A DNA stretch of 48,058 nt, taken from the NCBI GenBank assembly GCA_018970165.1, contig JAGWWZ010000010.1:1-48058 (forward strand), in the 5' to 3' direction. The position numbers and the translations under genes were made by a program. Shown here one piece after another: positions 1 to 48,058 of this stretch. The notes beneath the pieces were generated by a model, which was given only the letters and a program-made list of their open reading frames with translations, had not been told where the DNA came from and did no database searches. Source of the DNA: Planctomycetota bacterium. Lineage in GTDB: Bacteria > Planctomycetota > Planctomycetia > Pirellulales > Pirellulaceae. The stretch's first letter is position 1. Each line of letters starts with the position of its first letter.

Positions 1-1110
1 CACTGCATCCAACGCTGTGTCCGCCGTGCCTTCCTGGCAGGTCTCGACCCTGTTTCGGGGAAGAATTACGAGGCCCGCCGCGAATGGATCCGGGCCCGCA
101 TGGAATGCTTGGCCTCAGTCTTCGGGATCGATGTCTTGACCTATGCGATCCTATCCAATCACATGCATGTGATCTTGCGGACCCGTCCTGATGTCGTGGC
201 CCAGTGGTCCGATGAAGAGGTCGCACGCAGGTGGCTGAGCATTTTCCCTGGCCAAAGAGTCGATGAATTCCTGGGTCAACCCACCCGGAGCAGCATTGAT
301 GCCCTGGTTCACGATCAAGCCCGGATGACCGAGGTCCGGGAGCGATTGAGTAATCCTTCGTGGTTCATGCGTGCTCTAGCCGAACCGATCGCTCGATTGG
401 CCAACCAGGAAGATGAATGCACAGGCAGGTTCTGGGAAGGGAGGTTCAAGGCCCAGGCGATCAAAGACGAAGCAGGCTTGTTGGCTTGCAGCATGTACGT
501 CGATTTGAATCCGATTCGTGCTGCGATGGCGCTGACTCCCAAGGAATCGCTCCATACATCGGCATATGACCGGATCGCAGGTCTGGAAGGGGAGAAACTG
601 AACTCTGCCGCCTCCGTTCCGGTAGTAATTGAGACCGAGGAGGCGGGTCGTATTCGGCGGACCTCGACCCCGGACCAGTTGCGTGCTCGTCGCTCGGAAT
701 CGCGGCGTATGCGGCGAGGGAAAGCGATTCTGCGTGACGCGTGGCTATCGCCACTGACGCTCGACGAGCGAGGTAAACCAGGACCGCAGAAGAGCGACTC
801 TGGGGTAAGGGCGAGCGATAAGGGGTTCCTGTCGATGTCGCTGAAGGATTACTTGGCGTTGTTGGCATGGACGGGTAGTAATCGTCCGAGTCTAGGTAAG
901 CCGAAGGGGACACCGGAGGTGGAATCGATTCTGAAACGGTTGGGGATCGATGGATCGCTATGGATTGACTTGGTATGGAGGTTCAAGAAGTATTACCAGG
1001 GTGCGGCAGCGGGAACGCCTGACACGATGGCCCGTCACGCTGCGGAACATCAGCATCGCTGGCGCCGTGGACAAAGAGCGGTCCAGCACATCTTTGCCGC
1101 GACTCATTGA
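1..1110 (+). CDS. RAYT-like Y1 (HUH) transposase, 5' end outside window
   Basis: This is a single-strand DNA transposase of the IS200/REP-associated tyrosine transposase type. The reading frame is open from base 1, upstream of the first ATG at 100, and the encoded start (HCIQRCVRRAFLAG) matches residues 19 onward of the second copy at 47929, so about 18 codons are missing. The HUH motif is visible as NHMHVILR, and the catalytic Tyr probably lies in MYVDLNPIRAA. A long basic C-terminal extension follows, ending in an LLAWTG...LGIDG...W segment that I know from planctomycete members. At about 387 residues in full it is roughly twice the length of enterobacterial RAYTs. Family known; its activity here is inferred. 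Confidence 0.9.
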   Translation, partial: HCIQRCVRRAFLAGLDPVSGKNYEARREWIRARMECLASVFGIDVLTYAILSNHMHVILRTRPDVVAQWSDEEVARRWLSIFPGQRVDEFLGQPTRSSIDALVHDQARMTEVRERLSNPSWFMRALAEPIARLANQEDECTGRFWEGRFKAQAIKDEAGLLACSMYVDLNPIRAAMALTPKESLHTSAYDRIAGLEGEKLNSAASVPVVIETEEAGRIRRTSTPDQLRARRSESRRMRRGKAILRDAWLSPLTLDERGKPGPQKSDSGVRASDKGFLSMSLKDYLALLAWTGSNRPSLGKPKGTPEVESILKRLGIDGSLWIDLVWRFKKYYQGAAAGTPDTMARHAAEHQHRWRRGQRAVQHIFAATH

Positions 1111-1422
1111 CTTCCACTGACAGGACCTACTGCCGAAGTGAAAGCGGGAACTCAGGCTGATACGTTGGCCTATTGCGAGATCTATGCACGAGTCTCTTGG
1201 AGCTTTCGGACATTCCCGTGCGAATGGCTCTGAATTCCAAATGCCACATCGAGTTTTTTAGTCGTACTCACAACTCTCTCCCTGCCAAGAGCATAAGAGA
1301 TTACTCGGATGTATAGAGGTTTTCGGATTGTTAAGTGGGCAATTCAATCGATGAAATGTGAATCGAGAGGAAAAATTGGTGGGTGGCACGTAAAAAGCTG
1401 TTTCTTTATCTACCTTGGAATT
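1111..1422. other. Intergenic region after the transposase
   Basis: About 310 bases separate the transposase stop from the end of the convergent inositol oxygenase gene. I see no reading frame with family resemblance. The only clear structure is the 19-bp motif at 1378-1396 that recurs inverted upstream of the second transposase copy. The rest is AT-richer than its surroundings. Confidence 0.6.
1378..1396 (+). repeat. 19-bp transposase-flanking motif, downstream copy
   Basis: GGTGGGTGGCACGTAAAAA sits 267 nt after the transposase stop. Its exact reverse complement lies at 47858-47876, 52 nt before the start codon of the second transposase copy. RAYT genes are typically flanked by REP-like elements in opposite orientations, so this is the likely 3' boundary element of the transposase unit. 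The 19-base identity is seen; its role as a boundary is inferred. Confidence 0.7.
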
Positions 1423-2259
1423 TCAGAATGCCAATGCCGCAGGGAGATACTTGGCGATGAGATCTTCGTAGTAGGGGCGTAGTAGTTTCCAGTCTGGCGG
1501 CGTTGGGCATTTGGAATACAGGTCATAGGGATTGAATTTCCGTACCCAGGGGAGCATGGCTCGATCGTGGTCATCGCACAACCAAGCGTACTGTTCCTCC
1601 CGGTGCCAAGCATAAAACGAATGGTAGCGGATCATGTACAGAGCGGGCTCAGGCAAATACGGAGCCATCACATGATACAAGTACTCGTCGTGTCCCCACG
1701 ACATCAGGATGTTCCGGAGTCCACAGCCAGGTTCGTAGATACCGGGCTCGGTGCTCAAGACTGGATCATGCGAATCAGGATTCTCTGAGAAAAACTCGCT
1801 GTACACAACTCGTTCGTTGAACCGGCAGCCCACGGGAAACGTGTCTCCAACGACTGCCCATTGAGGTTGCCCCCATAGGCATAGCACTTTGCCCAGATCA
1901 TGCACGAGCCCTGTCAGCACGAACCAGTCTTCATGACCATCGGCCCGGATCGCTTCGGCGCACTGGAGCAAGTGTTGCAGTTGGTCGAGTTCGATGTCCG
2001 GGTCCGAGTCATCGACGAGCGTGTTGAGAAAATCAAGCGCCTCAAAGGGGCTCATCTTCTGTCGGTTTAGTTGCAAAAACTCAGCCCGCCGAGCCCGTAC
2101 AAACTCGAGCGTCTGATGCCGATGGTTCTCGCGATAGAAATCGCGGACGGTCTCTCGCCCCGGATTGTCATAATTGCGGTAATCGCTTTTCGCTTTCTGT
2201 CCTGGTTCGGGATAGACCTGCTTTTCGATAAACTCTTCAACTGCATCGATATCTTTCAT
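1423..2259 (-). CDS. miox: Myo-inositol oxygenase
   Basis: Converts myo-inositol and O2 to D-glucuronate with a mixed-valent di-iron centre in the cytoplasm. The 278-residue protein is nearly the length of the mammalian enzyme (about 285) and keeps its landmarks in order: QHLLQCAEAIR (ligand His), LVHDLGKV (HD pair), WAVVGDTFPVGC, SWGHDEYLYH, RYHSFYAWH, and NPYDLYSKCP followed by LRPYYEDLIAKY. The resemblance to the animal/plant enzyme extends to the C-terminus. It starts 6 nt after the symporter stop, so it is the last gene of a three-gene operon in which the symporter could bring in inositol. Family assignment is strong; symporter specificity is inferred from context. Confidence 0.95.
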   Translation of the reverse strand: MKDIDAVEEFIEKQVYPEPGQKAKSDYRNYDNPGRETVRDFYRENHRHQTLEFVRARRAEFLQLNRQKMSPFEALDFLNTLVDDSDPDIELDQLQHLLQCAEAIRADGHEDWFVLTGLVHDLGKVLCLWGQPQWAVVGDTFPVGCRFNERVVYSEFFSENPDSHDPVLSTEPGIYEPGCGLRNILMSWGHDEYLYHVMAPYLPEPALYMIRYHSFYAWHREEQYAWLCDDHDRAMLPWVRKFNPYDLYSKCPTPPDWKLLRPYYEDLIAKYLPAALAF

Positions 2260-2265
2260 AATTCA

Positions 2266-3759
2266 TTACTCTGCAATTTTGGGCTGGAAGGCATTGAGTG
2301 CCAGTGTCATCACCAGGGTGGATAGCGTTCCGATGGGTGCGTACCAAGGCCATGCCACGATGGGTTTGCTCATCGCACTGGGAATGTAAGCAGCCATCAC
2401 GACGCAGAAACCGAAGAACATTCCCAGCAGCGCTGCATTGGAGGAAATCGGTTGTTTCAATATGCCTAGCAAAAACAATCCGAGCACCATCCCGGTGGTA
2501 AGCCCTGCGACGGACAAGACTTGGTCGATCACACTGCGAGGGCTATCGATCTGCCATGCGGCAAGGGCGACGCCGATTTGCGCGATACCAAAGATCAACG
2601 TCAGCAGCCTTGACACTTGCAGGTATTGAACTTCGCTCTTGTCTGGCCTGAGCGGTTTGTAGAAGTCTGCGACCGCGGCGCTGGCACTCGAATTGAGCGA
2701 ACTCGAAAGGGTCGACATGGCCGCCGCCAGCACGGAAGCGATCACCAATCCCACCAAGCCCATTGGAAGTTTTTCCACGATGAATCTGCCAAACACCTGA
2801 TCGTTGCGAATATCGGCGGGCAGTTGCCATGCACCCGACTGTGAGTAAACGTACAATCCGACCCCGATTAAGAGGAATAGCAGGAATTGAAGGAAGACGA
2901 CGACACCACTGGTGACCAGTGCGGCGCGGGCATGGTTGAGGTTGCGAGCGCACAGATACCTTTGAACCATGATTTGATCGGCGCCGTGGCTCGCCATACT
3001 GAAAAAGGCGCCCCCGATGACACCCGTCCACAGCGTGTAGGTGATGGCAGGATCGGTAGATAGATCGATCAGGGTTAATTTGCCCGCAGCGCTCCCCGCT
3101 TCGAAAAATCCGTTCCAACCGCCCGGGATATAGCTCACCAGCAACCCACCAGCCACCAAGGCGCCCAGCGTATAGATCAGGAACTGAATGCAATCCGTCC
3201 ACAACACCGCCTGCATACCTCCCATGTAGGTATACACCACCGTGATTATTCCCATCGTGAGGATGGAAGCTGGCATGCTCCACTGCGTGAACTGCTGCAA
3301 AAGAAGCGCGGTCAGGAACAGCCGCAGTCCATCAGCGATCGTTCTCGTCAAAATGAAAAGGAACGAAGCCGAGCGTTGCACTCGAGCGTCAAATTTATTT
3401 CTCAAGACCTCATACGCGCTGATGTACTGACCTTGAAAGTATCCCGGGAGCAAAACAATCGCGATAAGGACTCGCCCAATCAAATATCCCAGAGCCAATT
3501 GGAGAAACGTGAGATTCCCACCCTTGGGATTGAATGCTAGACCGGGGACGCTCAGAAACGTGACGGTACTGGTTTCCGTCGCCACAATCGAGACCAGCAC
3601 CAGCAGCCAAGAGACTTCGCGGTCGCCGACGAAGTAGGTGTGGATATCCTTTTGTCCCTTTCGGAACATCGCCCCCACGAGAGTACTGGCTGCCAAGTAG
3701 AGGATGATGACTACCAGATCCACCAAATGCAGCGAGTAAGAAAAGCCCGCATTCTCCAA
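2266..3759 (-). CDS. Sodium:solute symporter (SSS family)
   Basis: A polytopic cytoplasmic-membrane transporter of the SSS/SGLT type, expected to couple Na+ to uptake of a sugar, polyol or similar solute. The protein begins LENAGFSYSLHLVDLVVII, has about 13 hydrophobic segments and contains YFVGDREVSWLLVLVS and ATETSTVTFLSVPG, typical of family helix 1 and its surroundings. I place the start at a TTG (3757-3759), which has a GGAG six bases upstream made by the 3' end of the preceding gene. This gives about 497 residues, the usual family size. The frame is open further (ATG at 3822, or 3918), but those starts lie inside the muramidase gene. Next to inositol oxygenase, inositol is a sensible substrate, but this is inference. 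Confidence 0.9.
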   Translation of the reverse strand: MENAGFSYSLHLVDLVVIILYLAASTLVGAMFRKGQKDIHTYFVGDREVSWLLVLVSIVATETSTVTFLSVPGLAFNPKGGNLTFLQLALGYLIGRVLIAIVLLPGYFQGQYISAYEVLRNKFDARVQRSASFLFILTRTIADGLRLFLTALLLQQFTQWSMPASILTMGIITVVYTYMGGMQAVLWTDCIQFLIYTLGALVAGGLLVSYIPGGWNGFFEAGSAAGKLTLIDLSTDPAITYTLWTGVIGGAFFSMASHGADQIMVQRYLCARNLNHARAALVTSGVVVFLQFLLFLLIGVGLYVYSQSGAWQLPADIRNDQVFGRFIVEKLPMGLVGLVIASVLAAAMSTLSSSLNSSASAAVADFYKPLRPDKSEVQYLQVSRLLTLIFGIAQIGVALAAWQIDSPRSVIDQVLSVAGLTTGMVLGLFLLGILKQPISSNAALLGMFFGFCVVMAAYIPSAMSKPIVAWPWYAPIGTLSTLVMTLALNAFQPKIAE

Positions 3760-3763
3760 AGGT

Positions 3764-4951
3764 TTACTCCGAATAGATGAGATAAGGTTTTCGTGTTGCG
3801 AGGAAATCGTTTTCCTCAGCATCCCACTGCTGGAAGATATCCGACCATGGTATCTGTCGTTCGATGGCTTGTCTCTCTCGATCTCGTCCAAAGAGCAGAT
3901 CAATGGCCAATCGGTCACTCACGAATTCGTAGATTTCGGTGCGCCAGGCGAAACAGGATGGGTTCTGATTTCGCAACTCTTGCAGAATCGCTAAGCCCGA
4001 CCGAACAGACTGGAACAACTCGCGGTCCGTCACATGCAACTGCACGCCACCGCAGAGTTGCCCCTGCCATTTTTGAAACGTCGGCCTGAAGTTTACGGGA
4101 CGGAACGTCACGCCCGGCAAGCGGAGATCATTGAGTGCTTGCGCAGTTCTATCGGCATCCAACCAAGGGGCTCCAACGATTTCAAACGGTCTCGTGGTCC
4201 CCCGCCCCTCGGAGAGATTCGTCCCTTCGAAAAGGCACTGACCGGGATAAACAATCGCTGTGTCGAGCGAAGGCATGTTGGGGCTGGGCATGACCCAAGG
4301 GACGGTGGTCTGATCATGCCACAGATTGCGGCGATACCCTTCGCATGCCATGACTTGCAAATCGCCTTGTAGCCCGAGTTGTCCTCGGTAGAGCTGCGCG
4401 AGTTCGGCGATGGTCATGCCATGTCGCGTAGGGATTGGGTGAACCCCAACGAAGCTTTCCCATCCCCTCTGCAGCATCGGTCCTTCGACGATCTGGCATC
4501 CGAGAGGATTGGGGCGATCGAGTATGAGTACAGGTAAGTTCTGCGCAAACGCGACTTGCATGCAATACAGCATGCTCGCCTGGAAGGTGTAGTACCTGCT
4601 CCCGACATCTACGAGATCGACGACCAAGATATCGATCTTCCGCAAATCGGATGGGTTTGGAAACAGAGAGGATACATCGTTTCCGTAAAGACTAATCAAC
4701 TCCGGTAGATTTGGTGGAGCGTCGACGGCAACAGGTTCAAGGTCTTGGGCATGAGCGTGAAAACCGTGTTCCGGGGCGAAAACAAGTTTCAGATCCCCCC
4801 CCAATCCGTCGCGAAATAGCGAGAGGGTAGGGCGCAAGAGCGAATCGCAGGCGGGAGCATGAGTAAGCAGCCCGACACGCTTGCCTCGCAGCAAGCTGAA
4901 TTGCGAACTTGCCAACCGGTCAATGCCAGTCCGAACATTGGATTTCATCAT
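3764..4951 (-). CDS. DUF1343 / NamZ-like exo-beta-N-acetylmuramidase
   Basis: Member of the DUF1343 family, whose characterised member NamZ (GH171) removes N-acetylmuramic acid from the non-reducing ends of peptidoglycan fragments. Landmarks are GKRVGLLTHAPA near residue 24, FAPEHGF near 58, SLYG, DILVVDLVDVGSRYYTFQAS, LDRPNPLG, EGPML, FVGVHPIPTRHGMT and PSPNMPSLDTAIVYPGQCLFEGTN. Length (395) is normal. I see no convincing signal peptide in the chosen start, which could mean a cytoplasmic enzyme acting on recovered muropeptide sugars, or a start further upstream. It is the first gene of the operon with the symporter and inositol oxygenase. The family is clear; substrate is inferred from NamZ. 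Confidence 0.88.
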   Translation of the reverse strand: MMKSNVRTGIDRLASSQFSLLRGKRVGLLTHAPACDSLLRPTLSLFRDGLGGDLKLVFAPEHGFHAHAQDLEPVAVDAPPNLPELISLYGNDVSSLFPNPSDLRKIDILVVDLVDVGSRYYTFQASMLYCMQVAFAQNLPVLILDRPNPLGCQIVEGPMLQRGWESFVGVHPIPTRHGMTIAELAQLYRGQLGLQGDLQVMACEGYRRNLWHDQTTVPWVMPSPNMPSLDTAIVYPGQCLFEGTNLSEGRGTTRPFEIVGAPWLDADRTAQALNDLRLPGVTFRPVNFRPTFQKWQGQLCGGVQLHVTDRELFQSVRSGLAILQELRNQNPSCFAWRTEIYEFVSDRLAIDLLFGRDRERQAIERQIPWSDIFQQWDAEENDFLATRKPYLIYSE

Positions 4952-4984
4952 CCGCCTATCATCCGAAGATTGACGCTTCTAAAC

Positions 4985-5023
4985 AAGTACACTCGGCGTC
5001 GCATATTGCGAATACATGTACTT
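4985..5023. promoter_or_regulatory. Inverted repeat upstream of the muramidase operon
   Basis: AAGTACA at 4985-4991 and TGTACTT at 5017-5023 form a 7-bp inverted repeat with a 25-nt spacer, and the right arm overlaps the palindrome TACATGTA (5013-5020). It lies 34-72 nt upstream of the muramidase start, where an operator would be expected. No binding protein can be named. Confidence 0.3.
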
Positions 5024-5058
5024 AACAGCAGCATGCGCACTTCAATGGAGCGGATGGC

Positions 5059-5706
5059 TTACCCATTTTCCAGTAGCCACTGAACCGCCTGCCGATTCAG
5101 TTCGCCCGCGTCGCGTGCACCGAGCTTGCGCTTGATGTTCTCTCGGTGCGTATCAATCGTGTGGCGACTTAAATGCAACTGGTTGGCAATCGCTCCGCTG
5201 GTGAGTCCTTGCCCAATCATGCGAAAAACTTCCAACTCCCGGTTGGAAAGCAATTGTGTTGGTTCTTGGGGCTGACTGCCGTTTGTGAGCGCTTGCGAAA
5301 TCAATCGACGAGATAGCTCAGGACTGACGTATCGATCTCCTTGCAACACACAAGTGATGGCTTCGAGAAGTTTTGACTGGGTCTCCTGCTTGTTGAGAAA
5401 CCCTAACGCTCCAGCCCGCAAAGCACGCTCGCCATAGAGAGATTCTTGGAATGCGGAGATGACAAGTATTTTAATCCTCGAATCCCGCTCCTTGATCTGC
5501 CGGATCAAGTCGATGCCATTCCCACTTTTCAGCGAGATGTCGATGATCATCAGATCGGGTTTTTTTTCGGTGGCAATCGCCAATGCTTCGCTCTCGGTTT
5601 CCGCTTCTCCACAAACGTCGAAACCATTCTGTGCAGCAAGACTAAAAGCCAATCCTTGACGGACCAATGGATGGTCGTCGACGATTACGATCCTGGTTCG
5701 TTCCAC
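5059..5706 (-). CDS. NarL/FixJ-type response regulator
   Basis: Two-component DNA-binding response regulator. The receiver domain (about 1-120) has the acidic pair D10-D11, a phospho-acceptor D56 in DLMIIDISL, and the conserved Lys in GFLNKQE. A C-terminal LuxR helix-turn-helix (about 150-212) reads LSNRELEVFRMIGQGLTSGAIA then SRHTIDTHRENIKRKL. At 215 residues it has the standard length. The ATG is 5 nt downstream of the sensor kinase stop codon, so the two form a pair. Target genes are not visible; the divergent stress-type cluster at 8.5-12 kb is a reasonable candidate from position. Confidence 0.95.
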   Translation of the reverse strand: MERTRIVIVDDHPLVRQGLAFSLAAQNGFDVCGEAETESEALAIATEKKPDLMIIDISLKSGNGIDLIRQIKERDSRIKILVISAFQESLYGERALRAGALGFLNKQETQSKLLEAITCVLQGDRYVSPELSRRLISQALTNGSQPQEPTQLLSNRELEVFRMIGQGLTSGAIANQLHLSRHTIDTHRENIKRKLGARDAGELNRQAVQWLLENG

Positions 5707-5711
5707 GGTGA

Positions 5712-8261
5712 TTATTCCCCAAGTTTACCGGACACAGGAGCTAATGGATCTCGCATCAGTTCATGGTTCGTTGGACCCAAGTGGCGAGGAAATATGCATC
5801 GGACAACCATCCCTCCCTCCGCGGCACGTTCCAATTGTAGGATCCCTCCGATGAGGCTGGCACGGTACTCCATGGTTCGCAATCCCATGCCGTGTGTTGT
5901 TGTGAAAGGATGAAAGCCACATCCATTATCCTTGATCTGGAGAATGAATCGACCATCGATGTCTTGCAGGTGGATCTCAACCCGCGTGGCGTTGCCATGA
6001 CGTATCGCGTTGGTGAGGGCTTCCTGCGCAATCCGGAAAACGTGAGATGCCGTATTGTTGTCCTCGATCGACACATCTCCCGAGTAATCGAACTTGCAAC
6101 TCACTCGAGGGCTAACACTTTTTGCCAAGGAATCTAATGAATTCCTTAATCCTTCCGCGTCGATAGGGACCGGCATGATGCCGTGAGCTAATTCTTGGAC
6201 ATGTCGGTGCGTGTCGGCCAGTCCCTGTGTCAGTCGGTCTGCTGCGTCCTGTAGAAGTCTCAAGGCGTCGGCATGCTTTTTCACTTCCGCCCCTTGTTTC
6301 GCAGCAATCTCCGGTGCCTTTGCTTCCGATAACTCACGCACGGTCTTGCGCACGACCCCTGCAAATAAAGACAATCCCGTCAACTCCTGCTGGATACCAT
6401 CGTGAAGCTCGCAACTGATTCGCTGTTGTTCCTCGGAAACAATGTTGAGAAGGTGCCGCTGGAGTTTCTTTCGCTCGGTGACATCTCGGATAAAGCCGGT
6501 GAATTTTCGCTCGTGATCAAGCTCTGCGACTGAGAGTTCAATAGGGAAAATGGTTCCATCTCGACGACGACCGGAGGCTTCACGACTTCGGCCAATGATT
6601 CTGCGTTCACCCGTTGTATTGTAGCGCCGCAGATACCCGTCATGTTCAGTCCGAAAAGGATTTGGCATGAGCATATTAATGTTGTTGCCGATCAATTCCG
6701 TTTGCGTGTAACCAAACATCCGTTCGGTGGCGGGATTGGCGCTTGTGATCGTACCTTTCTCATCGATGGAGATGATGGCATCGGTCGCAGTTTTCAGAAT
6801 GGCTTGCAGCCTTGCTTCGCGGTCGTAGAGTTCCTCCTCGGCTTTTTTGCGTCCGGATATGTCAAAATTCATGCCGATCCATTCGGTGATGATCCCGCGT
6901 GAGTCGCGAACAGGTACAGCGTGAACACTCATCCAGCACCACTCGCCATTGGAGCCTCGAATTCTTTGTTCATTCAGGTAGGGAATGCTGAGTTTTACCG
7001 AGTCGTTCCATTTACGTAGCGATTCAGGCAAATCGTCGGGATGAACCGTTTTCTTCCAGCCATCAGGCGGCGTTTCTTGATCGGATTGCTCCTTAAGATC
7101 CGTCCACGATGGCTGTGGTTCCGAAGTGCGTCCGGGGGCAGGACACGACCAGGTTACCGCGCTACTGGATTCCACTAGCAATCGAAAGCGATCTTCGATG
7201 CGTTGCATAGCGATCTCGGTCTGGGTTCGATCGATCAACTCTGCTGCTTGCCAGGCAAGCAAGTCCAGCAATCTCAAGGCACGCTCATCGAACCGTTTGG
7301 CGGTTTTGTAGTGCGTAGAGAACATCCCGAGAAGCTTGCCGGAACGACTGATCAGAGGAGTTGACTGCACGGATCGGATGCCTGCACGTCGCTGAGCATC
7401 TCGAGTCGACGGATCGCTGTAGACTGGGCTCGTCTGAACATCATCGACGATGACTCGCTTTCCGTCTTGAAGCGCGGTTCCACAGCTGCCGTGTCCCTTG
7501 GTTGCCGATTCCCAAAAACTCAGCCACCATTGCGGGAGACCTCGATGGGCGACGATCCGGAGTTGGTCGGTACCCGGGTCGAATAATTGAATTGTGCCAT
7601 AGTCAGCGTTTCCCACGGCGATGGCAGTATCAAGGATTTCCTCGAATAGCCGCTCGACTTTTTGTTCACGAACGAGAAAGTCGCTCAAGTCGTGAAGACG
7701 AGTGATGGCATCAGCTTCTGTATGAAGTTGACTTATGGCTGTGGTGATTTTGTGCGCGGCTGACGCGACGCGAGATAAACTGACCAAAAGCCTCTGATCT
7801 TCGAGATCAAACTGCCGGTCCGGTCCGTGCGAAACGACCCAAAACGTACCTATCGGTCTGCCGGAATCATGAAAGGGAACCATGAGTACTTCGAAAATGG
7901 GAAGTTCCTGGCTCGACTTGAACGGCAACGAATGCTCATCTTCCTCAAATAGCATGGAGACGTTCTTCTCAAGTACCAATCCGCACATGCTCCCTTCCTG
8001 CGGAAGATCGCAACCAACCTGTTTCGCAAGTCGACCAGCCACGGCCTGCCAGTAGAGTCTTCCCGAACCTTCGCTGGGCTCCAAGATGCTGATCCCCGCA
8101 GACTCCGCTCGGCACAAATCCAGTGCGGTGTCGACTAATCGTTGCAACAACGTCTCCGGCGCATTAGCCATCGCCTCGTTGAGTACTGAAAGCGCTCGAT
8201 TCTCCCCCTCATAGTCTGCCGGACGACTGGGACGAAGAGCTAAGTGTTCGTTTGCCAACAT
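5712..8261 (-). CDS. GAF-GAF-PAS-PAS sensor histidine kinase (HisKA_3)
   Basis: A soluble, NarX/DesK-type histidine kinase of 849 residues. Domains in order: GAF about 25-175, GAF about 185-345, PAS about 355-475, a FixL-like PAS about 482-600, HisKA_3 dimerisation/phospho-acceptor region with H620 in ELHDGIQQELTG, and an HATPase domain about 735-825 with the N box EALTNAIRHGN and G box KDNGCGF. No transmembrane segment is evident, so an intracellular signal is likely. The second PAS resembles FixL (MLMPNPFRTEHDGYLRRY) but has Arg where FixL has its haem-binding His (ERRIIG versus PHIIG, from memory), so haem binding is unlikely. It is cotranscribed with the downstream response regulator, 5 nt away. 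Confidence 0.93.
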   Translation of the reverse strand: MLANEHLALRPSRPADYEGENRALSVLNEAMANAPETLLQRLVDTALDLCRAESAGISILEPSEGSGRLYWQAVAGRLAKQVGCDLPQEGSMCGLVLEKNVSMLFEEDEHSLPFKSSQELPIFEVLMVPFHDSGRPIGTFWVVSHGPDRQFDLEDQRLLVSLSRVASAAHKITTAISQLHTEADAITRLHDLSDFLVREQKVERLFEEILDTAIAVGNADYGTIQLFDPGTDQLRIVAHRGLPQWWLSFWESATKGHGSCGTALQDGKRVIVDDVQTSPVYSDPSTRDAQRRAGIRSVQSTPLISRSGKLLGMFSTHYKTAKRFDERALRLLDLLAWQAAELIDRTQTEIAMQRIEDRFRLLVESSSAVTWSCPAPGRTSEPQPSWTDLKEQSDQETPPDGWKKTVHPDDLPESLRKWNDSVKLSIPYLNEQRIRGSNGEWCWMSVHAVPVRDSRGIITEWIGMNFDISGRKKAEEELYDREARLQAILKTATDAIISIDEKGTITSANPATERMFGYTQTELIGNNINMLMPNPFRTEHDGYLRRYNTTGERRIIGRSREASGRRRDGTIFPIELSVAELDHERKFTGFIRDVTERKKLQRHLLNIVSEEQQRISCELHDGIQQELTGLSLFAGVVRKTVRELSEAKAPEIAAKQGAEVKKHADALRLLQDAADRLTQGLADTHRHVQELAHGIMPVPIDAEGLRNSLDSLAKSVSPRVSCKFDYSGDVSIEDNNTASHVFRIAQEALTNAIRHGNATRVEIHLQDIDGRFILQIKDNGCGFHPFTTTHGMGLRTMEYRASLIGGILQLERAAEGGMVVRCIFPRHLGPTNHELMRDPLAPVSGKLGE

Positions 8262-8573
8262 GGTCGTTTCTCAATCATGCCGATACGAATCTCCTGGTAT
8301 CAACAGGAGCAGCGAGGAAGTCTCATCCCGCATCATCCAATGTTGTTTTGCGGTTTCTTCTTTCGAAGAGAAATCGTTTGGTTTTCTCAAATGATTCTTC
8401 ACTTAGCTTAGCGAATCCATGCTCCTTGCCTATGGCGGAATCCGCCATCACGGAATGGCGAACGTCTCGATTTGCTCGCCGTCGAATCTTGCAACAATTA
8501 GGAGCATGAGCAATCGCAATCACGCGGTTGCGGGATCCTAGTGAATTCTTTGTTTTTCACAGGAGTACATGCA
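8262..8573. other. Divergent promoter region, sensor kinase / pseudo-receiver
   Basis: About 310 bases between the divergently transcribed kinase (minus) and receiver-like gene (plus). It must hold promoters for both. Visible structure is confined to 8418-8532: a nested set of inverted repeats described separately. A minus-strand frame at 8323-8523 is open but has no ribosome binding site or recognisable family. Confidence 0.6.
8418..8508 (+). ncRNA. Candidate structured leader (three-way junction)
   Basis: An outer 9-bp inverted repeat, CATGCTCCT (8418-8426) with AGGAGCATG (8500-8508), encloses two hairpins. The first is ATGGCGG (8432-8438) with CCGCCAT (8442-8448). The second is ATGGCGA (8455-8461) with TCGCCGT (8476-8482), including one G-U pair. 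Together they would fold as a three-way junction 65 nt before the receiver-like gene. A further small hairpin, CGCAA/TTGCG, lies at 8515-8532. The pairings are seen; transcription and function are unknown, and the 17-bp palindrome 8432-8448 could instead be a protein operator. Confidence 0.35.
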
Positions 8574-9017
8574 ATGCGAATCGTAGTGGCAGACCGGGAT
8601 TCCTCCTTTTTGGAACCGTTTCGATCGTTTCTTCACGCTCGAGGACACGAGGCATCGACGGCTTGCGATGGTGTGACCTGTTTGAATGCCCTCCGCGAGT
8701 TTGAGCCAGATGTTCTAGCGATCAGCAGCAATTTGCTCTGGGGGGGTAGCGAAGGAGTCCTGTCGTTGATGCGCGAGGATGGAAAGTTGCGAGACATGCC
8801 CGTGCTGTTGTTGCAGGAGGAGTGCGGCGATCTCGCCTTGCGTCTCCACCCGATGGTGACCTCAACCACACGTCGGCCTTTTCGATTCGATGAATTGATC
8901 CAACAGTTGAAGTTTCTTGCGATCCTCGGAGAGGATGAATCGTGTGAGGGTGAGAGAGAGATTCCCTCAGTCGCAAACCGGATCTTGGATGTAGAGCAAG
9001 CTATTTGGAATGCATGA
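8574..9017 (+). CDS. Degenerate receiver-domain protein (pseudo-receiver)
   Basis: A single-domain CheY-like protein of 147 residues. The start ATG at 8574 has AGGAG at 8561-8565, eight bases upstream; the longer frame from 8541 has no site. MRIVVADRDSS gives the acidic cluster D7/D9. The strand expected to carry the phospho-acceptor reads EPDVLAISSN, with Ser51 in place of Asp, and the usual KPF motif is RRPF (Arg101 for Lys). The Thr/Ser position is Gln. The fold is therefore kept but phosphorylation chemistry is lost. Such proteins usually act by constitutive binding. It is divergent from the two-component pair and precedes hsp20. Confidence 0.8.
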   Translation: MRIVVADRDSSFLEPFRSFLHARGHEASTACDGVTCLNALREFEPDVLAISSNLLWGGSEGVLSLMREDGKLRDMPVLLLQEECGDLALRLHPMVTSTTRRPFRFDELIQQLKFLAILGEDESCEGEREIPSVANRILDVEQAIWNA

Positions 9018-9076
9018 GACTGCTCGTTCTGGCAGAATCGATAGCATTTTTCCCATGTTTCGAAAGGAAGAAAGAA

Positions 9077-9565
9077 ATGTCAGGCACGATTGAGAAAAAG
9101 AAAAAGAACGAAGTGACGGGAACAAGCGGTTCGCACGGTGCGATACGTGATTTCCCGAAGTTGATGCGAACCATGCAGAATGAGTTCGATGAACTATTCG
9201 ACCGATTGGCGAAGAAAATGCCATCATCACTTTTTGAAATGCAACGCGACAGTGCTTGGGGCCTCGATATGGAGGACCAGGAAGACTGTATCGTCTTGCG
9301 AGTCGAAGCACCTGGCTTCGAGCCAAGTGATTTCGATTTGCGAGTGACTGGTGATCGACTGGTCTTGAGAGCAGTCCGCAAAAGCGAGACCAAGGGCAAA
9401 GAAGGGGAATCTCAGGAAGAACACCGATGCTACGAGTCGATGATTCTGCCGCCGGGAGTCGATACGGCAAAGATTGCCGCCCAGTACCAAAAGGATGTTT
9501 TAACGGTCACGATCCCGAAAACCGCCGAAGGGCGCGGGAAAAAGATTGAGATCAAAAACCCATGA
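9077..9565 (+). CDS. Hsp20/alpha-crystallin small heat-shock protein
   Basis: ATP-independent holdase chaperone of about 162 residues. The start at 9077 (MSGTIEKKKK) has AAGGAAG at 9064-9070; an upstream in-frame ATG at 9005 overlaps the preceding gene and adds no family sequence. The alpha-crystallin domain starts near residue 57 (LDMEDQEDCIVLRVEAPGF), continues through the DLRVTGDRLVLRA strand and ends with VLTVTIPK. A short C-terminal tail contains IEI, an IxI-type motif used in oligomer assembly. It lies between a pseudo-receiver and a hydrolase in a plus-strand row that resembles stress clusters known in other bacteria. Confidence 0.93.
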   Translation: MSGTIEKKKKNEVTGTSGSHGAIRDFPKLMRTMQNEFDELFDRLAKKMPSSLFEMQRDSAWGLDMEDQEDCIVLRVEAPGFEPSDFDLRVTGDRLVLRAVRKSETKGKEGESQEEHRCYESMILPPGVDTAKIAAQYQKDVLTVTIPKTAEGRGKKIEIKNP

Positions 9566-9679
9566 TCGCCCAAGAAGGCATCGTGTTAACGTGAGTTACT
9601 CCTCCGGTCGCGTTGGGGTTGGTTTCGGATTCGAATGCAGCACACCATGATCCCATCCGGAATTCCCCTAACGAGATCG

Positions 9680-9741
9680 CGTCATCCGCTACGCAATAGC
9701 TGAAAAACCTGCACGGCTACGAGTGTAGCGGATGACGTTTT
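9680..9741 (+). terminator. Strong hairpin with T-tract after hsp20
   Basis: CGTCATCCGCTAC (9680-9692) pairs perfectly with GTAGCGGATGACG (9725-9737), followed at once by TTTT (9738-9741). Wobble and extra pairs lengthen the stem, and TAGC/GCTA inside the loop can pair again. It lies 114 nt after the hsp20 stop and 48 nt before the next start, so it would end or attenuate transcription between them. The long 32-nt loop is unusual for a simple terminator. Confidence 0.65.
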
Positions 9742-9789
9742 CAACTAGGCATTCATTCGCTGGTGAGACCAGCACGCGAGAGGTCTGTT

Positions 9790-10503
9790 ATGCCAAAAAC
9801 AATTTCACGAATGATCCTCGAGCAACATGTCGAAATCCCCGCTGGTTATCGCCGCCTTGGAGGAATCCTACGCGTGCCGCAACGTGCTCTCGGAGTCGTT
9901 GCGTTTGCGTATGGCAGTGGCAGTGGACGCTTCAGCCCGCGAAATCAATATGTAGGTCAAGTTCTTGAGGAAGCCGGTTTGGCAACTTTGTTGCTCGATT
10001 TGCTCGAAGAGGACGAAGCGGATGACCGTGACATGGTCTTCAATATCGAGTTGCTCGCGGACCGCTTACAGATTGCTAACGACTGGCTTGGAGAGCAAAG
10101 CGAGACTCGCGACCTGCGAGTTGGCTATTTCGGCGCTAGCACCGGTGCGGCGGCAGCCCTTCTAGCCGCGGCACAAAAACCGCGTAATGTCAGCGCAGTC
10201 GTGTGTCGTGGAGGACGACCAGATCTCGCACTGGACTTACTGGAATTTATTCAAGCACCGACGCTCCTCATTGTCGGGGGGAACGATCAGGTTGTTCTTC
10301 AACTCAATGAAAAGGCATTTCGTTGGCTTCGTTGCGAGAAGAATCTCGCGATCGCGCCCAAGACGCCCCACTTGTTCGAAGACCCCGGAGCACTCGACGA
10401 AGTGACGAACTTAGCAAAGGAATGGTTCCTAGCTCACGTGCCCGAACAGTCCTTTGAAGATCACGGCCAACGGCATCGCAGCGAGAGTTATCGTTTGCAC
10501 TAA
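9790..10503 (+). CDS. Dienelactone-hydrolase-like alpha/beta hydrolase
   Basis: A 237-residue alpha/beta hydrolase of the group usually annotated as dienelactone hydrolase family, often fused or adjacent to a phosphoribosyltransferase. The triad is readable: S117 in GYFGASTGAAAALLA, D166 in IVGGNDQVV, and H194 in TPHLFEDPG. The oxyanion region is AYGSGSGRFSPRN, with Tyr where relatives usually have His. Start at 9790 (MPKTISRM) has GAGAGGT upstream. The substrate is unknown; dienelactone itself is unlikely in this context. The partner phosphoribosyltransferase survives only as a stub just downstream (10610-10744). Confidence 0.88.
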   Translation: MPKTISRMILEQHVEIPAGYRRLGGILRVPQRALGVVAFAYGSGSGRFSPRNQYVGQVLEEAGLATLLLDLLEEDEADDRDMVFNIELLADRLQIANDWLGEQSETRDLRVGYFGASTGAAAALLAAAQKPRNVSAVVCRGGRPDLALDLLEFIQAPTLLIVGGNDQVVLQLNEKAFRWLRCEKNLAIAPKTPHLFEDPGALDEVTNLAKEWFLAHVPEQSFEDHGQRHRSESYRLH

Positions 10504-10827
10504 TCACCGATCCGATAACTACTAGCCGCTTCGGTGGTATCCGCGGTCTTCGGGTTTCTCGGACAGGCTACGAACTACGACTATGTTCGCTAGAGATAAG
10601 TTGATGACCATGTTTCGAAATCGCGAGGATGCAGGTCGCCGCTTGGCCAAGGTATTCCAGGGGCAAAAACCTCACAATCCTCGCATCCTGGTGATTCGTA
10701 TGATGCGAGAGTACTGCGTTCCACGACTTGAATCCGCGAAATAAAAGATCGGTATCTCACAACGGTTGCCATCGCGAATGGGAAAATGTTTTTTGACGAT
10801 GCGATACTACTTTGGAAGGGTAAAACT
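10504..10827. other. Intergenic region with decayed gene
   Basis: About 320 bases between the hydrolase stop and the baeRF gene. It holds the phosphoribosyltransferase remnant at 10610-10744 and, next to the downstream gene, a good ribosome binding site (GGAAGGG, 10814-10820). I found no strong terminator hairpin. Confidence 0.6.
10610..10744 (+). pseudogene. Remnant of a phosphoribosyltransferase gene
   Basis: A 44-codon frame begins MFRNREDAGRRLAK, which matches the N-terminus of the phosphoribosyltransferase family that accompanies hydrolases of the type found just upstream (typical starts resemble F-R-D-R-x-D-A-G-R-x-L-A). After about 14 residues the resemblance ends and the frame stops at 10742; no PRPP-binding loop follows. 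The same frame is open from an ATG at 10583. The position directly after the hydrolase is exactly where the intact partner is expected. I read it as a deletion remnant; a translated short peptide cannot be excluded. Confidence 0.6.
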
Positions 10828-11979
10828 ATGGAGCTTTTAACGAGATCGGAATTGAGGACCTTGCTGGCGGAGCACGATGGTCCGTGTGTATCCCTGTACA
10901 TGCCAACGCACCGCGGAGGGTCCGAAGAGGATCCGATTCGATTTCGGAATCTTCTCAAACAAGCAGAGGCAAAACTCGCAGCCCAAGGAATGCGCAGTCC
11001 TGAGGCCCGCGATTTTCTTGCAGCCCTTCAAGATTTCCAGGAAGTGGCGGACTTCTGGTCTCATCAATGCGATGGTCTCGCGATGTTTGTATCTCGCGAT
11101 TTTAAAGGTGTGTATCGATTGCCGGGGAAATTTCATGAGGAGGTACAAGTGGGCGGGCTTTTTCTCGTCACGCCACTCCTGCCACTCCTGCATGGGGAGG
11201 GGCGATTTTTCTTGCTAGCGCTGAGCCAAAACCACGTCCGCTTGTTCCAAGGAACAAAATTCTCCATGAGCGAAGTCGATCTTAAGGGAGTACCCAAGAA
11301 CATCGAAGAAGCGATGCGTAATCATGATCGCGATGAAGTGCTGACGTTTCACTCTCGACGCACATCGAGCGGTGGATGGGGAGCAATCTTTGAGGGACAC
11401 GGGGTCGGCATCGACGATGCGAAAGATGACTTGCTGCGATACTTTCGACAGATCGACCGGGGGTTGCACCCACTCCTCCGGGAAGAGCGGGTTCCACTGG
11501 TCCTCGCATCTGTGGAATACTTGCATCCAATCTATCGGCAAGCCAACACGTATTCCCATCTCGAGGAGCAGGGCGTCGATGGAAACCCCGACCGAATGAG
11601 CGCCCAGGAACTACACGATCGAGCATGGGAAATCCTCCGGTCGCAATTCGAGCATGGGCAGCAAGAGGCACTCGGTAGGTATCAGCAAGTGGTCAAGCGA
11701 GGAAACGCTACCGACGATATAGCCAAGATCATCCCCGCCGCATACCGTGGCGAACTGAAGTCGCTGTTTGTCGCATCGAATACTGCCGTTTGGGGAACCG
11801 TGAGCCAGAGTAGCGATCAGTTTGAGATTCATGATCAGCCGAAGTCTTCGGATGAGAATTTATCAAATTTCGCAACCGTTCACACTCTCCGGCACGGAAA
11901 TGCCGTGCATGTTCTCCCTGTTGAGGAAATGCCTTCTGGAGCAACACTAGCTGGAATTTATCACGCAACGCATGCGTGA
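10828..11979 (+). CDS. baeRF3-type release-factor-like protein
   Basis: A 383-residue member of the bacterial archaeo-eukaryotic release factor (baeRF) group, family 3. The N-terminus ELLTRSELRTLLAEHDGPCVSLYMPTHRGG followed later by DPIRFRNLLKQAE is characteristic. The middle (RFFLLALSQNHVRLFQGT) is the eRF1-like beta-barrel strand region, and the C-terminal part has the L7Ae-like arrangement near LKSLFVASNTAVWG. These proteins are predicted to act on stalled ribosomes or hydrolyse tRNA-linked peptides; that is family prediction, not shown here. Start 10828 has GGAAGGG seven bases upstream. Association with Hsp20 suggests a stress role. Confidence 0.82.
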   Translation: MELLTRSELRTLLAEHDGPCVSLYMPTHRGGSEEDPIRFRNLLKQAEAKLAAQGMRSPEARDFLAALQDFQEVADFWSHQCDGLAMFVSRDFKGVYRLPGKFHEEVQVGGLFLVTPLLPLLHGEGRFFLLALSQNHVRLFQGTKFSMSEVDLKGVPKNIEEAMRNHDRDEVLTFHSRRTSSGGWGAIFEGHGVGIDDAKDDLLRYFRQIDRGLHPLLREERVPLVLASVEYLHPIYRQANTYSHLEEQGVDGNPDRMSAQELHDRAWEILRSQFEHGQQEALGRYQQVVKRGNATDDIAKIIPAAYRGELKSLFVASNTAVWGTVSQSSDQFEIHDQPKSSDENLSNFATVHTLRHGNAVHVLPVEEMPSGATLAGIYHATHA

Positions 11980-12017
11980 TCGAAATCCGAACAGCTTGTT
12001 GCTCCGAAGTTTTCGAT
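11979..12017. terminator. Weak inverted repeat between convergent genes
   Basis: ATCGAAA (11979-11985) and TTTCGAT (12011-12017) form a 7-bp inverted repeat with a 25-nt loop in the 51-nt gap between convergent stop codons. Its place suggests a bidirectional terminator, but there is no T-tract. Confidence 0.25.
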
Positions 12018-12030
12018 GAATACGGCTTCC

Positions 12031-13911
12031 TCACTCAACCATAATGGGATGGGGCAAGCCGCGGGGATCGAGTTCCACAGCAATCGTCTCCCATTCGATG
12101 GGTCCCTCGGGTGGGATATTTAATCGAACAGCCCATCCGTACCAAATGGGAGGATCGACTGGATAGTAGTCGAAGACAAAATTTCCGAGACTGTAGACGA
12201 TTGGCCGACCTCGGTAGCTGTCGACGGTTTGCACCACGTGCGGATGAGCCCCGATCACGGCGGTTGCTCCTGCGTCGATCAGTCGCTTGGATACCAACTG
12301 CTCACGTTCCCCTGGCATCGGCACCATCTCGCTTCCCCAGTGGATGTAGGGGATGACGATGTCGGCGTTGAGGGTCTTTTTCGCGTATTCGATATCTTCA
12401 ATCGCCCACTTAGGTCGAAAGGGTGCATTGCCAGCGCGTGACTCTGTCGCTTGGTAATTCTTTTTTTGGAAATCGTTGTAGCCTAGCAAAACGATCCGTT
12501 TGTCTCGCACCTCGAGCATCAAGCCGCTACGCGCCGAGTCGATGTCATCGCCACCTCCGAAATATCCGACATCCGCCTTCTTGAGAACATCGAGGCATTC
12601 GAGCAGTCCGTCCGGGCCGAAATCGAGCGTGTGGTTGTTCGCAACACTCAAGGCATGAAAATATTTCTTCAGGTAATTCTCTGATCCTTGTGCTCCTCGA
12701 AAGATGTAAGGCTTATTGACTTGCTGTCCTCCGCGACCGAGGACGCATTCCAAGTTGCCGATCGTAACATCTGCGTCGAGCAAAAATTGCGAACAATGCT
12801 CAAACGGATCGATACCCGAAGCGATCGCATGTCCCGGTCCATTATCGAGCATGATGTCTCCGACGAACAGCAATCGAATCGGACGATCTTTTTCGTGCTT
12901 CTGAATCTCCCAAGGAGTCATCTCGGCGACCACGCGAAAACCGAGATTGACACATCGCGTATCGATGGTGTTCCAGTTGCGGAAGCTGGAACGAGCCCAA
13001 AGCGGAAACGAATTCCAAGCACCCCCACGGCGGACTTTCACGACCCCTTGTTTCGGCCCTTGAGGATCCTTCGTCGGTGAGTAGCTGTAATACTTTTCAT
13101 CATGCCAATCCGCGGTCCATTCCCAAACGTTCCCATGCATGTCATAGATCCCAAATAGATTCGGGGCGTAAGAGGCAACGGGTACGGGAAAGGGTGGAGG
13201 CTCCGAGGGGTCAATCTCGAGATCCTGCACCGCTTGACGAATCGTTTCGGGACGTGGCACAAGCGTACGGGCTTTGGATAAGATGTCGGTCTTGGTATTG
13301 CCGACCGAATAGTAGTCTTTTGTCCCTGCGCGGTTGGCGTATTCCCACTCGGCTTCGGTCGGCAGTCGGACGATACGACGTTGTTTGTCGGATAGCCAAC
13401 GGCAATACGCTTGGCAATCCTCCCAGGTCACGTTGACGACGGGGTGCGAATCGGTTTGTGGGTAACCGGGATCAAGCCAAGAGAATCGAGGATCTCGTCC
13501 AAGGCATTTCCGAAGGGCCGGGTCATACCCCCAGCCGCCGGTACTATCGACTTCGGCTCGAGTCTTGTATCCGGTCTCTTCAGTGAATGCGCGAAACTGT
13601 CCGACGGTGACTTCCGTGCTCGCGATGAGAAACGGTTTGGTGATCTCCACCGGATGCTGCGGGTACTCGTCACTAAAGTAATCCGCTTCTCGCCCATACT
13701 CCGCGAAGTCCTTAGCTAGTTTATCTGCTGGGACTTGGGATCCCATCAGGAAACGGCCTGAAGGGATGGTGACCCATGTGATGTCAGTGGCAGGATTCGC
13801 TTTATCGTTGCTTTCGCGGGGCACGCTTTGCGCGAGACCGTATTCCAACATGGAAGCCCAGAAGATGGCAAACAGGAAGATTGCAACGACTCGACATGCG
13901 GAGATTGGCAT
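12031..13911 (-). CDS. FGE-like (SUMF1) / CapA fusion protein
   Basis: A 626-residue exported protein: signal peptide about 1-28 ending near YGLAQS, an FGE-sulfatase domain about 45-335 (IPSGRFLMGSQ, TEVTVGQFRAF, NVTWEDCQAYCRWLS, RLPTEAEWEYANRAGT, MHGNVWEWTADW, RRGGAWNS, NLGFRVV), and a CapA/PGA_cap metallophosphoesterase-like domain about 345-610. CapA motifs are complete: LLFVGDIMLD, GNLECVL, ANNHTLDFG, IHWGSEM, GAHPHVV and YSLGNFVFD. The FGE part lacks the catalytic Cys pair near its end (ARSSFRNWNT where active enzymes have Cys), so it is probably a binding or scaffold domain. CapA proteins take part in poly-gamma-glutamate or related polymer metabolism. Fusion seen directly; joint role inferred. 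Confidence 0.88.
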   Translation of the reverse strand: MPISACRVVAIFLFAIFWASMLEYGLAQSVPRESNDKANPATDITWVTIPSGRFLMGSQVPADKLAKDFAEYGREADYFSDEYPQHPVEITKPFLIASTEVTVGQFRAFTEETGYKTRAEVDSTGGWGYDPALRKCLGRDPRFSWLDPGYPQTDSHPVVNVTWEDCQAYCRWLSDKQRRIVRLPTEAEWEYANRAGTKDYYSVGNTKTDILSKARTLVPRPETIRQAVQDLEIDPSEPPPFPVPVASYAPNLFGIYDMHGNVWEWTADWHDEKYYSYSPTKDPQGPKQGVVKVRRGGAWNSFPLWARSSFRNWNTIDTRCVNLGFRVVAEMTPWEIQKHEKDRPIRLLFVGDIMLDNGPGHAIASGIDPFEHCSQFLLDADVTIGNLECVLGRGGQQVNKPYIFRGAQGSENYLKKYFHALSVANNHTLDFGPDGLLECLDVLKKADVGYFGGGDDIDSARSGLMLEVRDKRIVLLGYNDFQKKNYQATESRAGNAPFRPKWAIEDIEYAKKTLNADIVIPYIHWGSEMVPMPGEREQLVSKRLIDAGATAVIGAHPHVVQTVDSYRGRPIVYSLGNFVFDYYPVDPPIWYGWAVRLNIPPEGPIEWETIAVELDPRGLPHPIMVE

Positions 13912-14060
13912 TTTTTCAGTTTCCCGAAGCGATCATCATGAAAAACACACCGCATCGGATTGTAATTGCTCGCAACTCCTTTTCCGCAAGGATCGCCGAG
14001 AACCTCTCCTAGAAATCCTCTCAAGTTACCGAATGAGCCTGTGGAAAATCACTTAGCCCC

Positions 14061-15239
14061 TTATTTTTCGGTCAATTCCATCGTGAATGGAATCGCCTTG
14101 GTTTCACCATCGGTCTCGGTCATGACGGCGACGATAGTGGTGATTTCAGTGCCTTGTGGAAGCGGCTTGAATTGGAAGTTCATCGTGGTCATGGGCTGCT
14201 CTGGGGACTGGTTGGTACGAGTTTGCGTCGTACCGTTGAAGCTAAACCCTTGAACACTACCCGAACCGCCACCGCTCCCTGACTTGCCACCGGGAAGGTA
14301 AACATTGCCGTCATAGTCTACGAGCCTCAGGTCGAAGGATCCTGTGGCTTGTGTGAAGGCCTGGAACTTCTCGAATATGTTGCCGGCCTTCTTCATCAAA
14401 CCAGTCTCGGGAAAAGTCATCTGCACCACGGTTCCTTGCTGGGTGGCTTCCAGTTTATGGAGTTGGAAAATCTCTCCATCCACTTTTTTCTTTTGAGGTT
14501 TGCTGTCGGTGAATACGGCGCTGACTTTTCGACCGGGTGTAATGAGCAACTCACCCTCGATGGTCTTGATTGCGGAGTCGGTTCCGCGCGGGCGGTGAAC
14601 GTAGGCCGCGTAGCAACCCGGAAACTGCTTTTCAAATTGCGGGTAGGTAGTTCGAAGAGGTCGGGTGTCTTCGGACTCGTTGATGCTCCCGTCGGTATTG
14701 GTCAATTTGATCTTCGGCGACAACTCGATGAACTCTCGTTTTCCTTTGGCTTTCCCTTTTTCCGCTTCGATCTTGAGAGCGATACCCAAGTTTGCGGGGA
14801 TTCCGCCTCCTCCATAGGTAGCTCCCCCGGTTCCAGTGAAACCACCCCCGCCTCCTCCCGCGGTCGTGGTTCCGAAGCCTCCGACGGCCCCACCAGTACC
14901 GTTCTGGTTGTTAAAAGTCTGCGAGTTACCGAAGTTGTTGGTCGTACCGAATGAGTTGCCTTGCCCATTTTGAATTTTGATATCCGGCTTGAAATCAAGC
15001 AGTGCTTCCATCCCGTCAAGCTTCCCAATACCGAGCAACTCGATCTTGTATCCTCCAACTCCGGTTGATCCGTTAACCCGTTGTGTCTGCTTTCGATTTG
15101 CGTTCCCCTTTACTTCCTGGCCAAAGAGAAGTTCAGTCCCGACTGGCGACAGAAAAAGTGCCACGAAGGCAAGACAACAACGAATGGAGGTCCCGCAAAA
15201 CTTGAGCATCAACCTTCTACCTGCTGCAATTCGAACCAC
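14061..15239 (-). CDS. Secreted protein with Gly-rich segment, unknown function
   Basis: No family recognised. The frame gives 392 residues; a start at the internal ATG at 15209 (MLKFCGTSIRCCLAF) fits a signal peptide better, ending near ELLFGQ. Residues about 100-150 are a Gly/Thr/Asn-rich low-complexity stretch. The rest is predicted beta-rich: GYKIELLGIGKLDG near 60, ELSPKIKLTNTDG, TGSFDLRLVDYDGNVYLPGG, and a final NFQFKPLPQGTEITTIVAVMTETDG. Near residue 230 it has ELLITPGRKVSAVF. Probably a periplasmic or surface protein. It ends 149 nt upstream of the FGE/CapA gene on the same strand, so cotranscription is possible but not required. Confidence 0.75.
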   Translation of the reverse strand: MVRIAAGRRLMLKFCGTSIRCCLAFVALFLSPVGTELLFGQEVKGNANRKQTQRVNGSTGVGGYKIELLGIGKLDGMEALLDFKPDIKIQNGQGNSFGTTNNFGNSQTFNNQNGTGGAVGGFGTTTAGGGGGGFTGTGGATYGGGGIPANLGIALKIEAEKGKAKGKREFIELSPKIKLTNTDGSINESEDTRPLRTTYPQFEKQFPGCYAAYVHRPRGTDSAIKTIEGELLITPGRKVSAVFTDSKPQKKKVDGEIFQLHKLEATQQGTVVQMTFPETGLMKKAGNIFEKFQAFTQATGSFDLRLVDYDGNVYLPGGKSGSGGGSGSVQGFSFNGTTQTRTNQSPEQPMTTMNFQFKPLPQGTEITTIVAVMTETDGETKAIPFTMELTEK

Positions 15240-15383
15240 ATGGAGCCAGAAACCTAATCAACGCATCTAGCGAGAGCAAAGGAACTTTTTTCGTCTGCCC
15301 CCTTCTTAGAGTTCTAATCGTAGCAAGTTCTATCAGAGGGGACCTGCTTTTGCCATCAACTCTTCAGAATTAGCTATCAGCAA

Positions 15384-18281
15384 GTGACATACGCCACGCT
15401 GGTTCCCGCAGAGGCTCATCGCCGCTTGGAAGCGGTCGGTGCAACATCGCATCGCATTCGATTTTCCGTCGCATCGGACATCCAAGCCGATGGCAGTCCG
15501 GCGGAAAGCTGGCTCATTCTGACCGACCAGGAAATCGCGGTGTTCGCGACCGCTTCTGAAATCGATGAAACATTCGAGTCGGCGGCGTGTGTGTGTGTCG
15601 GACTCGACCAAGTACTCGAGTTCCGCACGCGTTCAGCGGTTGGATCTGGCTGGTTGCAGGCTCGAACAGTGGACGGTTGGGTCGACTTGGTTCGGTTTTC
15701 CAACGCGATGGCGAGCAGATTTCACAAAGTGGCTCGGCGAATGGAACGATTGCGGGAGCAGGGATGGGAAGCGGGCGTTGAGCATGAAGAGCCGCTCGAT
15801 CCGCCACGTTGTGGAGGTTGCGGTTTACGGCTTGAGCATGCGCACGATGAATGTCCGAGGTGCCTGCAGCGAGGACACATTCTTCGCCGAGTCGGGGCCA
15901 TGCTTCGACCGCAATTGCGAGGCGCGCTGATCCTCAGCGCGCTAACGATCTTGGGAGTGTGCGCGGAACTGATACCTCCTAAACTGCAACAGTACATGGT
16001 CGATGAAATCCTCGGGAGCCAAAACGCAACTGCGCCACCCGCAGATTTTTCCAAGGCACTGCTCGTCGTGGTCCTGGCACTCGCCTCGACGCGACTCCTA
16101 CTTTCCGTCGTAGCCGTCGCCAAGGGGCGCGTGGCGACTCTCATCGGAACCGGGCTGACGTCGGCGCTTCGCGAGCAAATGGTCCAAAAGCTTCAACAGC
16201 TCGCTGTGGTTTACTACGACCGCCATCAGGTCGGTTCAACCTTGAGTCGCGTTGCCCACGACAGCGAGGTGCTCCACGGTCTGATGCATCAATTGACCGG
16301 TGGCTTCCTCCTGCAAATGGTGCAATTGGTCGGCGTTGGTGCGATGCTCCTGTGGATCAATCCCAAGCTTGCCCTCTTCACACTGATCCCGGTACCGCTG
16401 GTGATTCTCGGCTCATGGGTGTTCTGGCAGAAGGTTTACCCCAAGCATTTCCGATTGCGCGACGCATCCACAAAGCAGTGGTCGGTCCTCAACGGGATGC
16501 TATCTGGAATTCGCGTCGTCAAAGCATTCTCGCAGGAAAACCGGGAATACGAACGATTCCAAAGGTCTAACGAGCATCTGCAACAATGGAGGTTGTGGGT
16601 CGATCTGACCAATGACCGGTATGCGGCAACCATGTCCTTGGTGTTCAGCCTCGGAGGATTGATCGTGTGGTACGTGGGCGGTCGGGATGTGATCGGCCAA
16701 GAAATGTCGCTCGGTCAGTTGATCGCCTTCCTCGCTTATCTCGCAATGTTCTACGCTCCTCTCAGTGCACTGTCCAACTTCACCACTTGGCTCACCAGTT
16801 TCTTGTCGGGGAGCAAGCGAGTGCTGGAGTTGCTCGATGCCCCCAACACGCTTCCCGAGCCTGAGTATCCAACCGCATGGGATCGCGTCAAAGGGCTGGT
16901 CGAATTCGATCAAGTCACCTTCGGGTACGATCGGAACCAACCCGTTCTTCAGAATGTCACACTTGCGATTCAACCGGGGGAGATGATCGGGATTGTCGGC
17001 CGCAGCGGCTCAGGGAAAACGACTATGGTGAATCTGCTCAGTCGTTTTTACGACGTGCAGGAAGGAAGTATCCGCATTGACGGTATCGACATCCGACAAT
17101 TGTCCAGCACTCAACTGCGAGAACGGGTCGGCATCGTCTTTCAAGATTCCTTTATGTTTCGCGGAACGATTTGGAAGAATCTGTCTTACGGTCGTCCGCA
17201 GTCTACGATCGAACAAGGACTGGAGGCAGCCAAGGCCGCAGGTGCGCACGACTTTATCTGTCGTCAGGGCTTGGCCTACGAAACATTGTTGGGAGAGTAT
17301 GGTGCTGGTTTGTCGGGTGGCGAAAAGCAGCGACTATCGATCGCTCGAACCCTCTTGTACGACCCTCGTATACTTATTCTCGACGAAGCCACCAGCAACA
17401 TCGACGCGGAGTCGGAGCGTATCATTCAAAAAGCGCTGTCAAGATTGATTCGTTTGCGCACGACGCTGGCAATAGCACACCGTTTGTCGACGCTGCGCAA
17501 TGCGGATCGCATTCTCGTGTTCGATCGCGGCCGATTGGTGGAGCAGGGCAACCATCATGAACTGCTCGTCCTCGATGGTCTTTATGCGAGGATGGTTCGG
17601 ATACAAACCCAGGTCACTAAATCGACGCAGGTCGATCAGTTGCTCGCCGCCAGCGAGGAGCAGGAGAAGTCCACATCGCCTCCACCATCTGAGCCATCGG
17701 ACACCTCCACCAGTAGCGATGATGACATTGATGAAACGCGTTTAACCTGGTTGGGACCAACGACTCATCGATTTGCGCTTGGATCTCTCGGACAACTGCT
17801 CGTGCAACAGCCCGCAGGTCCGGCGAAGGCACTGGAGCATCGAGCTTCGGGGGACCTAGGCGATTGTAGCGGTTGGTTTGTTGTGCGAACTTTTCCAGCG
17901 ACGCATTCTGAGGCATACCTCAGCGTCCGTGGTTGGAATGAAAAAGGAGACGAGATCGAGTTGGGGATGGTAGCTCGATTGTCAGACTGGCCGCAAGCCG
18001 ATCAAGAAGCGATTCGACGAGCGCTGAAACGCCGTTACTTGCTCCGCACGATTCATCGGGTACACCGTGTGGACCTGCGACATGGGTTTTTGGAGTTCCT
18101 CGTCGAAACCGACGATGGCAACACCGAATTCTTGATGCGTTGGAGTTCGAGCCAAGCAGTGGATTACGGTGAGTGCGGGAAGCTGATCATCGACACCGAA
18201 GATAATCGATACTTGATCCCAGATGCCAACGCACTTCCGCCTGCGGACCGCGAGCGATTTGAGCAATACGTCTACTGGTAG
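15384..18281 (+). CDS. ABC exporter fused to zinc ribbon and DUF1854
   Basis: A 965-residue ABC half-transporter with extra domains. In order: an N-terminal domain of about 140 residues (PH-like in outline), a CxxC...CxxC zinc ribbon near 142-160 (CGGCGLRLEHAHDECPRC), a six-helix ABC exporter membrane domain about 175-470, and an ATPase domain about 505-745. The ATPase has Walker A GRSGSGKT near 540, signature LSGGEKQR near 643, and Walker B ILILDEATSN near 663. A C-terminal DUF1854 domain covers about 785-965. In beta-proteobacteria, DUF1854 and an ABC protein occur as separate cyanophycin-associated genes; here they are one polypeptide and no cyanophycin gene is near. Start is a GTG with a poor ribosome binding site, so slightly uncertain. 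Substrate unknown. Confidence 0.9.
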   Translation: MTYATLVPAEAHRRLEAVGATSHRIRFSVASDIQADGSPAESWLILTDQEIAVFATASEIDETFESAACVCVGLDQVLEFRTRSAVGSGWLQARTVDGWVDLVRFSNAMASRFHKVARRMERLREQGWEAGVEHEEPLDPPRCGGCGLRLEHAHDECPRCLQRGHILRRVGAMLRPQLRGALILSALTILGVCAELIPPKLQQYMVDEILGSQNATAPPADFSKALLVVVLALASTRLLLSVVAVAKGRVATLIGTGLTSALREQMVQKLQQLAVVYYDRHQVGSTLSRVAHDSEVLHGLMHQLTGGFLLQMVQLVGVGAMLLWINPKLALFTLIPVPLVILGSWVFWQKVYPKHFRLRDASTKQWSVLNGMLSGIRVVKAFSQENREYERFQRSNEHLQQWRLWVDLTNDRYAATMSLVFSLGGLIVWYVGGRDVIGQEMSLGQLIAFLAYLAMFYAPLSALSNFTTWLTSFLSGSKRVLELLDAPNTLPEPEYPTAWDRVKGLVEFDQVTFGYDRNQPVLQNVTLAIQPGEMIGIVGRSGSGKTTMVNLLSRFYDVQEGSIRIDGIDIRQLSSTQLRERVGIVFQDSFMFRGTIWKNLSYGRPQSTIEQGLEAAKAAGAHDFICRQGLAYETLLGEYGAGLSGGEKQRLSIARTLLYDPRILILDEATSNIDAESERIIQKALSRLIRLRTTLAIAHRLSTLRNADRILVFDRGRLVEQGNHHELLVLDGLYARMVRIQTQVTKSTQVDQLLAASEEQEKSTSPPPSEPSDTSTSSDDDIDETRLTWLGPTTHRFALGSLGQLLVQQPAGPAKALEHRASGDLGDCSGWFVVRTFPATHSEAYLSVRGWNEKGDEIELGMVARLSDWPQADQEAIRRALKRRYLLRTIHRVHRVDLRHGFLEFLVETDDGNTEFLMRWSSSQAVDYGECGKLIIDTEDNRYLIPDANALPPADRERFEQYVYW

Positions 18282-18312
18282 CCCCGTCTACGAGCATTGC
18301 TGCACGGATGAT

Positions 18313-19626
18313 TCAGCGACCGGAAGATCGGAAATGGGCAGATGCGGGTGACTGGGCCAGTTGGCCGGCTTTGATCAGCCCTCCCTGGAGAACGGCGATA
18401 AATCGATCGCGGTGTTCCAGGATGGAGATATCCCCGAGGACATCTCCATCGACGACCAGAACATCCGCAAGTTTTCCGACTTGCAGGGTGCCGAACTCAT
18501 CGGATCTGCCCATGATTTCCGCGCCGGTTCTGGTCGCGCAGCCGATCGTTTCCATGGGTGAGAAGCCTACGTAATTCACAAAGAATGAGAGTTCTTTGGC
18601 ATAATCCCCGTGGGGATTCCATCCAAATCCGTAATCACCTCCCATTCCAAGGCGGCCACCTGCTCGCAGGATCATCAGGGCGCTTTCGCAACCGCCATCG
18701 AGTGTTTCTTGATGGCCAGCAATGACTGCGGGGGGCAGGCCGAACTCTGGACCTCGCTGGATACTCATGAGTTCGAAGTAGAGGGCAGGGACCACGGGAA
18801 CATCGCGAGCGAGGAGTAAATCGAGAGCTTCTTGATCCATAAACGTGCCGTGTTCGATGGTATCGTAGCCTGCGCGAAGAGCGTTTTTGATCCCTTCGTT
18901 TGCCCGGCAGTGGCCGGTGACTTTCATTCCGTGGTTGTGGGCGGTTGCAACGACCGCATGCATTTCTTCAAAAGTCATGCACAGCGTATGATGATCGTTG
19001 ACATCGGGTGATGCGGCATCGCCGGTAGGATAGGTTTTGACCCACTCGACGCCATCCTTGACCAGTTTGCGTACCGCGGCCCGGGCTTCGTCAGCACCGT
19101 TGACCAATAGCACAAGCCCTTCCATACCGATCTTTCGAAAATCGGGATTCCAATCCATCAGGCCGCCAACGCCGCAGATTTCGCGACCGCTTGCTGCGAG
19201 GCGAGGACCGGGGGTGATGTCGTTTTCGATCGCTTGTTTGAGCCAAACGTCGATATTGAAGAGGCTGCCACCGCTTCGCGCCGCGGTGTAGCCGCATTCG
19301 AGCGCGAGCTTGGCATTAGCTGCTGCCAGGAGTGTGACATATTCGACGGGGTATTTGATATCGAGGTCCTCGAGCGCGGCGACATTGAAATAGGTTGCGT
19401 GAAAGTGAGCTTCCACCAATCCCGGCATGATCGTCCCGCCGCGAGCATCGATGCGCAGCACTTGATCGGGCGGTAAATGAGCGAGCGAGGGTGCCGCACC
19501 GACGTCGCCTACGTAGGTGATACGTCCCTTTTCTGCGATCAAACAACCGTTTCGGATCGGCGGCGAATCGTCTCCTGTGATCAATGTTCCGTTGGTAATG
19601 CAGAGCGTGTCCGTTGCGGTCTTCAT
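18313..19626 (-). CDS. Amidohydrolase-superfamily metal-dependent hydrolase
   Basis: A 437-residue protein of the imidazolonepropionase-like amidohydrolase group. Ligand motifs are in order: HFH (H74, H76) after IMPGLVEA, VKTYPTGD (candidate carboxylated Lys), VTGHCRA, DTIEHGTF, and MGGDYGFG near the end of the barrel. The composite N- and C-terminal beta sandwich typical of the family is present (ITNGTLITGDD; VGKLADVLVVDGDVLGD). No signal peptide, so cytoplasmic. Likely hydrolyses an amide, lactam or dipeptide bond; the substrate cannot be read from sequence. It follows the alpha/beta hydrolase gene by 76 nt on the same strand and may be the last gene of that operon. Confidence 0.88.
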   Translation of the reverse strand: MKTATDTLCITNGTLITGDDSPPIRNGCLIAEKGRITYVGDVGAAPSLAHLPPDQVLRIDARGGTIMPGLVEAHFHATYFNVAALEDLDIKYPVEYVTLLAAANAKLALECGYTAARSGGSLFNIDVWLKQAIENDITPGPRLAASGREICGVGGLMDWNPDFRKIGMEGLVLLVNGADEARAAVRKLVKDGVEWVKTYPTGDAASPDVNDHHTLCMTFEEMHAVVATAHNHGMKVTGHCRANEGIKNALRAGYDTIEHGTFMDQEALDLLLARDVPVVPALYFELMSIQRGPEFGLPPAVIAGHQETLDGGCESALMILRAGGRLGMGGDYGFGWNPHGDYAKELSFFVNYVGFSPMETIGCATRTGAEIMGRSDEFGTLQVGKLADVLVVDGDVLGDISILEHRDRFIAVLQGGLIKAGQLAQSPASAHFRSSGR

Positions 19627-19702
19627 GATCAGTTGCCTTTTAGAAATCGGATAAGCGGGGTGACGATTACGGATAAACGATCCGTGATTCCATTGGCGAT
19701 CC

Positions 19703-20533
19703 CTAGGAATCTAAGAAAGTGTGGACGCAATTGCAAACGTCCTGAGCACGCAGCCAATGCAGATTGTGGCCGGAATTCCTAAAAAGTACGGGAACAGGGT
19801 CAGCAAGCAATGCACACAAGCGTTCCGTGTCGCTAGCTGTGAGCATTCCTCCGGCGTGTTCGTCGGCTTGCAAGATAAGCGTTGGCTGTTTCACCTGAGC
19901 GGCCGCATTGTGCCAAGACCATCCCTCGAGCCATCGTCCTTGGACCACCGGCTCGATGACGTCGGGCTGCATCGTCATGACGCAAGCCGCCATGAATCGA
20001 AGCGAGGAGGCATCGCGTTGATCGCCTACGCGATACGTTGCGCCGGTGGCTGGATCGGTCAGGATGATATCGGCCAGCATCGCAACTTGGCAGGCCCGAT
20101 CCGCAGCAATAAAAGACTTGTCATTGCGAAGGCGGTGAACTTGCGTGAAGTGGCTCATCCAAATGGTCTGCGCCATCCGTTGGCCCATCGTGTCGAACGG
20201 GGGATCCTCGAGAATGACTTGCGATACCCGATTCGGTCGTGCCGCCGCGACTTGCAATGCGACCATTGCCCCAAGGGAGTGGCCATAAAGCGCAAACGAA
20301 TCAACTGGGTATTGATCGACCCAATCGACCACCGCATCGGCGTAGTTCCGGACAAGATAACCATCCAGGTTCGGTTCGCTCTGGCCGTGTCCAGGCAGAT
20401 CTAACAGCGTCAGTGAATAACGCGATTGGAGTGATGGAATCAAAGGAGTGAATGTTTGCCAGCGCCGAGTTAGTCCGTGAATCAAGACCAATTCAGCGGC
20501 GTCTCGGGGGCGTTTTTCTTGATGGAGACGCAT
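19703..20533 (-). CDS. Alpha/beta hydrolase
   Basis: A 276-residue alpha/beta-fold hydrolase, cytoplasmic. Visible elements are the oxyanion HG motif (VLIHGLTRRWQ), LLDLPGHGQSEP, the nucleophile elbow YGHSLGAMVALQ, an acid position in LQADEHAGG, and the catalytic His in NSGHNLHWL. The start is placed at the ATG 20531-20533, four bases after the stop of the ABC ATPase gene; the frame is open 54 nt upstream but only inside that gene. Substrate unknown; the family includes esterases, C-C hydrolases and haloperoxidase-like enzymes. The tight spacing shows cotranscription with the ABC ATPase. Confidence 0.87.
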   Translation of the reverse strand: MRLHQEKRPRDAAELVLIHGLTRRWQTFTPLIPSLQSRYSLTLLDLPGHGQSEPNLDGYLVRNYADAVVDWVDQYPVDSFALYGHSLGAMVALQVAAARPNRVSQVILEDPPFDTMGQRMAQTIWMSHFTQVHRLRNDKSFIAADRACQVAMLADIILTDPATGATYRVGDQRDASSLRFMAACVMTMQPDVIEPVVQGRWLEGWSWHNAAAQVKQPTLILQADEHAGGMLTASDTERLCALLADPVPVLFRNSGHNLHWLRAQDVCNCVHTFLDS

Positions 20534-20537
20534 GGGC

Positions 20538-21476
20538 TTAGATCTTTGCCCCAGCGCCCTTGGTGAACGCCATGAACGCGGACTCAAGATTGATCTCTTC
20601 CGCAGCGAACTTGCTGAAGAAGATTCCGCGCTGAATCAATTCGCTGGCGAGAGCCGAGTAGTCGACTATGTTGGGTTTGAGCGTAACTCGGACGAGATCG
20701 CTCGCGATTTGTACCGAGTCGACGATATTCTGATCCTGTAGGGTCTTTGCAGCTGCATCGAGCTGGCTGGCCTGAATGGGTTGAATTAAGACAACCGTAT
20801 TGGGCTGCACCTGCTTGATGATCGTAGCGACATCGTTGCTGGCGATCATTTTTCCTGCATCGATGATCCCCACTTTGTTGCAGACATCGGCCAATTCCGG
20901 CAGGATGTGGCTACTGACAATAATCGTCTTTCCCATCGCTCCGAGTCGCCGCATCAAGGCTCGCATTTCTATACGAGCTCGCGGATCCAGGCCGCTCAGG
21001 GGCTCGTCGAGCAACAACACGGCGGGATCATGCAGGAGGGTTCGGGCTAATCCAAGTCTCTGCGTTTGACCGCGGGAGAGAGTGTTGGCATAGGCGTCTC
21101 GCTTGAAGTCCAAGTCGACGATATCGAGCATCTCATTGCATCGCTTGCGTCGGAGCTGTGGACCGATCTTGTACGCAGCAGCGAAGAATTCGAGGTACTC
21201 GATGACGGTCATGTCGTCATAAACGCCAAAGAAGTCTGGCATGTATCCGACCAATCGGCGAATCTCTTTGGGATGAGTATAGATCGAGTAATCGCAAACG
21301 TACGCTTCACCCTCAGTGGGTTCGAGTAGCGTTGCGATGATCCGCATGGTCGTGGTCTTTCCCGCTCCGTTGGGTCCGATGAAACCGAACAGATCTCCCT
21401 GGCCTAAATCGAGATCGATATCTCGAATGGCGTACATGTCATCGTATTTTTTGGTGAGCTTGATCGTTTTGATCAC
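20538..21476 (-). CDS. ABC transporter ATP-binding protein without adjacent permease
   Basis: A 312-residue ABC-2-type ATPase. Walker A GPNGAGKTTTMRII (residues 33-46), Q-loop region around VGYMPDFFGVYDDMTV, signature LSRGQTQRLGLAR, Walker B AVLLLDEPLSGLDP and switch His in VSSHILPEL are all present, with a C-terminal extension of about 90 residues typical of drug- or polymer-export ATPases. The gene lies 13 nt after the stop of a large membrane protein and 4 nt before an alpha/beta hydrolase. No canonical ABC-2 permease is encoded next to it; the 746-residue protein upstream has only a few hydrophobic segments and may be an accessory subunit. Confidence 0.92.
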   Translation of the reverse strand: MIKTIKLTKKYDDMYAIRDIDLDLGQGDLFGFIGPNGAGKTTTMRIIATLLEPTEGEAYVCDYSIYTHPKEIRRLVGYMPDFFGVYDDMTVIEYLEFFAAAYKIGPQLRRKRCNEMLDIVDLDFKRDAYANTLSRGQTQRLGLARTLLHDPAVLLLDEPLSGLDPRARIEMRALMRRLGAMGKTIIVSSHILPELADVCNKVGIIDAGKMIASNDVATIIKQVQPNTVVLIQPIQASQLDAAAKTLQDQNIVDSVQIASDLVRVTLKPNIVDYSALASELIQRGIFFSKFAAEEINLESAFMAFTKGAGAKI

Positions 21477-21489
21477 GGTGGAAAATCCA

Positions 21490-23730
21490 TCAGGGACGGA
21501 CGGGAATGGGGTACAGGCGCTCTGGAGATGTCGAAGGGTTGTTTATCTTTACTTTGAAGCATAGCCGCACGGCGGTGATCTGGCGGCCCCCGATGGCTTG
21601 CACGGGTACTTGATCCCGACGCGAAGTCCAATTGCTGACAGGCTCCGATATAAATCCGAAGACGACCGCCCGCTCGAGTTTCAACAAATCGGAGCATTCC
21701 AAATTGGACAAGTAGCGGTTGGTCAGTCCCGTGTAAGGCGTCCCCCCTGAGGAACTATGGAAGCTGAGCAGTTCAGCAAGACGGTTGATGTTGGTGGTAT
21801 CGTTAGGGTTCCAAGCGACACCGACTTCCTCTCCGGCGATGAACGCACGGCGTTGCAGGCGACGGGTGATGTCCTTGGGAATGGTTGTCGCGATAGGAAT
21901 CTGCTCACCGGGTCGAATCCGCGCAGGGATGGAGTAGGCACGACCGGCGAAATAAAGGGTTGCATCGAGTAGGTCAACCGACAGGGGATTGATGCAGGAT
22001 CCTTGCAGCAAGTCATCTTTCCCGGAAATCGTCGACAGGTTATTCCCGCCCAAGGCAATATCGATCGATTCCGTCCAATGGCTGACCAAAGCCTTCGTCC
22101 CGGCCGCGGGGAAACCTAGTCCGATCAACTCGCTAGAATTTGCTGTCGGCGAACACAAGACTTCGTAGGTGGGTAACCCTAGTTGCGTGGTTACGTTGGA
22201 TTCAAATCCGCCGAGCCCTTTTCCAGGCTGCCCCTGCCAGTCGACGCGATTGGGCTGAGGCTTTGAGCCAGGGTCTTGCGTTGGAGACAGCGATCGGTGA
22301 TGCGCCTGAAAATCATAAACCCCACGTCTCCCCGCATAATAGCGCATGAACGACCGACCATTAAGGGTTCTGGTTTCGTCATTCCAATCGATGACCTCGA
22401 GAGCATTGATCGTCGGCATACTGGGCTTCCATGACCGAGCAAGCATGGCGCTACCAAACATCGTTGCTAGCGAAGCAGCTAAGAGAGTCCACCAAGTCCA
22501 ACGCGGTCGCTTCCACCAACGGGATACTACGAAATAGTCGAAGGGCCCAATGACAAGAGCCAGCAGACACGCAATCAGAACCAACTGACCGAGATTCCCT
22601 AACTGCAGTTTTGGAAAGTTGTCGAGCATGGCATTGAGCTGACCGGACAATTCGTCGAAGCTACGGAAGACCTGGCGATTGGTATCCTTTTCAACCTTCT
22701 CCCAGCTTTCCCTCAGCAGATACTTTACGAACGGACCTCTCGTTTCCCAGGCCAACAATTGGGGGGAGTCGATTTCAGTCGCGATCCAAAGAACACTCCC
22801 CATGCCATAGGCCCAATTCGCGATGAATGGAAACTTGATTCGATCGCTGGTCAAACTCCCAACCTCGACTCTTCCCTGCTGGAGCCTGACGAGGGAACAG
22901 GTAAGCGGCGACAACTGCTGCTGAGATCCCATGAGGGATTCCACAGGCCCTGTTTCGCAATCCGTTGCAGTCCCAATTAGTTCTCCGGGAATCATCGCGG
23001 CTAATTCGGGGTGCTTTGCTAATGGCATCGCATGCTCTCCCCAACTCAAAACAAGTTGCCCACCTCGCTGCGTCCAGGATGCGATCGCTTGACGCTGCGA
23101 TTCCTGAATGCCCGTGTTGATCTCAAGGCTGCTCGAGCAGAAGACAAGGACATCGATACCCGCGTATGCGTCAGCGTGTGAAGGCAACTCTTGCAGGCGC
23201 GTGAGTTCAGATACCGAGAACTCTCCCCACGCATTTCCAACCGATCTCATAGCGATCTGATTCAATCGCAATTCTTGTCCGATGCCGACAATCCACGGTT
23301 GATCCGAAGGGATGGCGAGCCCTCGTTCCTCATCGTTGATCGTTCTGTCCAATAAAACTTTCTTTGCACGGTCCTCGATTCGGATTCGGATCGGTCGATT
23401 TCCACGTCCATGCCTTGCAATTACCTCGACCTTGGCCGAGATATCACCTCCTTGGGTATCGAATGCCCAAGATGGATCGCGGTAAATAACGGGGACTCCT
23501 TCGCCATCGACACTTTGGATTGACACAAAACCCGAGAGGGGCGAGGCTGACTTGATTTCCAGCAGGTGACGCGTTGGAAATCCAACTTTCCAGATGCCAT
23601 TCAAACCCGATGCAACTTTGCATTCGATCGGTTGGTCACTCTGTCCCAAAGCGACAGATGGCCACCAGATCAAGGCAGCCATCATCAGGAAAATAATCGG
23701 AAACGGCGATGCAAGCCGTGTCATCGACAA
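21490..23730 (-). CDS. Large exported membrane protein, unknown function
   Basis: Not assigned to a named family with confidence. The 746-residue protein has a signal peptide (ending near WPSVALGQ), then a periplasmic region with a Rossmann-like segment near 185-245 (YAGIDVLVFCSSS, IASWTQRGGQLVLSWGEHA) resembling glutamine-amidotransferase-like folds that accompany ABC exporters. Two hydrophobic helices lie at about 380-400 and 415-440 (LVLIACLLALVIGPFDYF; WWTLLAASLATMFGSAML), followed by a second large domain. It sits directly upstream of the ABC ATPase (13 nt) and 9 nt after DUF1080, so an ABC accessory role is the best guess from context. Confidence 0.75.
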   Translation of the reverse strand: MSMTRLASPFPIIFLMMAALIWWPSVALGQSDQPIECKVASGLNGIWKVGFPTRHLLEIKSASPLSGFVSIQSVDGEGVPVIYRDPSWAFDTQGGDISAKVEVIARHGRGNRPIRIRIEDRAKKVLLDRTINDEERGLAIPSDQPWIVGIGQELRLNQIAMRSVGNAWGEFSVSELTRLQELPSHADAYAGIDVLVFCSSSLEINTGIQESQRQAIASWTQRGGQLVLSWGEHAMPLAKHPELAAMIPGELIGTATDCETGPVESLMGSQQQLSPLTCSLVRLQQGRVEVGSLTSDRIKFPFIANWAYGMGSVLWIATEIDSPQLLAWETRGPFVKYLLRESWEKVEKDTNRQVFRSFDELSGQLNAMLDNFPKLQLGNLGQLVLIACLLALVIGPFDYFVVSRWWKRPRWTWWTLLAASLATMFGSAMLARSWKPSMPTINALEVIDWNDETRTLNGRSFMRYYAGRRGVYDFQAHHRSLSPTQDPGSKPQPNRVDWQGQPGKGLGGFESNVTTQLGLPTYEVLCSPTANSSELIGLGFPAAGTKALVSHWTESIDIALGGNNLSTISGKDDLLQGSCINPLSVDLLDATLYFAGRAYSIPARIRPGEQIPIATTIPKDITRRLQRRAFIAGEEVGVAWNPNDTTNINRLAELLSFHSSSGGTPYTGLTNRYLSNLECSDLLKLERAVVFGFISEPVSNWTSRRDQVPVQAIGGRQITAVRLCFKVKINNPSTSPERLYPIPVRP

Positions 23731-23739
23731 TTCGATACC

Positions 23740-24387
23740 CTAGTCCAGACGCTTCACGCGGATATTGCGAAAGTAAACCTTGCTTCCCGGGTCGTGGGCT
23801 TGGAGCGCGAACGTTCCTTCGTCCAATTTGCGGGTGAAATCGCTACCAGCCTTCTGATCGTCCGGTTCGATGTACTCGACCTGCGTCTTTCCATTGACCT
23901 TGAGAGTGATCTTCTTGCCGACCACGATGATCTCCTGCAGGTACCATTCATTGTCTTTGGCAGCAGGTTCTAGAACGTCTTTGACCGCGTAGAGGCTACT
24001 GGTCTTTCGGGGATCTGACTTGTAGGACAGATTGACTTGGCATTCGAAGCCGTACTTCGGCCAGCCAGATTCCTGGTACTTGGTGTGAAAGTAGATCCCA
24101 GCATTGCTGTTGGGTTCGGTCATCACTTCGGCTTTGAAGTGAAAGTTCTTAAAGGGTTTGTCGTCCCCGACATAGAAGATGTGGCTGCGTTCGCCTTGGC
24201 AAACGAGCATTCCATCCTTGACCGCCCAACTTGTCTGGTTCTCGTTGACTTTCCATCCGTTCATCGACTTGCCGTCGAAGAGACTGACAAAACCGGTTTC
24301 ATCCGCAGTCTTGGTGGAATCCTGGGCCAGCGATGGCAATACTGCTACGCATGCCAACAACAATGCACAACCATTTCGTATCAACAT
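23740..24387 (-). CDS. DUF1080 (3-keto-disaccharide hydrolase-like) protein
   Basis: A 215-residue exported protein with a signal peptide (MLIRNGCALLLACVAVLPSLAQ) and a single DUF1080 domain, a concanavalin-like beta-sandwich very common in Planctomycetes. Characteristic segments are FVSLFDGKSMNGWKV, WAVKDGMLVCQGE, FHFKAEVMTEPNSNAGIYFHT, YGFECQVNL, EWYLQEIIVVGKKITLKVNGK, GTFALQAHDPGSKVYFRNIRVK. Some family members hydrolyse 3-keto-glycosides; for this protein that is inference. It is 24 nt after a cytochrome c-like gene and 9 nt before the large membrane protein. Confidence 0.9.
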   Translation of the reverse strand: MLIRNGCALLLACVAVLPSLAQDSTKTADETGFVSLFDGKSMNGWKVNENQTSWAVKDGMLVCQGERSHIFYVGDDKPFKNFHFKAEVMTEPNSNAGIYFHTKYQESGWPKYGFECQVNLSYKSDPRKTSSLYAVKDVLEPAAKDNEWYLQEIIVVGKKITLKVNGKTQVEYIEPDDQKAGSDFTRKLDEGTFALQAHDPGSKVYFRNIRVKRLD

Positions 24388-24411
24388 GAGAGGTTCTTTC
24401 GTTGAGAAGAA

Positions 24412-24819
24412 TTACTTGCCTTTAACGTCGCCACCAGGCAACATGCCTGCCTTGATCCGTTCTCCAAAGGTCTTATCTTGCCCGTTGGCTTTTTCCCCTT
24501 CGACCTTCTTCAGAATCTCTTCCACTTCCTTGCGAACCTTGTCCGGTTCGTCCTTGAATCGCTTCGGTGGGAAAGTCTTCTTCAAGAGTCCTGCATCTTC
24601 CAGCGCTTCGCCATAGGGATTGTGCTTCTTCTTGTTCTCTCCATCGATATGGCAAACGTTGCACTTGGCTTCACCGGCAAGTTTCTTGAACTCCTCATTG
24701 TCGCTCGAATCGACGTAAACCTTGACCCAAGTTTCGCTGAACTCCTTAATGGCAAAGGCATTCGGTGTAGCGAACGAAGCGATCAAACCAACAGCAGCGT
24801 AGGTGAGCAACTTTCTCAT
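24412..24819 (-). CDS. Small exported cytochrome c-like protein
   Basis: A 135-residue exported protein with one haem c motif, CNVCH (C53-H57), after a signal peptide ending near PNAFA. The region after it is very rich in Lys and Glu (charged helix near 60-115). I chose the ATG at 24819 (MRKLLTYAAV), with a GGAG 12 bases upstream; the frame also opens from a TTG at 24837. Probably a periplasmic electron-transfer or haem-sensing protein. It is the first gene of the minus-strand operon running to the alpha/beta hydrolase. No distal Met ligand can be assigned with certainty. Confidence 0.82.
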   Translation of the reverse strand: MRKLLTYAAVGLIASFATPNAFAIKEFSETWVKVYVDSSDNEEFKKLAGEAKCNVCHIDGENKKKHNPYGEALEDAGLLKKTFPPKRFKDEPDKVRKEVEEILKKVEGEKANGQDKTFGERIKAGMLPGGDVKGK

Positions 24820-24856
24820 TGCAGCATGATTCTCCAAGTACGAGGCGGGATTGGGA

Positions 24857-24876
24857 ATCCGTGCGACAGGACGGAT
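24857..24876. promoter_or_regulatory. Hairpin in leader of cytochrome c-like gene
   Basis: ATCCGT (24857-24862) pairs with ACGGAT (24871-24876) over an 8-nt loop, and flanking GGG/CCC could extend it with a bulge. It lies about 40 nt upstream of the cytochrome start. A regulatory role is possible but not shown. The surrounding gap of 245 bases holds nothing else I can support. Confidence 0.2.
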
Positions 24877-25064
24877 TTACCCAACAGATGACCAGCGATC
24901 TGCCGACATCAACCCTTGATTAAAATACGGCGGCGCATCACTGTCAAACCAAGGAATGCCCCAGGCTCCGTAGAATTAGTAAACTAAATTGTGGATGGGC
25001 GGGTAATCCGTCAGAAAATGAGACGGTAGCAAGCTATCGCCACTAATCTTGTCCGAGTTGTTCT

Positions 25065-25433
25065 TTAGCGTTGTGTCGAGGCAATCGAGCCGATGATGAA
25101 CAGGACCCAAACGATTCCCCAAACCACGGTAAAGATCCCACCCATCACGATTCCGATCCAAGCATGTACGCTTCCTTTGACCGCTGGGTTCGCGGCTCTC
25201 TTGCGAAGCCCCATGATGCCGAGAATGAAGGCGGGAATCCCGAGAAATAGACCGATGCACGGGAACATCGAAAAAAGTCCGAGGTAGTACGCAATCAGCG
25301 CGGGTGCGTTCTTGTAAGGGATCAATCCTCCCGTCGCATCGCCGTCCGAAGGGTTCTGCTGGTATTGGATGTTCGGTTGCGGTGCTTGATAAGGATTCTC
25401 TCGAAACGAATTGTCGTCGGGAAAGTTAGACAT
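25065..25433 (-). CDS. DUF4190-like small membrane protein
   Basis: A 122-residue protein with a polar N-terminal half rich in Asn, Gln and Pro (FRENPYQAPQPN) and two transmembrane helices at about 50-75 and 90-118. The first hydrophobic pair (GLFSMFPCIGLFLGIPAFILGIMGLR) and the following SVHAWIGIVMGGIFTVVW follow the DUF4190 pattern. Function of the family is unknown. It is transcribed alone on the minus strand, divergent from the small plus-strand gene at 25582. Confidence 0.75.
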   Translation of the reverse strand: MSNFPDDNSFRENPYQAPQPNIQYQQNPSDGDATGGLIPYKNAPALIAYYLGLFSMFPCIGLFLGIPAFILGIMGLRKRAANPAVKGSVHAWIGIVMGGIFTVVWGIVWVLFIIGSIASTQR

Positions 25434-25581
25434 GGTGAGTGATATGAAGAAAGGATGAGTGTGACGGAAAAGTCAACATTGGACGGAGTTTAGCTGAGTC
25501 GAGCGGTATATTGCTAGGCCCGGCAAGCCTTGTTGTCCACAAATCCGAAACGAAAAACATCTTCCTGGATTGATAGAGTTC

Positions 25582-25992
25582 ATGATCGCTCCCATGATTC
25601 CGCTGATGAGTCTCTTTACAGAAACTCTAGCCGCGTTCGGTGCCGCAGCGATTGTTCTCGTATCGGTGATCGTCTTCCTCACCCTCTTCTATCGCGCTTT
25701 GGCTTGGATCTCGTCGATCGGTTCTAAATCGGAGGCGGTCTCTGTACGAGGGGTTTTGTCCAAGAGCACTCTTGCGAACGTACATCTCGCGGGTGGCAAG
25801 ACGTTTGAGCGAGTTCGCTTTCTCGGCTTCACCAAATCCGCCTCGTTGAAGGATCATTTGCCGTACGAGTTGCACGGAATGATCATTCTCGAAGATGAAC
25901 AAGGGATGCGGACCATGGTGCGCGCGGTGGATATCCGGATGATCGCGGTCATTCCCGAGGATACTGGACCCGATCGCGTGCCCCGTCCCTGA
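25582..25992 (+). CDS. Small membrane-anchored protein, unknown function
   Basis: No family recognised. The 136-residue protein has an N-terminal transmembrane helix (about 15-40, FGAAAIVLVSVIVFLTLFYRAL) and a soluble C-terminal domain (about 55-125) of beta-rich character, VSVRGVLSKSTLANVHLAGG...FERVRFLGFT...LPYELHGMIILEDEQG. That domain is compact and probably cytoplasmic. Start ATG 25582 is preferred; an in-frame TTG at 25570 is also possible. Coding character is supported by the conserved-looking domain and by its codon use, which is like the neighbours. The stop codon lies within a 13-bp direct repeat. Confidence 0.6.
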   Translation: MIAPMIPLMSLFTETLAAFGAAAIVLVSVIVFLTLFYRALAWISSIGSKSEAVSVRGVLSKSTLANVHLAGGKTFERVRFLGFTKSASLKDHLPYELHGMIILEDEQGMRTMVRAVDIRMIAVIPEDTGPDRVPRP

Positions 25993-26020
25993 GGCATGAC
26001 TAGCGATCTGAGGCATGACT
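25989..26020 (+). repeat. 13-bp direct repeat around a stop codon
   Basis: CTGAGGCATGACT occurs at 25989-26001 and again at 26008-26020, six bases apart. The first copy contains the TGA stop of the upstream gene. It looks like a recent short tandem duplication with 19-bp period. Confidence 0.6.
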
Positions 26021-26037
26021 GTTTCAAGTATTTTTTA

Positions 26038-26088
26038 CGACGAGCTTCCGGTCCGTCGCTCTGGCAGCCATCAGACTGGACGTCTGAT
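26038..26088. terminator. Two hairpins between convergent genes
   Basis: CGACG (26038-26042) pairs with CGTCG (26054-26058), and ATCAGAC (26070-26076) pairs perfectly with GTCTGAT (26082-26088) over a 5-nt loop. They lie in the 149-nt gap between convergent stops and could terminate both genes. A T6 run precedes rather than follows the first stem. The pair also looks like a small REP-type element. Confidence 0.4.
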
Positions 26089-26141
26089 CTACCTTTGAAA
26101 TCTCTATACACCAACTATGGATCCGACAGGACTGCCATCGT

Positions 26142-28754
26142 TTATCGTTCGACAGGATTCCGCGCTGAATGATCGGCCGTTCCAAGCAGATGCTCTGAGA
26201 AGTATTCGTGCATGCGGCGTTGGCCGTATGCACCTCCGATACCGTGACCGCCATTGGGCACGACCAGCAAGTCAAACGATTTATCGGCGCGGATGAGTGC
26301 ATCGACCAAGCGCATGGTCGACTCGGGCGGAACATTCGTATCCATCTCGCCGACGATCAGGAGCAACTTCCCGCCGAGTCGCCCGGCGTTATCGATGTTT
26401 GAAGACTCCGCATAATGAGCGTCTACAGGGTAACCCATCCACTGTTCGTTCCAGGACGCTTTGTCCATCCGATTGTCATGGCACCCGCATGCCGCGACAG
26501 CGACCTTATAGAATTCAGGATGAAACAGGACCGCTCCGGCTGCATTCTGTCCACCTGCCGATACTCCGTAGATGCCGACGCGCGAGAGATCGATTTCAGG
26601 ATACTTGGCGGCTGCTGCGCGCATCCATGCGATCCGATCGGGAAAGCCCGCATCCTTGAGATTGTGCCAACATACATCATGAAAGGCTTTGGAACGATTG
26701 GCGGTCCCCATGCCGTCGATTTTGACGACGATGAAACCGAGGCTTGTGAGGGATTCGTAACGGGACGATGGTTGAAAGCTCTTTGGTACATAGGAACTCT
26801 GGGGCCCAGCGTAGATGTCCTCGATGATCGGATACTTGCGATTGGGGTCAAAGTCCTTGGGACGGCAAATGATTCCCCATATCTCGGTTTGCCCATCGCG
26901 ACCGACCGCGGAGAACACCTCGGGAGGACGCCAACGAGTTTGTTGCAGCGATGCGATATCTGATGTTTCAAGGTCGCAAACCTTCGTCCCATCGGCTACT
27001 CGCCGCAATTGATTCACCGGGGCCATGTCTACTCGCGAAAACGTCGCTACCACATATTGGCGATCCGGTGACCATTGAACGGTATGGTTCCCGTTCTCCT
27101 CTGTGAGCCAAGTCCAATTCCCGCTGTCCAGATCTGCGGTCGCGTAGTGAATATGATAAGGATCCTGGCCCTCGCGCCCCGAGACGCTGACGGCGATCCG
27201 ACGAGCTTGCTCATCCACCCACTCAATGCCGCGCACCACGTTTCCCGATGGCGTCAGAACACGTTTTTCCTGTCCTGTCGAGGCATCGATCAGAATCAAT
27301 TGACGCCAACCGTATTTTTCGGTCGCAAAAATGATTTCGTTGGATTTCTCGAGCCATTGGGTTTTCGGGACCGAATGATTCTCTGTATGCACGGTCCAGA
27401 TAAAGGTGTCCGACAGTTCGTCAATGATGTTGCGGACCATTCCGTCGCGAATTCGAATCTCGATCAATCGAAAGCGACCGTGACCACGATCTACCTGTTG
27501 GTATGTGAAACTCGCTCCATCGGCGTCGAATCGGAGTTCGGGCTGGAGCCACTCATGTTCGAAGCGATCAACCAAAGGCTTGAACTGCCGAGCCTCCTCG
27601 ACATGGAACAGATTCAATTCGTACGATGGGAATGGGTCCCCTGGGAGCACATACGGTCGGCTTTCGAGTTTGGCTCGCCCACCTTCGGGAGGACTGGAAC
27701 GAATCCAATGGACGGGAAGCTTCTCTACCTGACTGATCCGAAATGCAATCAGCACGCTCGAATCAGGGGACCAGGAAAGAAGCCCGTAGGGATCTTCCTC
27801 CGTTCCATCGTTGCTGACTCGTATTTTCATCTGCGACTCTCTGCGCATCGCAACGATATTGTGATCTTCGACCCAGGCTCTCCATTCTCCATTGGGAGAT
27901 ACGGTTTCTGCCGAGCTAGGTTGATTTGAAGAGCGGCGGCGACCAGTGGCTTCCCCTCGAGGCGACCGAGGATTGGATCCCTGATCCTCGATCGGGCGAC
28001 CATCGAGTGCGACGGTGGACGGCGTGTCTTGGGCCGTAACTCGACCGAGAACCTTGCCGCTCTCGTCGACGATCAACCAGCGGTGTCCGCCGAATGTATG
28101 TTGGTCGCGCGATGCACCCGCTGCGATCTTTCCGTAACTTCGTTTGTTGCCGTCTCCTTCGAGCCAAAAAATCTCTACGGACTTATCTGATTTGTTCTGG
28201 AACGTAATCGCGGATTCCTCCCCTCTCGTCGCTCCGAAACGACGAGATTTGCCTGCGCTATCAGTATTCTGAAGAGATTCATGCCTAGTTTTGTCGAGTA
28301 GAGAAAGCTGAAGCGTAGAAGGATTCCAACGATACGATTCTCTCTGCCCTATGAGAACAAGCGAGTCTTCACCGTCGGTGTAATGAAGTCGTTCGAATGG
28401 CAGTCGCATCGGGTCGGTCTCTGTTTCTAGGTGATCCTCTCCTCGAGCCATGTCATCCAGGGCCTGCGCGACTAGTTTCTGATCCATCGCGATTTTACGA
28501 ATCGATTTCTCCGCATCGACATGGATGAATTCCCGTTTTCCATCGGGTAGGTCATTGCGATACCAAAAACAATTGGTCGAACCGATCCAATGGGGTTCGA
28601 CGCGGTGTTTGAAGATTTTAGGTCCCGGCGAGGATTGCTGTGCATTTTGCTGTGGCGATGAATTGGTATGGTTTTGAGGAGCAGCCCACGTCGATATCGC
28701 GAAACACAAAGAGAAAAAAGAGATGACGATGGTTGTGAAGAGACGTTGCATCAT
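26142..28754 (-). CDS. S9 prolyl-oligopeptidase-type peptidase with VHL beta-like domain
   Basis: An exported serine peptidase of 870 residues in the DPP IV/prolyl oligopeptidase family, which cleaves short peptides next to proline. Signal peptide about 1-25; beta-propeller about 280-600; C-terminal alpha/beta hydrolase with S732 in GIYGVSAGGQ, D805 in VGEMDTNVPPES and H837 in VPNGGHGIGG. Between about 180 and 255 lies an extra domain (ITFQNKSDKSVEIFWLEGDG, GHRWLIVD, ALDGRPI) that aligns without gaps to the human pVHL beta domain: W197, Y207, T220, H224, W226 match W88, Y98, S111, H115, W117. The start ATG overlaps the pseudokinase stop by 4 nt (ATGA). Peptidase call certain; VHL-like domain strong by motif spacing; hydroxyproline binding is inference. 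Confidence 0.92.
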   Translation of the reverse strand: MMQRLFTTIVISFFSLCFAISTWAAPQNHTNSSPQQNAQQSSPGPKIFKHRVEPHWIGSTNCFWYRNDLPDGKREFIHVDAEKSIRKIAMDQKLVAQALDDMARGEDHLETETDPMRLPFERLHYTDGEDSLVLIGQRESYRWNPSTLQLSLLDKTRHESLQNTDSAGKSRRFGATRGEESAITFQNKSDKSVEIFWLEGDGNKRSYGKIAAGASRDQHTFGGHRWLIVDESGKVLGRVTAQDTPSTVALDGRPIEDQGSNPRSPRGEATGRRRSSNQPSSAETVSPNGEWRAWVEDHNIVAMRRESQMKIRVSNDGTEEDPYGLLSWSPDSSVLIAFRISQVEKLPVHWIRSSPPEGGRAKLESRPYVLPGDPFPSYELNLFHVEEARQFKPLVDRFEHEWLQPELRFDADGASFTYQQVDRGHGRFRLIEIRIRDGMVRNIIDELSDTFIWTVHTENHSVPKTQWLEKSNEIIFATEKYGWRQLILIDASTGQEKRVLTPSGNVVRGIEWVDEQARRIAVSVSGREGQDPYHIHYATADLDSGNWTWLTEENGNHTVQWSPDRQYVVATFSRVDMAPVNQLRRVADGTKVCDLETSDIASLQQTRWRPPEVFSAVGRDGQTEIWGIICRPKDFDPNRKYPIIEDIYAGPQSSYVPKSFQPSSRYESLTSLGFIVVKIDGMGTANRSKAFHDVCWHNLKDAGFPDRIAWMRAAAAKYPEIDLSRVGIYGVSAGGQNAAGAVLFHPEFYKVAVAACGCHDNRMDKASWNEQWMGYPVDAHYAESSNIDNAGRLGGKLLLIVGEMDTNVPPESTMRLVDALIRADKSFDLLVVPNGGHGIGGAYGQRRMHEYFSEHLLGTADHSARNPVER

Positions 28755-30382
28755 GGTTCTTTGGGTGGGGACTCTTTCTTGTTTCCTTCGAGTCGCGTTT
28801 GCGACTTCTCTACAAATCCGGTCATTTCCTGATTGCCATTGTAGAGGCTGACGATTCCCTCCCAGATCTTGCGAGCACCAAGAACATCTCCCTTGCTGTA
28901 CAGTTCATCGGCTTCGGTCAACTTGTCTTGAAGAAATCGCTTCAATTCCTCAACGCTCGGAGGGTTCGACTCAAGCACTTCAATTTGCCTGCGAGCGAGA
29001 TTGACAAAGGCTCGCTCCTTCGCTTCGTCTTTAAGGAGCTTGACAATTCCCTGGTACTTGTCCAGAGCGGTGACGCGGTCTCCGAATCGTTCAAATCGGA
29101 GGGCTTCGGCATACTTGCGTTCCCCTTCGCTGCTTGGTTCGCGTCCGATGCGCATGTTGCGTCGCATCCGCTCTTCGGCATTGTGCATTTCGATTCTGTC
29201 GAGTTGTTCCTGAGCCCAGGCGGCGTGCTCGCCATCGGGAAACTTCTCAAGCATCGGTTGCAAGTATTTGTCCCTGGCATCGTTCCAGCGAACGTCGTTG
29301 TCGGTTGCCAGCAACGACTCAGCGCGGGAACGCATCTGGGCTTCATTGAGTGGCCAGAGAAGAAACGCAATGACCCCGATGATTGCGACTAGCGCTGCGA
29401 CTAAGACGATGGGCCGTTCCCAAAAAGAGGCATTTGTTTCCGCGTTTTCTTCGTCGGCATCAAGGCTTCGGCGTTTCTTCTTTTTGATTCCGAGCACTCG
29501 CTCTGCTTCCGTTCGATCAGTGTTGAGTTGCAAGGGACTGAATCCAGAGACGGCGTATTCGACGACACCGATTCCTTCGCTCGCGCGACGTTGGGCTTCT
29601 CGCAGTGCCATTGCCGCTGCAGCGGCGGTGTAGGGTCTTCGGAGCGGGTCGCGATGGAGCAACTGCTCGACAATTGCGCATAGCCAGACCGGACAATCGA
29701 ACACCATGGTCGCTACGCCCGGCAAGGGAGTCTCGGTGATGGCGTGCCTTAGAATCGACGCGGACTCGCCCTGGAAGGGTGGCTGGCCGGTCAAACTCCA
29801 ATACATCGTAGCGCCGAGCGAGTACAGGTCCCATGCGACCTCCGGCCTCGCTTTGTCCGCAAACGACTCCGGCGGCATAGTAGCCAAGTGAGAAAGAGAG
29901 GGGGGTATGTGACTGGCGAATTCGAATCGCAAATCGTTTAGCTTGAAGGTCTCACCCGCATCGCAGATCAGAACCTTGTCTGGACGGATGCGAGTGTGGA
30001 TGATCCCTTGTGCGTGAATAACCTGGAGAGCATCGCACAATTGCAATCCCATCTGCAATACGGATTCCCAGGGAAGGCGTTGGCGTCGCTGCAGGGCATC
30101 CGCGAGGGACTCGCCATCGATCATTTCGTAGACGATGTAGGCATCTTTGCCATCGAGACCGCCACCATAACAGCGGACCAAATGCGAATTGCGTATCGCC
30201 TTCAGTCGATCGAGATGTTTCGTAAATTCCGTTTTCGCTTCCGGAGTCAGACCCAGGGCGAGCGGGAACAGTCGCACCGCCAACTGGACCCGCTGTTGCA
30301 GATGTATTGCTCGGAACAGATTTGATTGCGGCCCACCGAGAGGAGCTTCAAGAGCTAGCTGTCCGATCCGAGAGCGAGCCAT
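28751..30382 (-). CDS. Membrane-anchored protein kinase homologue, probable pseudokinase
   Basis: A 543-residue protein (start MARSRIGQLAL at 30382; the frame opens 33 nt earlier inside the neighbouring gene). Kinase fold about 5-270, transmembrane helix about 325-347 (VLVAALVAIIGVIAFLLWPL), then a helical, TPR-like C-terminal region. Catalytic residues are missing: the VAVK Lys is Arg37 (LAVRLF), the HRD Asp is Arg131 (IIHTRIRPDK), the catalytic-loop Lys is Arg133, the Asn is Lys136, and the Gly-rich loop is degenerate. The DFG Asp (D150 in NDLRF), PPE and DLYSLGATMYW remain. So the fold is kept but phosphotransfer is unlikely. It lies 10 nt after a nucleoside hydrolase and overlaps the peptidase gene. 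Confidence 0.87.
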   Translation of the reverse strand: MARSRIGQLALEAPLGGPQSNLFRAIHLQQRVQLAVRLFPLALGLTPEAKTEFTKHLDRLKAIRNSHLVRCYGGGLDGKDAYIVYEMIDGESLADALQRRQRLPWESVLQMGLQLCDALQVIHAQGIIHTRIRPDKVLICDAGETFKLNDLRFEFASHIPPSLSHLATMPPESFADKARPEVAWDLYSLGATMYWSLTGQPPFQGESASILRHAITETPLPGVATMVFDCPVWLCAIVEQLLHRDPLRRPYTAAAAAMALREAQRRASEGIGVVEYAVSGFSPLQLNTDRTEAERVLGIKKKKRRSLDADEENAETNASFWERPIVLVAALVAIIGVIAFLLWPLNEAQMRSRAESLLATDNDVRWNDARDKYLQPMLEKFPDGEHAAWAQEQLDRIEMHNAEERMRRNMRIGREPSSEGERKYAEALRFERFGDRVTALDKYQGIVKLLKDEAKERAFVNLARRQIEVLESNPPSVEELKRFLQDKLTEADELYSKGDVLGARKIWEGIVSLYNGNQEMTGFVEKSQTRLEGNKKESPPKEP

Positions 30383-30392
30383 ATAGCCTACC

Positions 30393-31343
30393 CTATTCCG
30401 TGCATTGGCCCGCAAACTTTAGAGAGTTGTATACGGCATCGCGGACAGCTTCGTTCTCGATGCGATCGGCAACTTCCAATTCCCGTGAAACCGTCGCGAA
30501 GGGACGGCGGTCCACGACGGTCGCACCGCGTGTGATCGTGCCCAATTCTTCGATCGCTAAGGCATGGGCTTCACAACCAAATAGTTCGGGCTCGGTCAGA
30601 TAGATAACTCCAACGGCTCCCTGCAGTGGGATCGATTCTTGCGCGCGATGCTGGCGATACGCGCGGAACAATTGAGGTAGCATCGCGTGTAGCAATTCTC
30701 CCACTCGGGAATGCTTGGATGGAATTTGGGCGAGCATATTTAGATCGAAGGTAACCTGATTGGTCACATCGATAGGAATCAATGTCTTGGTTGTCGGCGA
30801 TTGGATGACGAGCGCAGCGCTGCTCGGATCAAAATGCATGTTGAATTCCGCTGCGGCGGTCACGTCACCGATGCCTGACGGGGCACCGCCGAGAATGATC
30901 AATTGATCGACCAAGCCTATAACGCTTGGGTCGCGTTGAAAAGCGCGAGCAACCCCGGTCAATGGTCCCATGCACAGAATCGATACCTCTTCCGGGTCCG
31001 CTTTGAGCCGATCGATGATCAGTTTATCGCTATTCATCAAGTGCTGACGCTGGGGACGGACCAAACCGACATTCCCAAGACCATCCGGACCATGAAGCAA
31101 ACGCCCGTCGTTCACGGGAGCATCATCCGGGTCCAAACCAACACCGAGTCGAGGCAGTCGCGGAGGGTCGAGTTTGTCAAGCAAAGCTGAAACGTTTTGA
31201 CATGCCTGATCCGCTTCGACTGTGCCCGAACAGGTGGTCACAGCCACTACCTCGAGCCGAGGATCAAACAGTGCCATAATCAAGCCGATCGCGTCATCGA
31301 TACCCGGATCGCAATCTATAATGACTTTTCTCGCCATATCCAC
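30393..31343 (-). CDS. Nucleoside hydrolase (inosine-uridine preferring type)
   Basis: A 316-residue Ca2+-dependent nucleoside N-ribohydrolase, hydrolysing nucleosides to base and ribose. The N-terminal metal motif is IIDCDPGIDDAIGL (residues 8-21). Other landmarks are MGPLTGVA, the IILGG segment near 148, AEFNMHFDPSSA (usual N-x-x-x-D-P-x-A pattern), IPIDVTNQV and the C-terminal ALAIEELG. Length is typical (about 310). Probably starts at MDMARK or at the second Met. First gene of the operon with the pseudokinase and peptidase; divergent from trpD. How a nucleoside hydrolase relates to the peptidase is unclear. Confidence 0.93.
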   Translation of the reverse strand: MDMARKVIIDCDPGIDDAIGLIMALFDPRLEVVAVTTCSGTVEADQACQNVSALLDKLDPPRLPRLGVGLDPDDAPVNDGRLLHGPDGLGNVGLVRPQRQHLMNSDKLIIDRLKADPEEVSILCMGPLTGVARAFQRDPSVIGLVDQLIILGGAPSGIGDVTAAAEFNMHFDPSSAALVIQSPTTKTLIPIDVTNQVTFDLNMLAQIPSKHSRVGELLHAMLPQLFRAYRQHRAQESIPLQGAVGVIYLTEPELFGCEAHALAIEELGTITRGATVVDRRPFATVSRELEVADRIENEAVRDAVYNSLKFAGQCTE

Positions 31344-31359
31344 TCAAATATTAGGGTTC

Positions 31360-31391
31360 CGTACAACCTCCAGGCAATTACTTGTTGTACG
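31360..31391. promoter_or_regulatory. 8-bp inverted repeat between nucleoside hydrolase and trpD
   Basis: CGTACAAC (31360-31367) and GTTGTACG (31384-31391) are exact reverse complements 16 nt apart, in the 96-nt divergent promoter region. It may be an operator shared by both genes. No leader peptide with consecutive Trp codons is visible, so classical attenuation is not supported. Confidence 0.4.
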
Positions 31392-31439
31392 TTACACACG
31401 CGTTGATTGCTAGACACGAACCCCCTGAACCGCTGCAAC

Positions 31440-32483
31440 ATGCTTGAGGAATTCATTGCGATCGCTGAGGCTCGGCAAGATTTGAGCGTAGGCCAAATGG
31501 AGCAGGCCATTGTTTGGATGCTGGCAGGGCAGGTCAGAGACGATGAAATCGGCGGATTGTTGCTGGCGTTGCGAGCAAAGGGAGAGTCGGTTTCGGAGTT
31601 GGTAGGTGCTGCTCGCGGGATGCGTCTGATGATGACTCCCATACGGACCAAACAAACAGGCCTTCTAGATACCTGTGGCACCGGTGGCGATGGAGGACGG
31701 ACATTCAATATCTCGACGGCAGCGGCCATCGTTGCTGCCGCTGCGGGAGCGCCGACAGCCAAGCACGGAAACCGTCGAATCACCAGCGCGACTGGGTCGG
31801 CCGACGTCTTGTCCGCACTGGGTGTTGCGATCGAAGCAGAGCGGGAGCAAGTCGAAGCATGTTTGGATTCATTGGGTTTATGCTTCTGTTTCGCACCGAT
31901 GCTCCACCCGGCTATGAAACATGTAGCGGCAGTTCGAAGGCAGCTTGCTGTACCCACTCTGTTCAATTATCTGGGACCATTATGCAATCCTGCTGGCGCA
32001 CAATTTCAGATCATTGGTACGGGAAACGAACCTTTGCAAACCAAACTCGCTGCGGCACTGGTGCAACTCCCTGTTCAAGCGGCTATTGTCGTTCGCGGTG
32101 AAGACGGGATGGACGAAGTCTCTCTGGCGGCCGAAACACAAGTACTGCATATTCAGCATGGAATGACGACACAAATGCGGTGGAGTCCGAAAAGCTTTGG
32201 CCTTCCGACTATTCGCAATGAGGACCTAGTGGTCGACGGACCGGAGTCGAGCGCTCAAGTCATCCGTGGAATCCTGGCCGGAGATCGCGGTCCAGCTCGC
32301 GATATCGTGCTAGCCAACGTTGCGGCGGGACTCTGGGTATGTGAGAAGACCCACTCCTTGATCGACGGCGTTGCCAAAGCCGCCGCGTCTATCGACTCCG
32401 GAGCCGCCCTCGCGAAATTAAAAGGTCTAATCGACTTTTCTCAAGCAGTCCTAAAGCTTGAACTTGACCACCCGAAAGAATGA
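31440..32483 (+). CDS. trpD: Anthranilate phosphoribosyltransferase
   Basis: Second committed step of tryptophan synthesis: anthranilate plus PRPP to phosphoribosyl-anthranilate, in the cytoplasm. The start ATG (MLEEFIAIAEARQDLS) gives 347 residues, the normal family length; a TTG at 31407 is also open. Motifs: DTCGTGGDGGRTFNIST (78-93; PRPP-binding GTGGD), KHGNRRITSATGSADVL (108-124), VRGEDGMDEVSL (usual V-x-G-x-D-G-x-D-E). Other trp genes are not in the window; it is followed after 36 nt by an ABC ATPase gene, so trp biosynthesis is dispersed, which is common in Planctomycetes. Confidence 0.95.
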   Translation: MLEEFIAIAEARQDLSVGQMEQAIVWMLAGQVRDDEIGGLLLALRAKGESVSELVGAARGMRLMMTPIRTKQTGLLDTCGTGGDGGRTFNISTAAAIVAAAAGAPTAKHGNRRITSATGSADVLSALGVAIEAEREQVEACLDSLGLCFCFAPMLHPAMKHVAAVRRQLAVPTLFNYLGPLCNPAGAQFQIIGTGNEPLQTKLAAALVQLPVQAAIVVRGEDGMDEVSLAAETQVLHIQHGMTTQMRWSPKSFGLPTIRNEDLVVDGPESSAQVIRGILAGDRGPARDIVLANVAAGLWVCEKTHSLIDGVAKAAASIDSGAALAKLKGLIDFSQAVLKLELDHPKE

Positions 32484-32519
32484 GATGCGCCGCACTAGCT
32501 CTTTGAAAGATCGTCCCTC

Positions 32520-33290
32520 ATGATCGTCGCCACCCACCTTCGGAAACAGTTCGTGGTGCGCGGTAAGCCTTTGGTGGCCGTCAATGGTATCAGCTTCCAT
32601 GTGAAGGAGGGAGAAGTTTATGGCTTGCTCGGGCCCAACGGAGCGGGCAAAACTACGTCGATTCGCATGGTTATGGGGCTACTTGAGCCCGACGAAGGCT
32701 ACGTCGAAATCGGGGGGATGCGAACCGATCAGCACGCATCGCTGATTCGCAAAGAGCTGGGACTGATATCTACCAACGATGGAGTTTACCCTTGGCTAAG
32801 TGTGCGCGAGATGCTCCTGTACTTTGCGGACCTTTATGCCGTGGAGGTGCCGATCGCAAAAGAGCGACTCGAGGAACTGGCCGGCTTGTTGGGAATCCGC
32901 GACTTTCTCGATCAGCGATGCAGCACCCTTAGCACCGGGCAAAAGCAGCGAGTTACCCTCGCTCGTGGTTTGATGCACGACCCACCTGTGATGTTGCTCG
33001 ATGAACCAACACGAGGGCTCGATGTGGTTGGAAGCCAGACGGTTTTTGAATTCATCGACTTCCTTAAGAAGCGAGGCAAGTCGGTTCTTTTATCAACCCA
33101 TCGACTCGATGAAGCGGAACGGGTTTGCGACCGTTTCGGACTGTTGCACCATGGCACCATCCGATACGAAGGGACTCTCTCGGACTTGCGAGCCCTGACC
33201 GGCAAAGAACATCTGGTCGATATGTTTATCGATTTGATCCAAAGCGACCGAACACAGGCACCTATCTCCAGCAGCATGGGAGCCGCTTAG
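32520..33290 (+). CDS. ABC transporter ATPase (NatA-like)
   Basis: A 256-residue ATP-binding subunit of an ABC-2-type exporter. Walker A LLGPNGAGKTTSIRMV (34-49), signature LSTGQKQRVTLARG near 138, Walker B PVMLLDEPTRGLDV near 158 and switch His in LLSTHRLDEAE are complete. It overlaps the next gene by one base (TAGTG, the stop's G begins the GTG start), and the downstream protein is the membrane partner fused to a CPBP protease. In that arrangement the family is usually called NatA/NatB. The substrate of planctomycete members is not established. It probably shares the promoter of trpD, 36 nt upstream. Confidence 0.93.
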   Translation: MIVATHLRKQFVVRGKPLVAVNGISFHVKEGEVYGLLGPNGAGKTTSIRMVMGLLEPDEGYVEIGGMRTDQHASLIRKELGLISTNDGVYPWLSVREMLLYFADLYAVEVPIAKERLEELAGLLGIRDFLDQRCSTLSTGQKQRVTLARGLMHDPPVMLLDEPTRGLDVVGSQTVFEFIDFLKKRGKSVLLSTHRLDEAERVCDRFGLLHHGTIRYEGTLSDLRALTGKEHLVDMFIDLIQSDRTQAPISSSMGAA

Positions 33291-35527
33291 TGCAGGAATA
33301 TTTTTCCAATGGACGGTTGGGGCGGTTGTGTCTCAAGGAGCTTCGCGAAAGCCTCCGAGATCGCCGAACGATCGTAACGCTTTTCTTGATGCCGATTTTG
33401 GTTTATCCATTGCTCAGCATGGCCATGCAACGGCTGATCGTGGGGAGCGTTCGCGGGACATCGGAGAAACAGGAATACCTGATCGGTGTTGCTGATGAAG
33501 AAACCGCGCAAATATTCAATAACTCCATTCGGGAAACGCAGCGAGCTATCAACGCAGGAGTTCGTCCGTCGATCGATATTGTTCGTAGCCAAACATCTTC
33601 CAAAAACAAATCTGACCCCGTCGCAACCGATAGCGATCACCCCGATTCCGATCATACAGATGATCTGCAGGCTTTATTCCGACTCGCGATGCCGGAAAGA
33701 AGCAGCACGAGCGAAGCATTGAAAGACGGATTGCTGGATCTAGCGGTCATTCAAGCAAAACAAAAGGATTTGCGGTCCAGAGATGGCCAATCGATCCCTG
33801 TCTTTGAGTTCGAGCTTCAATTCCGCGAAGGGGATCTACGGAGCGAGGGAGCGATGCTCGAATTTCGCAAGGCGATGCAACTGGTCAATGACTATCAGGC
33901 CGCGATGATTCGCGGCCCATCGTTGCCAACGGCAGTGCAAGTGAAGGCTGCTTCCATCGGCAAACGATTCGATCCAACGGCGTCGCTCGCAGGGGTCTTA
34001 CCCTTGGTTTTGATTTTGATGACCATAACCGGGGCAGTCTATCCAGCGATCGATTTAACCGCTGGGGAGCGAGAGCGGGGGACGATGGAAGCGATGATCG
34101 CTACACCGGCTCCGCGGTTTGTTTTGCTACTCAGCAAGTACGTTGCAGTTGTCACCGTCGCGGTATTGACAGCCTTGGCCAACCTGTTCGCGAGTTGGAT
34201 TACATTGTCGATTGGTGGATTGGGTCGAGCATTGCTTGGGGAGCAGGGTTTCTCGGTTTTGGCGTTGCTCCAGATTCTGCCGCTGCTGGTGATCTTTGCC
34301 GCGTTCTTCAGCGCCATCTTGTTGGCGATGTGTTCGTTTGCCCGCAGTTTCAAAGAGGCGCAGGCCTACCTCATTCCAGTCATGTTGGTTTCCCTTGCAC
34401 CGGCGTTGGTCACGCTTATGCCCAACATCGAGTTTTCGACATGGCTGGGTGTTGTGCCGTTGGTGAACATCCTTCTGTTGTCTCGAGACATCATGACCGG
34501 AAGTCCGGCTCCGTTGCCAGCCTTCGCGGCGGTGTTCTCAACGTTGATCTATGCCGCAGCAGCTCTGGTGGTCGCATCCCGTCTATTCGGAGCCGAGTCG
34601 GCGACAGCGGGTTCGCAGGAAAGTTGGTCGGACTTGTTGCAACGCCCCCGCAAAGCAAGGGCTATCCCTGACTTGGGAGAACTCTCTATTTATCTTGCCC
34701 TACTATTCCCAATCTTCTTCATTGTTACCAATCTTACAGGACAATGGATCACCGAGATCGTGCCGCGACTGTGGTGCAATGCGGTAGTGTTGATCCTGAT
34801 GTTCTTGATCGCGCCTGCCTTGTTCGTTTGGTATCGAAGGCTCGACTTTCGCAATACGTTCCTTCTGGACTTTGGCGCATCGAGTTGTTCAAAGCCCGGA
34901 AACTATGGAATTTCCAGCCAACTCGGCTGGTTGATTTCTTCTGTTCTTTTGGGGCTAGGGTTGTGGGTTATTGCGTTTGAGTTGTTCAAGACGTTGAGCG
35001 ATCTGGGTTTCGGGGCCTTATCGTTGGAGCGGTCGGAATCGCTCGACGCATTGAAGAAACAGATTCGTGAGATCCCGTTCTGGATGTTTCTGTTGACCTC
35101 GGCTTTGGTGCCCGCCGTTGCTGAGGAATTCTTTTTTCGAGGTTTCGTTCTGTCGGCCTTTCGCCATCGTTTGTCGGCGGTTTGGTCGATTGCACTGAGC
35201 GCCCTGATTTTTGGGGTTTTTCATGTGATCAGCGGCAGTGTGCTGTCGATCGAGCGGTTTTTCCCAACGCTCTTGTTGGGACTGGCCCTTGGTTTATTGG
35301 CAGTTCGCACTGGCCGACTTTGGCCTGGAATTTTCACGCACGCGATTCACAATGGACTGATGTTCTGGCTGACTCGTTTCGAAGAGCAGGAACTGGAGGG
35401 CTGGTTCGGCAAAGGCAACCAGCACTTCCCGGTGCTTTGGATCACAGCCAGTATGGGAGTCGTTGGTGTAGCAGTTTTGCTGTTGTGGATGTCTTCGTTG
35501 GATCGGTCGCATGAAAACGTATCTTAA
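33290..35527 (+). CDS. ABC-2 permease fused to CPBP intramembrane protease
   Basis: A 745-residue membrane protein. The first two thirds are an ABC-2/NatB-type permease (N-terminal helix near LFLMPILVYPLLS, a large extracytoplasmic region about 55-235, then six helices). The last third is a CPBP (CAAX protease and bacteriocin-processing) domain: EE-x-x-x-R in VAEEFFFRGF near 611, FGVFH near 642, and HAIHN near 685. The GTG start at 33290 overlaps the ATPase stop and is preferred over the earlier frame start at 33125. The combination is a known planctomycete arrangement. The gene ends 17 nt inside the HlyD gene, so expression is coupled. Confidence 0.92.
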   Translation: MQEYFSNGRLGRLCLKELRESLRDRRTIVTLFLMPILVYPLLSMAMQRLIVGSVRGTSEKQEYLIGVADEETAQIFNNSIRETQRAINAGVRPSIDIVRSQTSSKNKSDPVATDSDHPDSDHTDDLQALFRLAMPERSSTSEALKDGLLDLAVIQAKQKDLRSRDGQSIPVFEFELQFREGDLRSEGAMLEFRKAMQLVNDYQAAMIRGPSLPTAVQVKAASIGKRFDPTASLAGVLPLVLILMTITGAVYPAIDLTAGERERGTMEAMIATPAPRFVLLLSKYVAVVTVAVLTALANLFASWITLSIGGLGRALLGEQGFSVLALLQILPLLVIFAAFFSAILLAMCSFARSFKEAQAYLIPVMLVSLAPALVTLMPNIEFSTWLGVVPLVNILLLSRDIMTGSPAPLPAFAAVFSTLIYAAAALVVASRLFGAESATAGSQESWSDLLQRPRKARAIPDLGELSIYLALLFPIFFIVTNLTGQWITEIVPRLWCNAVVLILMFLIAPALFVWYRRLDFRNTFLLDFGASSCSKPGNYGISSQLGWLISSVLLGLGLWVIAFELFKTLSDLGFGALSLERSESLDALKKQIREIPFWMFLLTSALVPAVAEEFFFRGFVLSAFRHRLSAVWSIALSALIFGVFHVISGSVLSIERFFPTLLLGLALGLLAVRTGRLWPGIFTHAIHNGLMFWLTRFEEQELEGWFGKGNQHFPVLWITASMGVVGVAVLLLWMSSLDRSHENVS

Positions 35528-36767
35528 GGTCTTCTTCGCGCTTGCGATCCTGGGCGGTCTTTTGGCCGCTGCCTACCGCCCTTTCATGAACTACTTGGAA
35601 GCGCGAAATAAAATCGAATGGCGTACTCAAACGGTGGAAGAAGGCCAGATCATTCAGTCGGTCAACTCCACCGGCAAAGTTGAACCGGTCAAGCGAGTAA
35701 GCGTCGGGGCCACCGTAAGCGGTCCGATCAATGAGCTGTTCGTGGATTTCAACAGCAAAGTAACCAAGGGGCAACTGATGGCTCGCATCGACCCGCGGCT
35801 GTATAAATCGGGTGTGGAACGTGACAAGGCTATTCTCAAGACGCGGGAAGCCGAGGTCGCTCGAGCGAACGCAATGCTTCAGCAAGCAACCAACGACGAA
35901 CGTCGCGGCGGGGAGTTGAGCCGCAGCACCGATGCCTTTATCTCCGAAGCAGAACTCGACCAATTCAAATTTCAACGCATGATGCGCGAGGCTGAGTTGC
36001 AGGTCTCGCAAACCAATGTCGAACAGGCGCGAGCGCAACTCGATAACTCCGAAGCAAATCTTACCTACACGGAAATCGTTGCTCCCTGCGATGGCATCGT
36101 GATCGACAAGAAAATCGATGTGGGGCAAACCCTCGCCGCGCAGTTCCAAACGCCGGAGATGTTTGTTGTGGCCCCAGAGATGGATCAACGCATGCATATC
36201 TACGCCTCGGTCGACGAAGCCGATATCGGTTGGATTGGACTCGCTCAGAAATCCGGGCAAACCGTCCGGTTCACCGTCGATGCCTATCCCGATGAGTTGT
36301 TCGATCAAGGTAAGATCGTGCAGGTTAGGCTCAGTAGCAAAGAAGAGCAAAACGTCATCACCTATCCGGTAATCGTCGAAACGCCGAATGAGGATATGAA
36401 ACTACTGCCCGGTATGACCGCGAATCTGTCCTTTCAAATCAACAAAAAGGAAGGCGTCAAAAAGATTCCCAACGCCGCTCTTCGCTTCTATCCCGCTCGC
36501 GAACGCGTTCATCCCGATGATCGAAAGATCCTCGATGGTTTCGATGAACAAAAACAGCTTGCCGAGATTCCTAAGATGATGTCGGCCGATGAAAAAGCAC
36601 AGAGTTCCCAGGCGAACACTCGGCGGCATGTCTGGATTCAAGAGGGACGGTTTCTTCGAGCCAAACCGGTCACCATCGGCATCTCCGACAACCGGTTCTC
36701 CGAGATGATCGAGGGTGAGCTTGAAGAAGGGATGCTGCTTGTTGTCGGCGAGAAGCCCAAGCAGTAG
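35511..36767 (+). CDS. HlyD/MacA-type periplasmic adaptor
   Basis: A 418-residue adaptor of tripartite efflux systems, anchored by an N-terminal helix (ALAILGGLLAAAYRPF). Order of domains: beta-barrel/lipoyl half (SVGATVSGPINELFVDFNSKV), a long alpha hairpin about 95-190 (TREAEVARANAMLQQA), second lipoyl half with DGIVIDKKIDVGQTL, and a membrane-proximal domain with LPGMTANLSF. It overlaps the ABC permease gene by 17 nt. A MacB-like membrane protein and an outer-membrane channel are absent, so it presumably serves the upstream ABC pair. Ends 31 nt before the convergent glycine-zipper gene. Confidence 0.92.
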   Translation: MKTYLKVFFALAILGGLLAAAYRPFMNYLEARNKIEWRTQTVEEGQIIQSVNSTGKVEPVKRVSVGATVSGPINELFVDFNSKVTKGQLMARIDPRLYKSGVERDKAILKTREAEVARANAMLQQATNDERRGGELSRSTDAFISEAELDQFKFQRMMREAELQVSQTNVEQARAQLDNSEANLTYTEIVAPCDGIVIDKKIDVGQTLAAQFQTPEMFVVAPEMDQRMHIYASVDEADIGWIGLAQKSGQTVRFTVDAYPDELFDQGKIVQVRLSSKEEQNVITYPVIVETPNEDMKLLPGMTANLSFQINKKEGVKKIPNAALRFYPARERVHPDDRKILDGFDEQKQLAEIPKMMSADEKAQSSQANTRRHVWIQEGRFLRAKPVTIGISDNRFSEMIEGELEEGMLLVVGEKPKQ

Positions 36768-36797
36768 AACTCTATCGGGTTAGAAGATGACGATTTT

Positions 36798-37577
36798 TTA
36801 GAATCCGCGGCGTTGCGATGTTTGCGGTTGCCTCAAGGAAGGGACAGGCATGAGCTGAACGGGACTCTCTTGGCCGTTCAGGCGTTGCTCCAGTTCCTGT
36901 GTTCTTTCTACGATGACGGGTGCATGAAAGTCTCCTTGCATCGCTGCGATCACCTGGTCGCTCACACCCTCTTGGCTGAGGGCGACTACATCATCGACGC
37001 TCGGGGCACGCGCCATGCCGTTAGCCTGTATGCGGGAAACAATCACCTGATCGCTGACGCCACTGCGAGTCAAATGCATGACATCCCCCAACGTGACCGG
37101 TTGGCGGGCTGGAACCGAAGATGGACGATAGGGAGAGCGATAGACTCCTTGATTCGTGACGACAGGAGCGGAGTATATGATCGTTGGTTGGCCAGGACCG
37201 ACGTACCGCGGTTGGTAGCTCGGATGCCTCGGATACGAATGTCGATAAGGCTGATAAGTGGGTGTCGCGGGATGGGTGTGATAGGAGTATGGATAACGGG
37301 CGGCATAAGCCTGCCGTTGTTGTTCAGCAACCATCCTGTCTCGTTGATGTCCGATCAATCCTCCCGCGACGACTCCAACTGCACCTCCGATCAATGCTCC
37401 TTCGGCGGTTTGATCGTTTTTGTTGTTGCCGATGATCCCTCCGATGACCGCTCCAGTTGCCCCGCCTAGGAGAGCGCCGTTTCGTGTGTTCTCTTGAGCA
37501 ATCACCTCCCGAGGATTCGCTAGCAATATCGTCGCAATTACGAGTGAGGCGACAATCATGTGGTGGGCACTTCGCAT
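36798..37577 (-). CDS. Glycine-zipper exported protein
   Basis: A 259-residue exported protein (start MRSAHHMIVAS; the frame opens slightly upstream). Signal peptide about 1-27, then a glycine-zipper region about 30-80 (NGALLGGATGAVIGGIIGNNK and GALIGGAVGVVAGGLIGHQR), typical of 17-kDa-antigen or OmpA-like proteins that insert in the outer membrane. A Tyr/Pro/His-rich low-complexity linker follows (about 90-155), and then two short repeats of similar form, VMHLTRSGVSDQVIVSRIQ and VVALSQEGVSDQVIAAMQ. The repeated SDQVI unit suggests an internal duplication. Function unknown; envelope location likely. Confidence 0.82.
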   Translation of the reverse strand: MRSAHHMIVASLVIATILLANPREVIAQENTRNGALLGGATGAVIGGIIGNNKNDQTAEGALIGGAVGVVAGGLIGHQRDRMVAEQQRQAYAARYPYSYHTHPATPTYQPYRHSYPRHPSYQPRYVGPGQPTIIYSAPVVTNQGVYRSPYRPSSVPARQPVTLGDVMHLTRSGVSDQVIVSRIQANGMARAPSVDDVVALSQEGVSDQVIAAMQGDFHAPVIVERTQELEQRLNGQESPVQLMPVPSLRQPQTSQRRGF

Positions 37578-37779
37578 CCGAACACCTTGCACGGCTTAAG
37601 TTTTTGAACTACGAACTCGTTATCGGCTAAGTGAGGAATAGAACTGGAATTATGGCTGGCTGTCGATTTTTCTTTCCGAGCTTCACGGCCTCTTAAGGTA
37701 GATGAGTTAAGATACGGGCGAATAGAAAGGCAGCTGTGTCGGCTGTCGATGGACGTCTCTCTCCTTGGAGTCAACAAAC

Positions 37780-38730
37780 ATGAAACGTGGCGTATTGACT
37801 TTGGCCGCTCTCGGCTTGTGCAATGCCCTTGTATGGGCTCAGCCCCCGGAACCACCTCGGCAACCGGACGGTCCACCACCGACTCGCGAGGGTGGACCAG
37901 GCGGCCCACCCCCGCATCCGCCGATGCATTCGCCGGAAGATTTCGTTGAGATGGCGATGAAGTTTGACAAAGACGGCGACGGGAAATTAAGTCGGGAAGA
38001 ACTGATGGAAGTCGCTCGGCAAATGCCTCCGCCACCACCTCCTCCTCATGAGGGCGATGGACCCGGACCACGCGGTGGTCGAGGACCTGGTGGACCCGGT
38101 GGTCCAAGTAGCTTTGGCGGACCCGGTGGGCCTGGCCCCAGTGGCCCCGATGGATTCGGTGGCCCCGGTGGATTCGGTGGCCCTGGCGGACCTAGCCCTG
38201 GCGGTCCCGGTGGATTTGGATCTGGGCCCGGTGGACCCGGACCGCGATTTGGTGGCCCTGGACAAGGCGGCCCCGGTGGGCCTGGACCTGGTGGCCCCGG
38301 TGGCCCCGGTGGCCCCGGTGGACCTGGTGGACCTGGTGGACCTGGTGGACAGGGTGGACAGGGTGGACAGGGTGGACCTGGAGGACGAGGTCCAGGATTC
38401 GGTGGCCCTGGAGGTCCCGGCTTTGGTGGGCCTGGACCGGGTGGGCCCGTGCCGGAACCTCGACCGGAAACTCCGGAACAAATGGTGGAAAAGGCGATGG
38501 AATTCGATCGCGACAAAGATGGAAAGCTCGACCGCGCTGAACTCCTCGAACTAGCGAAGACGATGCACCGACCAGGTGGACCCGGTGGGCCTGGACCCGG
38601 TGGGCCTGGATTCGGTGGACCGAGAGGTCCTGGGGGACCGGGCGGGCCCGGTGGGCCTCAGGGGCCTGGACCGCAGCGTCCCGGTCGACCTGAACAACGT
38701 CGTCCCGATTCGGCAGGACCGGACAATTGA
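37780..38730 (+). CDS. EF-hand protein with GGP-repeat linker
   Basis: A 316-residue exported protein: signal peptide about 1-20 (ALGLCNALVWA), an EF-hand at 63-74 (D63, D65, D67, E74 in DKDGDGKLSREE), a Gly/Pro repeat region about 90-225, a second EF-hand (DRDKDGKLDRAE), and a Gly/Pro/Arg-rich tail. Calcium binding is expected from the complete loops. The repeat region is not the strict G-X-Y of collagen but GGP/GPG units. Start ATG 37780 has GGAG at 37767-37770. Probably a surface or matrix protein. Underlying DNA has 9-bp tandem units described separately. Confidence 0.87.
   Translation: MKRGVLTLAALGLCNALVWAQPPEPPRQPDGPPPTREGGPGGPPPHPPMHSPEDFVEMAMKFDKDGDGKLSREELMEVARQMPPPPPPPHEGDGPGPRGGRGPGGPGGPSSFGGPGGPGPSGPDGFGGPGGFGGPGGPSPGGPGGFGSGPGGPGPRFGGPGQGGPGGPGPGGPGGPGGPGGPGGPGGPGGQGGQGGQGGPGGRGPGFGGPGGPGFGGPGPGGPVPEPRPETPEQMVEKAMEFDRDKDGKLDRAELLELAKTMHRPGGPGGPGPGGPGFGGPRGPGGPGGPGGPQGPGPQRPGRPEQRRPDSAGPDN
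38290..38379 (+). repeat. Ten tandem 9-bp repeats in three sequence blocks
   Basis: Ten exact 9-base units: three GGTGGCCCC (38290-38316), three GGTGGACCT (38317-38343), three GGTGGACAG (38344-38370) and one more GGTGGACCT (38371-38379). In frame they encode GGP, GGP, GGQ and GGP. The arrangement in identical triples suggests expansion by slippage of single units, with frame kept. Confidence 0.9.
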
Positions 38731-38773
38731 CCCGAGTAAGTGCCCGCACGGATAATGATTGTGAACGTGCATT

Positions 38774-39760
38774 TCACAGGTCACCCGCTTCGGCGGGTGA
38801 CCACTGCTGGTCCCTGAGATTGCAGGTCACAACTTCGATATCTCCCTGTCTCTTTCCAGGGAGCAGTAGGAGCATGCCCACCTCCGGACGTGACTCGCAA
38901 TATCGTATCGCTGCATCGATTCCCATGACGTATAACCCAGTGGCCAGCGCATCGGCCCATGCGGCTGAACGATGGAGCACGGTGACGGATAACGGCCCCT
39001 GCGCGGGCCAACCTGTTCTGGGATCGATGATATGTCCGTATCGAACGCCTCGAAAATAGAAGTATTGGTTGGCTGGTCCACTCGTCCCTAGGGCGCAATC
39101 GCGAAGCACCAGCGCACCTAAGATATGGTGGGTTTGTTCGGGATGGTTGACGGCGACTTTCCAACCGAATGGATCGTTCGTTAATAACTGCCGACCGTGA
39201 CCGCGAGCGCTACTTTTACCTCCATGAATGACGAAATCCTCGACACCTCGCTCGAGTAACAAGTTGGCAGCCTGATCGATGGCATAGCCTTTTCCGATTC
39301 CACCAGGATTGACCGAGATCTTTTTTTTGAAACAAATGGATGCGCCGAAGTTATCCAATTCGATCGCCTCGGATCCGACTTGGGCGAGTGCAGATTCGAT
39401 CTCTTCTTGCGAAGGCATCGCTCCCTGTCGACTGGAGAATCCCCATGCTTTTGAAAGTGCAGCTGCGGTGATATCGAACGCTCCATCTGTATCGCGGTGA
39501 ATCTCGAGTGCCAGCCGCATCATGTCTATCGTAGGGACAGAAACCGTGACCGGAGTTTCCCAGGCACGAGCGTTGAGTCGACTTAAGTCACTGGTGGGGA
39601 TATAGACGCTGAGTAGTTGTTCCAGGTCGCTGATGAGTTCCAAAGCTTGGACCGCAGCTTCCGGACCCTGGGGAGGATGATCCGGGTGCAGAAGGACTTC
39701 AAACCGGCAGGCCATTGCTTGGCGCGCGAATTCCAACCAGATCGGGGGCGGCATGGGCAA
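38774..39760 (-). CDS. apbE: FAD:protein FMN transferase (ApbE)
   Basis: Attaches FMN covalently to threonine of target proteins, or provides a flavin-binding periplasmic factor, in exported flavoprotein maturation. The 328-residue protein shows the family pattern: MACRFEVLLHP, DGAFDITAAALSKAWGF, NPGGIGKGYAID, FVIHGGKSSARG, ALGTSGPANQYF and YGHIIDPRTGWPA. Here GGK replaces the usual GGD, and no clear signal peptide is visible. The gene starts 8 nt after the anti-sigma-like gene stop, and its 3' end forms one arm of the hairpin at 38779-38802. Its flavoprotein partner is not in the window. Confidence 0.9.
   Translation of the reverse strand: MPMPPPIWLEFARQAMACRFEVLLHPDHPPQGPEAAVQALELISDLEQLLSVYIPTSDLSRLNARAWETPVTVSVPTIDMMRLALEIHRDTDGAFDITAAALSKAWGFSSRQGAMPSQEEIESALAQVGSEAIELDNFGASICFKKKISVNPGGIGKGYAIDQAANLLLERGVEDFVIHGGKSSARGHGRQLLTNDPFGWKVAVNHPEQTHHILGALVLRDCALGTSGPANQYFYFRGVRYGHIIDPRTGWPAQGPLSVTVLHRSAAWADALATGLYVMGIDAAIRYCESRPEVGMLLLLPGKRQGDIEVVTCNLRDQQWSPAEAGDL
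38779..38802. terminator. 10-bp hairpin with UUCG loop between convergent genes
   Basis: GGTCACCCGC (38779-38788) and GCGGGTGACC (38793-38802) pair perfectly around TTCG, the exceptionally stable cUUCGg tetraloop on plus-strand RNA. It lies after the EF-hand gene stop and within the last codons of apbE (encoding SPAEAGD), so one sequence serves both. There is no T-tract, so termination would need pausing or Rho. Confidence 0.6.
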
Positions 39761-39768
39761 GCTTCCCG

Positions 39769-41046
39769 TCAGCGAGTTCGGTTGGTGCTGTTGTTTGATC
39801 TTCGGGAGCGATCGCGAAGCAATCGTTTCCCCTGATTGGGATCGACAAGATCGATCGATTCGCGAGCATCGGGCCGCATGCGATCGTACGTGTCTATTAA
39901 ACGTTGGATGTTATTGATTCCTTCGGGAACAATCCAGGTGGAGACAACAATCAGTTGATCGTTGCGATCGATGCCGCCTAGAAGTTTCTTTGCAAACGGC
40001 GACATCTTTGCTCCCAGGTTTGCGAGCAGCTCGTCCTGGTTTTCAATTCGGAATCCGTCTTCGATCGGGCGAAATGAATAGAGGGAAAGGAGCATGGTGC
40101 GAAGGTCGACTTCTCGGCGCAGGAATGGCATGCTCGCCATCAAGACTGGCAGCAGATCATTGCGGCTCCAATCTTCGATCGCTTGGGTATCCTCGGGGGT
40201 CAAGTCTGCGGCATAGAACATAGCAGCACGAAAATGGAGGTGTTCGCGAAGCATGCGAATCCCCTGTTCTGGGGTGCTGCCTTCCAGGTCTTGCCTTCTG
40301 CTGTTGGGCATGGCATCGAGAACATGCCCCACCACGCGAATTGTCCGATTGATGGATTCAGCATTGGGTTGCTCGTCGACTTGGGATTGCATCGCGGCAA
40401 GGCGAGCAACGGTTTCTCGAGGCAGCTTGATCAGTTGCTCTCGTCCATTCTCGAGTTTTGCAATCTGGACGGGGTTCAAAGCCTGGACCCACGAACGACG
40501 ACTCCACAGGGACTCGGGAAGCGAGGGGATGCTGCGGTCGGAATAGCGTTCCGACAAGTAATCGATCAGTTCGCCATCTTTTGCAAGTTCTTGGGCGACT
40601 CGCCATTCACCGACATCCTGAAGACCGGGTAGATTCGCGACAACGCTGAGATTGGCGAGTTCATTGCGTGTTTGCAACATCGCCCCCAACCCTCCCAGCC
40701 CCAAGCCAGCAAAGATTGACAGAGCAACGGCAGCCAGGATATTCGGCCAAGCGAACCAAGTTCGCTTTGTGGACACAACCGTGGTCGTTGCGATCGGTTC
40801 GACTTGCGCTTGCTTCACCTCTTGGACCACCATCGAAATGGTGCTTTGAGTGAACGACTGCTTATGCGGAGTTTCGGGAATCTTATCAAGTAGATCATAC
40901 GCTTGTCGCAACTCGGCCAATCGTTTGCGAAGCGATTGATCATCGACGAGGTTGCGTTCGAGGTTCGCTGACTCCGCAGGGGTCAATTCGCCGTCTAGGT
41001 ATGCGGTCAGTTGTTCGTCGATCCGATCCGATTCTTTTTCGTTCAT
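39769..41046 (-). CDS. Anti-sigma-factor-like membrane protein
   Basis: A 425-residue protein with a short cytoplasmic N-terminal domain (IDEQLTAYLDGELTPAESANLERNL), the shape of an anti-sigma domain but without the zinc-binding His/Cys pair. One transmembrane helix lies near 95-118 (WPNILAAVALSIFAGLGLGGL), followed by a large extracytoplasmic domain. Its gene overlaps the ECF sigma stop by 4 nt (ATGA), the usual sigma/anti-sigma arrangement. Function as the anti-sigma of the upstream ECF is inferred from this. The periplasmic domain has no family I recognise. Confidence 0.85.
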   Translation of the reverse strand: MNEKESDRIDEQLTAYLDGELTPAESANLERNLVDDQSLRKRLAELRQAYDLLDKIPETPHKQSFTQSTISMVVQEVKQAQVEPIATTTVVSTKRTWFAWPNILAAVALSIFAGLGLGGLGAMLQTRNELANLSVVANLPGLQDVGEWRVAQELAKDGELIDYLSERYSDRSIPSLPESLWSRRSWVQALNPVQIAKLENGREQLIKLPRETVARLAAMQSQVDEQPNAESINRTIRVVGHVLDAMPNSRRQDLEGSTPEQGIRMLREHLHFRAAMFYAADLTPEDTQAIEDWSRNDLLPVLMASMPFLRREVDLRTMLLSLYSFRPIEDGFRIENQDELLANLGAKMSPFAKKLLGGIDRNDQLIVVSTWIVPEGINNIQRLIDTYDRMRPDARESIDLVDPNQGKRLLRDRSRRSNNSTNRTR

Positions 41047-41780
41047 GTATCCTCCTGAATTTCCAGTGGAGCGGAGGCTTTGGGTGGTTCGCCACTTTGG
41101 ATGTAAGGGTCGAGGAGGTTTTTGAGATTGACTCGCGCTCGCATCAAGAGAGACTTGACCGCCTGGACACTCAAGCCCATGGTCTCTCCGATTTCTTGGT
41201 AGCTCATACCTTCGAATTTGCTCAGAAGGATCGCCGTCTTTTGTCTTTCACCGAGGGCCTCGAGCGCTTGCAGGACAACTTGAGACATTTCATCGCGATC
41301 CAAGCGGCGCACAGGTTGAAAACCACTCGGAGCGACCGCGATATTCTCGATTAGTAATCCCGCTGTAGAACTGTTCTCGGCCTTCGATAACTGGTACTCT
41401 TTGCGGACCCCGGAATCCCTGACGAAGTTGGAAGCGACGTTGTGCGCGATTCGATATAGCCATGTGGAGAACTTTGCAGTGGGTAGGTAATTCTTGCGAG
41501 ATCTATAAACTCGCAAGAACACGTCTTGAGCCAAGTCTTCTGCCTGATCTGGGCTGCGTGTCCAACCGCTCATGAATCTTATGATTTTGCGTTGGTATCG
41601 GTCGATGAGCATTTCGAAAGCCACCGCATCATCGTCGCGAACACGAAGCATCAAGCCTACGTCGGGATCGACGCGGGCATTTTCAGACGGTTCGTTTGCG
41701 CTGGACAAAATCGGAGTGCCGAAAAAGCGTTTTGGGGTAACTACCTGACAACACGGTTCGTCGGCAAAGGTTCTGTCCAA
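41043..41780 (-). CDS. ECF-type RNA polymerase sigma factor
   Basis: A 245-residue group-4 sigma-70 factor. Region 2 (about 45-125) contains FEMLIDRYQRKIIRFM, DQAEDLAQDVFLRVYRSR and FSTWLYRIAHNVASNFVRD. Region 4 (about 170-225) contains LGERQKTAILLSKFEGMSYQEIGETMGLSVQAVKSLLMRARVNLK. The first 40 residues look extra, and the frame begins with TTG, so the true start may lie later, although DPDVGLMLRVRDDD resembles planctomycete family starts. Regulates, presumably, its own operon and envelope genes, with the anti-sigma gene overlapping downstream. Confidence 0.93.
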   Translation of the reverse strand: MDRTFADEPCCQVVTPKRFFGTPILSSANEPSENARVDPDVGLMLRVRDDDAVAFEMLIDRYQRKIIRFMSGWTRSPDQAEDLAQDVFLRVYRSRKNYLPTAKFSTWLYRIAHNVASNFVRDSGVRKEYQLSKAENSSTAGLLIENIAVAPSGFQPVRRLDRDEMSQVVLQALEALGERQKTAILLSKFEGMSYQEIGETMGLSVQAVKSLLMRARVNLKNLLDPYIQSGEPPKASAPLEIQEDT

Positions 41781-41804
41781 GCGACAGGCACTCCACCGAT
41801 CCCC

Positions 41805-42767
41805 CTATTCTAGGAAGACCGGCGTCATCCGTCCAAAGGTGGATTCCTCCCAGGGCAAGTCCGTTTCCACCATGAACAAACAGCCAGCATTGGGAGATTC
41901 CCGGCGTCGCGACTGTGGCATATGCTCGACAGCGGTTGTCATCACCAAGGCAGCTTTTCCGTTGACACAAACCCATTGGGGGCAAGTGACTTGAGGGCTT
42001 CCGTCCGTTGTCCAGACTTGTTCGATTTTCCCGGATTGCAATGAGACTTGAATCGTTCTGCCTAATGGTGCAGCTTCTGGCTGATAAAGGGAAATGATGA
42101 CCGAACGTCCATCTGGTGTCATGGTCATTCCGTCCGGCACCCCGTTTTCAGTGCGCAAGTCGACTGCGACGTGAGGCTCTGTGCACGTTCCCGAGCGGAT
42201 GTCCACCTCGTAGCACACGACTTGTCGCGTTGGGGAGTCAATATCGTAGAGCATGATACGCTGGTCATCGACAGGAACGACACACTTGCCGTTGCTGCAA
42301 ATCTGGTCCGATCGAAGTTGGAACAATCGTCGATCGGATCTGCGCCAAAGATACAAACCTGCCTTCTTGGTCTTAAACTCCAAGTCCTTGGTACCGAAGA
42401 TAAGATTGCCATCCCACGTGACGGCGTCGTTGATGATGGTGCCATCGACGTGGGAATCGATTCCTTCGATGAACGGATCCCACGCCGCCTGTAATGGAGC
42501 AAAAATACCGACGCGCCGCTCACATCCAACGACGAAGTTTCCTCGATCGGTTGGAAACGCAAACCCAGGCCGGCCGGTCAGCAAGTGGCTAGTATTGCGT
42601 TTCGTCTTTAAGTCGTACACGTTGAGTGAACCGTTGGTTGCCGTGGGGCCGTGCTGGATGGCTACCCACGAAAACCTGTCGGTACCTAACGGATAGGGTC
42701 CCTCGGGAAGGAATCTCATCGCTTCATTCCCGGGATCAAACAAGATTGGGGCGTGGATGGTGATCAC
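41805..42767 (-). CDS. SMP-30/gluconolactonase-like protein
   Basis: A 320-residue six-bladed beta-propeller of the SMP-30/gluconolaconase/LRE family, metal-dependent lactonases of sugar lactones. The final half shows the family pattern [20 protein letters not shown] (ligand Asp). Near residue 110 [16 protein letters not shown] gives the expected Asn/Asp, and near residue 150 are blade repeats. No signal peptide. It overlaps the isomerase gene by 4 nt and lies 24 nt upstream of the ECF sigma gene. The likely role is hydrolysis of a sugar lactone linked to the isomerase's substrate; the substrate is unknown. Confidence 0.87.
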
Positions 42768-43768
42768 GAAGTTTCCTTGTCAAATGCAGAATCAAACGCG
42801 CGGCCACTGGGAGAGAAATCCAGCCCCTTAACAAAGGATGCTGCTTCGCGAGCGCCGAACTCGCGATCCATGCCGCTATCCTCCCACTCGACACTCAGTG
42901 GACCGGAATAGCCGACATCATTCAACGCGCGGATGATCTCTTCAAAGTTGACACTACCGCGACCTGGGGAGCGGAAATCCCACCCGCGCCGTGGATCGCC
43001 AAAGTTCAAGTGACTGCACAGAATTCCAGACTTGCCATTCAGTTTGGTCGTAGCATCTTTGACGTGCATGTGATAGATGCGATCAGGGAACGCACGGATG
43101 AATTCCACTGGATCGACTCCTTGCCACAGCAAGTGACTCGGATCGAAATTGAATCCGAACTCGGGGCGATGATCGAGTGCTTCGAGGGCGCGTTGAGCGG
43201 AGTAGATGTCGAAGGCTATTTCCGTGGGGTGAACTTCGAGCGCAAATCGAACGCCGCACTTGGCGAACTCATCGAGAATGGGATGGAAACGCTGGGCCAG
43301 TAACTTGAACCCGTCGTCGATCATCGATTGAGGAACAGGTGGGAATGAGTAATTCAAATGCCAAATGCTTGAGCCGGTGAAACCGTTGACTACTTTGACT
43401 CCGAATCGCTTCGCGGCTTGGGCTGTCTTTTTCATCTCTTCGATAGCCCGCTCATTGACCCCTGCAGGGTTGCCATCTCCCCAAACGTAGCCCGGCAAAA
43501 TCGCCTTATGCCGAGCGTCGATGTTATCCAACACCGCTTGGCCAACTAAGTGCGCGCTGATCGCTTCACATTTCAGCCCGAGACTGTTCAGCAGCGCCCG
43601 CTTTGCATCGCAGTAGCCAGGATCGGAAATGGCTTTATCGACCTCAAAGTGATCCCCCCAACATGCCAACTCGATCCCATCATAACCCGCGTCCTTGGTG
43701 AATTGGGCCATTCTGGCGAGAGGCAGATCGGCCCACTGGCCGGTGAATAACGTTACGGGTCTGGCCAT
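42764..43768 (-). CDS. Sugar phosphate isomerase/epimerase (TIM barrel)
   Basis: A 334-residue AP-endonuclease-2-type TIM barrel. Metal-ligand landmarks are [13 protein letters not shown] (Glu), [12 protein letters not shown] (Asp, His), IYHMHVKDA (His) and the terminal [10 protein letters not shown] (Glu). Early landmarks are [15 protein letters not shown] and [14 protein letters not shown]. Such proteins are xylose-isomerase-like epimerases of inositol, keto-sugars and related compounds. It starts a five-gene minus-strand operon and overlaps the lactonase gene by 4 nt. The exact reaction is not readable. It could in principle act in inositol metabolism, but the inositol oxygenase is 40 kb away. 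Confidence 0.9.
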
Positions 43769-43845
43769 TTTTCAGATTGCTCCAGCGGTGAGAGGAATGG
43801 ATGCTGGCTTTTTTGTGCAAGCCAAGATGCGATAGGATAGCATCC

Positions 43846-43891
43846 CATCCGCAGATTGGGAAACTCCCCATTCTAAGGGGTCGAGCGGATG
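43846..43891. promoter_or_regulatory. Nested inverted repeat in divergent promoter region
   Basis: CATCCGC (43846-43852) and GCGGATG (43885-43891) enclose a second stem, CCCC (43866-43869) with GGGG (43877-43880) over ATTCTAA. It lies between the isomerase start and the cytochrome/WD40 gene start, 42-87 nt upstream of the latter's first possible ATG. Could be an operator or leader hairpin. Confidence 0.3.
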
Positions 43892-43968
43892 AATTTTGCA
43901 TTACAATGTAGCGTTCTAGAAAACCTCACCCGATGCGATTGTTTGCACCCCCTAAAAAAGGTATCGCA

Positions 43969-46785
43969 ATGTTCTTGACCCGATGCCACCAACGGATCTT
44001 CATTCCCTTTTTCCTAGGATTATCCGGGCTGAATTCATGGGTTTTGGGAAACCCGCCGAGTTGGGACAAAGACGTTGTTCCACTGCTGACCAAGTACTGT
44101 GTGGGATGCCACAACGCAAAAGATTTCGAAGCCGAATTGCAGATGCATAGCTTTGCCTCGCTCCGGCGCGGCGGAGTGTCCGGACCTGTTGTTGTGCCGG
44201 GCAAACCGGAATCCTCTCTCATGTGGCGTAGAGCTAGCGGTATCGACGAACCGAAAATGCCCCCAGAGGATTCCCCCCAGCCAAACGATGACGAACTCCA
44301 GGTGTTGAAAGAATGGATCGCTTCAGGTGCAGTCGGTAGCGATATGCTGCTTCCTCTCGAGAAGCGATGGGCATTCCCGAAATCACAATCACTATACCGA
44401 GGAGAGATGCCGATAACCGCAGCTGCGATGACTGGCAAGCAGGGGCAGTTACTTCTTGGGCGACCCGGGCAACTCGAATGGTGGTCTGATGGGCAGCGAC
44501 GCAAACTGAACTTGGAAATTATCGGCAAGGTGACTCAAATCCGCTCCTCTCGCGATAGAAAATTTATCACGATCGCATCGGGGATCCCAGGAGTTGGGGG
44601 TCAGACGATCGTAATCGATGCAACATCTTTGGAAGATGCAAACTCAAACCCCCGCGTCCTTCATCGCATCGAAGGCCATCAAGACATTGTCTATGCTGCT
44701 GCAATCGATCCGAGCGGTACGATCTTGGCAACCGCAGGATACGATCGAGTTATCCAGATCTGGGACCTTGGCAGCGGTAAACTACTTCGTTCGCTCGAGG
44801 GTCACAATGGGGCCGTGTACGACCTGGATTTCGATGATAGCGGCAAGGTGCTTTTGAGCGCGAGCGCGGATGAAACCGTCAAGGTATGGCGAGTCGATAC
44901 CGGCGAGCGATTGGATACGCTCGGTCAAGGGGAGGCGGAACAATATGCCGTGCGATGGGACCCAAAACGAGGTGCGATTATCGCTGCAAGCGCCGATCGC
45001 CGCGTTCGTGTCTGGAAACTCCTGTCCAAGGACAAGCCAAGCGTTAGCCCGATGCTGCGAGCTGTCTTTGCACATGAGGAACCGGTCAGCCAACTGAGCC
45101 CCTCGCCCGATGGTCGCTGGGTCGCCACTGCGGGAGAGGACCGATTGGTCAAGATTTGGGATGCGGAATCATGGGACCTGATCGCGACCCTCGAGCCTCT
45201 CAGCGATATCGCTTCTTCGATTCTGTGGAACTCTTCGGGCGATAGTTTAGCAATAACAACCCTGTCGGGAACCGTTTCGGTGCGGAATATCCATACGGAA
45301 CTGCAACGCAAGCCGAAGAGCGAATGGTCCGCCTTCGAAATGACTCGCAGCGACTCGGCGTTGAGTGTTACCGAGACGATGAATAACATCGCCGAGGCCA
45401 ATGCAAAGCGTGATCCAACCACTTCGCAAAAGATTGTGGCGTTGCCCGCGACCGTTTCGGGTGTGATATCAAGTCAGGATATGGATGGAATCCATGCAGG
45501 CGACTGGTACGCGTTTGATGCCAAGCAAGGGGACGAGTGGATCGTAGCGATTGATGCGGCACGGAGCGGTTCGCGGTTGGATAGCACCATCGATCTTTGC
45601 GATTTGCAGGGTAAACCCTTATTGCGAACGCGACTGCAGACGGTGCGCGAATCGTACTTTACATTCCGCGGTAAGGACTCGAGTAGCATCGATGACTTTC
45701 GGTTGCACCGTTGGGAAGATATGGAACTGAACCAATACCTCTATGCGGCTGGCGAGGTTGTCAAGTTATGGCTCTACCCTCGCGGGCCCGACTCGGGCTA
45801 CAAAGTCTATCCTGGCTACGGCACGCGATTTACTTATTGGGATACCTCCCCCACATCGCATGCACTCAATGAACCAGCATGGATCGTCGAAGAGATCGCG
45901 TCTGGACAAGAACCAAAGTCAAATGGTCTGCCAGTATTCCCCGTTTACTATTCCAATGATGACGATGCCACCCGACGCAGCGGCAAGGATTCTCGAATCC
46001 ACTTCACCGTTCCCAAGGATGGGACGTATCTCGTACGTGTGCGTGATGCGCGAGGTCAAAGCGGGGATGATTACAAGTATCAACTCATTATTCAGCGTCC
46101 CAAACCACGCTTTCAGTTTCGAGTTGAGCAAAATGAAATCACGCTGAGGCCTAAAGTCGGTTGTGAATTCTCGATCGCGGTCGAACGTTTTGATGGATTG
46201 AACGGATCCATAGATGTCGAGTTTGCGAATCTGCCGGAAGGCTTAGTGTCCGCCGGAAACATCTCTATCGAACCCGATCAGGGACGAGCGATTGGACAGT
46301 TGCGAATGACTGATGAAGCATTAGCGAAACTCGGACCGGAAACGGAGATAACGCTGCGGGCAAGTGGACTGCATCACGGGGAAATGATTGGGGCTGAGAG
46401 CGAAGCCAAACTCAAAGTGAAACTGAGTGACAAGCCTGCAATGGCGATTAAGGTCGTTGCGAAGGAGGGGACTCCGGATTCACCGCCACTACAGGAACTG
46501 CGGATACGACCTGGAACAACTGTCTCAGCGATGCTGGTGATCGAGAGAGGCGAGTTGCAAGGGGATCTCTCTTTTGGTGGCGACGACAGCGGTCGCAATT
46601 TGCCGCATGGTTGTTTCGTCGACAATATCGGACTCAATGGTTTGCTCATCCCCGCAGGTCAATCGACCCGTGAAGTTTTTATCACCGCATCGCCTATTAC
46701 AACGCGAGGCGAGAGGATGTTTCATTTGCGAGCCTTGGTGGATGGCAATCCGACAACGCTACCGATCCGGTTGATCGTGGAGTAG
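43969..46785 (+). CDS. PSCyt1 - WD40 - PPC exported protein
   Basis: A 938-residue exported protein of a planctomycete-specific architecture. After a signal peptide (start MFLTRCHQRIF at 43969, with AAGG upstream; an in-frame ATG at 43933 is also possible) comes a PSCyt1 cytochrome domain with CVGCHN, followed by WD40 repeats about 210-460 (GHQDIVYAAAIDPSGTILATAGYDRVIQIWD and similar). A PPC-like beta-sandwich region with immunoglobulin-type features follows. The cytochrome motif keeps both Cys and the His. Such proteins are usually next to DUF1549/1553 or DUF1501 genes, but none is here. Envelope electron transfer or sensing is plausible; function not established. Confidence 0.88.
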   Translation: MFLTRCHQRIFIPFFLGLSGLNSWVLGNPPSWDKDVVPLLTKYCVGCHNAKDFEAELQMHSFASLRRGGVSGPVVVPGKPESSLMWRRASGIDEPKMPPEDSPQPNDDELQVLKEWIASGAVGSDMLLPLEKRWAFPKSQSLYRGEMPITAAAMTGKQGQLLLGRPGQLEWWSDGQRRKLNLEIIGKVTQIRSSRDRKFITIASGIPGVGGQTIVIDATSLEDANSNPRVLHRIEGHQDIVYAAAIDPSGTILATAGYDRVIQIWDLGSGKLLRSLEGHNGAVYDLDFDDSGKVLLSASADETVKVWRVDTGERLDTLGQGEAEQYAVRWDPKRGAIIAASADRRVRVWKLLSKDKPSVSPMLRAVFAHEEPVSQLSPSPDGRWVATAGEDRLVKIWDAESWDLIATLEPLSDIASSILWNSSGDSLAITTLSGTVSVRNIHTELQRKPKSEWSAFEMTRSDSALSVTETMNNIAEANAKRDPTTSQKIVALPATVSGVISSQDMDGIHAGDWYAFDAKQGDEWIVAIDAARSGSRLDSTIDLCDLQGKPLLRTRLQTVRESYFTFRGKDSSSIDDFRLHRWEDMELNQYLYAAGEVVKLWLYPRGPDSGYKVYPGYGTRFTYWDTSPTSHALNEPAWIVEEIASGQEPKSNGLPVFPVYYSNDDDATRRSGKDSRIHFTVPKDGTYLVRVRDARGQSGDDYKYQLIIQRPKPRFQFRVEQNEITLRPKVGCEFSIAVERFDGLNGSIDVEFANLPEGLVSAGNISIEPDQGRAIGQLRMTDEALAKLGPETEITLRASGLHHGEMIGAESEAKLKVKLSDKPAMAIKVVAKEGTPDSPPLQELRIRPGTTVSAMLVIERGELQGDLSFGGDDSGRNLPHGCFVDNIGLNGLLIPAGQSTREVFITASPITTRGERMFHLRALVDGNPTTLPIRLIVE

Positions 46786-46792
46786 AGACAGA

Positions 46793-47071
46793 ATGTTTTA
46801 CATGTTGATTTACGATGTAGTCGACAACTACGTCGAGCGACGATCTGTACTCCGTGAGGAGCATTTGAAACTAGCGAGCGAATATGCGGAACGCGGGATC
46901 TTGATCCTTGGAGGAGCGTTAGCGGACCCGGTCGATCAAGCAGTGCTGGTCTTCGAGGCTGAATCGACCGCTCCGATCGAGGCCTTCATAGCACGCGATC
47001 CTTATGTACAGAACGGGTTGATACGTTCCCACCGCATACGTCCCTGGACCGTCGCCATCGACGCCCGCTAA
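46793..47071 (+). CDS. YciI-like protein
   Basis: A 92-residue protein of the YCII (ferredoxin-like fold) family. The start FYMLIYDVVDNYVERRSVLREEHLKLASEYAERG and the following GILILGGALADP show the YciI/muconolactone-like pattern, with the family's His in REEHL. Such proteins are predicted enzymes or ligand-binding proteins of unknown substrate. It begins 7 nt after the stop of the PSCyt1-WD40 gene, so the two are probably cotranscribed. Cytoplasmic. Confidence 0.87.
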   Translation: MFYMLIYDVVDNYVERRSVLREEHLKLASEYAERGILILGGALADPVDQAVLVFEAESTAPIEAFIARDPYVQNGLIRSHRIRPWTVAIDAR

Positions 47072-47215
47072 CGCTCTCATCACATCCCCACGACAGCCAA
47101 TCTGCATCTTCAGAATTCGCCCGGTCTGGTGACTAGTTGACAGTAGGCAATCTCCCTATATCTATTCGGGATTTCGTCAACATTATCGCAATAAGACCGA
47201 CTGGTTTCCGCTTGG

Positions 47216-47241
47216 CGAAAAACTCCAATGAGGTTTTTCCG
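47216..47241. terminator. Bidirectional terminator
   Basis: CGAAAAACTC (47216-47225), loop CAAT, then GAGGTTTTTCCG (47230-47241) pairs with one bulge. The A-rich left and T-rich right arms serve both directions, as expected between the convergent YciI and membrane-protein genes. The rest of this 184-nt gap is empty. Confidence 0.6.
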
Positions 47242-47255
47242 AAGATACGAGTTGC

Positions 47256-47732
47256 TTACGTGTCATGTTGAGCAAACGCGGCGACAACCGAAGGCTGAAA
47301 CAAGATGATGAAACTGTAAATACAAATGGCAATCGCGCTCGGAGCACAGTAACAAGTCAGCATGGCAGCAAGCCCAAGCCCATTGGTAACTAGGGCAAGG
47401 ATTCGGCGCCGATGTCGAAAGACCCACACCCCTGAGACTATTCTCAAAATTGCTAGAAGCACAACGACGACACCAAAGATGACCATACCCATCCCGAGAA
47501 ACTCGGGTGGAAGTTCGTTTTCTTCACGCGGCATCTGCGCAAACAATAGTACGAACCCCCCTCCGAGGCAGAACACAGAATACAACGCTTCTAATGCCCC
47601 CTGAACGATCATCAGGACGCCGACAACTGGTATTTGGGGTAAATAAGCGTCCCGTTCCGGAACTAGGCACGGTCCATCAAACGCGGGTCCACTCATGACG
47701 GGTGGGGCGAAAGGGTTGTCGTTTTGGTTCAT
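47256..47732 (-). CDS. Small multi-pass membrane protein, unknown function
   Basis: No family recognised with confidence. The 158-residue protein (start MNQNDNPFAPPVMSG at 47732; the frame opens upstream without landmarks) has a polar N-terminus of the NPF/AP type found in other small planctomycete membrane proteins such as the one at 25065. It has four hydrophobic segments at about 33-60, 75-103, 110-128 and 132-150 (VVGVLMIVQGALEALYSVFCLGGG; GMGMVIFGVVVVLLAILRIVSG). Divergent from the second transposase copy. Confidence 0.7.
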   Translation of the reverse strand: MNQNDNPFAPPVMSGPAFDGPCLVPERDAYLPQIPVVGVLMIVQGALEALYSVFCLGGGFVLLFAQMPREENELPPEFLGMGMVIFGVVVVLLAILRIVSGVWVFRHRRRILALVTNGLGLAAMLTCYCAPSAIAICIYSFIILFQPSVVAAFAQHDT

Positions 47733-47857
47733 CCGATACTTTCCTCGTCTGAAATCCGGATCGATTACGACTAAGTCGTAAATGAAACTACGTTGGCACA
47801 CCCAAGAACATTTAAGGACGGATGATAGCATAAACTCTACATGACGCCTTTCCCCCA

Positions 47858-47876
47858 TTTTTACGTGCCACCCACC
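47858..47876 (-). repeat. 19-bp transposase-flanking motif, upstream copy
   Basis: TTTTTACGTGCCACCCACC, the exact reverse complement of 1378-1396, 52 nt before the transposase start codon. With the downstream copy of the first unit, it indicates that each transposase gene is enclosed by this motif in inverted orientation. Confidence 0.7.
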
Positions 47877-47928
47877 TATTTGCTTTTCCTCCCCTTTCTG
47901 CTACCCTGCTCCGCCGAGGAGATTCACT

Positions 47929-48058
47929 ATGCCTAGACCCCTGCGGTCCGAACTGTTCGATCCCAACGAAGTCTGTATCGTGCACTGCATCCAACGCTGT
48001 GTCCGCCGTGCCTTCCTGGCAGGTCTCGACCCCGTATCGGGAAAGAATTACGAATCCC
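47929..48058 (+). CDS. RAYT-like Y1 transposase, second copy, 3' end outside window
   Basis: The first 43 codons of a transposase paralogous to the one at the left edge. ATG at 47929 is preceded by GAGGAG (47916-47921) at 7-nt spacing. The peptide MPRPLRSELFDPNE continues to HCIQRCVRRAFLAG. From 47983 the DNA is identical to bases 1-50, and over the last 26 bases differs at about five positions. So the two copies are recent duplicates. The truncation is due to the window edge, not to the gene. Confidence 0.92.
   Translation, partial: MPRPLRSELFDPNEVCIVHCIQRCVRRAFLAGLDPVSGKNYES

What the first reader, a model, noticed from the sequence alone, without database searches (positions are those of the whole stretch)
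28000..28225. A pVHL beta-like, hydroxyproline-pocket domain inside a secreted bacterial prolyl peptidase
Residues about 180-255 of the S9 peptidase align ungapped with the human von Hippel-Lindau beta domain as I remember it: W197, Y207, T220, H224 and W226 fall at the exact spacing of W88, Y98, S111, H115 and W117, which form the hydroxyproline-binding pocket. The motif F-x-N-x-S, the GHxWL core and the DGxPI end also agree. A peptidase family that cleaves beside proline, carrying a reader for hydroxyproline, suggests an enzyme targeted to hydroxyproline-rich proteins such as algal cell-wall glycoproteins or collagens. Domain match is seen; the substrate idea is inference.
Basis: partly seen in the sequence, partly recalled or inferred. 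Interest (0 to 1): 0.85.

Follow-up and report, generated by a model that had tools for sequence, protein, structure and literature searches.

The report
Bacterial peptidase with VHL-like hydroxyproline pocket
A peptidase from an aquatic bacterium, apparently exported, carries a small domain that matches the part of the human tumour suppressor VHL that grips hydroxyproline, and related peptidases that carry it nearly always keep the same five gripping residues, so it may dock the enzyme onto hydroxyproline-containing proteins, which remains to be tested.

Summary
The domain is an accessory insert on flexible linkers in the propeller; related peptidases exist without it. All five pocket residues are kept in 74 of 77 S9-fused representatives but in 9 of 26 non-S9 ones, so the fold alone does not force them.
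Best reading: an exported serine peptidase with a tethered pVHL-like docking module, ligand probably hydroxyproline. Binding and substrate are untested. Bacterial VHL domains are already in Pfam; seven searches of an open-licence library found no paper on this architecture or pocket.

The parts
26142..28754 (-). S9 serine peptidase gene, 870 aa, with inserted VHL beta domain; start overlaps the stop of the upstream kinase frame by 4 bases
28680..28754 (-). likely Sec signal peptide (aa 1-25), judged by eye
   Evidence: sequence; no predictor was run
28263..28622 (-). first part of the propeller region before the insert (about aa 45-164)
   Evidence: model; alignment to VHL-less relatives
28224..28259 (-). 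flexible linker before the VHL domain (aa 166-177, pLDDT under 50)
27981..28217 (-). pVHL-beta-like domain (aa 180-258; PF01847 match aa 180-231 = 28062-28217)
28164..28166 (-). pocket residue W197 (pVHL W88)
28134..28136 (-). pocket residue Y207 (pVHL Y98)
28095..28097 (-). pocket residue T220 (pVHL S111; Thr in fly VHL)
28083..28085 (-). pocket residue H224 (pVHL H115)
28077..28079 (-). pocket residue W226 (pVHL W117)
27912..27980 (-). flexible linker after the VHL domain (aa 259-281, pLDDT under 50)
27024..27926 (-). DPPIV_N beta-propeller, PF00930 (aa 277-577)
26193..26765 (-). Peptidase_S9 catalytic domain, PF00326 (aa 664-854), with S732, D805, H837

Best explanation
An exported S9-type serine peptidase in which a pVHL-like beta-sandwich has been inserted, on two flexible linkers, into a loop of the propeller region. 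SHOWN by sequence and predicted structure: pVHL beta homology, all five hydroxyproline-pocket residues, their strong retention in S9-fused copies, the residues of a catalytic triad. INFERRED: the protein is exported; the domain is a docking module that binds trans-4-hydroxyproline-bearing (or at least proline-bearing) peptide stretches in the pVHL mode, with T220 and H224 holding the 4-hydroxyl, Y207 holding the backbone carbonyl and W197/W226 packing the ring, so that the catalytic unit is kept near hydroxyproline-rich proteins outside the cell, which it then cuts at sites set by its own, probably non-prolyl, S1 pocket.
Against: No binding data. Coordinates of the models could not be inspected, only their alignments. 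Subsites beside the pocket differ from pVHL (position 109 is Q in 66 of 76, position 69 is G in 53 of 76). No hydroxyproline-linked neighbour was recognised: kinase, nucleoside hydrolase, transporters and others, and gene order is not conserved. Association with a proline racemase / epimerase family is not significant within kinship strata. The one S9 protein with a C-terminal VHL domain has lost H115 (L098). Many rows were found with the VHL profile itself, which favours conserved columns; in the 26-row set built from the peptidase search the pocket is kept as well, but one of that search's six patterns lies inside the VHL domain.
Confidence: 0.5

Rival explanations
1. The pocket is a pVHL-like aromatic cage but its ligand is not hydroxyproline: plain proline-rich peptide, a glycan, or another small group. 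It docks the enzyme on another polymer.
For: The same domain occurs beside sulfatase and LRR domains, several of them with A or N at position 115, so the scaffold is used with altered pockets; neighbouring subsites differ from pVHL.
Against: In S9-fused copies the two side chains that bind the 4-hydroxyl in pVHL, S/T111 and H115, are kept in 77 and 76 of 77.
Confidence: 0.3
2. The domain folds back and binds its own linkers or a neighbouring subunit, acting as a lid or oligomer contact and not as a substrate reader.
For: It sits between two low-confidence linkers, in a stretch that looks P/R/S-rich by eye in many VHL-less homologues.
Against: Linker sequences are not conserved, and the domain can also sit at the C-terminus, L098, there without H115.
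Confidence: 0.12
3. A structural spacer with no ligand; conservation reflects folding only.
For: W117 and N78 are kept in nearly every copy of any architecture.
Against: Y98, H115 and the full set of five relax in non-S9 copies that are no further from human pVHL overall.
Confidence: 0.08

Closest known systems
pVHL (human von Hippel-Lindau protein) beta domain, PF01847
   Same: Fold, five hydroxyproline-pocket residues in register, conserved N78
   Different: Signal-peptide-like start; no alpha domain found; inserted in a peptidase; T for S at 111 (as in fly VHL); altered neighbouring subsites
Prolyl tripeptidyl aminopeptidase of Porphyromonas gingivalis / DPP4, family S9B
   Different: E205 falls in a gap, E636 is K765; Y604, V629, W632, Y635, Y639 are A733, C758, N761, D764, W768; extra VHL domain
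Litorilituus sediminis EMK97_00595, a bacterial hypothetical protein with a VHL beta domain (PMC9002001, passages only)
   Same: Bacterial, predicted secretory, VHL beta domain
   Different: The word 'peptidase' does not occur in the paper's main text; it treats the protein as a possible tumour suppressor; the passages I saw mention hydroxyproline only for HIF

Membership tests
VHL beta domain (PF01847) | Match over the curated score cut-off | tested here: met
   29.9 bits against 21
VHL beta domain (PF01847) | pVHL beta-sandwich fold | tested here: met
Hydroxyproline reader of the pVHL type | W88, Y98, S/T111, H115, W117 | tested here: met
   W197, Y207, T220, H224, W226; all five in 74 of 77 S9-fused representatives
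Hydroxyproline reader of the pVHL type | Selective binding of hydroxylated over plain proline | not testable with these tools
   needs binding assays
pVHL, E3 ligase substrate receptor | C-terminal alpha domain binding Elongin C | tested here: not met
   Pfam lists only the beta-domain VHL family in the protein; the domain is followed by a low-confidence linker and the propeller
S9B / DPP4-type peptidase | DPPIV_N propeller plus Peptidase_S9 domain and Ser-Asp-His triad | tested here: met
S9B / DPP4-type peptidase | Acidic residues that anchor the substrate N-terminus (PTP-A E205, E636; roles recalled) | tested here: not met
   E205 falls in a gap of the window protein and E636 aligns with K765, invariant in 40 of 40 rows. 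One row, L134, has a longer stretch near the E205 place
S9B / DPP4-type peptidase | Hydrophobic prolyl S1 pocket (PTP-A Y604, V629, W632, Y635, Y639; roles recalled) | tested here: not met
   A733, C758, N761, D764, W768, invariant in 40 of 40 rows
S9B / DPP4-type peptidase | Cleavage after proline | not testable with these tools
   needs an enzyme assay

The most novel reading that the evidence does not exclude
Bacteria use an extracellular hydroxyproline reader, homologous to the one animals use for oxygen sensing, to aim secreted peptidases at hydroxyproline-rich proteins; the pocket existed in a secreted bacterial docking module, and animal pVHL either descends from that pool or shares its ancestor.
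Probability: 0.35. Interest if true: 0.88.

Novelty: new variant of a known kind. Interest (0 to 1): 0.66.

Why it matters
The pVHL pocket is the textbook case of reading prolyl hydroxylation. Finding the same five residues under strong constraint in bacterial peptidases of Planctomycetota and Verrucomicrobiota (and on one Poribacteria contig) would give hydroxyproline recognition a history across domains of life, suggest how environmental bacteria could target collagen- or extensin-like proteins, and offer bacterial hydroxyproline-binding modules as reagents. It is directly testable with one small domain.

Tried and rejected
Link to hydroxyproline catabolism: full-length PF05544 (proline racemase / hydroxyproline epimerase, strong matches, typed by hand into) occurs in 45 of 54 VHL+ and 16 of 45 VHL- genomes (p 1e-6), but within the genus, other genera of the family and other families of the order p is 1.0, 0.11 and 0.58, so I treat it as kinship. 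The own genome has one full-length match with both Cys motifs (read by eye), one weak match below the cut-off (23.1 bits), and one PF13640 oxygenase; all lie on other contigs and none is shown to act on hydroxyproline.

Conserved neighbourhood: of 15 neighbouring window frames searched in the 80 named loci, 4 had any hit: two ABC-like frames and the kinase with 27-35% matches in one or two loci each, and one 77% hit in one locus; no conserved order.

Literature: nine searches, seven on bacterial or S9-linked VHL, one on pocket residues (71), one on hydroxyproline and Planctomycetes (74). In the rows listed, only PMC9002001 concerned a bacterial VHL domain. The library holds open-licence papers only.

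A1 used 39 of these 80 plus the window: I checked 43, 41 translated cleanly (L078 and L125 did not), and L098 (C-terminal VHL) and L105 (ambiguous residues) were left out. A3 used 25 of 26 VHL hits in the named loci plus the window; L115 was left out as non-S9 without a Pfam VHL hit. Only the best 30 loci were fetched, so weaker VHL matches are under-represented in the pocket counts. Pocket counts are over 103 representatives of 145 domain hits; the 145 include places fetched twice, collapsed by the 80% clustering. In one search at most 13 candidates a genome were scored, at most 21, so those tallies are lower bounds.

Not reached: coordinates of the models, a signal-peptide predictor, Proteobacteria and animals.

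Full report
OBSERVATION. The gene is 26142-28754 on the minus strand, 870 aa. Pfam finds Peptidase_S9 at 664-854, DPPIV_N at 277-577 and the VHL beta domain at 180-231 with 29.9 bits against a cut-off of 21. A PF01847 search of the own genome finds this place only, and rings in 0 of 14 control genomes. phmmer of the 103-residue stretch against all PDB sequences returns human pVHL first at E 3.5e-6. The alignment puts W197, Y207, T220, H224 and W226 on W88, Y98, S111, H115 and W117. The match is ungapped from its start through W117; gaps follow.

WHERE IT LIVES. Nearest named relatives are four Pirellula MAGs (Planctomycetota, Pirellulaceae), 61-65% identical, the rest of the aligned rows at most 56%; the window's own name was not given. 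PF01847 occurs in 54 of 99 near relatives, at least 56 of 392 genomes drawn from the phylum and at least 18 of 240 drawn from the phylum of a Limisphaera genome, Verrucomicrobiota. Of 108 VHL hits in the first loci, 93 were in S9-like frames. Among 39 homologues aligned with the window, 21 plus the window carry the insert; in the other 18 the stretch matching window residues 140-290 is only 47-90 residues long against 134-151. On a quick peptidase tree built without the insert, presence changes 5 times, at least 3 of them forced by starred branches. One Verrucomicrobiae protein, L098, has the domain at its C-terminus. Other partners are sulfatases (L018, L204 and, below the VHL cut-off, L206, all at the C-terminus; L015 between two sulfatase domains), leucine-rich repeats (L010, L024, L168, L177) and an M90/ATLF-like metallopeptidase domain (L157 over the cut-offs; L149, L158, L166 below them).

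THE POCKET. Over 103 representatives (<80% identity) of 145 domain hits, the 77 S9-fused ones keep W88 in 76, Y98 in 77, S/T111 in 77 (74 Thr), H115 in 76 and W117 in 76; 74 keep all five. With N78 these are the six least variable of 54 columns. The 26 non-S9 ones keep all five in only 9, with W88 in 21, Y98 in 19, S/T111 in 24 and H115 in 14, yet W117 in 26 and N78 in 25. Fisher p is 2e-10, and 2e-6 after dropping seven divergent rows chosen afterwards; rows are related, so these p values overstate. Outside these positions both groups are equally far from human pVHL (25% and 24%). So the fold alone does not enforce the set; S9 fusion goes with it. A review of pVHL ligands states that the Hyp hydroxyl bonds Ser111 and His115, the carbonyl bonds Tyr98, and His110 contributes its backbone carbonyl (PMC9528729, passages). 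That fits what is seen: the first three fixed, 110 free (H in 43 of 77). Fly VHL has Thr at 111 (PMC4195687, passages). Caution: many rows were found with the VHL profile. In the 26-row set from the peptidase search (25 loci plus window), N78, W88, Y98, T111 and W117 are invariant and H115 is 25 of 26, but one of the six search patterns lies in the domain. Neighbouring subsites are not those of pVHL: 109 is Q in 66 of 76 and 69 is G in 53 of 76.

THE ENZYME. S732, D805 and H837 align with the PTP-A triad and are invariant in 40 of 40 rows. PTP-A E205 lies in a segment absent from the window protein; E636 becomes K765; Y604, V629, W632, Y635 and Y639 become A733, C758, N761, D764 and W768. K765 and the five replacements are all in the invariant list. 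L134 alone has about 22 extra residues near the E205 place, which could supply another anchor there. That E205/E636 hold the N-terminus and the others form S1 is recalled. Hence DPP4-like or prolyl-specific activity should not be assumed, and this holds for VHL-plus and VHL-less rows alike.

MECHANISM. Most likely the VHL domain is a tethered docking module on an exported serine peptidase, with hydroxyproline its likeliest ligand (about 0.5); other ligands, self-binding or a spacer are the rivals. Gene context does not help, and the epimerase association is not distinguishable from kinship.

NOVELTY. Bacterial VHL domains are known to Pfam, and one was described in PMC9002001 (passages). In the held open-licence library I found nothing on S9-VHL fusions or on the pocket in bacteria. 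I file it as a new variant of a known kind.

Noticed in passing
L080:5845-10470 (Blastopirellula marina DSM 3645): A single 1542-aa frame joins VHL, DPPIV_N, Peptidase_S9 and DUF885.
   Followed up: no
L205:1-1818 (-): Four VHL-like domains in tandem in a 606-aa stretch of a longer frame from the Verrucomicrobiota search, pocket largely lost in three; Pfam itself lists one stretch.
   Followed up: partly
L189:1435-1815 and L202:1435-1830 (-): Small stand-alone VHL proteins of 127 and 132 aa.
   Followed up: no
L015, L018, L204, L206: Sulfatases with a VHL domain; position 115 is A in L015 and L206, H in L018 and L204.
   Followed up: partly
window 33125-35527 (+): ABC-2 membrane protein fused to a CAAX-type (Rce1-like) protease domain.
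   Followed up: no
window 12031-13911 (-): FGE-sulfatase domain fused to a PGA_cap capsule-synthesis domain.
   Followed up: no
window 21490-23730 (-): 746-aa frame with no Pfam match.
   Followed up: no
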